Assembly (NCBI RefSeq): GCF_021134715.1
Contig: NC_060024.1
Span: 8,680,001 to 8,744,000, forward strand
DNA from: Daphnia pulex
Taxonomy: Eukaryota > Arthropoda > Branchiopoda > Diplostraca > Daphniidae
Length of the DNA: 64,000 nucleotides
Direction of reading: 5' to 3'
A program made the position numbers and the translations under genes. Positions within the stretch are counted from its first letter, which is position 1, and the number at the start of each line of letters is the position of its first letter. The notes beneath the pieces were generated by a model. That model had not been told where the DNA came from and did not search any database. It saw only the letters and a program-made list of their open reading frames with translations. Below, piece after piece: positions 1-64,000 of this stretch.

Positions 1-3000
1 CCACGACTACAACTACTGAAAAGCCAAAATCCACAACAGCTGAGTCAACAACTACAACAGCTGAGCCCACTACAAAACCAGAAGAGCCCACTACAACAAC
101 CACTGAACAGACAACGACTGTTACTGAGTCAACAACTACAACAGCTGAACCAACAACTACAACGGCTGAACCAACGACAAAAGCTGTAGAGACAACCACT
201 ACTGCAGAGCAAACAACAACTTCTGCTGAGAAAACTTCAACAACAGAAGAGCCCACGACAACACCTACTGAACAGCCAAAAACCACAACAGCTGAGCTAA
301 CTAAAACAGCTGTTGAAACAACTACTACTGCAGAGACAACGACAACTTCTGCTGATCCAACGACCACAACAGCTGAGCCCACTACAATTACAGAAGAGCC
401 CACGACCACAACTACTGAAAAGCCAACATCCACAACAGCTGATTCAACAACTTCAACAGCTGAGCCCACTACAACAACCACTGAACAGACAACGACTGTT
501 ACTGAGTCAACAACTACAACAGCTGAACCAACAACTACAACGGCTGAACCAACGACAACAGCTGTTGAGACAACCACGTCTGCAGAGAAAACGAATACTT
601 CCACTGAGCCAACTTCAACAACAGAAGAGCCCAAGACAACAACTACTGAACAGCCAACAACCACAACAGCTGAGCCCACTACAACAGCTGTTAAAACTAC
701 TACTGCAGAGCAAACAACCACAACAGCTGAGCCCACTACAACTACAGAAGAGACCACGACCACAACTACTGAAAAGCCAACATCCACAACAGCTGAGTCA
801 ACAACTACAACAGCTGAGCTCACTACAACAACCACTGAACAGACAACGACTGTTACTGAGTCAACAACAACAGCTGAACCAAAAACTACCACGGCTGAAC
901 CCACGACAACATCTGTTGAGACAACCACTACTGCAGAGCCAACGGCAAAGTCTTCTGAGCAAACTACAACTACAGAAGAGCCCACAACACAAACTACTGA
1001 ACAGCCATCAACCAAAACAGCTGAACCCACTACAACAGCTATTGAAACCACTACTACTGCTGAGCCAACGACAACTTCTGGACAGCCAACGACCACAACA
1101 GCTGAGCCTACTACAACTACAGAAAAGTACACGACTATAACTACTGAACAGCATACATCCACAACAGCTGAGTCAACAACTACAACAACTGAGCCCACTA
1201 AAACTACAGAAGAGCCCACGACAACAACCACTGAACAGACAACGACTGTTACTGAGTCAACAACTACAATAGCTGAACCAACAACTACCACGGCTGAACC
1301 CACGACAACATCTGTTGAGACAACCACTACTGCAGAGCCAACGGCAAAGTCTTCTGAGCAAACTACAACTACAGAAGAGCCCACAACACAAACTACTGAA
1401 CAGCCATCAACCAAAACAGCTGAACCCACTACAACAGCTATTGAAACCACTACTACTGCTGAGCCAACGACAACATCTGCAGAGCCAACGACCACAACCG
1501 CTGAGCCTTCTACAACTACAGAAAAGTTCACGACTACAACTACTGAACAGCATACATCCACAGCAGCTGAGTCAACAACTACAACAGCTGAGCCCACTAA
1601 AACTACAGAAGAGCCCACGACAACAACCAGTGAACAGACAACGACTGTTACTGAGTCAACAACTACAAAAGCTGAACCAACAACTACAACGGCTGAACCA
1701 ACGACAACAGCTGTTGAAACAACTACTACTGCAAAGCCAACGACCAAAACTGTTGAGCCCACTACAACTACAGAAGAGCCCACGACCACAACTACTGAAA
1801 AGCCAACATCCACAACAGTTGAGTCAACAACTACAACAGCTGAGCCCACTACAACAACCACTGAACAGACAACGACTGTTACTGAGTCAACAACTACAAC
1901 AGCTGAACCAACAACTACCACGACTGAACCCACGACAACAGCTGTTGAGACAACCACTACTGCAGAGCAAACGACAATTTCTGCTGCGCCAACTTCAACA
2001 ACAGAAGAGCCTACGACAACAACTACTGAACAGCCAACAACCACAACAGCTGAGCCCACTGCAACAGCTGTTGAAACAACTACTACTGCAGAGCCAACGA
2101 CAACTTCTGCTGAGCCAACGACCCTAACAGCTGAGCCCACGACTACAACTACTGAAAAGCCAACATCCACAACAGCTGAGTCAACAACTACAACAGCTGA
2201 GCCCACTACAAAAACAGAAGAGCCCACTACAACAACCACTGAACAGACAACGACTGTTACTGAGTCAACAACTACAACAGCTGAACCAACAACTACAACG
2301 GCTGAACCAGCGACAAAAGCTGTTGAGACAACCACTACTGCAGAGCAAACAACAACTTCTGCTGAGAAAACTTCAACAACAGACGAGCCCACGACAGCAC
2401 CTACTGAACAGCCAAAAACCACAACAGCTGAGCTCACTACAACAGTTGTTGAAACAACTACTACTGCAGAGCCAACGACAACTTTTGCTGATCCAACGAC
2501 CACAACAGATGAGCCCACTACAACTACAGAAGAGCCCACGACCACAACTACTGAAAAGCCAACATCCACAACAGCTGATTCAACAACTTCAACAGCTGAG
2601 TCCACTAAAACAACCACTGAACAGATAACGACTGTTACTGAGTCAACAACTACAACAGCTGAACCAACAACTACAACGGCTGAACCAACGACAACAGCTT
2701 TTGAGACAACCACTACTGCAGAGCAAACGACAAATTCTCCTGAGCCAACTTCAACAACAGTAGAGCCCACGACAACAACTACTGAACAGACAACGACTGT
2801 TACTGAGTCAACAACTACAACAGCTGAACCAACAACTACAACGGCTGAACCAACGACAACAGCTGTTGAGACAACCACGTCTGCAGAGCAAACGAATACT
2901 TCCACTGAGCCAACTTCAACAACAGAAGAGCCCACGACAACAACTACTGAACAGCCAACAACCAAAACAGCTGAGCCCACTACAACAGCTGTTAAAACTA

Positions 3001-6000
3001 CTACTGCAGAGCAAACAACCACAACAGCTGAGCCCACTACAACTACAGAAGAGACCACGACCACAACTACTGAAAAGCCAACATCCACAACAGCTGAGTC
3101 AACAACTACAACAGCTGAGCTCACTACAACAACCACTGAACAGACAACGACTGTTACTGAGTCAACAACAACAGCTGAACCAAAAACTACCACGGCTGAA
3201 CCCACGACAACATCTGTTGAGACAACCACTACTGCAGAGCCAACGGCAAAGTCTTCTGAGCAAACTACAACTACAGAAGAGCCCACGACACAAACTACTG
3301 AACAGCCATCAACCACAACAGCTGAACCCACTACAACAGCTATTGAAACCACTACTACTGCTGAGCCAACGACAACTTCTGGACAGCCAACGACCACAAC
3401 AGCTGAGCCTACTACAACTACAGAAAAGTACACGACTATAACTACTGAACAGCATACATCCACAACAGCTGAGTCAACAACTACAACAACTGAGCCCACT
3501 AAAACTACAGAAGAGCCCACGACAACAACCACTGAACAGACAACGACTGTTACTGAGTCAACAACTACAATAGCTGAACCAACAACTACCACGGCTGAAC
3601 CCACGACAACATCTGTTGAGACAACCACTACTGCAGAGCCAACGGCAAAGTCTTCTGAGCAAACTACAACTACAGAAGAGCCCACAACACAAACTACTGA
3701 ACAGCCATCAACCAAAACAGCTGAACCCACTACAACAGCTATTGAAACCACTACTACTGCTGAGCCAACGACAACATCTGCAGAGCCAACGACCACAACC
3801 GCTGAGCCTTCTACAACTACAGAAAAGTTCACGACTACAACTACTGAACAGCATACAACCACAGCAGCTGAGTCAACAACTAAAACAGCTGAGCCCACTA
3901 AAACTACAGAAGAGCCCACGACCACAACTACTGAAAAGCCAACATCCACAACAGTTGAGTCAACAACTACAACAGCTGAGCCCACTACAACAACCACTGA
4001 ACAGACAACGACTGTTACTGAGTCAACAACTACAACAGCTGAACCAACAACTACCACGACTGAACCCACGACAACAGCTGTTGAGACAACCACTACTGCA
4101 GAGCAAACGACAATTTCTGCTGCGCCAACTTCAACAACAGAAGAGCCTACGACAACAACTACTGAACAGCCAACAACCACAACAGCTGAGCCCACTGCAA
4201 CAGCTGTTGAAACAACTACTACTGCAGAGCCAACGACAACTTCTGCTGAGCCAACGACCCTAACAGCTGAGCCCACGACTACAACTACTGAAAAACCAAC
4301 ATCCTTAACAGCTGAGTCAACAACTACAACAGCTGAGCCCACTACAAAAACAGAAGAGCCCACTACAACAACCACTGAACAGACAACGACTGTTACTGAG
4401 TCAACAACTACAACAGCTGAACCAACAACTACAACGGCTGAACCAGCGACAAAAGCTGTTGAGACAACCACTACTGCAGAGCAAACAACAACTTCTGCTG
4501 AGAAAACTTCAACAACAGAAGAGCCCACGACAACACCTACTGAACAGCCAAAAACTACAACAGCTGAGCTCACTACAACAGCTGTTGAAACAACTACTAC
4601 TGCAGAGCCAACGACAACTTTTGCTGATCCAACGACCACAACAGATGAGCCCACTACAACTACAGAAGAGCCCACGACCACAACTACTGAAAAGCCAACA
4701 TCCACAACAGCTGATTCAACAACTTCAACAGCTGAGTCCACTAAAACAACCACTGAACAGACAACGACTGTTACTGAGTCAACAACTACAACAGCTGAAC
4801 CAACAACTACAACGGCTGAACCAACGACAACAGCTTTTGAGACAACCACTACTGCAGAGCAAACGACAACTTCTGCTGAGCCAACTTCAACAACAGAAGA
4901 GCCCACGACAACAACTACTGAACAGCCAACAACCACAACAGCTGAGCCCACTGCAACAGCTGTTGAAACAACTACTACTGCAGAGCCAACGACAACTTCT
5001 GCTGAGCCAACGACCCTAACAGCTGAGCCCACGACTACAACTACTGAAAAGCCAACATCCACAACAGCTGAGTCAACAACTACAACAGCTGAGCACACTA
5101 CAAAAACCACTGAACAGACGACGACTGTTACTGAGTCAACAACTACAACAGCTGAACCAACAACTACAACGGCTGAACCCACGACAACAACTGTTGAGAC
5201 AACCACTACTGCAGAGCAAACGACAACTTCTGCTGAGCCAACTTCAACAACAGAAGAGCCCACGACAACAACTACTGAACAGCCAACAACCACAAGAGCT
5301 GAGCCCACTACAACAGCTGTTGAAACTACTACTGCAGAGCCAACGACCACAACAGCTGAGCCCTCTACAACTACAGAAGAGCCCACGACCACAACTACTG
5401 AAAAGCCCACAACCACAACAGCTGATTCAACAACTACAACAGCTAAGCCCACTACAACAACCACTGAACAGACAACGACTGTTACTGAGTCAACAACTAA
5501 AACAGCTGAACCAACAACTACAACGGCTGAACCAACGCCAACAGCTTTTGAGACAACCACTACTGCAGAGCAAACAACAACCTCTGCTGAGCCAACATCA
5601 ACAACAGAAGAGCCCACGACAACAACTACTGAACAGCCAACAACCACAAGAGCTGAGCCCACTACAACAGCTGTTGAAACTACTACAGCGGAGCCAACGA
5701 CCACAACAGCTGAGCCCACTACAACTACAAAAGAGCCCATGACCACAACTACTGAAAAGCCAACATCCACAACAGCTGATTCAACAACTACAACAGCTGA
5801 GCCCACTACAACAACCACTGAACAGACAACGACTGTTACTGAGTCAACAACTACAACAGCTGAACCAACAACTTCAACGGCTGAACCAACAAAAACAGCT
5901 GTTGAGACAACCACTACTGCAGAGCAAACGACAACTTCTGCTGAGCCAACTTCAACAACAGAAGAGCCCACGACAACAACTACTGAACAGCCAACAACCA

Positions 6001-9000
6001 CAACAGCTGAGCCCACTACAACAGCTGTTGAAACAACTACTACTGCAGAGCCAACGACAACTTCATCTTCTGCTGATCCAACGACCACAACAGCTGAGCC
6101 CACTACAACTACAGAAGAGCCCACGACCACAACTACTGAAAAGCCAACATCCACAACAGCTGATTCAACAACTACAACAGCTGAACCAACAACTACAACG
6201 GCTGAACCAACGACAACAGCTGTTGAGACAACAACGTCTGCAGAGCAAACGACAACTTCTCCTGAGCCAACTTCAACAACAGAAGAGCCCACGACAACAA
6301 CTACTGAACAGCCAACAACCACAACAGCTGAGCCCACTACAACAGCTGTTGAAACTACTACTGCAGAGCAAACAACCACAACAGCTGAGCCCACTACAAC
6401 TACAGAAGAGACCACGACCACAAATACTGAAAAGCCAACATCCACAGCAGCTGAGTCAACAACTACAACAGCTGAGCCCACTAAAACTACAGAAGAGCCC
6501 ACGACAACAACCAATGAACAGACAACGACTTTTACTGAGTCAACAACTACAAAAGCTGAACCAACAACTACAACGGCTGAACCAACGACAACAGCTGTTG
6601 AAACAACTACTACTGCAAAGCCAACGAACACTTCTGCTGAGCCAACGACCACAGCAGCTGAGCCCAAGACTACAACTACTGAAAAGGCAACATCCACAAC
6701 AGTTGAGTCAACAACTACAACAGCTGAGCCCACTACAACAACCACTGAACAGACAACGACTGTTACTGAGTCAACAACTACAGCAGCTGAACCAACAACT
6801 ACCACGACTGAACCCACGACAACAGCTGTTGAGACAACCACTACTGCAGAGCAAACGACAATTTCTGCTGCGCCAACTTCAACTACAGAAGAGCCCACGA
6901 CAACAACCACTCTACAGGCAACCACCACAGTAGCTGAGCCCACTACAACAGCTGTTGAAACTACTACTGCAGAGCAAACGACCACAACAAGTGAGCCCAC
7001 TACAACTACAGAAGAGCCCACGACAACAACCACCGTACAAGCAACAACCACAACAGCTGAGCCCACTACAACAGCTGTTGAAACAACTACTACTGCAGAG
7101 CCAACGACAACTTCTGCTGATCCAACGACCAAAACTGTTCAGCCCACTACAACTACAGAAGAGCCCACGACCACAACTACTGAAAAGCCAACATCCACAA
7201 CAGCTGATTCAACAACTTCAACAGCTGAGCCCACTACAACAACCACTGAACAGACAACGACTGTTACTGAGTCAACAACTACAACAGCTGAACCAACAAC
7301 TACAACGGCTGAACCAACGACAACAGCTGTAGAGACAACCACTACTGCAGAGCAAACGACAACTTCTGCTGAGCCAACTTCAACAACAGAAGAGCCTACG
7401 ACAACAACTACTGAACAGCCAACAACCACAACAGCTGAGCCCACTGCAACAGCTGTTGAAACAACTACTACTGCAGAGCCAACGACAACTTCTGCTGAGC
7501 CAACGACCCTAACAGCTGAGCCCACGACTACAACTACTGAAAAGCCAACATCCACAACAGCTGAGTCAACAACTACAACAGCTGAGCACACTACAAAAAC
7601 AGAAGAGCTCACTACAACAACCACTGAACAGACAACGACTGTTACTGAGTCAACAACTACAACAGCTGAACCAACAACTACAACGGCTGAACCAGCGACA
7701 AAAGCTGTTGAAACAACCACTTCTGCAGAGCAAACAACAACTTCTGCTGAGAAAACTTCAACAACAGAAGAGCCCACGACAACACCTACTGAACAGCCAA
7801 AAACCACAACAGCTGAGCTCACTACAACAGCTGTTGAAACAACTGCTACTGCAGAGCCAACGACAACTTTTGCTGATCCAACGACCACAACAGATGAGCC
7901 CACTACAACTACAGAAGAGCCCACGACCACAACTACTGAAAAGCCAACATCCACAACAGCTGATTCAACAACTTCAACAGCTGAGTCCACTAAAACAACC
8001 ACTGAACAGACAACGACTGTTACTGAGTCAACAACTACAACAGCTGAACCAACAACTACAACGGCTGAACCAAGGACAACAGCTTTTGAGACAACCACTA
8101 CTGCAGAGCAAACGACAACTTCTGCTGAGCCAACTTCAACAACAGAAGAGCCCACGACAACAACTACTGAACAACCAACAACCACAACAGCTGAGCCCAC
8201 TGCAACAGCTGTTGAAACAACTAGTACTGCAGAGCCAACGACAACTTCTGCTGAACCAACGACCATAACAGCTGAGCCCACGACTACAACTACTCAAAAG
8301 GCAACATCCACAACAGCTGAGTCAACAACTACAACAGCTGAGTCCACTAAAACAACCACTGAACAGACAACAACTGTTACTAAGTCAACAACTACAACAG
8401 CTGAACCAACAACTACAACGGCTGAACCAACGACAACAGCTTTTGAGACAACCACTACTGCAGAGCAAACGACAACTTCTGCTGAGCCAACTTCAACAAC
8501 AGAAGAGCCCACGACAACAACTACTGAACAGCCAACAACCACAACAGCTGAGCCCACTGCAACAGCTGTTGAAACAACTAGTACTGCAGAGCCAACGACA
8601 ACTTCTGCTGAGCCAACGACCACAACAGCTGAGCCCACGACTACAACTACTCAAAAGGCAACATCCACAACAGCTGAGTCAACAACTACAACAGCTGAGC
8701 CCACTACAACAACCACTGAACAGACTACGACTGTTACTGAGTCAACAACTACAACAGCTGAACCAACAACTACTACGGCTGAACCCACGACAACAGCTGG
8801 TGAGAAAACGACTACTGCAGAGGAAACGACAACTTCTGCTGAGCCAACTTCAACTACAGAAGAGCCCACGACAACAACTACTGTACAGGCAACAACCACA
8901 CCAGCTGAGCCCACTACAACAACCACTGAACAGACGACGACTGTTACTGAGTCAACAACTACAACAGCTGAACCAACAACTACAACGGCTGAACCCACGA

Positions 9001-11340
9001 CAACAACTGTTGAGACAACCACTACTGCAGAGCAAACGACAACTTCTGCTGAGCCAACTTCAACAACAGAAGAGCCCACGACAACAACTACTGAACAGCC
9101 AACAACCACAAGAGCTGAGCCCACTACAACAGCTGTTGAAACTACTACTGCAGAGCCAACGACCACAACAGCTGAGCCCTCTACAACTACAGAAGAGCCC
9201 ACGACCACAACTACTGAAAAGCCCACATCCACAACAGCTGATTCAACAACTACAACAGCTGAGCCCACTACAACAACCACTGAACAGACAACGACTGTTA
9301 CTGAGTCAACAACTACAACAGCTGAACCAACAACTACAACGGCTGAACCAACGCCAACAGCTTTTGAGACAACCACTACTGCAGAGCAAACAACAACTTC
9401 TGCTGAGCCAACATCAACAACAGAAGAGCCCACGACAACAACTACTGAACAGCCAACCACCACAAGAGCTGAGCCCACTACAACAGCTGTTGAAACTACT
9501 ACTGCGGAGCCAACGACCACAACAGCTGAGCCCACTACAACTACAGAAGAGCCCATGACCACAACTACTGAAAAGCCAACATCCACAACAGCTGATTCAA
9601 CAACTACAACAGCTGAGCCCACTACAACAACCACTGAACAGACAACGACTGTTACTGAGTCAACAACTACAACAGCTGAACCAACAACTTCAACGGCTGA
9701 ACCAACAAAAACAGCTGTTGAGACATCCACTACTGCAGAGCAAACGACAACTTCTGCTGAGCCAACTTCAACAACAGAAGAGCCCACGACAACAACTACT
9801 GAACAGCCAACAATCACAACAGCTGAGCCCACTACAACAGCTGTTGAAACAACTACTACTGCAGAGCCAACGACAACTTCATCTTCTGCTGATCCAACGA
9901 CCACAACAGCTGAGCCCACTACAACTAAAGAAGAGCCCACGACCACAACTACTGAAAAGCCAACATCCACAACAGCTGATTCAACAACTACAACAGCTGA
10001 ACCAACAACTACAACGGCTGAACCAACGACAACAGCTGTTGAGACAACCACGTCTGCAGAGCAAACGACAACTTCTCCTGAGCCAACTTCAACAACAGAA
10101 GAGCCCACGACAACAAATACTGAACAGCCAACAACCACAACAGCTGAGCCCACTACAACAGCTGTTGAAACTACTACTGCAGAGCAAACAACCACAACAG
10201 CTGAGCCCACTACAACTACAGAAGAGACCTCGACCACAAATACTGAAAAGCCAACATCCACAACAGCTGAGTCAACAACTAAAACAGCTGAGCCCACTAC
10301 AACAACCACTGAACAGACAACGACTGTTACTGAGTCAACAACAACAGCTGAACCAAAAACTACCACGGATGAACCCACGACAACAGCTGTTGAGACAACC
10401 ACTACTGCAGAGCCAAAAACAACTTCTGCTGAGCCAACTTCAACTACAGAAGAGCCCACGACAACAACTACTGAACAGCCAACAACCACAACAGCTGAGC
10501 CCACTACAACAGCTGTTGAAACAACTACTACTGCAGAGCCAACGACAACTTCTGCTGATCCAACGACCACAACAGCTGAGCCCACTACAACAGCTGTTGA
10601 AACAACTACTACTGCAGAGCCAACGACAACTTCTGCTGATCCAACGACCACAACAGCTGAGCCCACTACAACAGCTTTTGAAACAACTACTACTGCAGAG
10701 CCAACGACAACTTCTGCTGATCCAACGACCACAACTGTTGAGCCCACTACAACTACAGAAGAGCCCACGACCACAACTACTGAAAAGCCAACATCCACAA
10801 CAGCTGATTCAACAACTTCAACAGCTGAGCCCACTACAACAACCACTGAACAGACAACGACTGTTACTGAGTCAACAACTACAACAGCTGAACCAACTAC
10901 TTCCACGTCTGAACCCACGACAACAGTTGTTGAGACAACTACTACTGCAGAGTCAACGACAACTTCTGCTGAGCCAACTACAACTACTGCTGAAACCACA
11001 ACAAGCACGGTTGAGCCTACTACCACCACAGATGAATCTATTACAACGACTACTGAGGCCACAACCACAACAATGGAACCCACTTTGAGCACAAAAGAGC
11101 ACACGACAACAACTGCTGATTTTACAACCACAACAGCTGGACCAACCTCGACAACTGTTGAGGAAACGACTACTGCAGAGCCCACAACCACAACAGCTGA
11201 AACTACTTCCACCACGAAAACTTCTGAAGGACCCACTACCACAACAGCTGAACCTACTACTACAACTGTTGAACCAACCACTACTGAAGAGATAACCACA
11301 ACTACTGCAGAACCAACATCAACTACTGCTGAATCCACAA
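1..11340 (+). repeat. Nested repeat array inside the mucin gene
   Basis: Units of about 18-24 bp, each a short Thr run ended by AEP, TEQ, TES, AVE or EEP, are arranged in higher-order modules of a few hundred bases. On top of this are kilobase-scale copies: about 541-1600 recurs near 2842-3901 (offset 2301); about 2150-2630 recurs near 4286-4766 (offset 2136, the second copy lacking about 165 bp in between) and again in part near 7535-8015 (a further offset of 3249); about 5100-6480 recurs near 8916-10296 (offset 3816). Offsets were read from matching landmarks, so block edges are approximate. All offsets are multiples of three, which keeps the frame. Confidence 0.8.
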
Positions 11341-11411
11341 CAACCATAACAACAGAACCCACGTCGAAACCGTTGAGGAAACAACTACTCAAATGCCGAC
11401 AACCCCAATAG
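3..11411 (+). CDS. Giant Thr-rich mucin-like protein, 3' part (5' end outside window)
   Basis: One reading frame stays open from base 3 to a TAG at 11409-11411, 3,802 codons. Almost every residue is Thr, with Ala, Glu, Pro and Ser; typical units are TTTTAEP, TTTTTEQ, TTTVTES, TTTAVE and TSTTEEP. This is the composition of a PTS mucin domain, expected to be densely O-glycosylated and secreted or surface-bound. No start, signal peptide, cysteine-rich, chitin-binding or membrane domain is visible; the first ATG in frame (5739) is inside the array, so the true start lies upstream. The last 14 residues abruptly become basic and Gln/Leu-rich because the frame slips near 11366 (see finding). The two other forward frames and the reverse strand are also stop-poor, which is a side effect of the repeat. 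Mucin-like character is clear; tissue and partner are unknown. Confidence 0.8.
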   Translation, partial: TTTTTEKPKSTTAESTTTTAEPTTKPEEPTTTTTEQTTTVTESTTTTAEPTTTTAEPTTKAVETTTTAEQTTTSAEKTSTTEEPTTTPTEQPKTTTAELTKTAVETTTTAETTTTSADPTTTTAEPTTITEEPTTTTTEKPTSTTADSTTSTAEPTTTTTEQTTTVTESTTTTAEPTTTTAEPTTTAVETTTSAEKTNTSTEPTSTTEEPKTTTTEQPTTTTAEPTTTAVKTTTAEQTTTTAEPTTTTEETTTTTTEKPTSTTAESTTTTAELTTTTTEQTTTVTESTTTAEPKTTTAEPTTTSVETTTTAEPTAKSSEQTTTTEEPTTQTTEQPSTKTAEPTTTAIETTTTAEPTTTSGQPTTTTAEPTTTTEKYTTITTEQHTSTTAESTTTTTEPTKTTEEPTTTTTEQTTTVTESTTTIAEPTTTTAEPTTTSVETTTTAEPTAKSSEQTTTTEEPTTQTTEQPSTKTAEPTTTAIETTTTAEPTTTSAEPTTTTAEPSTTTEKFTTTTTEQHTSTAAESTTTTAEPTKTTEEPTTTTSEQTTTVTESTTTKAEPTTTTAEPTTTAVETTTTAKPTTKTVEPTTTTEEPTTTTTEKPTSTTVESTTTTAEPTTTTTEQTTTVTESTTTTAEPTTTTTEPTTTAVETTTTAEQTTISAAPTSTTEEPTTTTTEQPTTTTAEPTATAVETTTTAEPTTTSAEPTTLTAEPTTTTTEKPTSTTAESTTTTAEPTTKTEEPTTTTTEQTTTVTESTTTTAEPTTTTAEPATKAVETTTTAEQTTTSAEKTSTTDEPTTAPTEQPKTTTAELTTTVVETTTTAEPTTTFADPTTTTDEPTTTTEEPTTTTTEKPTSTTADSTTSTAESTKTTTEQITTVTESTTTTAEPTTTTAEPTTTAFETTTTAEQTTNSPEPTSTTVEPTTTTTEQTTTVTESTTTTAEPTTTTAEPTTTAVETTTSAEQTNTSTEPTSTTEEPTTTTTEQPTTKTAEPTTTAVKTTTAEQTTTTAEPTTTTEETTTTTTEKPTSTTAESTTTTAELTTTTTEQTTTVTESTTTAEPKTTTAEPTTTSVETTTTAEPTAKSSEQTTTTEEPTTQTTEQPSTTTAEPTTTAIETTTTAEPTTTSGQPTTTTAEPTTTTEKYTTITTEQHTSTTAESTTTTTEPTKTTEEPTTTTTEQTTTVTESTTTIAEPTTTTAEPTTTSVETTTTAEPTAKSSEQTTTTEEPTTQTTEQPSTKTAEPTTTAIETTTTAEPTTTSAEPTTTTAEPSTTTEKFTTTTTEQHTTTAAESTTKTAEPTKTTEEPTTTTTEKPTSTTVESTTTTAEPTTTTTEQTTTVTESTTTTAEPTTTTTEPTTTAVETTTTAEQTTISAAPTSTTEEPTTTTTEQPTTTTAEPTATAVETTTTAEPTTTSAEPTTLTAEPTTTTTEKPTSLTAESTTTTAEPTTKTEEPTTTTTEQTTTVTESTTTTAEPTTTTAEPATKAVETTTTAEQTTTSAEKTSTTEEPTTTPTEQPKTTTAELTTTAVETTTTAEPTTTFADPTTTTDEPTTTTEEPTTTTTEKPTSTTADSTTSTAESTKTTTEQTTTVTESTTTTAEPTTTTAEPTTTAFETTTTAEQTTTSAEPTSTTEEPTTTTTEQPTTTTAEPTATAVETTTTAEPTTTSAEPTTLTAEPTTTTTEKPTSTTAESTTTTAEHTTKTTEQTTTVTESTTTTAEPTTTTAEPTTTTVETTTTAEQTTTSAEPTSTTEEPTTTTTEQPTTTRAEPTTTAVETTTAEPTTTTAEPSTTTEEPTTTTTEKPTTTTADSTTTTAKPTTTTTEQTTTVTESTTKTAEPTTTTAEPTPTAFETTTTAEQTTTSAEPTSTTEEPTTTTTEQPTTTRAEPTTTAVETTTAEPTTTTAEPTTTTKEPMTTTTEKPTSTTADSTTTTAEPTTTTTEQTTTVTESTTTTAEPTTSTAEPTKTAVETTTTAEQTTTSAEPTSTTEEPTTTTTEQPTTTTAEPTTTAVETTTTAEPTTTSSSADPTTTTAEPTTTTEEPTTTTTEKPTSTTADSTTTTAEPTTTTAEPTTTAVETTTSAEQTTTSPEPTSTTEEPTTTTTEQPTTTTAEPTTTAVETTTAEQTTTTAEPTTTTEETTTTNTEKPTSTAAESTTTTAEPTKTTEEPTTTTNEQTTTFTESTTTKAEPTTTTAEPTTTAVETTTTAKPTNTSAEPTTTAAEPKTTTTEKATSTTVESTTTTAEPTTTTTEQTTTVTESTTTAAEPTTTTTEPTTTAVETTTTAEQTTISAAPTSTTEEPTTTTTLQATTTVAEPTTTAVETTTAEQTTTTSEPTTTTEEPTTTTTVQATTTTAEPTTTAVETTTTAEPTTTSADPTTKTVQPTTTTEEPTTTTTEKPTSTTADSTTSTAEPTTTTTEQTTTVTESTTTTAEPTTTTAEPTTTAVETTTTAEQTTTSAEPTSTTEEPTTTTTEQPTTTTAEPTATAVETTTTAEPTTTSAEPTTLTAEPTTTTTEKPTSTTAESTTTTAEHTTKTEELTTTTTEQTTTVTESTTTTAEPTTTTAEPATKAVETTTSAEQTTTSAEKTSTTEEPTTTPTEQPKTTTAELTTTAVETTATAEPTTTFADPTTTTDEPTTTTEEPTTTTTEKPTSTTADSTTSTAESTKTTTEQTTTVTESTTTTAEPTTTTAEPRTTAFETTTTAEQTTTSAEPTSTTEEPTTTTTEQPTTTTAEPTATAVETTSTAEPTTTSAEPTTITAEPTTTTTQKATSTTAESTTTTAESTKTTTEQTTTVTKSTTTTAEPTTTTAEPTTTAFETTTTAEQTTTSAEPTSTTEEPTTTTTEQPTTTTAEPTATAVETTSTAEPTTTSAEPTTTTAEPTTTTTQKATSTTAESTTTTAEPTTTTTEQTTTVTESTTTTAEPTTTTAEPTTTAGEKTTTAEETTTSAEPTSTTEEPTTTTTVQATTTPAEPTTTTTEQTTTVTESTTTTAEPTTTTAEPTTTTVETTTTAEQTTTSAEPTSTTEEPTTTTTEQPTTTRAEPTTTAVETTTAEPTTTTAEPSTTTEEPTTTTTEKPTSTTADSTTTTAEPTTTTTEQTTTVTESTTTTAEPTTTTAEPTPTAFETTTTAEQTTTSAEPTSTTEEPTTTTTEQPTTTRAEPTTTAVETTTAEPTTTTAEPTTTTEEPMTTTTEKPTSTTADSTTTTAEPTTTTTEQTTTVTESTTTTAEPTTSTAEPTKTAVETSTTAEQTTTSAEPTSTTEEPTTTTTEQPTITTAEPTTTAVETTTTAEPTTTSSSADPTTTTAEPTTTKEEPTTTTTEKPTSTTADSTTTTAEPTTTTAEPTTTAVETTTSAEQTTTSPEPTSTTEEPTTTNTEQPTTTTAEPTTTAVETTTAEQTTTTAEPTTTTEETSTTNTEKPTSTTAESTTKTAEPTTTTTEQTTTVTESTTTAEPKTTTDEPTTTAVETTTTAEPKTTSAEPTSTTEEPTTTTTEQPTTTTAEPTTTAVETTTTAEPTTTSADPTTTTAEPTTTAVETTTTAEPTTTSADPTTTTAEPTTTAFETTTTAEPTTTSADPTTTTVEPTTTTEEPTTTTTEKPTSTTADSTTSTAEPTTTTTEQTTTVTESTTTTAEPTTSTSEPTTTVVETTTTAESTTTSAEPTTTTAETTTSTVEPTTTTDESITTTTEATTTTMEPTLSTKEHTTTTADFTTTTAGPTSTTVEETTTAEPTTTTAETTSTTKTSEGPTTTTAEPTTTTVEPTTTEEITTTTAEPTSTTAESTTTITTEPTSKPLRKQLLKCRQPQ
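10500..10742 (+). repeat. Three tandem 81-bp units in the mucin array
   Basis: An 81-bp unit beginning CCCACTACAACAGCT starts at 10500, 10581 and 10662. The copies are nearly identical; the third has GCTTTTGAA where the others have GCTGTTGAA. Each encodes 27 residues, so copy number can change without shifting the frame. Near-identity points to recent expansion. Confidence 0.85.
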
Positions 11412-12930
11412 CTTATCTACAAATAAACTATCTCAACTAGATAATTGTCCAGGACAACCACAGAAGAACCCACAAAATCTACGAAGTAGCCCCCCACTAC
11501 AATAACAGATTTTTATTTCTTTCGTTAAATGAATTCACTAAAATAGAACTATAGCAGTTATCAGTAAGAAATACATTTCTTGGTATTGAAGGTTTTTTTA
11601 AATGGTGAGATATTCGGATATAAAACATTACTAACAACAACATAACAATTTGATACACATTTGATTAACTTCCTTCTATTTCTTTGAATTTCTTCGTTTT
11701 AAATGGATTTCATTATTTACTGGGTTATAAAATAAAAATATAATATTTCAAATGATGTCTCTTCCTTCGGGGGCTGGCTAACCTCGCCCAAGAGGAGAGA
11801 TCAGTGAGTCGCTAGAACAATTGAATAATCTCATTCACACACACTCAAACTAGTAAGGTCTTATTTTAGACTGCTTCTTTGGGTACCGGGTCTAGAGTCA
11901 ATTCCCTTGGGCATCCGCTCATTGTATTTCCGTTGTATTCTGTGTATGGTGTCGATCTCCGTCGTGGGTCAGGACTTATATTTATATTGTGTTGCGGGAC
12001 TTAGAAAATATTTCCTCGAATAAGGGATATTTCTCTAAGAATCAGGATTCAGATCATATCTGTTTACTGATTGGGAGTTGCAGCCTTGCTGGGAGTTAGA
12101 GATGCCCGGCATCCAGACGTGATTCCTCGAGTACCCGACGACGCTCCGTCCAACGGTCACCTCCTACATTCAGCCCACCTCTGATAGCAGTTCTTCGGTG
12201 TGACTCTGTGTCACAGTCGGCAAACCAAAAGCCTTGCTAATCGTCTCGATAACCGGTACAGTAACACTTAGTAACCGGTCTTATTTGCTTCTGTACAGAT
12301 CTGAACGAGTTCCATTCGTCCTAGACGCATCGTCACTACACCGCCTCACTTATCTTCCTAGAAGTAAGTAACTGGAGAACGGTATTTCCCGTCGAACAGT
12401 TCATCCATTGAACCGCCCAGAGAAATATGGTAGAGAATTGTCCCTGATAATTCTACGTGGTGAGTGTAATGTGTGTGAATGAGACTAAGTGTTTTCGATT
12501 GGACTTGGATCTTCCTTCAGTAATCTTTCTTTATACATGTGTTAAATTAACTAAAATAATGGTCAGACTTCTTTGTAGTTCTTTTCAGTTCTTTGTAGCT
12601 CTGGAAACAGCTCGAGTAGGCCTACATTCCCTCTTGCGTAAAACACAATTTCGACTGTTTTTTTCATTGGCGGACCAACTGTTCCGATGATTATTACTCC
12701 GGTCGAAGCCCATGTCACTGAAAGCCAACACCCGTTCAGTAAATGAATGAAACAAGTGCCTTCTTAGTCCCAGTTCCAGTGATAGAACCTTCCTTAATTC
12801 TGCCTCCTCCATCCACTGCAACGCCAGACACTTGTCCCGCCTGGAACATAATTCCAAAAGGATCAACAAAGTAATTTCGTTAAGCAACTTTTCAAGTAAC
12901 TTTATAAAAATCGTTAATTGTTCTAATTTT
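11412..12930. other. No gene recognised; mucin repeat remnant then unclassified DNA
   Basis: At about 11451-11487 a stretch still reads TTTEEPTKSTK then stop, in a different frame from the mucin, so it is a repeat remnant beyond the annotated stop. From about 11760 to 12440 the sequence is less AT-rich than its surroundings and might be a retroelement terminal repeat, but I could not find matching repeat ends or a primer-binding site. Nothing else is supported. Confidence 0.4.
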
Positions 12931-12932
12931 AG

Positions 12933-14390
12933 GGGTAGACCTAAACCCTCGTTGGTCGATGGGCTTGGGTATTCATATACCAAAAAATCTTTGAAAAAAG
13001 ATTCATCCGTCAATTGGCGCAGTCCAATACGGCCCCCTGCAAAGGAATGGTTGCCCAGAAAGGCAACACTTTCGCACCATTGGTCAGTCATGTTTGTGGT
13101 GTGAAAAAATACATCGAGGTCAAGGCTTCCATCACAGCGGAAGCTAAACAAAAGGCCCTAGGAAGCCTTTATGATTCAGCACTGAAGATTTTGGAACCAA
13201 TTTTAATCGACCTGGACGTACTTCTTCCAGATCCAAAACTTGTTGTTTGGTCAATGAATCGGGCACGACAAGCGTCTTGTCCCCCGAATCCAACCAATCT
13301 TCTCTTCGATGTCCAACACGAATTTATTCCTGAGGAATGAATGAATTCGTAAAATACAAAACTGGTATTTTTGCAACTATCCCACTTGTTTTTTTTACTA
13401 CAATTTTGAAGGACTTCTTTCATGCGGACATAAAAATTGGAACGGGGGAAAAGGTTCGGCGCCATCTCATATTTGCAACAGAGCGACAGATAGAAATATT
13501 AAGAACTGTTGATGCTGTGTGTAATGAAGTGTTGATTCTTTTGATCTTTTAAATAGATACTTTTAGGCTGGTTAAAAAAGGGCCCTTCAAGCAACTTTTC
13601 TCAATTCATGATTTCATCCGTAAGGATGATATGATGAAGCAAGTTCCTCTTATGTTCACATTGATGTCAAGAAGGACAGCTTCCAACTACCGAAAAGTAT
13701 TCAAAGAAGTGTGTCGCATTATGGGTCCAAAAATGGAAGTCACCGAAGTCGTCTCTGATTTTGAGCGTGCTATTTGGAGGGGGGGGGGGGGTAGAAGATG
13801 TTTTTCCTTCAGTGAAAATGTACGGTTGTTGCTTTTCACTGGACCCAGGCCGACGTGTTTATACGAGTTAAGAAAATTGGGTTAGTGGGGTTGTATAATA
13901 AGCAGGAAGAGGGTGTTGACTCTGCATCTAATCCCATCCGAAAAAATTCACAAAATTTTCAATGGACTATGGGAAGAAGCTAAATCCCTTCATTTGAGCC
14001 AAGGCCAACATCTTTTAATTGATAATTTTTTTTTAATATGTTAATACTCAATGGATATTTTATCCTGTCTTGACCATCTCGAAGTGGTATTGCTTTAATA
14101 AAGTAATTAGAACAAACAAAGATGGCGAGGGATGGCACAATTGAGTAAATAGTAGAAAGACAAGCTGGGCTTAACTTGTATATGAGATTATCTCTGTTTA
14201 TTTGAAGGACCCAAAACTGTCCCTTTGCATTGCAAGCTTTTAAATCAAAACATAGAATTAAGAGACCAAAAATCGCTACCAGTATACTCCAAAAGAAGTT
14301 ACACTCTATCTGGTCGTCGTACAAAGCCAAGGAGTTCAGGAGTGAAGAACTCCTAGAAAAATGTTTCCTGTTGTACACTAGCAACAATTA
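12933..14390 (+). pseudogene. Broken FLYWCH/MULE-type transposase
   Basis: Coding remnants fall in shifting frames. At 12933-13105 a FLYWCH-like zinc finger is split by a one-base shift near 13020 (GYSYTKKSLKKDSS and NWR, then PCKGMVAQK and LVSHVCG). From 13110 to 13560 a continuation is interrupted by TGA at 13338 and TAA near 13549. From 13562 the MULE core reads FKQLFSIHDFIRKDD, VPLMFTLMSRR and VSDFERAIW; DFE is the expected place of a catalytic Asp. A run of 13 G at 13779-13791 breaks the frame, after which GCCFHWTQ follows. Near 14115 the C-terminal motif RTNKDGEGWHN is directly followed by TGA, then about 90 more codons in pieces to 14390. Family features: MULE transposases carry DDE residues and this C-terminal motif. 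With at least five lesions it cannot make a functional protein. Terminal repeats were not found. Confidence 0.75.
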
Positions 14391-15406
14391 ATACGAAATA
14401 GACGAGGATGTGGATGATGAAGAAGATGAGGAGTTTTCTGACTGCGATTCTGATTGAGCAGTTTTTTCATCAAATTGTAAAGTGTAAAAAATATATATTT
14501 GTATTTCCATCAAATCTACTTTTTTTTCTATTGGCCGGAATGGTAGAAAAGTTGGGGCGAATTGGTTAATTTTGGACGAAATGGGAAGGCCACTTCGGCC
14601 TAATTTGGGCAGTTTGGGCAGTTTTTTGTCGGACGAAGTGACCAGAGACCGTTTTAGATACTTGATTCATTTGTTATTATTTTGCAAAAAAATTTAAAGA
14701 TTTTACCAAAAGTGTTTTTGGAGGGTAAATAGGACATGATTTGTTGTCTTGATTAGAACAAAAATGTTAAATAAACGTTGCAACGTAGGGTTATATAGTT
14801 GTACACTGTTGTTGTTTTCTGTTGTTGTAGTTTTTAACATACGCGATCTGCAACTCAACCAGACCAAGATACACCTTTTTTCTGGAGGTAGTTTCCGGAT
14901 CGCAATCCGGAAAGGGACTTTAAAATATGGACTACGTCTATTCTGTTTATAGCTGCAAGGCGATTCCAACGGAATAAATTCCGGATTTTTATCTTTTTTT
15001 TTTCGTTTCCGAGATAATCGGAATTTATATTCGTGAAATATCTAAAAATCCCAAAGTCTCTCCCTCAGTCCACATCGCTTCTCACTGTATATTCGGCTCA
15101 CAGACAAAAAGCTAATTGATAAAAATTGAACCCTTTCATCCCTTTTCCAGAATCCAAGAGGATGTTTTAAAATTCGGTCGTATGTCCGAGAAATCACGAT
15201 TTTCGTGATAACCCGATTTCGACCCATTTTTGAGGTTTTTCATTCGGCGTTTTCGTTTGCATTATATGTGCTTTTCGCTCCCTTTCTGTCCACTCCTTCG
15301 CTTATTCCCTGTTTTCTATGTATCAGAGGCTTGTATATCTATACAGATGAGACTTGATACATAGGAAAGAATGGCTTACTATGTGCAGTCGACGTTTTTC
15401 CCCCTC
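14391..15406. other. Intergenic DNA, no gene seen
   Basis: AT-rich sequence. An acidic tail (YEIDEDVDDEEDEEF) at 14391-14450 may be the extreme end of the preceding transposase remnant. A short direct repeat TTTGGGCAG occurs twice near 14607-14624. Small open frames here have no recognisable protein character. Confidence 0.4.
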
Positions 15407-16151
15407 CCTAGCAGACGAATTCGACTGCGCTGCCTGCTCCTTTCGGCGAGCTTCGGAAACTTTGTTTTACATTCTCTGTGCTTCGGAAACTTAGTTATAA
15501 AATAGAGAAATTAACATTCTCTCTACATACTCTCAAGTAGGTCCAGTATGCTGATGGTCGTGTCATCACCGGTGCTCGTCGTCGTGATCCCATGAATCAT
15601 CATCTGCGTCATCTTCACTGATGGCTACCCATTCCTTACCGCATCAACTTCAAGATGTCTCAACGCTTGTGCTCCCTTCTACCTATCTAGCCTCATTTCT
15701 CCTCGTACTGCCAACAGTCATCCTAACTCATCATCTGACCGCATCCTAAGATCCTCCGTTGTTCCATCAACTCTTTACGACCTTGTTCCTCCTTCTGCAC
15801 GTGTAGAAACACACGGCAGAAGGGCGTTCACCAACTATGCACCTCTTGTATGGAATAAGCTCCCGGTGCATGTTCGCTCCTCCTTTTTTCTCTCTTCAGC
15901 TTTCGCACTGCACTTAAAACTCACTATTTTCGTCCCGCATATTAATCTGATTTCCCTGTGTCAGTCTTGAGCCAAGAGGCGCGAGAAGATATATTATTAT
16001 TATTATTACATGGCTAGTGGGTTGGCTAGTGTATCCCCGGAATAGCTCCTCCCCTACGTCATGGGGGCGGAGATCAATATCGCCATGCAAAGCCAAGCTT
16101 CTGGAGCTCGCCGAAAGGAGCAGCGCAGTTGAATTCGTTAATTAGGCTAGG
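15407..16151. repeat. Imperfect inverted arms flanking the LINE tail
   Basis: Left arm 15407-15452 (CCTAGC, then ACGAATTCGACTGCGCTGC and CTCCTTTCGGCGAGC) is the near-complement of right arm 16105-16151. The core is about 34 bp with one substitution and a 3-nt insertion in the left arm. Inside the left arm CTTCGGAAACTT is directly repeated about 30 bp apart. The arms enclose about 650 bp that includes the LINE end. They could be the termini of a nonautonomous DNA element into which the LINE tail was copied. Confidence 0.6.
15570..16012 (+). mobile_element. 3' end of a non-LTR retrotransposon (LINE, CR1/L2/Jockey-like)
   Basis: Two adjacent frames give the C-terminal part of a LINE reverse transcriptase polyprotein. 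The first reads LH-stop-WLPIPYRINFKMSQRL near 15613-15670; after a frameshift near 15660 the second reads LNACAPFYLSSLISPRT, DRILRSS, then RRAFTNYAPLVWNKLPVHV up to a TGA near 15967. The family hallmark is LHWLP-RI-FK followed by APxYLSSL and RAF--xAP-LWNxLP. It ends in an (ATT)n tail at about 15991-16009, typical of CR1/L2-type 3' ends. The 5' part, including endonuclease and catalytic domains, is absent, so this is a dead 5'-truncated copy. The exact clade is not certain. Confidence 0.8.
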
Positions 16152-17331
16152 TAAGCCTAGACGCCCAGGTAGCTATTTTACTTTAGGATGATTCCATATG
16201 AACACGACCAAAACCTGTGGCGACCATCTCACCGATTTGATCGCCATTAGGCTTTTTCGATTCAAGACAATAAAAAAAAATCCTAGAGTGAATTTGAAAA
16301 AAAGGCGCGTTCGTCTGGCGCGTTCGATTGAATTGTTTAAAAGTCTGCTTGACTGTATATAATCATTAATTTTTGTTTTAGCATATTGAAATGCGTTTAT
16401 TGGCTGATTTATCCATCAGAACATGTTGTTTTATAAATAAACAATTTTTTTAAGAACAAGTGCGACAAAATCGAAGGTTGCGCCAATAGGTGGCGCGAAA
16501 TTTAAAAAGTGAAAAAACGACTGTTTTTGATTCGATAAAAAATTAAATTAATCTCGACGCGGATTCATAAAAAGGTAGTGGAAATGTCAACGAGGCTATT
16601 AGTAATGTGTAGTAAAAATTTTAAACTCGCATCTTAAGTTTAAAATATAATTTTTCAATTTTAAAAGTACAAAAAATGCGATTTTTCTCAAAATTGACGT
16701 TTTTCAACTTAAAAAATCGGAATGATCTACCAAAAGAAATTCTTTCATTTTGTCAGGAAAGACAGCTTATTATATCTGGTTTATCACAAAAAAAGAGTTG
16801 TGTTATTTTTTGTTTAGGAAATATTTCAAACAAACGACAGCGAGTTTTTGTAATCAAAAACTATCAAATTTTCCCCTACAACAGTCAGCAAACGTTTTTT
16901 TTTTGCATTTAAGTTTCTTTACATCTCTAGAATCTATTTGAAGTAAAAATTATCATTCAGATTCGAGTTGGACAGCCAAAATATTATTAATAAATTTTAT
17001 AGAAGAGGGAGAATGGGACGAATGGGGGAGAAGAGGAAACGTGGGTCCTCTTTTTTCGTACGCCCTCCTCTCTCCCATTCGTCCCATTCTCCCCGTTCTC
17101 GCGCTAAAAAAAATGCCCAGCCATGCTGCGTTGCCAGATAAAACGGCAAAAGAAAACAGAGCCCTATAGCCAGAGTCATTTACTATGGTTACGGCTCTCA
17201 ACGTAATGGCTTCCATAAGCTTTTGGCGTTGTCTTGATTCTGTCTTCTCCCAAAAAAATCCTGTCACCTGGTGGATGTGTACCAACACCACGTGTCAGCC
17301 GCCACCGTTTACTGCCCATTTTAATTTCTAA
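16152..17331. other. AT-rich DNA without a gene
   Basis: Mostly A/T-rich spacer with short non-significant open frames. The only structured item is the hairpin at 17007-17093, listed separately. Confidence 0.4.
17007..17093. repeat. Perfect 20-bp inverted repeat (hairpin)
   Basis: GGGAGAATGGGACGAATGGG at 17007-17026 is exactly complementary to 17074-17093, with a 47-nt loop that is pyrimidine-rich. The arms extend imperfectly on the loop side (GAGAAGAGG against CCTCCTCTC). It could be a small foldback element or a hairpin RNA source. No open frame depends on it. Confidence 0.8.
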
Positions 17332-17416
17332 GTTCTAACAGAGCTATAGATACCTGGTCGGTTCATGGCTGTGTTGGCTTCCCTATCCCGGTTTCAGGGT
17401 AAACGTAAGCCGATTT
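17332..17416 (+). repeat. Left target duplication (17332-17339) and left terminal inverted repeat
   Basis: GTTCTAAC at 17332-17339 followed by AGAGCTATAGATACC and on to CGTAAGCCGATTT at 17416. Pairs with 19476-19560. Confidence 0.85.
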
Positions 17417-17598
17417 TCAGAGGGTTTTAGGGCGGAGCTTGTCAGAAGTTGTGAAGTGGAAAAATGAGACAGCGCCATCTAGTGATAAGACGTTGACTTT
17501 CAAATAATACTTTCGGCGGCCATTTTCGTGTAATATGTGAATACGGCGGCCATCATCGTGTATTACGTGAATGAATTCTAACCATAATTTCTGTAAAA

Positions 17599-18459
17599 AT
17601 GGTTGGCAGGTGTGCTGTTCCTGATTGTAAAACAACATATTACAAAGGAAATCAAAAAGAAAATGATGTTACTTTGTTTGCAGTTCCTAAAACTTCATTA
17701 TCAAAATGGCAAGAACTAATTCCATGTAGTAATTTGACGAGCACCTCACGTATTTGCTCCCGTAATGTTGACGAAAGTGACTTTAAATCAGGGATTGAAA
17801 TTTTGAACGTGTTCCATCCTTTCAAACGTAGGAATCTTAATGCTGGAGCAATTCCCAAACATTTTCTGATAAATGGTATTGATATTATATTTCCTGTATA
17901 ATCTGTAATGCACAGAAACTGAACCGTTTTCATTTTAGATACATCTATTCGACAAGCAATGCAAAATGTTGATGCTTTCAAATGGAGAAATAACCTTAAT
18001 GGTATTATTACATAATTTTATTTTGTTTAATATTAAATAACGCAATTCTTAAATATGTATTGCAGTGGAAGCTAATGCTAGCAATGCATCAGCAAGGAAA
18101 TGACCAAAAGTAGACAAAATACCTACTACGTCAAAGAGAAAAAAATTTGACAGTACAGGTATTGATAATAGTTCTCTTTATATTTTATTTTGAAGAGCAA
18201 TTGCTTTAAATTTAATCTTATAGCACCCTCCATGGAAGTTACCTCTACTATTGAAGAATCAATGGACATTCACCAGGCTGCTGAAGAAACAATTTTTGAT
18301 CCACTTCCTGATGTAATGAACCAAAACGTTGCTGTTGTCATTGAAGATTCGACAGTTACATCACCTTCTATGAAAGCAAGCTCTACTAATTTCAAGTCTA
18401 ATTTTGTGACATTTCAGTCACTAGTAACTTTATCAATGGTACCAAAGAATTGGATCTGA
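17599..18459 (+). pseudogene. Decayed THAP-domain gene inside the P-type element
   Basis: Exons that keep frame: 17599-17875, 17939-18001, 18066-18158, 18224-18459, all with GT-AG junctions. Residues 1-90 are a THAP (C2CH) zinc finger: MVGRCAVPDC gives the CX4C pair, then FAVP, W37, RICSR and the late AxPxHF-like segment AIPKHF. The third exon has an in-frame TGA at codon 12 of that exon, and the zinc-binding His normally in CSRHF is replaced (RICSRNVDESDF). Exon 4 is acidic and low-complexity. THAP domains bind the transposon's own DNA in P elements. With the lost ligand and the stop, this copy is probably nonfunctional. The transposase part is missing. Confidence 0.75.
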
Positions 18460-18551
18460 CTTGTCGTCAGATGGCGCATGTTGAAAAATCAAAAATAGAA
18501 ATTGAAAGTTAAAAAAAAATTTCTTCGCCTCCGACTTGTCGTCAGATGGCG
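18458..18551 (+). repeat. Internal 19-bp direct repeat in the P-type element
   Basis: GACTTGTCGTCAGATGGCG occurs at 18458-18476 and 18533-18551, just after the THAP stop codon. A related motif GCGCCATCT appears in opposite orientation near the left end (about 17471). Subterminal repeats in P-type elements can be transposase-binding sites; that role is inference here. Confidence 0.65.
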
Positions 18552-19475
18552 ATTGATTAACATAAATCGTTTTAGTTCATTGACAATCGTCCATTTTCAT
18601 TTTTATTAGTTCTCTAGATATTAAAAATAATTTCCAACCCCGTTAAGATCCCGTGATATGTATCCATCACTTTCACTCTTCCTAGAACGAGCGAGGGCCA
18701 TGGCTCTTGATCACGTGTTTCCACATTTTTCGAGAATAGCCACCCAGTAGTAAAAATAACACATTTATCCACTGCTGCGGAAAGCGCGGAAAAAATGAAG
18801 GGGTAATTAGTGGCGATGCGAGCGGAAAGGAGTAAAAAAAAGTAAATGACAAGGAGGTCAAGAACAGTTTAGACGGGACTGGCGGAACTGGCGTAACTGA
18901 ACTGCCGGAATGAACTCAACTGACTCCGAACGTCACTGGACTTCTTTTTACTTGCTAGTTCTATTTATTATTACATTTTGAAATGTTGAAGAATGGGGCG
19001 CATTTTTAGTAGCGTCAGCTTTTGGCCTTGGCTTTTTCATGAACAAAAGGGGGATTTTTAGAAAGGCATAAGGTTTAAATTCTTCTGGAAGTTATGGGTC
19101 TAGTTTGTGTCGGTTACTCTTGGCCTTGACTCTTTTCAATAGCGAGGGTGACTTTAGAAAGTCAAGTGTCCCTTTTTACAAGCTATGAGCCTGGCGGAAT
19201 CCTTACACTGAGAATAACACGTACCATGTCATTACATATTTTTTTTTACACAACCAAACAATAACATGTAAAAATGTGAGGACACTTAGAAAGATAGGAC
19301 ACTTAGATAAGACTTAGAGGTTTGACAGTTGGATACTTCTACCTTTTTATTATTGTTCACTTCTTGTAGAAAAGTAAGCTGTGATTGGCCAATGAGTTTT
19401 TCATATACCCTTCCTGATTGGCTGGCTTCACGTAGTAGGTGACACACTCACTAGAGGCGCTCATTCCAGTTTCCA

Positions 19476-19560
19476 AATCGGCTTACGTTTACCCTGAAAC
19501 CGGGATAGGGAAGCCAACACAGCCATGAACCGACCAGGTATCTATAGCTCTGGTTCTAAC
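19476..19560 (-). repeat. Right terminal inverted repeat and right target duplication (19553-19560)
   Basis: Reads AAATCGGCTTACG through to TATAGCTCTG, the reverse complement of the left arm, then GTTCTAAC. One extra G at 19552 before the octamer is the only end difference. Confidence 0.85.
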
Positions 19561-19690
19561 AACATTGATACGTTATTACAATACTTAGTCGTTATAGGTT
19601 TGGTTGGCTATCTTAAATCTTAATTGGTTTCCACTTAAAGTGTTGTAAAATACTTAAATTTTAGCAAAAAGAAACAAAAAAGAAATGTTC

Positions 19691-19755
19691 CCCGGTGGGC
19701 CCGAAACCACGTTCCTCGGGGTGCTACTACAGTGCTCTACCCACTACACCACTTG
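19691..19755 (-). mobile_element. tRNA-derived SINE head
   Basis: On the minus strand the sequence reads TGGTGTAGTGGGTAGAGC (19733-19750), a good RNA polymerase III box A, then about 25 nt later GGTTTCGGGCC (19698-19708), a degenerate box B. I could not fold a full cloverleaf with an acceptor stem, so a SINE or tRNA relic is more likely than a working tRNA gene. It sits just beyond the P-type element. Confidence 0.5.
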
Positions 19756-19830
19756 CTATTGCTATTCCACTGTATTTGGTTCAATCAGTTTGTAATATAT
19801 TTGTACACTGGCTTATCTTTCGTCGTTTCA

Positions 19831-21086
19831 TTAAGTTGAGACTATCACCGCTAGATGCGCTCCGACATGGAAGAAGTCCGAGGGGGGCGGAATAGAGTTT
19901 GAAGGAGGCATGTCCGTAAAGGACCCATCAAGACGACGCCATCTCCGAGAGAATCTTCCGCCATATGAGTCGCACAACCATAAGTCATGGCGTCCGTTTT
20001 CTAGCGTTATAATATTCTTGCCGTTTGCTTTGTATTTTTCCCGGATGCATTTGATAAGCTGGGCCATTTCACTGCTATTGCCGATGACTTTGCACGACTC
20101 AGAATCTCGGCTCATGGTGGTCAAAATGTCCTAGACACTCAAATCGACTCGACTCGATTTTCTCATCTCTTTAGCGATGATCTCCATATTTGACAGCAAA
20201 GTCTTTCACCTCCATCAAATTTCTCTGCAAACTGTCGTCAATCAAAGCCATCCACCGATCTTTAATCCAGGGGTATCGAAGCAAATTCTTCAGGATGTTT
20301 CTTAATTGTGTTTTATCGTTCGACTTATCTTTGAGTTTCGGGTGGCGGTGAACGACCAAACAAAGAAAGTGGTCGGTTCTTTCCTGCCCGAATTGGACAT
20401 CAAGGACATTCGTCAGGCGAAGGGCAAGGTCGGGCACCGAATCGACGGCCAGCTGGACGTAATAGCGTATCACAGATGGCCAATCGTTCAAAGAAGCGCG
20501 CTAGAGAAACGGCCCAATACAACGTCTTCGCGCGTGTAGCAGATAATGAAGTTTAAGTGCCGTTAACTTGTTTGTCATCAACTGGTTTGGGATGCCCGCC
20601 ATTTCCTGCCGGATCCAAGGCCGGATCTTCTGGTAGAAAATTGGCAAAAACTACTCTGGCGCTCCGGGCGGTGCCACCATATTAAACAAGCGGTCGGACG
20701 AAAGCGAAACTCTTCATTTTGATTTGATCCTCTTGGCACTTGTCGGTAAGTTGGCCGAGTAAATTCTCAATGGCGAAAATGGCGAGCATGTCAATCCACG
20801 GGTGAGGTCGACATCCAGTCGAGACGGATAGACACAAGTCGAGCGGGAATTCTTCAACATCTTTGAAGAATTTGCTTGTCTGCTGGACGGACAATTCTTG
20901 ATTCGCTTCGTAGGGTTTTAGTGAAGAAACGACGACGTCACGTATCCAGCAATCGAAATTGATGTACGATTTTTCGTCTTCGTTGAAACTGTCGTAATCG
21001 GTGATGGAAAAAGTTAACTGGGCGTCCTGGGCACCCAGCAGGTTACCAAGGATATTCATAAACATAAGCGGAGAACCGGAGAACAA
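19831..21086 (-). pseudogene. Broken gene of unknown family
   Basis: Protein-like segments run in order on the minus strand: 21086-20682 (begins MFSGSPLMFMNILGNL, contains DCWIRDVVVSSL and RPHPWIDMLAIF), about 20650-20500 (KIRPWIRQEMAGIPNQLM, then LKLHYLLHAR), 20491-20171 (NDWPSVIRYYVQLAVDS, ending KYGDHR), and 20124-19831 (begins MTTMSRDSE). Stops at about 20680 and 20655 and a one-base shift near 20500 interrupt it. The segments have balanced amino-acid composition and continue one another, which is why I call a decayed gene rather than chance frames. I do not recognise the family. Introns could explain some breaks, so a diverged functional gene is not excluded. Confidence 0.45.
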
Positions 21087-22046
21087 CCCATGCTAGGACA
21101 TAACCACGGAGAAGGGGGGAAAAGCATAATGTCTGTTAGTCAAGGGTTTCCCGTGACGTTCGATATGCTCTCACGAAAGAGGAGCAGAAAAAAAGCTGGG
21201 AATATATAGGGAAGAAATTATAACTGCCAATAACACAAACCAAATAATCAAAAAGTGATCGGTTCAACCAAATTAATGCATAATCTTATTTAAAAAACCG
21301 AAAAATGCATTTTCTGTTCACATTTACTTAGTTAAAAACTCACAGATCCTCCCCAAATCTCTCTATTTAAAATTAGGCGCTTAGGATGCAGCGTTGCCAT
21401 TTTCACAATTTACTGAAATTTCCTAAAATTTCTTACACACCTGATGGCCCCAAGGCCCCAGATTATGACGTCTGTCTGTCGGAAATTAAATAAAGTTGAT
21501 ATCCCTCTATTTTTTAAGATATAGTTCAGATTTTCTTAACAAAGTGTATTTTTTTACGGTTCCCGCCGACTTCGGGATCGCGTCACGCTTGAACCGGCTT
21601 GAACGCCCCGGCCGCCAGTCGACAGACTTGGCTTTTCGTGTGTGTTATACCCCCCCTAACCATATTTTAGCTTCAAACCTTTTGCTAAAGAAAAAACATT
21701 TTTTGGTCACCCAGCTCCCAGACTATTAGTAAATGGCTCTGGCTCTGCTTGCTATTATTTGGTATTTTATTTTATTTAAATTTTTGAAAACCACAACGAT
21801 TTTCCGAACCTAGATTTTTAAATTAAATGTATTTTATTTTGAAAATACGTCAATTTTTTTCAAAGAACACTGTTAAGTGACTAAGTGTTTACGTTTATTC
21901 GTTTAATAACTTGTTGAGGTTTGAGGCCAACCCCCTCTTTGGGGAAAATAGCGCAACGGTACTCGGTCGTCAGAACAGCTGTTTGCCGACTGGCGACTGT
22001 TAAGTATCACAATTCACAAGAGCATAAAAATTAAAAAACAAGAAAA
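21087..22046. other. Intergenic region upstream of SUCLA2
   Basis: AT-rich spacer with no supported gene. The last part should hold the SUCLA2 promoter and 5' UTR, but no clear TATA or initiator stands out. Confidence 0.4.
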
Positions 22047-23963
22047 ATGGCTACACTTTTGCATAGAATTGCCGTTGCCGTGGAGAAATCTTTGCAATCT
22101 GGACGGGTACTGTTATTTAATGTTATATATTAATTTATTAGTAATTAATAAGAGATTTTTTATCGATATCTGATAAGATCAATCTCTAGCACAAATTTGG
22201 TAAATTTTGCTATCAAGAATTGAAGTTGAGCAGAAACAAATGAAAAATAAGAAATAACAATTATTTTTTATGTTTCTTCTATATAGATTTTGCGTGCTAC
22301 TACGGCTTACGCCAAAGCATCATTGGCATTCGAACAAAGGCGGAACTTAAATGTTCACGAATATGTTAGCTACACTCTACTGCAACAAGAGGGTATTACA
22401 GTTCCAAAATTTGGTGTAGCAAGGTCCAGAGAAGAGGCCCAGAAGATAGTTGAAGAGCTAGACTGCCTTGATGTGGTTGTGAAAGCCCAAGTATTGACTG
22501 GTGGAAGAGGAAAAGGACATTTTAAAGGTGGCCTCAAAGGTGGAGTTAAAACTGTATTTTCGTAAGTTTTCATTTTTCCTACCTTGCGCAATCTTTATAT
22601 GTTGATTTGTTTTCATTTTTTTATTGAATAACAATTTCAGTGCTGAAGAAGCAGGAGATATAGCTTCAAAAATGATTGGTGATTTGCTAATTACAAAGCA
22701 AACTGGTGAAAAGGGCAGAATCTGCAATTCTGTTATGATTACTGAAAGGAAGTATCAACGAAGAGAATATTACTTTACTATTATGCTGGAGCGAGCCTAC
22801 GGTGTAAGTTTATTTTTCATTTGTTTATTCCAACAATAAACTTATCAATATTTCTGGAACAGGGGCCAGTCCTTATTGCATCCACACATGGTGGCATGAA
22901 CATTGAAGAAGTAGCTCATGAAAATCCTGAAGCCATTATCACTGAACCTGTTGACATTATTAAAGGTTTTTTTAAACTTGATTTAATAATTTTACATACT
23001 TTTACATTTTCTTGCTTCTCCTTAGGGCTAACAAAAGAACAAGCACTCTTGGTGGCTGACAAGTTGGGTTTGACTTCAAAGCGCGAAGAAGCCGCTGATA
23101 TGTTCATTAAATTGTATAACCTATTCATTAAATATGATGCAACCATGATTGAGATTAATCCATTAGCTGAGGATCAGGACGGGAAATGTAAGGATCAGTG
23201 TTATGTATTTTAAGTTCTTTTATAACTATCCATATTATAACCAGTGATGTGCTTGGATGCAAAGATGCGGTTTGATGATAATGCTGATTTCAGACAGTCG
23301 AGTGTGTTTTCATATCGAGATTGGACTCAGGAAAACTCACAAGAAGTTGAAGCTGCAAAGTTTAATCTTAATTATATCGCTCTTGATGGTATCTTATGCA
23401 GTTATAAGGCAAATACCAGACAGTAAAAAAAAAATTATTTTTCTCACACAGGTGACATTGCCTGCTTAGTAAACGGTGCAGGACTTGCAATGGCAACTAT
23501 GGACATAATTAAATTGCACGGAGGAGAGCCAGCCAACTTTCTTGATGTCGGTGGCGGGGCAACTTCAGCGCAAGTTAAAGAAGCCTTTAAAATTATTACG
23601 GCTGATCCGAAAGTTCATGCTATTCTGGTCAACATTTTTGGCGGCATCATGCGTTGTGATGTGATCGCAGAAGGAATCATAATCGCCGCAAACGAATTGA
23701 ACATCAAGACGCCAATTATTTGTCGGCTTCAGGTATTGAAATTTCACTAATTCTTCATTATTGGAAAAAAACTAAACCAAATAATTGTTTTGTTTCAGGG
23801 TACAAATGTTGATGAAGCTAAAGTTCTTATTGCTAATTCTGGACTAAAGATCTTGCCCTGTGACAACCTTGATGAAGCAGCTAGGCTAGCAGTCAAACTA
23901 TCAAGCATTGTTTCATTAGCAAAGGCTGCAAGATTAGATGTCAATTTTGAAATTCCCATTTAA
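22047..23963 (+). CDS. SUCLA2: Succinyl-CoA ligase [ADP-forming] subunit beta, mitochondrial
   Basis: Exons 22047-22106, 22287-22561, 22641-22803, 22863-22965, 23026-23187, 23245-23388, 23452-23732, 23799-23963 join in frame to 450 residues, close to the usual 440-463. It is the beta chain of the TCA-cycle enzyme that turns succinyl-CoA plus ADP into succinate plus ATP in the matrix, paired with the alpha chain SUCLG1. Residues 1-30 are basic and Ser-rich without acids in [14 protein letters not shown], fitting a mitochondrial import signal. An ATP-grasp domain follows, with [12 protein letters not shown] near 80-95 and [12 protein letters not shown]. The ligase domain carries [34 protein letters not shown] and [16 protein letters not shown]. 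Sequence around [12 protein letters not shown] and REYYF fits the ADP-specific rather than GDP-specific subunit. No lesion seen. Confidence 0.95.
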
Positions 23964-24575
23964 TAACCATTGTTTTAAAATGGGATTCTATTATAGGTCT
24001 CTAGTAGATTCAATCATCCTATAACCTCATTTCTCCAGTGAAGCAAGAGATCATGTATGTATAACAAGGCACTGATTGTTTAGTACTGATATGGAAGCAG
24101 TATGTTAATACAGTTACTGATATCTTCTTATAAAACAAATAATAGATTTGCTTTTGGAACAACATGATACTAAACATCTCAGCATAATTTCTGTTCTCAA
24201 CTTCACATCTCTTCTATCTTTGTTTGTTCCTATTGTAAATTAAAACTATAAAATACATAGTTCATAGTGCTGTGAAATATTGGTTTAATCGTCATCGCTA
24301 TATAATTAAAAATATTAAAATTTAATGAAAGACTAATGATTGGGTCATTGGTTCTATTTAGTTTTATGTGGTATGTAGGCCTACCGGTATGCACTGTCTG
24401 ACCGCAAGAATAGGCTACTAATATAAAGTGTCATATTTTTCTGTTTCGTGAAGATAGCCTACTTCCGTTAAGTTATGATAATCATAATCCCGATTATGTA
24501 GCAGTCCTGGAAAGTTATATACTATCAGACATTCAGACGAGAGAGGAAACAATTAAATTCGTCTGCTAGGAAAAC
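23964..24575. other. SUCLA2 3' flank and promoter side of the ZAD gene
   Basis: Contains the 3' UTR of SUCLA2 (no exact AATAAA in the first 300 nt) and one TAGGCCTA palindrome at 24376-24383. No other gene seen. Confidence 0.4.
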
Positions 24576-27500
24576 ATGGCGACACTTGAAAAGTCGAACA
24601 TTTGTCGCCTTTGTTCTGCAGATTTTGACAATGGAATTCATATATTTGAATCAAATAATTCTTCTTCACAACTGGATTTAATTATCAACCGATATTTACC
24701 TTTAAAGGTTAGTGAGCACTTCATGTAATTTCATAACTTAAATAGGCTTTTTATTGAGTATGTTGGCGATGCAAAGCGCCATTATTTTGAATCGTCCGAC
24801 TTCTGTGCTTCATGTTTTGTTTTATTACCCGTTTTATAGTGCTTCATGTTTTGTTTTACCAGTTTTACATACATACGTATTTTTTTTCATTTAAACAACG
24901 GTAAAATAGTTTCCTAAAATAGTATACAAATTGTTATTCTCATCATCATTTAAGTACAGCCTCATCTTGAGAAATTTTTGAAATGCATTACAGAAGGAAT
25001 CAAGTATAATCTGTGATGATATTGATTATCTATTGTAAATTATGTGTGATGTGTGTATGTTAGTGTGTGTATATTTTCAGAATGGTATAAAGAGCATTGC
25101 ATTACTTAGATCCTTGATGATGGAAAGCTACCCCGGCAGATTTGTCTATCATGCAATCAAGCAGTGAAAGATATTTCAACATTCTTTGATGTGTTGACAG
25201 CTGGACAAAGAAGATTGCGGGAACTATGGAAAGAACAGGTACAGAAGTCATACAGCCCTGCTTTGATAAAATCCTCATTTTATGACTTCAGGTTGAAGCA
25301 CTAAAGAAGGAAAAAAAGCAATTGGAAAGAGCTGAGAATTGTACAGATATAAACAGTGATGCAGAACTAATCTTAAATCTTGGTAAAAACCAAATTGATG
25401 GAAACGCACCATCTCTAATTTTTCCTACATATATTATTTTGAAAATATGCCTTACAAGCTAATCAACAACATGTCAGTTGATCTACTATGTTAATAATAC
25501 TATTGCCGTTTGTTACTTTTAAACAGATGACCAACCGCTATTCGATGGCAATCATACAATTAGCTTAGCCATGGAGGGTAGAAAAACACCACGTCGAAAA
25601 CCAGGACGTCCTCGGAAACCAAAACCAACTGAAGTTGAAGTTGAATTTCTAATTTCGGACAATCTACAAAAGTCCAACGAAGAGCAATCGGCAACAGAAG
25701 ATATCGTTGATCCCGAGCAGGTGAGCGTACGCAATAAGGTGGCCTCTATTTTAAAATCAAATGTAGATAAGCTTGAGGCATAGGATTTTAATACGTTTAG
25801 TGTAACTGTTTACAACTGGGAGAGTTACAACTATGTTTTTAAATTATCGTTTTAGGCTCTGGAACTGATGTTTAAAGAAGCGGAAGAAAAACGACTTACT
25901 TCAGGAGAACTTTCTCGCATGCGCCGTCGCCGACGACTACCACAAAGGTTTTGAATGTTTTTAAGACTTGTCATACATGCAGTATTTAATTCGCAAGTTC
26001 CAATATCGAACAGATTTCCAGGTGAAGTACAAGGGAAAGAATTAGAAGCAATCTTAAAAGACGAGGGGGTGATTGAACCAGATGAAGAAATTGAAGAAAA
26101 TCTTGCTGAAGAAGAAGACGCTGAAATTGAAGCAATTGATCTTCAGTTGAATCGAGAAAACCAAGATGAAATTCAAAGAGAGAGCGACGAAGAAAATGCC
26201 ATTAGTACGATTGCGGTGAGGGACAATTTTTAAGTTTTTACGCCAAGATACGGATCTGTAGTTAATTTACAGTGTATGGATAACAAGAAAGTCTTCTAAC
26301 ATGTGTTTAATTTACAGGAAGAAAGTGAAGGCGAAAGTTCAGTGGCCCGCAGTCATATGCGCAAAAATACGCCGAAACCAAAGATGAAGGGTAAAGTTGG
26401 CCGACCCAAGAAGCGACGCTTTATATGTGAATATTGCGGAAAGTCTTTCCTCCATTCTGGGCATTTTGAACACCACATTCGCACTCGACATGAACAATCC
26501 CAGTTTGTATGCCTGACGTGTAACGAAACGTACGTTACAAAGGAAGAACTAGTGTTGCACCAAAATGAAGTCAAACATACAGGAGAAGGAATTTCGGAAG
26601 TTCAGAACATGGACGAAATTGACGGAGATTTAGATGAGTCTCAGGTTAGATTCCACAACATTTTCAGTTTTAGTGACAGTTAAGTTGTATATCAATCTTG
26701 AAATACAAAACAGGGCACAGAATTTAAATGCGCATCATGCGAAGTAGTTTTCCCGCAGCAATCTGCCCTGACGAATCACATAGTGGAACAACACATCACG
26801 GAAAACAACAACGTGTGTGATGTATGTGGCAAGACGTTCTCGCACCCGAGCTCGGTCGTCTACCATAAAGAGGTAATTTGTGATCTCTGTTAATTCTCGT
26901 ACATTACTGCCAAGGTCGCGTTATTTATTCACAGGTGGTTCATAGTAAAAGTGCGTATGTGTGTAAAATTTGCAACAAGGGCTTTAAACATAAGCAGCTT
27001 CTGCAACGACATAGTTTGGTGCATTCAGATGATCGACCTTTTGTATGCGATGTTTGCGGCGCTACATTCAAGACTCGGGCGAATTTATACAATCATAGTA
27101 ATATTCACAGTGAAGAGAAGCCTTACCAGTGCACATTTTGCGACGCCAAGTTTTCGCATAAAACTTCTTTGATCCTACACACTCGATGGCACACCGGTGA
27201 AAAGCCATACGCGTGTAAATTCTGCGACAAGAGCTTTTCCCAGGTATTTGTAAATAAATGCGCAGAAATGTCATCTGTTGTCTAATTCCCTCATTGGTCC
27301 AGGGAGGAAATCTTCAAGAGCATATGCGAATTCACACAGGAGAGAAACCCTTTGGCTGTGATGTTTGTTCGAAACGTTTCACAACATCTTCACAGCATCG
27401 GTTACACATGAAGGTGAGAATAATTATTTATCATTCTTTTGAATCTGATCTTTATGCCACTATTTTTTTATCGAATGGGTTCAGAGACACACCGGGGAGC

Positions 27501-28241
27501 GACCGTGGAAATGTGAATACTGCGGGAAAGATTTTCTTCACAAAGATTCCTGGAAGTGTCACCTTCGTCGGCATCGTGGTGAAAAGCCCTTCTCTTGCCC
27601 TAACTGCCCTCGGACATTCACAGAACAATGGGCACTTAAAAAACACGTCCGACTTCACACCGGTAAACAATTGATCACAAAAAGTTAAATACTTGTATTT
27701 ACGCTTTTATTTTGCAGGAGAGAAACCTTACTCATGCGACATTTGCAACAAGGCCTTCTCTGACTTGTCTAATCTACAGAAACACAAAAAGACTCACAAG
27801 AATCAGCAGTCATCAATGGATGACGTTACTATCACAACGGCTGCTTCCGCCTCGAACGATGAATCGGAAAATGCACTCTCTGCCCTGACTGATGGACAAC
27901 ACATCTTTTACGTGACAACTGATCAAACGCAATTAGTACGATTAATTAGTACGATTGGTTCAGAAGAGAGCGGCTTGATGTCAGATGGCACTATTCAGTA
28001 TTCATCCATGATGGAAAATGGAGTTGCTATGGTACAACTGGACGAAGAAGAATCACGGCATTTAAATGTCGAATTGCAAACAGATCAGACTGATGATTCT
28101 GAAAGCGTCTTGGCCATTGTTGGAGATGATAACACCGACCAAGTGCGTCAAGCTATCGAAATCACTACTGAAGACGGTCGGCGTGTCACTCTGCTCATCC
28201 CGGCCAATGGTGATTCATGTGAAATAGCTCCTGACTATTAA
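24576..28241 (+). CDS. ZAD domain, AT-hook and 12-finger C2H2 zinc finger protein
   Basis: Twelve exons keep frame to 815 residues: 24576-24707, 25110-25238, 25292-25382, 25527-25720, 25856-25947, 26014-26215, 26318-26644, 26714-26872, 26935-27243, 27303-27413, 27485-27662, 27718-28241. Residues 9-70 form a ZAD (zf-AD) with ICRLC and ICLSC pairs, the arthropod dimerisation module. Two AT-hook-like stretches follow: [12 protein letters not shown] and [11 protein letters not shown]. An acidic linker separates them. Twelve C2H2 fingers then run from [10 protein letters not shown] to [10 protein letters not shown], many joined by TGEKPY/F linkers. The C-terminus (about 150 residues) is acidic and Ser/Thr-rich, perhaps an activation domain. 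It should be a nuclear DNA-binding regulator; targets are unknown. Exon 2 is placed at ACTTAG|ATC because other acceptors leave a stop. Confidence 0.88.
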
Positions 28242-28813
28242 ATATTACGTCAAAAGTAAACTTGTTTTGCCATTGTCAACAATCCGTATTGGATCAATTA
28301 GTTCAATATTGTTAAACTTGAAATCTGACAAGCCAATTTTTGCACGGGATCTTTTGATGCATGAAGTTTAGTGTCATTTGTACGTCCTAACCAATTATGT
28401 CAATGACGGACGACATATTCGTAAGTTAAGTATCAAAAATCCTTATTGCGCCTCGAATCCTTTGCTTCAAAATCGATACTTTACTTTTATTTCAAAATCG
28501 ATACTTTACTTTTATGTGTGGCATTTCCAAGAGTGATTGATGCCCAAGTTCCAAAATAAAGTCCACCAGAGCTACTACGCAATATTTCGTCTTGTTCTTT
28601 GCAACTTTATTTCGTTGTGGATTCAATCTACTCTTAATTCAACCAACTTTTCCATCGTCAGCCGATCGCCAGAAAACTTTCCTTCGATTTCCCAACTATT
28701 GAAATAGGATTGAACGAAAACTTCCAATAAACAAAATAATTAAAGTTTTTTTTTTTTTTATTGTGGGGAGGGAGGGGTCTTACTCGTGCGACATTTCATC
28801 GAATAGTAACCAG
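28242..28813. other. 3' UTR of the ZAD gene and spacer
   Basis: AATAAA at 28555-28560 lies about 315 nt past the ZAD stop and is a plausible polyadenylation signal. A 25-bp unit TTCAAAATCGATACTTTACT... is tandemly duplicated at 28466-28490 and 28491-28515. Confidence 0.5.
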
Positions 28814-28820
28814 TATAAAA
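28814..28820 (+). promoter_or_regulatory. TATA box of the ionotropic receptor gene
   Basis: TATAAAA lies 54 nt upstream of the ATG at 28874. A start about 30 nt downstream (near 28844) would leave a 5' UTR of roughly 30 nt. Confidence 0.6.
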
Positions 28821-28873
28821 GCGGTGGCCGTAAAGCGAAATACTTAGTGTAGTCGCAATTTTCCACCTCTACA

Positions 28874-30848
28874 ATGGGATCGTTCTTTAGGATATTGATT
28901 TTCCTTTCGTATTTTTTAGGAACAATGTTGGTCAGTTCACGCGTTTCTATTAGCTTGTTAGAGAAAGAAAGGCAGCAATTGCACGGACTGCAGTTGAGAG
29001 CTTCTGCCTTTAACGTAATCTACAGCATATTTACCTCCAAGGTTTGTTTTGCATAATTAACATCTGTTCAATTCCAGTTTCCACCGTGTCTCTCTATTGT
29101 AAAGAAGCCGTCAGGAAATGTGACGTATTTTGGTATCTGCCACGATATCGTTAGTTGGATCGCAGAACATTTTCATATGCAGTGGGTTTCGTGTTTTCTA
29201 TTTATATTGAACCCCTTGTCAGCAATTATTATTGTTAAAATTTTAGGTTGATTTTCGTCCCGACTGATGATACAGATATAGTCCGACATGGAATAATTCC
29301 TGCGCTCATCAGCCAAATTGTGAAAGGGGTAAGTATTTTCTAATTAAGATAAAACAACAGATATACTATAAGTTTACTTGATAAATAAAATTATTCGTAT
29401 AGGAAGTGGATATAATACCATACGCATTTGCTCCTACAACGTCGCATTTACTCCAACTCGATTTTACCATCACGCTTCGAGTAGAGGATTACAATTTGTT
29501 ACAGCAATGGCCAAAAGAAGAGAGTCGGCTTACGGCTTATATTAGACCCTTTTCATTGATGGTAAAAACAAAAGGTTATTTTTCAAACTAGAAAACTCTG
29601 TCACGTTTTAATTTTGTTTTTTCTAGGTTTGGATTTTGTTCCTTATTTCAACCGGAGCGATGATCCTTTGTATGTCTATATTGACTTATTATCACCAACA
29701 ATGGAGTGAAAATTGGAAGTGGAAAAGTTTCACAGATAACATTGATCTTCATGCAAATTACGTCATTACTGTTATCACGGGCCAAGGTATAGCCTAGCAC
29801 ATTAGAAACGGATTAACCTCCATATTAATTTGATTCCGATCGAATAAAGGCAATCACATTTCTTCAAAAACAAGATTTTCCCTACGCCTTGTGGTAGGTT
29901 TGTGGTGTCTGACTATGGTAGCCCTGGTAAACGCTTACACGAGCACTTTGATGTCATATTTGACGGTGCCCAAACTTAAACCGATTGTGAACACATTAGC
30001 CGATTTAGCGGCTAGTCTTGATACCCAAGTGACAGTGGATTTCGAATCGGACCCGTCAAGGATATTTTTGGTATAGATTACTACAACACAAAGTTCAATG
30101 TATATGATTCCTTATTAATTTTAAGTGAGTTGTTACAGGATGCTTCAGTGGGTCCAAATGTAATTATTGGCGACTTCCTTCGTAATAATCCGCAGTTTCT
30201 TGTCAAAGGAAGTCTAGAGGGATTGAAGAATGTTTTACACGAAGGAGCTACATATTTCGCGGTAAATCATTTAACTCTCGTACTCGTTTTCACCAAGAAA
30301 CAAGAAATCATGTCGTGTTTTATTCTTATAACTTTTTACTCTTTCTGTTAATTAAGAATCGCGCTGTTGTATATTACTTCATGGCGATGGATATGAAAAG
30401 CCACGGCAAATGTCGTTTGACGTCATCAGATCCCATTCCCTACATCCGAACTTACTCATTTGGGTTACCCAAAAATAGCCGACACAATGCCATCATCAAT
30501 CACGAGTTGGAAACGATTATTTTTCGACCGGAAAAAAAAAATTCTTCTACGTACTTTTAAAAAATATTTTTTCTTCGCAGTTTGGAGTATTTGCTGGAAA
30601 GTGGCCTACTTCCTTTCTGGTTAAAGCGGTACACACCCAATATCGATAAATGTTTGGTAGGTAAGACAAAACCACAGAGACGGATGATGCCTTTCACACT
30701 GCTGGATCTATCCAGCGCTTTTCTATTTCTGGGCATCGGTGTTGGATTGTCTTTTTTCACGTTTCTTCTAGAAGTGATGACACAGTTTAAACGGAAGCAA
30801 CAGAACAAAATTCGCCGTGTATTGGTTGCTCAGCCTTTGTTGTTATAG
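28874..30848 (+). CDS. Divergent ionotropic (glutamate-like) receptor
   Basis: Exons 28874-29041, 29078-29181, 29247-29328, 29403-29561, 29627-29786, 29850-30070, 30139-30261, 30357-30505, 30581-30848 give 477 residues. The order is a signal peptide (MGSFFRILIFLSYFLGTML), a short S1 half, TM1 (WILFLISTGAMILCM), a pore region, TM3 ending NAYTSTLMSYLTVP (the SYTANLAAFLT position of glutamate receptors), an S2 half, then TM4 (SSAFLFLGIGVGLSFF) and a short basic tail. No amino-terminal domain is present, as usual for IRs. Such proteins are ligand-gated cation channels used in chemosensation in arthropods. For exon 8 I chose the donor after AATCACGA, giving INHDLEYLLESGLL; the later donor would leave a 30-nt intron. 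AATAAA at 31032 may end the transcript. Confidence 0.82.
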
Positions 30849-31294
30849 AACTTGAATTTCAATATTTAAAGATTCAAGGTTCTTACAATTAATCGCTAGT
30901 CGCAAAAAAAAATTGCTAGCTCACATTATCGTCATACGCTGTTAACACGAAACATTTTCTTTATAATTTTATATGAATGTCGTGCAATAGCTAATCAGAT
31001 TAAAATTATTTTGCCATTTATCTAAGTCAGCAATAAATGTAACAATTATGTCATTGACAAACAGAATATTGAATGACTTTTCATTATGACCCTTACGTGT
31101 CGTTATGTAACAATCTAAGTTCTCTGTTTCTATCACTCGTCCATTCTTATAGCTTACGTTGAAAACAAATTGATTTATTGATCAAATTATGAAGATTAAC
31201 TATAAAAAATTTTACATAGTTATTTATTTCATTAAGCGTTGATATTATCAGGACAAAAAAGGAAAATGAAAGCAAAGTTCCGTCGTATGTATTA
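30849..31294. other. Spacer between convergent genes
   Basis: Holds a likely polyadenylation signal for each neighbour: AATAAA at 31032-31037 (+) and TTTATT at 31223-31228 or 31174-31179 (read AATAAA on the minus strand). No gene seen. Confidence 0.5.
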
Positions 31295-32523
31295 TCAGCA
31301 ATATTCCCAGTCTTTGTGATCTGGCGGTCGACAGGCCTCCGGGCATTTAGCGGGATAGAGTTCGCCACCTGCACCACCAATGTAATACTTGCCGTTACGT
31401 TTAGTTGGGAATGGGAATACTTTCAGTGGTGACGTCCGTGTCAAATGTTCATTCTGACACTGGTAAGAATCATGGGCCATCTAACAAAAACCGTTCAGAT
31501 AATATCACGAATACAATGCACAATAATAAATAATAACTAACCACGTCATATTTAGCGGCCGGCCATACGATAGTGTCCAACGAGGCTTGGTCCTGCCAAC
31601 GGATTTGATCCTGTCCGGCAAGCACCAAAGCTCGCATCAGACCTTCAATCAGATCTCTACGCCGATGAAGTTTGGCTCCCCACATTCCTACACATACAAT
31701 AACCTATTAATTAACTGTCTAATACTACACAAACAATTCAATTACCGGCCAAAATGATGGAACCGTGCAACGTGTGATCGCGCATAACGTGGAACGTGTA
31801 GTTTGACTTGAGCCATTCGTCGACAGCGTCGACTTCCCTTGGCCAAATAATGCTGTCGACATCTCGTGAAATGAATACATCGACATTGGGATCGAGCATG
31901 ACCAAGTAACGGAACATTTTGGGATTCAATCCAGCGAGGAGAGCGGGATCGATGGGCATCGTTTTGTTGCCGATGCGCTCGATCATAAGAGGCACACTGC
32001 ACAGGTCGACATTTTGAAACTGACAATAAACGTCGCAGAGCTGATTGTGAGCTTCTTTCTCGGGTCCACCTCGATCGCGGATGTTGTGATAAATCCGGAC
32101 AACCCATCCAGGGTAATCTCTGTCGGCCGTCAGCGAAATATTCCTCAACAAAGAGTAGTAACGATTGGCGACGGAAGCGTTGTGAACGTTTCCGTACAAC
32201 GTGTACGTGATGACTTTCTGATGCCTTCCGCGGATGGAAGATTCCGAACTGCACCACTTGAACGCGTTCGGATCGGGCCGAATCGATACGTTGCCCGTCG
32301 CAACTTCTTTGCCACAGTTGCATAGCGACGAAATGTATTTCGGCGGTCCTTCTTCCGTTTGATTTGTTCCCGGCGATCTCCTTCTGCACTGGCGACTTTG
32401 ATTTGAATTGGAATTGCTGCTCTGATTCCAGACGACGACGATGGCGACGAAAACCAGAGTCACGAAAGTCAATTGACGAGACTGGCGTGTCACTAACTGA
32501 ATCAGTTTGTTTAACGTTATCAT
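31295..32523 (-). CDS. Glycosyltransferase-like type II membrane protein, copy A
   Basis: Exons (minus) 32523-31746, 31687-31542, 31480-31295 give 369 residues. A short cytoplasmic N-terminus is followed by a membrane anchor near residues 19-33 (LTFVTLVFVAIVVVW), the layout of Golgi glycosyltransferases. The luminal part has Cys pairs (SLCNCGK, CDVYC), NxS/T sites, the core LDPNVDVFISRDVDS with a DxD (DVD) that normally binds Mn2+ and the sugar nucleotide, WPREVDAVDEWL, FHVMRDH, ILAG/MWGAK, and an end with CPEACRPPDHKDWEYC. I know this RDxDS...PRE...RDH...GGMWG pattern from sugar transferases but cannot name donor or acceptor. It stands in tandem with copy B at 34645-35933, same strand, same first two intron positions. 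Confidence 0.75.
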
Positions 32524-34644
32524 TCTTACTACTAGGCCGTGAGGAGAGAAATTATTGCATGTACACTTTACGTTATTAGTACTGTGAGTTTACGCATACT
32601 CACAACGTTTCAGTAGAGACCAGCATGTTACCACGCCGGATGTTGGCTGCCGAATGAATATTGAAACCGAAATTGAAGACTAGCTAGCGAGGTAAATACC
32701 GACGTGGAATTGTGTAGGTATAACAGCTGACAGAAAAAGGTTGAAGAATTTTGAGATCATTCACCTGTGTGAAGGTTGTATATACGCATCACTTTATCCC
32801 TTCAGTCTTATTGGAGGATGTCCGATTGTTCGACACATCACTGAAGCACAACGATGAATTTTAAAAATAGCTTTTTCTAAAAATAAGCTTATAACATAAT
32901 ATATTATAACTTTTCTACAGATAGAATCACCTATCTTTAAGTTTGCAGTTGAGTAGTATAACCAGTAGAACAAAGATACAATTTGTGGATTAATTAATAT
33001 CATGACAGGAAAACAATTTCATTTAATTAATGGAAAAATGTAAGAACGACCGTATGTAAAGGGCCGTAATTGCAATGGCGGAGCGGGTTAGCGCCTGTCG
33101 CCGGAGCGCAGCTTCTGATGGCTATAATCAATATATTAAGCGTTATTTTTCTTAAAATAGACTGAAAGTGACAAGTTAACGTGGTTTTATTAATATACCT
33201 AAAACATGATACTTTCATTTAAGACTGATTGATTGTGATGTCAGCGGATGTAAAGAGATCATACGTTCTAGACAATAACAAGCAACATCTGTACCAACAT
33301 AATTTAACTTTTCTGCAGTTGAATTACTTTTTTCTTTGTCCAACTGAATTCGTGTAGGCCCGCATATACTGTATAGGCCTAGAAATATAATACACACAAG
33401 TGTTCTGCGACTTCCCGCATAACTTTATTTAGATTATGGTTCAAACAATACTGTTCCCTAATAGTGACATTGTCTAGAAATTCTAACTAGCTAATTGCAA
33501 CTATAATCCTTGCCATGGAAAAACATAAGACAAATTCATCCTTCTTGTTTTGTTTTTTCAAGTTCATCATTATACATTTGATCGTTAACATAGCGCTTCA
33601 ATTTCAAGAGAATTTCTTGCTACACCATATACTTTTTTCCCATAATAAAAATGTTGAATGACCAAACAGCAGATGCCTTGATGAGAATATTTGCCGTGAG
33701 TTTTTAAGCAGTCAAATGCTAAATTCCGTTTACCGTGTGTTGCAAGGCTAGAAATGCTGACAGATGTTTATACATAACATGGTACGAGTCAGCTGCCGTC
33801 TTTTTTTCTTCCCTGGGAAAATGTTCTAATACCTCTTTGTTTGTGAGAAAAGCGACCGTAATTACAAAAGTGAGTAATAATATAGCTCATCTTGTCAATC
33901 AAACTCGACGAAAACATGTAACCAACTCGCGAGACTATAAATATTTAAAAAAAATTTTATTTCCGGTGAATTTTCCAAAGACGAATGAGGATTTCATCGA
34001 GTCGACAACCTTTCGTCATGGACGTTATTTGCGGATGTACTTAACATTCCCTTTCTAAATGTTTGCCAGATTTTTTAACGCTACCGGATGTTACATATAC
34101 TCGACTCATTCACATTTTCTTTCACATTTTTTTATTGAAATATGCGCTCTTATTATTGCAATCTAGTTCCGTGTTGCCCATCGCCTTCCACCCAAAAAAT
34201 ACAGAAAATCTATAAGTTATAAAAAATAACCGAAACTAGCCTAGGATTTTCAGCAAAGTGACTGGATAAGTTCCTTAAATTTAGAAGCGCATCAACCCAG
34301 CGGACGAGTTGCAACAGGAAGCGAAATTATTCAGTGCCGTACGGCCTTGTTTATCGATTTCCGCATGTTCCCGATGGGTCGGAAAAGGCGGTGTTAAAAT
34401 AGGAATGGTCAGGAATGCTCGTTTTAGTTCCTGCGTTGTGATAGCTATGGTACCAGCCATCTGTTGGAACTTGGAAGAGCAAGGGCAATAAAAAAAAACG
34501 AAAAATTCGTTAAACCTGTGCATCATTTGCCTGTAGGCATAAAATAGGAACGTTTATCAAGTTTAAGTTGTGTGTTATTATGCGTTTTCATTTTTTGACT
34601 TATTCAATGAGAACATTTTAATAATGTAATTGACTTAAGTTGAA
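32524..34644. other. 2.1-kb spacer between tandem copies
   Basis: Contains the presumed promoter of copy A and the 3' flank of copy B. A tRNA-like box A (TGGCGGAGCGGG, 33076-33087) is present without a box B. TAGGCCTA occurs at 33374-33381. No protein gene is supported. Confidence 0.4.
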
Positions 34645-35933
34645 TTAACAATGTATCCAGTCCTGGTGGTCAGGAGGACGACAGGCAACTGGGCAAACGG
34701 CTGGATACATTTCGTGACCGGCACCTCCGACGTAATAACTTCCGTTTCGTCGGGTGGGAAAGGGAAAAACCTTAAGTACACTAGTTTTGACGATGTACGG
34801 ATTCTCACAGTGATAACTGTCAAAATTCAAGTCAAATAAAATAAAATAAAATGCGAAATTTATATGTCAAAATACCTGTCATGAGCCATCTGTTCCACAA
34901 ACAACCACAACAGAAAGAAATTATAGTTGCAATTATTAGCATTATTAACTTTAAAAAAGTTATTTTACCACGTCATATTTTGCTACAGGCCACAGGATGC
35001 GATCCAGCGAAGCTTGATCTTGATGGAAAACCTTATTCTGCCCAGAAAGGACCAAAGCTCTTGCCAATCCTTCGATCAGATCCCTTCTTTCATGGAGCTT
35101 TATTCCAAACATTCCTATAAAAGTAATTGTTCAAAGAGATAAGCAGAACATAGCTCAATATTTAATTGTATTATCTATATAGTACCTGCCAATATGATAG
35201 AGCCATGGCCCGAGTGATCTCTCATCAAATGGAACGTATAATTGGACGGGAGCCATTGTCTGACGGCATCGACCTCTCTGGGAAAGATGAGGCTATCGAC
35301 GTCACGAGAAATGAACACATCGACATTGGGATCGAGCATGACCAAAAAACGGTACATTTTTGGATTGAGTCCACGGACGAGAGCGGGATCGATCGGCGTT
35401 GTGCTATTGCCAATGCGGTCGGCCAGCGCCGGTACGTCGCACAAGTCGACGTTCGGATATCGGCAGTAAATGTTGCACAACTGCCGGTAACCTTCGCTGT
35501 TCGGCTCGTCCACGAGATTATGATAAATTCGAATAACGTATCCCGGATATTGTTTGGCCACTGTCAGGGATATGTTCCTCAAATTGGAGTAGTAGCGTCT
35601 GAAAACGGAAGCGTTGTGAGCATTTCCGAATAGAGCGTAGGTCACGATACGTTGATGACGACCTCGCATGGATGACTCTGTTCCGCACCACTGGAAAGCG
35701 TTCGGATCGGCCGTTTCGTTAGTTGACATTGGAATTTTCTTCCCGCAACTACACAGAGGGGAAACGAAAGCGTTTGTCTCGTCCTCCGCATCTTCGGCGG
35801 CACATTCTCCTAATTCATTTTCCCCATTCGAGGCGTTTTTCGCGATAAATCCGAATGAAGCCATCGCCAGAAAAATGAGCGTGAACTGGGTGTTTTGTCG
35901 GTTGAATATTTGCTGCAGGGCTTGAGGGAACAT
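34645..35933 (-). CDS. Glycosyltransferase-like type II membrane protein, copy B
   Basis: Exons (minus) 35933-35186, 35114-34969, 34889-34876 (14 nt) and 34816-34645 give 359 residues. The plan matches copy A: N-terminal anchor (FTLIFLAMASFGFIA), SPLCSCGKK, LDPNVDVFISRDVDS with DxD, FPREVDAVRQWL, FHLMRDH, ILAG/MFGIK and a final CPVACRPPDHQDWIHC. Exon 2 is 146 nt in both copies. The last 186 nt are one exon in copy A but here are split by a 59-nt intron, producing a 14-nt microexon (ATGGCTCATGACAG). Without that intron the frame fails, so the split is well supported. Likely a Golgi enzyme; donor and acceptor unknown. Confidence 0.75.
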
Positions 35934-36679
35934 TTTATAGACCTTGATTGAGCTGTGAGACGTTCAAATTTCACTTCCAGCTCTTCTGGTGTCTAAACCA
36001 GGACTGGACATCTACCAACAACCTGTGGCTGAGGACCGGCTGCTAATACAAAAAGTGTAATTTCGTTTTCTTGTTCCGTTAAATTTTATTTCATTTTTGT
36101 TTGAATATTATATTGCCCTTCATAAAAGAACAAAAACGTGTGACTTAAAATATGGAATCCATACGCATATAGATCAATAAACTATGAGTTAATATTCGAA
36201 AAAATAGGCATCGTGATTGATACTCACGTTTTGTGATGTATCAACGTGGAGTTGCCTCCACGTTTGCTCTTTAATTTATATTGGAAAACAGAGAAACCTT
36301 TTTTGCTTTCGTTTAACGATGTTCGCACAAAAAGGTTTCCCGCAACTATAGTTGTTTCAAGAAAAACTTTGTATAACAATTTAAGGCTTCGTGATTTAGA
36401 GGCAACATTTCAGACATGCATTCATTTGACATTTGGCCATTTAACATTGACTTATAAGCCACCTGCCGTGAACCATCTGTCTCGTATACGGAACAAAAGA
36501 ATTCGAGCTAAATCTTGTTCTATGAATAAAGTTATGTAACATTTTTTTTTGGGGGGGGGGATGTCGTTTCGTTTTAGGAGTGGGGGTTATTGACGTTGCT
36601 TTACTTAATTAGAGCAAAATCGGCTTCGTGCTGGAATTATTAACATATACAATTTGCTATTGGCATAAAAAGCCCTCAC
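35934..36679. other. Upstream flank of copy B
   Basis: Short AT-rich spacer with a run of 10 G near 36551-36560. No gene or clear promoter element seen. Confidence 0.35.
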
Positions 36680-37020
36680 TATATTCGGTTCGTCATTGAT
36701 GTTGATCAATACAAATTATGCATGTGTTCTCGATACTAATGATGTTTTCAAATTGTAAGAGATATATGTGTTTGAGATGTGATTCGGGCAACGCCAGGAA
36801 TCGTAAGCGTTGCAAGCATTTCCAACTAGACCCAAAAGCAACGAGCACGACGTCATTTTGCTCCAATGATTTCCTCGCGTCGATAATTCTGTGCTGTATT
36901 ACTTAACATGCAGCATCCGGATGCGCATGCAGTCTCTTTTGACACTGGAATTTCCTTCTCGCAATTACGTAGAGATAAAACGTGGTATATGATTCCTCTC
37001 CTCCAGCGGCACATTCCAAC
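36680..37020 (-). pseudogene. Relic of a third glycosyltransferase-like copy
   Basis: Several blocks match exon 1 of copy B in order and orientation: AAGCGTTGCAAGCATTTCC at 36805-36823 against 35609-35627; a 34-bp block at 36939-36972 against the block from 35727 (both read GACAxTGGAATTTxCTTC); and CCAGCGGCACATTCCA near 37003 against the corresponding CGGCACATTCT. Weaker similarity extends back to about 36680. Frames are broken and the DxD region is lost. It shows that this locus once had at least three tandem members. Confidence 0.65.
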
Positions 37021-39261
37021 AATAAAACAAAACCACTCTAGAAGAATTTATAAGAAAAAGATATGGCAAGTAGAAGGCATGTGAACGTGCCGTTTAACGT
37101 TGGGTCGTTCCAGCCATGAATTCATTCGTTACACGAAATTCTACACTCCCGGTATAGCATCCACGTAATTTCCCCCATGGGGATTCTGTCACAGACAACA
37201 CTTTCGCACTCACTATCTAATTGCGCTGACTGAGAAATTACAGAGCACTCAGCTCGGTCATTAGTTTTGAGATTTTAATCAAGACACTCCCAATGACATA
37301 ATTACTGCTTTCAATTTTCATGCGTAATGACCTCTAGTTCTCCTAATTTGACTTGTTAAGCTCTAGTTATTTTCTAAAGAATTTTTAAATCTTTCTTTAT
37401 TCAGTTTTTTATTCTTATGGATCGGCGAAAGTAAAAATAAAAAATATTATTCCTTTTTCTCATATTATTCATAAGTTTGATTTACATTGCAAATCGTGAA
37501 CGGTCGTACACAGTCTTGGCTAAACTAGGCTAAAATAGTTTTACTTATACATTCCGTCAAATAAAAATTAGTAAGTAAAACGAAAATTTCTCGACAGCAA
37601 TGCATGTAGGCCTTATTTTTCTATTCTCTCTAACATCTCTATTATACGCGTGTTAACATTGATGTCTCTCAGCAGTTTGTGATTCCCATTCGACGAGTTG
37701 TTCCCTTAGATTTCCGGTGAAGTGCATTGATTTGTTGAGTGCTTCGCCCTTTGGCGATCACGGTGGTCCAAAACTTTTAGTCCACAGCGTGGAGAAAGAC
37801 AAGAATCAGGAGGAACTTTGGGAAACGTTCTCTCTATAGTCTATAATCCTAGCTCGTCTACACTCGTTAACTTTCGCTTTAATTTATGTCGTGCGTATAT
37901 GAATTGTTTTTCCAATCCTATTGATCCATTGATCCTATTTCAACAGAGTTTACAAATAAAAGCCGTTGGACGGAATAGATGAGATGCTATTTATATTTGC
38001 CGTATTGATTATGCCTTTCTTGATTTATAGATCGCCACCTTGGTAGTACTCCCTTCCAACTTCAGGGACATACTGCGTCGTTCAGTTCCTAATGATTTTT
38101 ACTTATCATATAAAGACAGAAGTCGATGATCCAGTCGCGTGCCCGGACGTTTACGGTTATTTATGGTCTTACGGAGCAACGCGTCATAGCGGCGATACTC
38201 TGTGAGACTCCACCCATTGTCGACGTTTTCGTGCGTGACGTGCGGTACCAAAAGCGATCAGGTTTCACTTTGACACTGTATGGTTTTATTTCACCTTTGT
38301 TTGAGGAAGGATTTCAAACGGAAGTCGTCGTTGGGGGCTGAGAGAAAAAGATCCCGTATGATGAAAAAACAAAAAGATTCTTTCAATTCTCAACCGAAGG
38401 ATAACTCAAAACATATGCCAAGAAAACTGGGTTCGGTTCCCCTTTGGCCCTGCCGGAACTCGTTAATCCTCCCGCCGTGTCAGTTCCACAAAAATCCCCT
38501 ACAGCACCCGGCCTCTAGTCCTAAAATATCAATCCCCCCTTTTTTTTGAGCCCACGCGCTTAGTTTATTGTGACTTTTATCGTAAAATTATGTGCATCTT
38601 TCATTATGCAGACAAATGATAAGATCTTAATTAATTTTGGTGTCACTTTCATTTCATTTAAAGTTAATTTTAAAATCGATCTGAAATGGAAGGTATTAGA
38701 TTACTGGAAGTAGGAAATGAGAATTTGTTGTTGTTAAAGCGTCGTGCATTCGAATGCTGGATCGATAACGGAGAACGCTTGGGGTAAAGACTAAAGGCAA
38801 GGGTGTGCCTGAAACAAGACACTCTTGTCCCTTTTTTGGGTGTATAATTATAATGGAACAAAAAAGTACTCTAAAAAGAAGGGAGATGAAAGACACAGCG
38901 GAAAAGGAAACGGCGAATTGAGTGAATGAGACAATAAAAGCTTTGCTGAAGGAAATGCTATATCGTAGAGAAAGTCAGAAGCGGGTTTTGAGGCTGTGTC
39001 GGCTGTGTGCCCGCTCATAGAATTTCTTGGTATTAGTCTAACTCCAAATTCAACGCAGTACGGATTGGACTGACAGTTAATGCCCGAGGATATTGCCAGA
39101 ATTTGAAAGTTTATGCTAGTCAATGAGAACAAGGTGAGTCACATTGTGTTGTGCAATAGGATATAAATCTCACTTGTATTTCACGTCACGTTTTGATCGC
39201 TGACTGGACGATCGGTGCTGCGATTATTAATCAATCTTTGCCTAGCCGCTTTTACACAGTG
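37021..39261. other. 2.2-kb region without a recognised gene
   Basis: Open frames such as 38126-38341 (+) are short, have no repeats, signal or known motif, and no consistent splice partners. I see nothing that supports a gene. The last part is promoter-proximal DNA of the phosphorylase gene. Confidence 0.4.
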
Positions 39262-39268
39262 TATATAA
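39262..39268 (+). promoter_or_regulatory. Possible TATA box of the phosphorylase gene
   Basis: TATATAA sits 226 nt before the ATG at 39494. A transcription start near 39292 would give a 5' UTR of about 200 nt. Weak evidence in AT-rich DNA. Confidence 0.35.
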
Positions 39269-39493
39269 GGCTAGACAGTCGCGCCCAGAAATACCCGGTT
39301 GCTAGTGCTCTATCGTGTGTGGAGAGGGACGAGAAAAAATCTATTTCTAGCACGCCTCTTCTTCCCGTGCAGTAAACGATACGGCATTTGACTAGTCGAG
39401 CTTGAACTTTCTGACCAGACTGATGTTGTGTGTGTGCATGTGAAAGGGATATTTTCAATCACTCGTCAGTTTTCAACAACCAACATTCCAAAG

Positions 39494-42171
39494 ATGCAGG
39501 AAAACAGCCAAGATCAAGGTAGTTTCTCTCATTTAATGCAGTCAATTGTACCTTATAGAATTATTTTTTATTTCTCTAGATCAGATTATTATGACACCGG
39601 GGAAGAGGACAGCCAATTCTACCACTATTGTGGTTGAAAGGCGTCCCATAGCTATCAAAGACCAGCAAGAAAATCTTCATGTCGCAGGTGGGGCTCACAA
39701 AGGGATTGTTATTAATAAAAACACTGTGGCCGTTGAAGATGATCCAACACCGGCACAACTTTCATTGGAGTTTTGTGTGTACTTGATCAGTGCTGCCACA
39801 AACATGCACACCAAGGAAAGTCGACAACTCAGATTTTGGTTCAAGGAAGTGGTCTCTGAAAGTGATCAACCAAAGGTTGCTCAAGAATTCTTCAAACAAT
39901 TGGTTGCCCCATTCGAATTTCCCAGGGACTATGTTGGATTCATCAAGAAAATCATGAAACTGATGCAACAAGATTATCCTACTTTACGAAAGATTGAAGT
40001 AGAACTGAAGCAGCTTGGACAGTCCAGTCAGCCACCACCTGATGCAGGTTTGCAAATTTGTGTTTATTTTTTTTTTATTTTTTACTTTTACTCAAAAGAT
40101 CATAAAACAAATAAGGATATACAATTAAATTGACTTCTACAGCCAAACAGGGAACTATACTTTTATCTGTGGGAATAAAGGGGAAGCCTAAAAAGGTTAA
40201 AGGTTAGATTCTCTTGCTGATCAGCTCTGCACATTTCTGATTTGAGTATGCTGCATAGGCTGAATAGATCGACATAATTCACTACACAAATTTTGAAAAA
40301 TATGCCCCACACATTTACCTGTATAATCAGCGGGTCCCTTTACTCGTATAATCAAGCCCACTAATGTTGCGTGCGTGTGTGCCGTGTTTCACCGATCGCT
40401 AATAACCTGTAGCTTAATACTAATAATGATTAATGGCAACCGCAGTAGAAAAACCACCCACGAATCGGATGAAATAATAATTCTACATTCATATCATTTT
40501 GCACAGGTATGATGGATCAAGACGTGAGTCTTACCGAAATTGAAGTCACATCTTCGCGTTTATTGGAAATGATCGAGTCTGCCTATCCCAATCCTCTGTC
40601 TGTGTCTGAAATGGCCAAGTATGTTTCATTCATTATCGTAAAAATTCCTTGGCTAGCGTGTTGATGTACACCCTTTTTTGTTTTAGACAAACGCACAGCG
40701 AAAAAAGTAAAGTATTTTTACTCCTATCGGAACTTCAAGCAAGCGGCATGGTGAAAACCGTGAATGGCAACGAATCATTCACCCGCGTAGTGCAAAACGA
40801 AAATAAAGTTAAAGTGGTTAAGCAAATGCCGAAAATCGTCAAGGCCAAGCAACCCACTATCGCCATTATTACTTCTCAGTATTGCGAGAAACTTGCGGTT
40901 GACGCCATGATGGATGACCAAGAAACTTTTGTTCGCTACACGACCGTCGGTGCGTATTTATTTAATATTCCATTGGTAACGTCATACCTATTCGTGGTGC
41001 CATAACCTATTTCGTGTCTTTGTCAGGTGAATCAAATATCTACACGTTGGGTAACATCGGCCAGCACAGAGTAAGATCAATTGGAGATAGTCATACTCAT
41101 GTGATCATAAAACTGATTTGATTGCTCTGTACTTTTATTTGTAGGTGGTCTGTACAAAACTTCCCACCGTTGGCCACACACGAGAAGCCCTGATTGCTTC
41201 CGGAAGCACAACAACCCGACTTCTGGGGACGTTCCAGGCAGTTGAATTCGTAATTCTCGTGGGATTAGGCGGAGGAGTTCCTCATTACACGGACCATGCA
41301 CGCCACGTTCGCCTTGGTGACGTTGTCGTTTCTTCGCCCATCCCACCAAACAAGTGATTGCCCAGTTTATTGAATCAATGAAATAGCAGTACTCATCGTT
41401 TGTCATCTTAAAACTCTCTAGAGATATATATACGTATTGTGAACTGGAACCAGTTAAAGAAGGGCAGACGCAAAGCACTCCAGTTTATGAAACGAAATCC
41501 TGGGCCCCGCCAACGCTCCTCCTACAAGAAATCAGCAGCCGCTTGAAAACACAAGTATAAATTAATATTGCAAATGGTTGCAGCAGAAATAATAAGTCAA
41601 GATTACGCAATCTATCCAGGGCGAGGAAAATCCTAGTCAGGCAGTTTGGAATGATTACCTCACAGACGGAATAAGCAAACTGTCGAAAGATGGCGTTAAC
41701 TTTGCTCGTCCTTCAGAAGACACTGATAAATTATACATGTCTCTTGGAGGATCTGACGTCATTGAGGTCACGCATCCCACTGGCTCTTCTGAAAATGGGT
41801 AAGCGTGTTTATTTTAAACAGCACTAATCTCATTTTTTATAATCGGTGAATTTACTTTCCTTTGTAGGCGCCAGACAGGCAAGCCAGTAATTCACCTAGG
41901 ACCGATAGCTGCTGGCCGTCAAGTGAGCAAGGACGATCAACTTCGACAGGATTTCGCCACCCGCTTTGGAATATTGGCGTTCGACATGGAATACGATGCA
42001 GTCATTGAAAGCGTTTACGGCAATCGAAAAGATTCTTATTTGATTGTGCGTGGCATAGCCGACTACAAAGATGGCTCAAGGAAAAAGGAATGGCAACCTT
42101 ATGCATCACTAGCAGCAGCTGCTTTCACAAAAGCTGTCATTTGTTCAATGACCCTTTCCAATGACGACTAA
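39494..42171 (+). CDS. Winged-helix / nucleoside phosphorylase (PNP_UDP_1) fusion protein
   Basis: Exons 39494-39518, 39580-40047, 40507-40618, 40687-40949, 41027-41070, 41145-41353, 41422-41554, 41620-41798, 41868-42171 join to 578 residues. Three parts are seen. Residues about 50-150 form an all-helical domain (LSLEFCVYLISAATNM, FKEVV, FIKKIMKLMQQDYP) that I cannot assign. Residues about 170-235 look like a winged helix (LLEMIESAYPNPLSVSEMAK, then LLSELQASGMVKTV). Residues about 260-578 are a purine/uridine phosphorylase fold: IAIITSQYCEKLAVDAMM, GHTREALIASG, VILVGLGGGVPHY, LGDVVVSSP, GPIAAGRQV, AFDMEYDAV and VRGIADYKD with YASLAAAAF. The last motifs are the nucleoside-binding and C-terminal signatures of the family. 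The role may be nucleoside cleavage or sensing; the substrate is unknown. Confidence 0.8.
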
Positions 42172-42826
42172 GTTACATTGTTTGGCCCTACTCAATTTGC
42201 CAAAATTCTATTGCCATTCAGTTGTTCTCTGAAATTTGGTGTCTCTTTCTCTTCAAATCATTTGATCTGTTTATTTATTAAGATCTGACATTCACAACCA
42301 TACTTTTTAGCCGTTTTTAAATCGAGTCATCCAGCTGCTGCATTTTCCTTTGCTATTCCCAAATTACGTCCTAGTCCATACAACTATATTAGACTAATAG
42401 CCAGAACATAATATATTTGCATCACGCAAGCTAATTATTTTTAGCTATATAATACCTAGCTACAAATTGACGAATCATCATTCATTTTTAAATGCAAACA
42501 TATTATATCCAAAATACAAATTAATGGTAGCTTTTAGGTGGAATTTATGATACGGCCTTTTTTTTCAAAATCGAATTCTGTGTAAGAACAGTATTATTAC
42601 AATACAAATTGCTTCAAATCTTACTTAATGTATCAAATTTTTTGGTTTCCCGCCCACCATAAGATTCAATTTGTTAAACCGCTAGATGGCTCAGTAAACT
42701 GTAAACATGACATCAGTCTGAAGTCTCGTGGTTCTTCTGAAACAGCAGCGGCGGTATGGTCTTACAGTAAAAGAAGAGGATTAAATAAGATTGAAACATT
42801 GAGAACGCAACATTGCGTACGTGACA
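42172..42826. other. Phosphorylase 3' flank and SLC25A39/40 upstream region
   Basis: AT-rich at first, becoming mixed near 42640. The 5' UTR of the carrier gene lies immediately before 42827. No other gene seen. Confidence 0.4.
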
Positions 42827-44385
42827 ATGGCAAAGATCACAGAATTTGACGTGGACGACCCTCGCTATCGAATCACCCCTTCCCAGCAAATGCTGTGTTC
42901 TTGTCTTGGTGCCCTTACAACATCAACACTTGGTAACAAAAAAATGCATTCTATAACTACGCTTTTTCGTGTGATAGTCACATTTTCCCCTTTCATTCAA
43001 ATTTTAGTCACGCCGCTGGATGTCGTCAAAATCCGTCTCCAGGCTCAGCAGAAACCAATGCTACCAAATCGCTGTTTCATTTATTGTAATGGCTTGATGG
43101 ATCACTGTATAATATGTGTGAATGGTCAAGGCAAACAACTAAATGCTTCAATTGCAAAAGAACAGTGGTACAGGAGGCCAGGGCAATTTACAGGAACATT
43201 GGTATAATATGTCAAGTGTTGATTTTAAGATTTAGCTGTTATATAACTAATATGTACTTTAACTACAGGATGCATTTGTAAAGATAGTTAAAGTTGAAGG
43301 AATTTCATCTTTGTGGAGTGGTCTCTCACCAACCCTTGTTCTTGCATTACCTGCCACTATGGTGTATTTTACCATGTATGAGCAGTTGAGATGTTTTATT
43401 AAAGATAGGCAGGATGTGGAAGGAAGCTTCTTCCATCAGCAACCTGTATGGCTGACATCATTGGTTGCCGGTGGAGTTGGAAGAACATTGGCAGTCACTA
43501 TGGTCAGTCCATTGGAGTTGATTCGAACCAAAATGCAGTCCCAAAAGCTCAGCTATCAAGGTACAGCTCAGCAGAGCTCAAGGAATATTCAGTGTTACAT
43601 AACATTATTTCATTAATAGAGGTGGGTGTTGCGGTTCGTGAATTGGTTAAAAATCGAGGTTTCTTCGGCTTATGGCAGGGGCTATCCCCATCATTATTAA
43701 GAGATGTGCCATTTTCCGGTAAGTTTTAATCCTTAAATTTGACACAAAACTTCCTAACAACTCTTTTGTCCCTAGCTATCTATTGGTCGTTTTACGAGAC
43801 GTATAAAAAATTCCTGCCCTCGCCTGATATAACAATTTCGCAGAGCTTCGTCGGAGGAGCGTTGGCTGGAATGGTGAAATTCAACAAAAATATATGGTCA
43901 TTAAACTTGACACTTATCAACTTTTTTGTCAAATATGCAGCTCGCTGCCGTTGTCACGCTCCCTTTCGACGTGGTAAAAACTTTGAGGCAACTCGAGTTC
44001 GGAGAAAGTATACGCTCAGGTAAAAATGCGGATGGATAATTTTAAACACAGGTTATTTTATAGTATTTATTGCTGATATTTTCCATTCCACTTTTCACAG
44101 ATGAGCCACCGAGAAAGGTCAGCACAACTAAAGAAATCATTCAAAGGATCTACCAGCAACGAGGAGTTGGGGGACTTTTTGCGGGACTAGTACCGCGAAT
44201 AGCCAAAATAGGTTCGATTTCTTAATTGATACAAATTTCTAATGCACTTTTCTTTGCAAGGTTCAAAGGTTATCATCTTTTCTTGCCTTTTTGCAGCACC
44301 GGCCTGTGCAGTCATGATTTCATCGTACGAGTATGGGAAACATTATTTCAGTCGTTACAACAAAAAGATGCTCGAAAATACGTGA
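42827..44385 (+). CDS. SLC25A40: Mitochondrial carrier, SLC25A39/SLC25A40 type
   Basis: Exons 42827-42932, 43008-43201, 43269-43560, 43620-43718, 43776-43873, 43941-44019, 44101-44211, 44297-44385 give 355 residues, near the family norm of 338-359. Three mitochondrial carrier repeats each carry the PxD/ExxK/RxR/K signature: [20 protein letters not shown] and [10 protein letters not shown]. The loop in repeat one ([14 protein letters not shown]) and [25 protein letters not shown] fit the SLC25A39/40 (yeast Mtm1) branch, which imports glutathione into the matrix. It resides in the inner membrane. I cannot separate 39 from 40, since arthropods usually keep one gene. AATAAA at 44452 and 44470 are likely polyadenylation signals. 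The ATG at 42827 starts MAKITEFDV. Confidence 0.92.
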
Positions 44386-44597
44386 AACGACTTGCACGTC
44401 CGACAGAGAATCTAGTTTGTTGACATTTTTTTTAGTGATGACTTGAGATAAAATAAAATGGAATGTTTTAATAAAGGCGTTCCATTCCACCTTTTCTTTA
44501 TCTTAACGATTAGAGATCATATATTATTATTATTAATTTTAAAATAGGGGTTATTTACTGTCAAAAATTTAAGTCAAAACCGGCAACATCTGAAAGA

Positions 44598-47163
44598 TTA
44601 GCGCTTCTTTCCGAAATTTGAGATCACGAGCGAAACGTCTTTTTCTGTTTTGAGGACGGAAACTTTGGCCATGTTAAGTCTCATCTGATGCTCGAGAACG
44701 ACACGGTCCAACTGCTCCAACTCGGCCTGAAGTTTTTCAACGACGCTGTCAATCGATCTGTTGAGCAGAAGAGAATTAGTTGCTAACGAGTCCGCCCCAG
44801 TTGCCGAAGAAGTGTGCCAGTTACGTTTTTTCTCTTTGATATTCCTCCTCCAGCAGATCGGCTTCCCGCTTCCAAAATTGCCATTCCTGATGCACCGTCT
44901 CCATATCTTCGTGAATGAGCGGGATCAACTGGCCCAGCGGCAATGCGGCTTGCGCCATTTCTTGGATGAGACTCTTCAGATGCTGCACTTGGGCTGAAGA
45001 GCTGTCATGCTCCCTATTGCCAGACTCCTTTCATTCATTGCAACATAAGATATTGAAAGTTAATTATATTTAAAATAAAAATCTATTTTGATTTCTCCGT
45101 ACCATATCCGATAGGGGATCCCACTCTCTTTGGGCAGATAAAATTTGTTCGACTAGTTTACCCTGTTCACCGCCCATGAATTCATCAGCGCCAGCTTGAG
45201 AGAGATCGGCCGTGGCTTGATCAAACACAGCTGCCTGGACTATTCTATCTTCTTCGTCGTCTGACATGGGATTGCCTTCAATAATCACTCGAGGCACTTG
45301 GCCAGTCATAGGTCTGGAATGAACCGAAAACTTGTGACGCAACTGTCATGGCGCAATAGAGGAAGGAAGCCCACCAAATATACCTGCTGTCCTGTTGAAT
45401 GACTGAAAGTCTATCTCTTGAGGTCCTCGAAGGCGGACGCCGAGAACTTTTCGGCCGACTTCCGCTGGCCGGTCGCTTGAGTGGCAAGTTGGGACTTAAA
45501 CTTCGATTAGGAATCGGCTTTTCGAACGCATTCAGGATGTTAGTTTGAGGTGGTGACAGCTGTGCGATCCTGCTGGGGATCATTTCTAACAGAGAAAATC
45601 AATAATGCACGGAAACTGTTTAAATACTGAATTAACTTTTATGCTCTTCATCATACCAGGCGGCTCCTGCGTTTCTGCCAAATCGTCGATCCCTATTGAT
45701 TAAGTATACGTTAATAAAAAAATATATCAAAATGAATTACTATGCATGGACCTTCATCTTGTAGATCTCGAGCAGCCAAAGATTTTAAAGGTCGGATCTT
45801 TTTCAGTTAAAACAAGAAACAAAAGAGTTAAGAAAGTAATTTAAATCATTATTTTAGTAGCATATCATTACGGTTGATGTATCCATAGGCTGTTCGATTG
45901 TAATCCCGCTGTCTATTGAAGGGAAATCTGGAGACACATGTAAGGATTTGTCATCGAAACCATCGGTCGGGATAATTATTGATGAATCTTTAACGGGTTC
46001 TTCGTCAACATTGTTGGAATAGTCCGGAGGATCAACGTTCGTCACATCATCGGCAATGGTTTCTTCGACAATATTTTTCTGATTTTGTTGCTGGGATCTT
46101 TCTAATGATCTACTGCTACGGGGAGTTGCTGTAGCGTCTTTCACGTTCCGGGAGCTGCTGTTGTTCATTTTAACTGAAACACTAGAAGTTGGCTTGGTTG
46201 ATGATGTTTTGCTTGTGTTGTCTGGCTTCCTATTGCTACTGGCACCAGGATCTTTTTTAGCTTCCTCAGTTTTACTATTGTTAGTCGTTGTTTTGTTAGG
46301 CAAGGCAGGCTTTGATGAAGAAGTAGAAAATTGACTTGGTTTGTTACTGCTGACTCCTGATTTGGCTACATCTTTGGTTTTATTCGTGTTGGGTGCTTGT
46401 CTGTTGATGGCATCTGATTTGGCTGTAGATCTTGATACATTGTTTTCTTTCGAAGTAGTGCCAGGTGGAACACTTTTCTTCAAAACTGTTATTGGAATTA
46501 ATTACATTTTTAATAAATTATATTTAGAATTCTTTGAATCTCTATATACCCTTTTTCTCAGGTTTGGCTGACAAGGTGTTGTTCTTTTGTTGGGAATTAC
46601 TATTTTGCTTATTATTTTCAAGCATCAGAGCCAAGGCTTGAAGTAAATAATTTGTTTTTCCAGCTTCAATGCCAGCGACAATCTTGGATGGCTTGACATT
46701 CAAATTCTGTCCAAGTTCAGATGCTGAAATAGGCAGTTAAATTTCAGTGAATATTTAAGAACCAGATTTGATTATTTTTAGACATCAATCTTACATATGT
46801 GGGAGATAAACTTTTGCAGGAACGCTATTTTGTCTTCTTTTTCCTTGATGTTCTCAGAAAGTAGTTCTTGTTTGGTGAAAACATTCTCCAGTATGCCATA
46901 CTGACTGATGACCTGATATACACAATAAAATGGGAAAAAGGTTGACATCATCACAGATCACACCCCAAAAATCAATAAGTCAAAACATGAAATAACACTT
47001 TGAAAAGCACTTGGAAGTTGGGACTCACGGCCGTGATAATGTCGTGAATAAACCGGAAAGGTGGACGTTTCAGGAGTTTATCCGTCAGCTGAGGTCGCTG
47101 AATGTACTTTCCCAGCTTTTGTTGAGTGCGTTGGATCACCGAGGGATCTATCTCTTCAACCAT
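44598..47163 (-). CDS. IFT54: Intraflagellar transport protein 54 (TRAF3-interacting protein 1)
   Basis: Exons (minus) 47163-47029, 46912-46795, 46723-46550, 46485-45872, 45797-45752, 45692-45657, 45585-45384, 45313-45103, 45027-44825, 44757-44598 join to 632 residues. The N-terminus (VIQRTQQKLGKYIQRPQLTDKL, shown here in part: RTQQKLGKYIQRP, then KRPPFRFIHDIITAV) is the MIP-T3/calponin-homology-like tubulin-binding domain; KPSKIVAGIEAGKTN follows. The middle is a long Ser/Thr/Asn/Lys-rich disordered stretch, then RPASGSRP-type repeats. The last 130 residues form coiled coil that in other animals binds IFT20 within the IFT-B complex. It works in ciliary transport, expected in arthropod sensory neurons. 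It converges with SLC25A39/40 with 212 bp between stop codons. No lesion seen. Confidence 0.88.
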
Positions 47164-48431
47164 ATTTACTCGCTGAGCACTGCTGCTGCTGCTGGCGGTT
47201 CAGGTGTTGGAGAAACACTGACACTGAGGACGCGAGAGGAGCGAATAATCCAGATCAAGGCTGCGTTTTGTTTGGTAGTTTTCCTGCAAAGAGATTCGCA
47301 GTTTCTATCGAAACACACGTCACACACGATATTATATATTCTGGGATGAATAAGTAATCTGTGTCCGTCTGACGAGCCAAGGTATTTGTGTGACGCTCGA
47401 TCGGTCACCATGACGACCAGAAATCCAATTGTCAAATAAAATTCAGGCCGCGGCCCAGTGTGTGCAATGTTGTCGTCTAATTCTAGAAACAACCAACTCC
47501 TTTTAATTGATTTTCCGACCACACAAAACGACCAGATTAGCGTCACACTAATAGAGCCCAGTTGTTCGTTAACGACGCGCAATTGCTCAAAAAAAAACCT
47601 CTTGCAATTTTATTAAATTACATGTTGTGCTGGTCTGGGCTGTTGAACTCTTCTGCTCCGTCTGTCGTATATGTAATCCCGTATATCTCCGCCAGCAGCC
47701 GGGGAATCCGCCGGCAGCTGTTGGCCCTGTACACTGACAGGATTGACATCCCAATCCGTCATCAATTCTCGACTGTGGTTACAGTTGGAAACTTGGAATA
47801 TCATCTTAGTGAATATAACTCGTCGGCGCGGGCCGGGCAGAGAGAGACTAGACCACACATTGTATTTATACAGTTATATCTTGACAGTTGTCTCATGGCA
47901 CTACACAGCCCAGTCTAAAAACCCTCGGCACTCATCACTTATTCTGCCAAAAACTATGGAAGGGGGCGACAAGGAAAGAAAAAGAAAGAAAGAAAAAAAT
48001 AACTCTCAAATCCTCTCCCGAAAATGTTGACAATGCGATTTAGACTCACGAGCGTGCGATACGCACCCCACCAGATTTTCTCTTTTTGCCTTTTTGTTTT
48101 TGTTTTTTTTTTAATTACATGGTATTACAGAGGAGATGTACAACAACTTATATAGAGTATTGTTTGATATAATAACAAGAAAAAAAGAATCGATAATGAT
48201 GACATCACTAAACGGAAGAGAAGTAACAAATAATTCAAATCAATAATCGATATTATTTTTTTGGCTTGGGCAAAACTATGCATGGAATCACAATTTGACA
48301 TTTCCCTTTTTTTTCTTTGCTTTTACAATGGATTTATTTTTTTATTTATTTGCCTCCGAGGAGAGCAACAACAACAACATCAACATTTAGATGGAACTTT
48401 GGTTTTTATTTTATTTTATTTTATTTTATTT
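47164..48431. other. Spacer between IFT54 start and nicotinic receptor 3' end
   Basis: Both neighbours are on the minus strand, so this holds the receptor 3' UTR and the IFT54 promoter. A short TATTT/TTTTA repeat lies at 48405-48432. Open frames present (for example 47166-47582 minus) have no protein-like character. Confidence 0.4.
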
Positions 48432-51400
48432 TTACGGACCGTACGGGGACGAGGTGAGCACGACGCAGGTGGCGACGGTTGTGATGATGACGAACGTGAG
48501 CAATAGGATCCTGCGAACATTGACGAGAAAATTGAAAATCCAATGAAAAATTCAATAGGAAAAAGGGAGAGAAACCTGTCGCAAACGAGGGCCAGCTGTT
48601 TCCATTCGAGCGCAATGGCCTCCCGGCGATCCTGTTCTTCCAGTCGGTTCTCGTTCCGCTCGACGGCCGTGGACACGCGGGCCATCAACTCGGTCAATCG
48701 TTGCTCGTAAATGCTGCCTTGGCTCAGGATTCCGAATCCGCCGCCAATTTCAGCAGACGACGACCCACTCACTGTGGGGGGAAAAAAAATGTTTGTTCAT
48801 TCCTATTTCTTTTCGATTGAAAAGGAAAAAGAAAAATGTCAGAAATCAGATGGAACCTGGTTCGGGATTCAATAACGGCTGCTGCTGAGGATGCTGTTGA
48901 TGGTGATGCGGGGCTTTGGGCGTTGATGGGACGCGGCGGGAATAGAATTTGGGCGACGGCGGACCGATGCCCAGGAAATCCAGATCGGCCGACTGGAATT
49001 TGTCGTTATAATCGGGATCCAAATAGACGTCGGTCGCTCTCGGCTCCAACTCCTTTCCCAAACGTTTTTCATTTGTATTACTTATCGATTTTTCCATTCA
49101 ATTTTTTAATAGAAATTGAAAAAGAAAGAAGAAAAAATGGCTGGACGAGATCAAATATAAGTTTACCTGGAGTCTTAAGCGCAGTCGCTCCTGAGAATTC
49201 CGGCTGCTTGGGGGACCGCCATTGAGGGGCGTCGCTGGGAACCAGCCGGAGGAGGATCTCGTGGCCGAGACACCGACCGGTGGCTGATGTGATGATGACG
49301 GACGTCCTGCCCTTTGATGAACGTGACGGCCACTGCTGCCGCCGTGTGGAGATTTGCCGCAAGTGCAGCGGAGATCGGGGCCGGCCGACGTGCAAACTTT
49401 AGTCGGCGATTCGTTGAAGTTGCGGGAAGCCAAGCGGCTGGCCGGAATGGGATCTCCGGAAGCGCCGGAGTGATGGTGTTCTCCTCCGCCGCCTGAACTC
49501 GGCGTGGACGACGGCGACGAGTGTCTCTCGTCGACATCAAAGCGGAGCAAAACCAGCCGGGCCAGCCCGCCCAGAATGATCCGGCGCATGATGTACGGCA
49601 CCTCAGTGCCTCTCAAGCCGCGGTGGTGAAGATTCAACGTGACCACCGACAGCCCCGAAGCGAACGACACCAAGCAAATGGAGACGCCGTAATACAAGCC
49701 TATATGCCGCGATTGGATTATTTAAAAAAAAGGTAAAATGGCGCCAAATAATTAAAATACAAAATACAAAATATCGATCGTTTTATATTTCCGGATGATA
49801 GACACTATAGTTCTCTAGGGAATGGTAGATGTAGTACGTCGTCCTGATTAAAAGTTTTCCCTTGTTCCGTCTAGAAGAAAAATGTGTAACCCGTGTCGTC
49901 GTCGTCGTTTCATCATAGAGTCTAAACGCCGCTAGCGGGCGCTGTGACGTCAACCGGTCATCAACCGGCGACACGACTTTGGGCTGCCGACGACATCATA
50001 TCGTCAGTTGGTGGAGTCTCCTATATACTGTACTACAGTTCTCACAAGATCTAATATCGACCGGCGAAGCGCAAACAGTGCGTTCACGCGCGTCACACAC
50101 ATAACCAGCTATAAGCTATAGCTCTGCTATATTCTGCGCTTCTCAAATCCCCCGACTTGAATTTTCCCCACTTTTTTTTTGCCCATCAGCTCGCACGTGC
50201 AATAGACACACACACAGCAGAGACATTAGAGATAATATAGACGTCCACACAGCCTGTATAGAGATCTACTATAATATGAAGTTAGAGCGAGATGATGAGA
50301 GATATATACTCACTGATGAGCGGAGTCTTCTCGGTTGGCGGCAAACTTTCCCTGATGGTCATGAGGAAGACAGTCATGGACAGCAGTGAACTGATGCCCA
50401 GGGTCACTTTCTCGCCGGACTCGGACGGGACGTAAAACACCAGTAAAGCTGCCGGGCAATATGATGTTACGATGGGACAAATAAACATTTGGAGATATTA
50501 TTATTAATCTACTGCGGGGAATAAACGCAGTTCACAGCACACACTCCCCGAACGCAAAAGATATTGCATCGGGTCCAGGGAGAGTCCAGGGTGTGGGGGG
50601 AAAAAATGTCATCAGACAGTCGTCTGCTTTTATTTGAGGATTGTGGGGTGCGCGTTTTTAATGTCTAATAGAAAAATGAATGTCGTCGTCATAATAATAA
50701 TACGAACCGATGCCGTTGATGAGCAGACAGGGCAGGATCAAGTTGAAGACGTAGAACAGTGGGCGGCGCTTCATTTTGATGACGTAAGTGATGTCCGGAT
50801 AAGGCTCCGGGCAGCAGCTGTAGTACTCCTCGTGATGGATGGCTTCGAAATCCACCAGGTCGAACTCGCCGTTCGTCTGGTAGTTGCTCACGTCCCCTTC
50901 GTCCGTTTGCTTCTTCAAATCGATCTGCCAATGATAATGCCGATGAAAATCACACGCAAAATAAATAAATAAAAAGACCGTCAAGCGAATAATAAATATA
51001 AACGGACGATTATTTATTTTGTCTGTTATTTCTCTATTGAATTAGACATTTTCAAAATGTCAAATATTCTGCGATGGTCTGTGTGACGACATCGATGGGA
51101 ATCGGCAATTTTTTCGATTTTCCACCGTTGGGAGCAGTCTATGAGGGGGAAAAGGTTTTTTCCCACTCTCGTTCGTTCAGCGATGCGCGTTCATTTTCAA
51201 TCTCTGATCTCGTGCTGGAGGGGGTGGGGGAACTTTGCCACTTGAGCAACTGCTGGGATGAGAGAGAGGACGAAGAATGTTGTCTATCCTGTGCGATCTC
51301 GCCAGTGTGCCGAGTCGCTCGTCATTTGAACTGTAGATATTATCCCATCGTTCGTTCGTCGTCGTAGGAGAGCTATTGGGAGTCACGGACCAATAACGTC

Positions 51401-54034
51401 ACATCACATCGCGATGATCCGCCATGCGGAAAAAAAAGGCGAAATAAATAAATTTCAATCTCTTCTTCTTCTTCTTTTTTCCCTTTTTGTGTGTGTGATT
51501 GAATAACTTTGTGAAACAAACGAAATGTCAACCACTCTACGATTTCAACCGTGTCGATTTCAAGAGCAAAAGGAACTCGAAAAGCTGAGCGACAATGAAC
51601 GAAATGGCACGTCGCATAACACATCAATCCTGTCAAAAGTCGCAGGAATAATTTCACACGAACTGCGTATATAACACGGCAAAAAAAGAGCTGAAGGAAT
51701 AAGAATATACGCGATTTATATGTTTGATCAGAAAAGAAAAGGAAATAAAAGAGCTGCTGCTGCTGCTAGGGCTGTGCATCGCCTAGCTGCATGGGGCTCA
51801 TCAGCCATTCAGTCGGCGTCGGGATCCGATTGCCTTTCCCTGCTAATGGGATATTATTTATCAGACTGGCTTCTTGTCTCCTATTTCTTCTTTTTCTTCC
51901 GGATTGCGTTAGAGAGTAACGAGGACGAGGAAACGACGGAATAAATATCTCACGAATTCCTTGTTTATAGATGTCTAAACGTCTGATGGTTGTGAGGAAT
52001 CGCCATTGATCCAATTTGAGTCGTCAAAAATGGCCAGACATTTATAAATCAATTGATAATAACTACACAGCAGAAAGATATAGTATAGACACAGCCAAAC
52101 AGCCGGTAGACTGCTGGGCAAGCGATAGACATTATAAGGCGCGTGTGCGTTATTTGGAGGGGGGATCAAAGAGTATACACGTACACACACACACATACAC
52201 ACACAGTCAAATAACGGCGAATGAATGGCCTCTTTTCATTCGATTATTATTAGATGCGCATCCCTAGCGTCTAATATTTTTTTTTCTTTTCTTTTCTCTT
52301 TTGGCAACTTGTATTCCTTTTCTCTTTTGTGTTTGTTTCTTTCTTTTGTTTGTTATTTCTTGTATCGACACAAAAAAGATCACACATCGAGGTTTTCGGT
52401 GCTTCATCACGGAGCTAGGGACGGAGTCTCGTCCTGCACGGGCGGCTTTGGCTTACTGGGCCCAGCAAACCAAAATAAAAACAACCGGACACTTTGAATC
52501 GCTGGCGGTAAATTTCAAGAAAAATGAATTCCCCGGCTTTCTGGCACACAAACACCTATACAGTCCTCCTATCCATGTCCCTATATACATCTAATATATA
52601 TTCAAAATAGGACAGACACAGCAGCTATAGTGCTGGCGAGAGAGGAGAAGACGCGAAATCCTTTCGACGGACGTGTCGTCTAATATATTAAGGAACAACA
52701 CTGTCATATGGAAGCCCTTTTTTCTCTCTCTCTCTCTCTGGTGGGTGCTGCGCGCCTTATTTCTTGATACGTAAGTAGGTAATCTAATTTCCAGTGCATG
52801 CATACATGTAGGTCCCGGTCCTCGCCCAGCTCAAAGTGTTGGGCGCCTCTTATTAGACCCAGTTAGGAGCTCAAAGTATTTGTCCGACTTGCTGGCGTGG
52901 CTGAGAAAGAGCATAGAGTATAGTCACACCCTTTATTTCGTGTCGCCCCCAGGAATTTCGTGACGAACGAGGAACACACGCGGCCCTTTTCTGGAACAAT
53001 TTTGGTTTTTTTGTCGTTTCAATTCTCACGGCTTCTTCCCTATGCATAACTCCGTTGGTTGAATCGGCAAAGTTTTGATAATTATATAGACATTTAATCA
53101 AGATGAAAAAGTAGAAAAAGAGAAGAGTGTCTGATGTACCTGGAATCCGTCGTAAGTCCAGGAAGCCCATTTCATCTTGCAGCTCTGCAAGTCGAACGGG
53201 AAATACTCGACGTTGATGTCGCACGAGCTGCGGAAAATGCCGTGACTCAGCCAGACGACCTTTACAGCAGCAGCGGTGTCGATTATTGATTCAATTCAAT
53301 TTCAAATAAAAAAGAAATAAATTCATGAAAGAATCAAATTCACTCACCTCGCCGTTGTCCGAGACGATGACGTTGGTGTTGATGACGCTGGACGTGTACT
53401 GGGCATCGGCGTTGTTGTACAGGATAATGTCCGGTCTCCAGACTCTCTGGTAAGGGATTCTCACCACGTGAATACCTCCTGGGTATTTTATTTGATTTTG
53501 AAATGAATTGAAATCTAATAATAATTGAAGAATGAAATGAAGAATGAAATGAATTTGTTACCGTAATCGGACGAGTTCCAGGTCAAGTGACTGTCGTTCC
53601 ATTTCTGTGTCAGCCAACAGTTTGTCGTTAGTATTTGATTTCGTTCGTCCTGTTTGTTTTTTTCAAAAATAAAAACCGCGGGAAATTTAAACAAATTTGA
53701 ATGGCGCTTGTTTTTGAAAGTGATTTCCATCCTAATACATACCACGTCGATGATTAAATGGAGTGACATGCCGAAAACCACTTGAAGGGCTTTGGTGGAA
53801 TTGGCGACAGGACCTGTAACAATCGAATGAGAGTCAAATTCATATCTCGATTGCCACTGCTGTGCAGCAGCGTATATAAACCCGGAATCAAATGGGAGCG
53901 GATGGGAGCGGAAGACTTACGAGCGTTGCTGTCGTAATTGGCCATCAAATGGCGCAAGAGTCGGTACTCGTTGTGATCCGAGTGAACAGCTTCCGGCAAT
54001 AGGAGGATGAGCTCAAGTGACAGCAGCAGCCAAG
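48432..54034 (-). CDS. Nicotinic acetylcholine receptor, alpha-type subunit (5' exon missing)
   Basis: Exons (minus) 54034-53921, 53813-53743, 53649-53562, 53478-53348, 53259-53140, 50924-50708, 50448-50314, 49699-49167, 49052-48857, 48771-48576, 48510-48432 encode 625 residues plus an unseen start. The first exon gives a hydrophobic leader ([18 protein letters not shown]). The ligand domain has WxPD ([11 protein letters not shown]), the Cys loop [15 protein letters not shown] and the vicinal pair [11 protein letters not shown] that defines alpha subunits. TM1 is [24 protein letters not shown] before TM2 fits a cation channel; TM2-TM3 read [20 protein letters not shown] and [16 protein letters not shown] cytoplasmic loop of about 280 residues is Ser, His and Gly-rich; TM4 ends at SSPYGP. 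The TM2-TM3 segment is unlike canonical neuronal alphas. The acceptor at 54035 needs a donor exon upstream. Confidence 0.88.
50925..53139 (-). other. 2.2-kb intron of the nicotinic receptor gene
   Basis: Far longer than the other introns here. It carries an (AC)n tract near 52180-52206, a (CT)n tract near 52723-52739, CT-rich stretches near 51460-51485 and no supported exon. It separates the extracellular-domain exons from the loop C and membrane exons. Confidence 0.6.
52180..52206. repeat. (AC)n microsatellite in the receptor intron
   Basis: Interrupted AC repeat (ACACACACACACATACACACACA, given only as two runs of about 12 and 10 nt). Likely length-polymorphic. Confidence 0.75.
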
Positions 54035-57000
54035 CTAAACACACACACACGCAAAGTAGAGATATAGAACTTATGTTGTTGCGTTTGTGTGTTGTGCGTC
54101 AATCACAGCAGGGAAACATTCAACAACTTTGCAAATTAATGAGAATTTATAAACCGTCGCATCTCTAACCCGCCATTCGCTCCGAGAAAAAAGAATCAGC
54201 ACAGCATCCCGAATGGGGAAATCAACTTCTTTGATTTACTTCCGTTTTGATTCTCTCTCCCCCCCCCCTTCTTTGACTGGCTGTGTATCTCTTAATATTT
54301 GCATCTGAATTTTGTGTCTACATAACGTCTGTCATTAATTAAGTCCTCGGGTTCGTAGTACGTACGCAGCAGCACCATGCACTCATAGCCCATCAGCTTC
54401 GTCAGATTCCTCCATCGTTGTCGGTTCCCGGTTAAAATTTCATCATCAATTTCCCCCTCACCCGCTTAGACATCTTCGTTATCGACGGACAGCTCGCCCG
54501 TCCTTCTAATTAATTGTGGAGCCATCGAAGCCGAATATTCGCAATCATCACAGCCATAAGATTTATTCGGTCTGCTCTCCTCCGCCCATCTCATCTTTGA
54601 TGAGTAGTATTTGACATGTCAAATTAGTTACAGCGCCATATCAAATGGGTAATGCTTTAAAAAAAAAAGCTTCTAAGTATTTTCCAAGAGAAACCAAATG
54701 AATCAATTAATAAGTATCTAGAGAGGTAGGGGGACACGCCCTTTTTATATGTAAATTTACTATAAATATAGATTATAGATACGCGTTAATTGCGGTGTGA
54801 TTAGCAAGTCATCGACGCGCAGCACTCGAATCATTCACTCTCCTGGAGGTACTTTCAATACAACTTTCTCTCTATTCTAATTAATTCCCAGTAATGAAAT
54901 ACTGCTATATGCGTTTGGCTTTGAAATAGTCGTGGAATTTGTTCTCTATAAAGTTCGCTTTGGCTGCTGCTGCTGGCTGCGCTGGTTACCGCAATTTCCA
55001 TTCGCGCTAATAAAGAGACAAGGGTCTCTCTCTGCTCCTCCCCTTAAACTGCATTTGCATCGTCAACAAAATTTCGTTATCGACAAGTACGAAAAAAGAA
55101 AAAAGAAAAGAAAATGATGATCATCAAACGCCTGGAGGCGTCAGCGAAATAAGTTCAGAATTTTTTCTGCGATCGAAATGGCCAGAAAAAGAAAAAAAGG
55201 CAAATAAAATATATGGCGCTGTGGTGGTGTAGTAGTATAGATTGATAGTGAGATGAATCATCAACACTATGTGTATATAACATGCATAGATGGATGTACA
55301 TATAGACGCCTGTGGGCGTGTCGAGCTGATATTGCACAAAAATAATATTTGCTGGTCTCCGAAAAAAAAAAGTCCTTTTACGTGGGGGCGGCGTGCATGG
55401 GTCTGCCTAGGCTAATACGCTATATGGCTGCTGCATCTAGTGTGTGCCGTCAAATGAGACGTGTAAAATAAACGAAACGGGATAGTTGGTCCGTCATCAA
55501 AACCGGATGATATCCACAGCACCCCCACCCCTCGACCCACACACACACATAGTCAGAGTCAAAGATTCTTATATTTATACTACTAGTACTTTACTCTGCC
55601 CCGCTGCAATATCAAAGAGATTTGCATATACCAACAAACCCTGTATAGCTCTAGCTAGCTATAATATAATACCGCGGCCGAGGGACTCTGTTATAGACTT
55701 TATACCGCAACGACTTTGAAAATCCGAAATGTGTGTATCAAAGCAAAAAAAAAAAGAAAAGAAAAGAAAAACAGAGATTAGATGGCCATGTCTAAATATT
55801 TTCTGTCCCGGGTTATTGGTTTAAACCCTCGCGCGGATAATATCGCAATTGAAAAAGAAGAAAAAAAAGTTGCGGATGAGCTCAAAAACCGCGCCCTTAT
55901 AGTACACACTATATATACTTGTATACGACGTAGAAATAAAGAAGTTGATGGGGCTAGTCACCAGCAGCATCAAAATCAAACGGATATAAAACCCCCTCGA
56001 GAGGAGAGAATACTATAGGCCTATTTAGGATTTGATGGACGAAGAAATATTCCCTTTGAAATCAGCGGGGGGAAAAAGAGGAAGATTCTCGTTTCGCGGG
56101 TTTGTATGTATACACATTCGAATGATTTTCATCAATCGGCCAGAAAAATACATGGTTTTCCTTCTACCACGATGATGGTATTATTAGACATGTCTTATAT
56201 ATATAATACAGACGCGCGGGATATCGGCTGCTGCTGCTGCTGCGGAATTGGATGCGAATAACAAATCGAAAAAGGGCCGCGGCGTGGTATTATAATACAG
56301 GATCGGGTTATATAGACGTGACTGTACAAGTCGTACCCGCAGCATCGGCCGCCCAGAAGAAAAAAAGAATGAAGAAAAGTCTGTTGTGACGACAACGACG
56401 ACGGGAATATATAACAAAGAAAAAGAATAGAATGTATATACGGATAGAGCTCTTCTTTCTCTCATCATCTGCTGTTGCGCTGCTCACAAAAGATACAGGG
56501 CAAACAAAAGAAAACAACAACAACAAAAAAAACCAATGGTTGAGCTATATGAGCTATGTAGGCTACTTCTGCTGGCCGCGGGCCCCGCTTGCTGTTTGGA
56601 GTACGATTGGATATATATATATTCTTTGTGATTGTATGTTTGTTGTAAATTATATTCGTTTTGATTATTGCGTGTCCCCTTTTTCTTGTCTCCTTAATGA
56701 AGAATGTGTGCCATCCCTTCACAGACCGAAGCAAAAGCCGAACATTTATCTCGACACGGAAATCTGCACGTCTGGCATTAAAATCAAATGTGTTTAGCCA
56801 GTAGCCAATATTTTCGTAGTAACATAAATACATGATCTAAATGACTATATTCTTTATATAATTCCAGTTCATTGCATAGCCTACACAACATGTATATGAT
56901 TGTATATAGCCCTAATATAATTATATAGACCGAAACCAAGTGGGAAATGATTTACCTGCTGTGCCGACTGCGCGGAATCTGGACGAATGCATCGGTAGGA

Positions 57001-60000
57001 GCTGCTGCTAGAAATGCCAGACTTTTATATTATGACGTGCTGGTTAAAAGACCCGCGTGCGGTTATTGCCTTTTGTTTTTTTATTTCCTTCCTCTTTTGT
57101 GTTTTGTGTTTGTTTGTAATCAAATCACAGTTGACGATGTGTAGATTCTGCCTCTTTGTGGAAGATCTACAGAGTTCTGCGATCATCAATCGGCCGCTGT
57201 ATAGCGAGCAGAAGAAGCTGAGCAGTATAGCAGCACAGGAGCCGTATAGGCTCAAAGAGTCGAAGAGAGAGAGAGAGAGGATAGGACGGCCTATATGGCC
57301 AGCATCATCTAGATAGACATAGATATCCCCCCGGAGAGTGACTTTGAAGTCAAGTGTCTGCTCTGATCTGCTGCTGCTGCATGTGGATCGAGTCGAGAGA
57401 TATATAACTAATAGAAGAAAGAAGAGACCAGAGCACAGCAGCTCCTTGCGCTCCTGCCGGGCGACTATAAGGAGCGGTCAGGAGAGCAGATAAAACCAAC
57501 TGGAACAGCACAGCACAGCACACACGCACACCGAGTCAGCACAGATGAAATCACAAAACAAGACAAAAAAAGAAAAAAAGTCTCCGGTCCAGCAGCGCAG
57601 TACAGTAGCAGCCGGCCCCCTTATATTCCTGCGTCTTTTTACGGTAATGATCCACTCCTGGGCAGCAGCAGCAACTCACTGGACTCACTCATTTCCCCCC
57701 TTTTTTCCCCTTCTTCCTCCACACCCCCCCTCCTTCAGCAATGAACAAGCGGCACCACCACCAGTCTATAGACACACAGTATATAATATATATATGTGAG
57801 GGGGGGGGGGAGGGAGGATATAATATAACAGCCCCCAGGCCGGGCTGTCTGTATAGTTGATGACTTGCTCGGCCGTTAGACAATCGCTTTTTTCTCTGTA
57901 TAGGGGGAGAAATAACAGCACGGGAAAACAGCACTGGGCGATGAAATGGTTTTCAGCAAAAGGAGAAATATGCTGCTGCTGCTGCTGCTGGATGGAGGAA
58001 CTGGTGTGTAGCGACTGGCCGTCTTGGCAAAGTTGGCCGGCGTATATATATATGCTGTCTCTGCTGAGCTGTGTCGTCTCTCTAGCTGCTGCTGTATAGC
58101 CTACAATATACTATAGAAGAGTGGCGATAGATATCTAGCTCAAATATTTCCCTCTCTCTCTCTTTTCCGCTGCTGGATGTTGTGGATATGCGGTGGCGGG
58201 CACATGCGCATCGGTAATAGGCGGCGCCAGAGCGCATCCGTGTCGCTGTTTAGTTAACCCGCCTTCTCATTTTTTTTTGTTTTTATTTCTTTTTTCTTTT
58301 TTGTGTTATATAAGAGACAATCCGGTATGTAATAGAAGGAGACATTTCTTTTGGCCTGCTCTTATATTTCATGATGAGATTGATATTCAATTTCAAATGA
58401 TTCCGCGCGGACGGAGTGCTGCTGGAGAGAGAGAAAAGATTTTATTATTTTTTTCACATCATGTGTGTAATAGTGTACAAATAATTAATGCACAGATAAT
58501 GAAAGGTTTAATTGAAAATTTGAAAATAAAAAATTTAATGGCGGGGTATATTGAATAGTTGATGAATGACGAATCGGTTCAGGTTGTTGACGTTAAATAA
58601 TGACAGCGGATCAACATGTCATTATTTTAGACGATTTTAGATGTGTATTACACAATAAAGTCGTCTAGATAGCTTTGTTAATAATACAGGAAATGTGTAG
58701 GCCACTATAGCGCTGACTATGTGTATGTATACATAGTCATTTCATGTTTGAATTCAAGAGAACCTGACATTGCCATGGAGTGGAATAAGATTTCCATTCT
58801 TGATTGCTCCAAGAATTCTCCAAATAGTCGCGCATAACATTAAGGACCTGCGAGATTAAAGTCGATGCTAATCTTTCACGTCTTTTTCTTCCGCTGCTGC
58901 GCACACATTTCGGACCCGAAAGAACTAAAGGAAAAAAAAAAAGATTCTTCGCCATCATCATCCATCTGTTAATGGATGTATTTGGTTGCTGCTGCTGTCC
59001 TTATACATAACATAACACACACAGCAAAAGAAATAAAAACCACGGCCGATCTAGTAGATATATCCTTTTTTTATTCTTTTCTTTTCTTGATGTGTATAAA
59101 ACATTTGACTCTTTCTTTATTCTTTTTTTCTTTTTCGATTGTCGGCCTGTCGGTCGACTTGACATTGACTGGATCTCCGTCAAAGTGAACGCAATCTTAA
59201 AAAGGTCTCCTACTTTCTTCTTTCTTCTTCTTCTTCTTTTATTTTCGCAACCGTATGCAGGGCTGGATGCGCTGGCATCGCCCTACATAGCGCATATACA
59301 CGCCCCAATTAGTCAAAGATGTCACATCTTATACAGAGCTGTGCTGTGCTGTGATGCCGGCTCTCTTTTTTCATGCTGCTCTCCTCCTCCGCGCCAGGAT
59401 GTTTCCGTTTATTCTCCGATCAACAAAAAAAGAAAAAAAAAAAAAAAAGAAATAATAGCGGAAAAACCACACGAGCTCTATAGCTCCGTCCGGCTCTAGC
59501 TGCTGTGCTGTGCTGTGTGTACACATATCCGGGATAGATGGAGCAGCACAGCAAAGAAGAAGAACAAGAAGCTCTCCTATAATATGTAGCTGTCGATTTC
59601 CCTCGCTCCCGTCGACTTTTCTTCTTTTGATACATCACAGAGTTTACATCACATCAAAGGGAAAAGGCAACCGAGAAAAGGATCGTGAGCCGTTCACAGT
59701 ATGTGTACACAGCAGCAGCAGCTACAGCAGCATTATACGTATATTGGCAACCGAACGTGCTGTGTGTCTCTCTCTGTCTATAATACTTATTTGTAAGGGC
59801 TGGAAATCTATCGGTATAATGCATACAGTATACGACACACAGCAGCCACCTTGACGTCTTTTACATATGAAAAAAGAAGGTGGTATATGTGTGTACATAC
59901 ACGACGAAATCCCGGCGTCAATATATATATATACGGATATAATCACGTGGAAAATTCACATTAGATGCGCACTTGGCGCTATACTGCGTGATTTGGGCCC

Positions 60001-63000
60001 AATCCCCCAGCAGCAGTAGCAGCGCGTAGCATATGTTTGTATTATACAGCAAATATAGCCAAACCCGGCGTCGATCAAAGAGAAAAAGTTGTATACGTCT
60101 AGACGTTGGTGCTGGCCTATATCCCACAGCAGATGACAAGAAACCTCAAATTTGAGTGATGACGACTCCAGCGAAGTTTTCATCAGATATAAAATATTGA
60201 TTGAGAAATATTTCGATTATTTGATAACCCCAATCAATTGGTATAGGTGTTGTAGAGTTGGATGTTTATTTAAAAATGTTTTATGTAGGCCTATAGTACA
60301 TACCAACAAATTTGAGTAAATATAATATGCGGTTCTTTTGATTATTCTGCTGCTGCTGGGCGAAATCTATTATTTTTTTTGTTCTTGTGTATTTTGTTCT
60401 GCGGTGATGTTATATTGAAGTGGTTGACCACGCCGGGCAGTTGTTCTGCTGTGTGTTGGATCGTCCCGCGTAATAAATATCCGGCATCCAGCAGCAGCAG
60501 CAGCACAGTATATATCTATGTATACTGTACATATAAATATAGTGTATATACTGTTGGTGACGGGCCGTGCTGGCGCCCTGGCCCAGCTCTAGCTCGCCAC
60601 CGTCTATAGAATATAACCGCTGCTGTATAGGGGCCACACGATATATGACGTTCGGCTGCCAGCGACGCCCAGCAACCCAGCAGTCTTATATCGTCTAGCC
60701 GGCCCTCTTCTCCTTATTTCTCCTTATAAACTATAAACGCACTCTCAATAGAGATTCTTTCGCCTCCGTTTGGATTCCTCACATGTATAATACATCTCTA
60801 AAGAAATGGATGACCAAATATTTATTCTATTATTCTTCTTTAGCTATTTCATCAATTTATGAAATGTCGATGCGGAATCTAATAGAAAGTGATGACAGCC
60901 GGATGTACTGTGACGTCCTGTTAAACAGTTGAACAAGTCAACGCCCAATCGGAATGAAACAAATCTCATCCAGATGGCAATTGATAAATGTAATAACATC
61001 CGACCTTTTTGACCATTGGTAATTTGTCGATTGGGAATGGCGCCGGATATCTATATATAATCTTTGCACAAACTCCATTCGACCGACAGTCACATAATGC
61101 TGGGCAGCAGCTAGGGTGCAAGTATGTTTGTGTTGAGACCCGGTCAGGTTCATCAATGTCCACACGTAGGCTATATGCACTATATACTATATTGTAAATC
61201 CTATCTAGATGATATGTGTCGGCTACACACAATTCGTGAAGCTCTGCACAATAATATCGATCAGCCGCGGGAGGACTCGGGGGTTGTTGCGGATATATAA
61301 GCGCACATCGACTACACCATATACGCCATCCAATTTCCTTCCGCCTGGGCTGGCGCTGTTCGGCGTCTCTCTTGCGGTATTAGTTGGTGGGCAAAGTGGT
61401 GGAACATATTTTCAAGCTGCCGCCGGCCGCCGGGGGGGGGTCGAGAAGGATGCCGAGATGATGACGATCGACTGATGATGGCCAAACGATTTTTTTTGTT
61501 TTTCTTCTCTTTTTTCATCAGCACGGTCGAAACTGTTTCATTCGATGGGATCGACGAGTACACACACAGTTCAGCAGTCAAACTGATGATCCTTCTTCTT
61601 CTTCTCTATATTTATTATACATCCCGTTCAGCACTGACGTAACATGTTAGATATCTGTAGCAGTATAGAGCATAGAGAGACTGAAGCCTCTGTATAGAGG
61701 AGAAATATACGACTTGGCTTTTAGTTGGCTTCCTTCGACACCGGGTAAAAACTGGAAAGAGAAAAAAATTATAATATCCAACCGAAAAAATGCAATTCGC
61801 ATTAGAAATTTGAAAAATATCACGAGAACGACGAATCAGGGACTGCGTCCTGTTCGTTATTAGACACACTGAATGGTTTAGTATACCGGGAAGAACGAAA
61901 TAGGTATGTAGCAGAGAGTGCTTGTCAGTGGATGTAGCTAGCTATGTATATGCTGAGAGGGTAGCGGGTACAATGTTACAAGCAGAAGACTTCAGAGAGC
62001 AAAGAGAATCCAGCCATCCGTGAATATTATGCATAGGTTAAAAAGAGAAGGAGGAATATTTCGTATCTATACATCTTTTTTTCTTTCTTTTTTGGATGAA
62101 GAAAAAACAGTGGGTCGATCTAATAAGCTTAGGAAACCTATCTAAAATATCAGGGCACGGACTGTACACACATATGTGCGCACAGGCGTGGAATATCGAC
62201 GCAAGCGGAATTATTGGGCGTGTATAGGCCTATTTGAATGATCGTGCATCGACAGCCTCGATTGAGCCTAATATATTCTATGTTATATACCAATGAATGT
62301 CTTTATAACATAAAGGGTTAAACAGCAGATGTTTTTGGGGAGGAGAGAGCTCATTAACAGGCAGCAGACAGACCCGCCTTAATATGGACCAGCAGGAGCT
62401 GCTGCTGTGCTGCGTGTCCTGATGCGTGCGTTATTTGTCTCCGTCACTTTCAATTTAGAGCGCAGCGTATAGACATTGAGTTCCGCGTTTAAAGGAGTTC
62501 GTTGCCGTGCTGCTGCTGCTGCACGATGGCGAAGCGCGCCATATTATTCTAACGTATTCCTTTTGATCGACGCAAATTCAATTATATCGCCAAAAGAATG
62601 ATTTGACGTTTTATAACCTGATGCGCATCACACACGTGCTGGGCTCCCATATAATATGGAGGGCGGAGAAAGGAGAGAGAGTGATTCCCTTTTTTGGGTT
62701 AAAATGTTTAGGCCTATCCAAAGAAACGAAATTGAGAAGAAGAAAAAGTTCGTTTCTTTTTTGACGCAGAAAATGAAAATCTCTTCGGGTGCATACACAT
62801 ATATACATTTATATGTGCATATTTTGTAATAGGAGGCGATGGAACCCATAGAGCATCATGCAACTCTTCCAATATGGCTTCTGTTTGCGACGAAAAAGGG
62901 AGGATATAAGTTGTGAACTTTTATTCAGGGCCCTATATGTTTAGTCAATTATTTTTTTATTTACACTGCTGCATATAGCATTGTTGCTGTTTGAGGCATA

Positions 63001-64000
63001 ACGTGTAGATTCATAAGTCGCTATACCTCGAATCCTGCCGTGTCAACCGCCAAACAATTTCTAAGGCAGCTCAGCTTATTAAAATGTGTTCGTGGAAATC
63101 TTCAGTGCTGATATGACGTATTAGCTTATTAGCTGTATAGGGATTATATAATTTATTACAGATAGCACCGCAGTCATATTGGCCTAATAGCAAAGTAAAA
63201 AAAAAAAAATCGTAGGCGTAATATATTTTAATTTTTTAAATTCCATCACCGTGTAATAGGCCTGTAACGCGATGAGAAATTTTGCAGAGCTTCCTATTAT
63301 ACATTCGAGGTCTATACAGTTTGGAGGCTAAAAATCAGGAAAGAAATTAAAACGTGCCAGGAAATAATGCCAAAATCAAAAATAAAAATAAAAATAAGTT
63401 GTGTAACTTATAAAATATATAGTTTTTAAAATTGTTGTATTAATATTTGTATCTGTTTTTTTTTTACTTCGCTCATGCAGGAGTGAGGAAGACGAGTTTT
63501 TACTGGGCTTCACCAAGTCCCGCGGTAATCGATACTTTTAGCAGCACATCGCGTATTAATATTATAGCCTGGTTGAGTGCTGTACAGCACATAGGCCTAT
63601 ATCCCTTTTCCCATCGGTTGGGAAATCCGAATTCATAGCGGCGTTTATATGATATCAGACTATACAAATTGATTGGCCTTTCAATGGTTGTCATCACTTA
63701 TTAACTATAGATACATAAAAGAGTTATAACAATGAATTAATTTCTATAGATTCAATTTGAAATGATGTTACAGGAAGCAGTAATACTTGGCGCCTTTAGT
63801 AGACCCATCAAGGTCTGTTGTGCAGCGTCCAAACAGAATCAAATGACGAAAATGTAGGCCTATATTTTCACATTTAACATCGTTTTTGTGCTGATGACGA
63901 GATGAATTTAGCACCAGTACATTATAAATGCGAAACCTCGTCGAATCACTTCTGCTTTGCTCCTGTACATACGTATATAGCTCCTAATAGTATAAATACG
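54035..64000. other. 10-kb noncoding region upstream of the nicotinic receptor exons
   Basis: No protein gene is supported. The stretch is full of short CTG/CAG runs, TATA-type dinucleotide runs, homopolymers and CT tracts. It probably contains the receptor's first exon, promoter and a long first intron, but I could not identify the exon that must end one base into a codon before the acceptor at 54035. Confidence 0.5.
57971..57990. repeat. (CTG)n microsatellite
   Basis: About six and a half CTG units in a row. Similar runs occur at about 56226-56242, 60489-60504 (CAG) and 62509-62522. Confidence 0.8.

Follow-up and report, generated by a model that had tools for sequence, protein, structure and literature searches.

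A non-autonomous P-superfamily transposon in Daphnia pulex and its sister copies with host gene segments

Introduction

In a 64,000-nucleotide stretch of the Daphnia pulex genome (NC_060024.1, positions 8,680,001 to 8,744,000; hereafter the window), a short insertion is bounded by long inverted repeats and contains a THAP-encoding frame. A preliminary description of the sequence assigned it to the P superfamily and noted that no transposase is encoded inside. The locus raises three questions: to which family the insertion belongs, what could have moved it, and where the sequence between its ends came from. We addressed them by comparing the insertion with related copies throughout the genome.

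Results

Structure of the window insertion

The window element is a P-type insertion of 2,214 bp (C8:8697339-8699552), cleanly inserted yet crippled (Table 1). Its terminal inverted repeats form a single long pair and are complementary at 78 of 78 nt. The CAGAGC..GCTCTG ends are found in the window copy and in most other copies examined. The preliminary description correctly recognized long matching repeats but placed the left start at 17340, one base too far to the right. This base also bears on the target-site duplication, which had been described as 8 bp long. The octamer GTTCTAAC is present on both sides, but the last C of its left copy is base 1 of the repeat. Therefore, the duplication in the window is GTTCTAA, 7 bp. 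Beyond it, the next outward base is A at the left and C at the right, and this difference at the eighth flanking position rules out an 8-bp duplication. The matching arms had also been taken to indicate a young insertion. The arms are indeed identical, but the argument for youth is weak, since zero differences over 78 sites still permit a divergence of a few per cent.

Table 1. Positions of the features of the element within the window.
Feature	Position	Strand	Details
Left target-site duplication	17332..17338	.	GTTCTAA, 7 bp
Left terminal inverted repeat	17339..17416	+	78 nt, starts CAGAGC
5' P-family part	17339..18458	+	Nt 1-1120 of the element, of which nt 1-1058 match the 5,022-bp relative at 93.5%
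THAP exon open frame	17599..17901	+	100 aa; zinc-ligand His to Asn in the window copy; PF05485, E 3.8e-9
C8-matching piece	18455..18554	+	100 nt, 94% to C8:5388873-5388972 (a stretch ~2 kb from a related LTR piece)
Retrotransposon-related piece	18576..18859	+	94% to C8:5449303-5449591
LTR piece	18860..19207	+	348 nt, 95% to C8:5451414-5451760; stops exactly at the LTR terminus ..TTACA
3' P-family part	19207..19552	+	Nt 1869-2214 of the element, matching the 5,022-bp relative at 91%
Right terminal inverted repeat	19475..19552	-	78 nt, finishes GCTCTG
Right target-site duplication	19553..19559	.	GTTCTAA, 7 bp

None of the 77 PF21787 matches in the genome lies within the element, in agreement with the earlier observation that it encodes no transposase; judged by this profile, the copy has no transposase of its own and is not autonomous. 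By itself, the window copy is an ordinary non-autonomous P-superfamily copy.

The THAP gene reported inside the element is real as a reading frame, supported by its Pfam match (Table 1), but is a single damaged exon and not an intact gene. The window copy reads ICSRNV, and every other in-frame copy that spans this site has His (RHF or HHF). With CSRNV in place of the His, the histidine of the C2CH set is lost and the zinc site of the window copy is broken. THAP is also encoded in a packed sister copy, L009 (1.1e-12), and in the longer relative L053 (8.7e-14).

A relative that encodes a P-type transposase

The preliminary description had proposed a search for full-length relatives with an RNase H-like transposase. 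One relative with such domains is L053 (C7:3952755-3957776). This copy is 5,022 bp long, has the same ends as the window element and is flanked by the 7-bp duplication TAAAAGG. It is the only one of its length among the listed pairs of ends (see below). Its identity to the window element is 93.5% over the first 1,058 nt and 91% over the last 346, with ~78 nt matched at both ends. In addition to THAP, the L053 frames match PF21787 (1e-20) and PF21788 (3.7e-7) in Pfam, which are the RNase H-like and GTP-binding-insertion segments of P transposase. A PDB search matched L053 to the Drosophila P transposase structure 6p5a (8.6e-10), and the alignment pairs MWDE with AFDE, VCDG with VSDL and DVPH with DTPH. 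We take the first two aligned positions (D-E and D) to be catalytic residues. The D(2)H motif of the third pair is described in PMC4168063. PDB and Pfam searches with the last two long L053 frames returned nothing significant, and neither a third catalytic residue (Glu) nor a C-terminal RNase H domain was found.

Since L053 has the same ends and encodes segments of P transposase, the family belongs to the P superfamily, as initially assigned, and the window copy is a non-autonomous derivative. THAP in L053 lies upstream of the RNase H frames, so the THAP exon in the window is a remnant after internal loss, and a family that carries THAP as a passenger, one of two earlier suggestions, is not needed. 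The other suggestion was that an active relative supplies the transposase. A transposase-bearing relative does exist; recent movement of the family is only suggested, by the sister copies described below.

The frame after the THAP exon of L053 (L053:6397-7641, minus strand) holds a unit of ~45 aa (~135 nt) in four near-identical copies, and the unit number may differ between family members, to judge from repeated matches in L047. Genome-wide, 137 THAP and 77 P-type RNase H matches suggest additional P families. At C2:9419174-9420748, THAP and P-type RNase H matches both fall in one 829-codon open frame, which may represent a P transposase without introns or a domesticated gene.

Copies and target duplications across the genome

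The 77-nt arm has at least 42 matches in the genome (40 of 193 first-look candidates scored). A 25-mer pattern of the tip, with up to 3 mismatches allowed, occurs at 160 genome sites (78 forward, 82 reverse), and the reversed control gave 0 and 0. The arms are thus present elsewhere in the genome, well beyond chance. Our pairing census was built on the 100 of 160 tip sites that were listed. They form 38 neighbouring convergent pairs. Fourteen measure 283-291 bp and twelve 1.66-1.74 kb; the remaining 12 include the window element (2,214 bp) and the 5,022-bp copy. A listed pair of 4,885 bp is formed by the ends of two nested copies joined together. We examined 24 loci around arm matches, 20 and a further 8 around THAP, capture and transposase matches, and 1 more.

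Among 33 copies examined with both ends in one locus, an exact 7-bp target duplication is present in 28 and an exact 8-bp one in three. It is absent in two, L014 and, under the bounds used, L052; a 7-bp duplication is obtained for L052 if its altered right end base is counted as part of the element. Two further copies with their ends in separate loci (L034/L056 and the outer copy around L012/L040) have no duplication by eye. The duplications found at other copies confirm the expectation that such flanking repeats recur, with a 7- or 8-mer particular to each copy. The 28 targets of 7 bp form a loose palindrome. When symmetrised, 87% have a pyrimidine at position 2, and so 87% have a purine at position 6, giving the loose consensus V-Y-N-N-N-R-B.

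L010 and L020 are identical over 1,728 bp and L019 is 99.8% identical, and the three have different duplications. Such near-identity at sites whose duplications differ is suggestive of recent movement within the family. The packed copy L012 (3,116 bp) inserted within the terminal repeat of another copy (L012 with L040, C7:1474233-1479162). Joining its flanks and removing one 7-mer restores the 78-nt repeat at 95%, which provides a related empty site.

Some copies have complex structures. In L044 (C10:11207897-11211435), one copy lies within another family member, and the two have separate 7-bp duplications. In L017 (C3:11859307-11866555), a copy of the 1.7-kb type is interrupted by an insertion of ~5.5 kb. 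L014 (C6:6595980-6599223; 3,244 bp) is 99.8% identical to L009 and has no target duplication, and its flanks are possibly reshuffled.

Middle of the window copy

Between its two P-family parts, the window copy matches parts of LTR retrotransposons on C8 (Table 1). The segment C8:5449303-5449591 lies in a likely LTR retrotransposon, with an LTR on one side and, on the other, a frame resembling gag (zinc knuckle E 0.0019, below the Pfam cut-off). The LTRs of this reference retrotransposon match over 599 columns at 94%; they start with TG, finish with CA and are bordered on both outer sides by CTCG. A host gene in the middle of the window copy was rejected because the pieces match retrotransposon parts. 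Pack-TIRs are defined by host DNA inside the TIRs, and the window copy, with its LTR-retrotransposon middle, is not one of them.

An OSCP and NPA1/URB1-type segment in eight sister copies

A host segment that retains introns and reaches 2.4 kb at its longest is present in eight sister copies. It consists of OSCP exons 2-5 and the end of an NPA1/URB1-type gene. Six of the copies are 3,244 bp (L009, L013 and L014), 3,245 bp (L016) and 3,116 or 3,114 bp (L012 and L021) long; the remaining two, L033 and L034/L056, have a shortened host segment that is 97.8% identical to the donor. BLAST alignments of L034 give 97.8% over 1,361 columns and 98.6% over 146 columns, and a figure of 81.7% for this copy results from alignment across an insertion and is not a true distance. 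The captured minus strand encodes the ATP synthase OSCP (PF00213, 3.8e-19; PDB 9b0x, 1.2e-22), and the plus strand has a 291-aa frame that is part of the NPA1/URB1-type gene. No Pfam family or PDB structure matched the 291-aa passenger frame, and no PDB structure matched a 743-aa donor frame. We named this gene after an upstream exon in the donor that has an Npa1 domain (PF11707, 1e-37); URB1 is the name that we presume for it.

The donor is the locus L057 on C11. Element nt 596-2956 match L057:4997-7372 contiguously at 97.4% counting gaps, and L009 is identical to L057 at 98.1% of aligned sites (45 of 2,358 different). L057 has no match to the window element and no P ends. Its OSCP gene is complete, with five exons encoding 209 aa (exon limits assigned manually in this analysis). 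The captured part comprises exons 2-5 with the intervening introns, and exon 1 is present only in the donor.

At the right junction, a 27-nt filler is exact in seven of the eight copies and has lost 6 nt in L016. It is absent at the donor and at 7 other loci tried, where at least 9 mismatches were found. This common filler points to the uptake of the OSCP segment by one capture. The left junction differs between the L009-type copies and L033/L034, suggesting that the history includes later deletions or conversion, or more than one simple event. Small deletions at 6615 and 7044 (donor numbering) show conflicting patterns of sharing among the copies. The eight copies are distributed over seven contigs. 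Duplications flank six of them, with a different sequence in each case, and L014 and L034 have none. The 3,244-bp group is 99.3-99.8% identical to L009 over whole elements.

Every one of the eight copies has a stop or a frame-shifting indel within OSCP exons 2-5, with an exon-3 gap in L033 and L034, and a function of the captured OSCP is rejected on this basis. Differences between donor and copies amount to 0.9-1.7% in coding and 2.9-4.0% in non-coding sequence (7 copies, L034 left out). In the one comparison of L013 with L009, the NPA1/URB1-type frame has four extra replacements and one extra silent change. Since these copy-private changes look unconstrained, the deficit of coding differences likely reflects constraint on the parent gene.

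A NUDT9-type segment

L015 (1,849 bp) carries a different host segment. Its nt 438-1579 match L036:1486-2655 on C10 at 90%, spanning three exon stretches and the DNA between them. L036 encodes a NUDT9-type ADP-ribose pyrophosphatase (PDB 1q33, 2.4e-21), and the two NUDT9-type frames matched no Pfam family. Nothing in the donor stretch matches the window element. In BLAST coordinates, donor and P sequence overlap by 4 nt at the right junction of L015 (donor to 1579, P from 1576), and 4 nt at the left junction are assigned to neither P nor donor. L024 has 591 nt in common with the right part of L015, at 98%. The L009-type and L015 copies have host DNA inside their TIRs and parents, L057 and L036, without the transposon, as is characteristic of Pack-TIRs.

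Discussion

Combining the structures of the copies and their donors provides a likely history of the family. The family transposase, whose domains are found in the 5,022-bp copy on C7, would bind the common 78-nt ends and move the element, leaving 7-bp and sometimes 8-bp duplications. The excision gap may sometimes be repaired incompletely or from an ectopic template. In the products of such repair, the retained P sequence would amount to ~0.4-1.6 kb at the 5' side and 0.24-0.37 kb at the 3' side; the part between would be either simply deleted or replaced by host DNA, and the packed copies could afterwards transpose and multiply. For the host-gene middles, ectopic template switching during gap repair followed by transposition is the best mechanism, which would make these copies a multicopy 'Pack-TIR' of the P superfamily. 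We favour it because it accounts for the P ends, the intron-containing passengers, the filler and overlap at the junctions, and the spread with new duplications. For the first step, the data agree with this route, which Quesneville et al. proposed for Anopheles, as well as with that of Tan et al. We hold the scenario as a whole, with a non-autonomous P copy in the window, a family transposase, packing by gap repair and a nested-LTR middle, with considerable confidence.

The middle of the window copy most likely arose when an LTR retrotransposon inserted into the element and subsequent deletions took away its other end along with P sequence. Alternatively, the stretch 18455-19207 may be retrotransposon DNA captured by template switching in gap repair. 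Sister copies of the same family take up foreign middles, and the pieces match C8 separately at 5.388, 5.449 and 5.451 Mb, as in a patchwork. We see such a capture as possible but distinctly less likely, since the right boundary of the window piece is the LTR terminus (19207), which is predicted by insertion and not by template switching. Nested insertion is therefore preferred for the middle. Another alternative concerns the THAP exon. KP-type P elements in Drosophila are truncated repressors that regulate the P family. By analogy, truncated THAP-only copies could have been retained because they give a repressor of this family. The exon is kept in many packed or deleted copies, several of which are open and have the C2CH residues, and the ends alone need less sequence, as seen in four ~284-bp copies that share ~144 and 123 nt with the ends of the window element. 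However, the window copy has no zinc histidine, and the THAP exon contains a stop in L018 and in ten copies of the ~1.7-kb group shown (L042, L043, L044 (two), L045, L046 and L048-L051). In L015 it is truncated and has a stop as well, and the 14 listed pairs of 283-291 bp are too short for it. We therefore find a repressor role unlikely and regard the window exon as a remnant of internal loss.

Could the foreign middles be ancestral cargo genes of the family instead of captures? Their presence in multiple, near-identical copies inside intact ends would agree with this. However, the donor has gene parts beyond the captured stretch (OSCP exon 1 and the Npa1 exon) and does not match the window element, the 5,022-bp relative has no such cargo, and the OSCP frame is damaged in 8 of 8 copies. 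An ancestral origin is thus highly improbable, and for OSCP and NPA1/URB1 we reject it as largely refuted by the donor locus and the copy damage. Capture from the host remains the preferred origin of these middles. Even less probable is membership of a different superfamily that also has long repeats and duplications of 7-8 bp, such as hAT, with an incidental THAP similarity. Duplication length alone cannot separate these superfamilies, but L053 shares the ends of the element, encodes THAP, PF21787 and PF21788, and has a structural match in the Drosophila P transposase. On these Pfam domains and the 6p5a match, hAT membership is rejected and the family is placed in the P superfamily.

Within the P superfamily, Galileo of Drosophila is described as having mostly 7-bp duplications (8 bp in three D. 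willistoni copies), numerous non-autonomous copies of varying structure, and THAP together with a P-type transposase (PMC4168063). All of these resemble the present family, and a 7-bp duplication is therefore in keeping with the P superfamily, if not with its canonical 8-bp P element. Galileo is set apart by long Foldback-like repeats and a GTATTAC target, whereas the target here is loose and the repeats are 78 nt in the window copy and ~78 nt in the 5,022-bp copy. Canonical P elements, as described for Anopheles AgaP, zebrafish Pdre2 and Drosophila P, also combine THAP with a P-type RNase H transposase and have short non-autonomous derivatives. In contrast to the present family, they make 8-bp duplications (PMC1562414, PMC10983969), a length found in 3 of our 33 copies and not in the window copy, which has 7. 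Their terminal repeats are given as 27-31 bp in Anopheles P and 13 bp in Pdre2, compared with 78 nt here (PMC1562414, PMC10983969).

P ends around non-P internal sequence are known from the P-MITEs of Anopheles, for which Quesneville et al. proposed and favoured ectopic gap repair (PMC1562414). The source of the internal sequence is left open in that account, whereas two donor loci are identified here. Animal Pack-TIRs are likewise reported to have host DNA between TIR ends and microhomology or short insertions at their junctions, and multicopy ones have distinct duplications and distant parents (PMC8277862). That survey counts 370 Pack-TIRs in 100 genomes, assigned to hAT (208), TcMariner (115) and others (47), the last of which may include P members, and cites P-element capture from two Drosophila studies with induced transposase (PMC8277862). 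Turmoil-1 of C. elegans is another animal transposable element with two acquired protein-coding sequences, which, unlike those described here, sit in its terminal repeats (PMC2572040). No P-superfamily Pack-TIR family came up in literature searches judged by titles and the openings of abstracts. The present family is a multicopy, gene-packing P-type family with traced parents, and we do not claim that it is the first.

For the non-P middles of this family, parents are identified at ~98% and ~90% identity, introns are kept and the junctions are readable. One packed form occurs at eight places, whereas the survey of 100 genomes counted only four multicopy Pack-TIRs (PMC8277862). Both the act of capture and the subsequent spread can thus be tested in one small genome in which a transposase-bearing relative is present. 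A more far-reaching idea is that the family repeatedly packs host housekeeping genes and that the OSCP and NPA1/URB1-type passengers are not silent, with an antisense OSCP RNA read from the THAP side, so that small RNAs against the transposon could also affect the parent gene. We consider this a long shot; if true, P transposition would alter, in trans, the wiring of nuclear genes that serve mitochondria and ribosomes.

Other features of the window

A 36-nt inverted repeat, 89% complementary with a 27-nt spacer, is located at 17001-17099, 240 nt to the left of the element. A very long repetitive open frame (3-11408; 3,802 codons) with a Thr-rich start reaches the window edge, and a 921-codon open frame on the opposite strand overlaps part of it. 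At 26300-28238, the frames resemble a C2H2 zinc-finger gene, as judged by eye.
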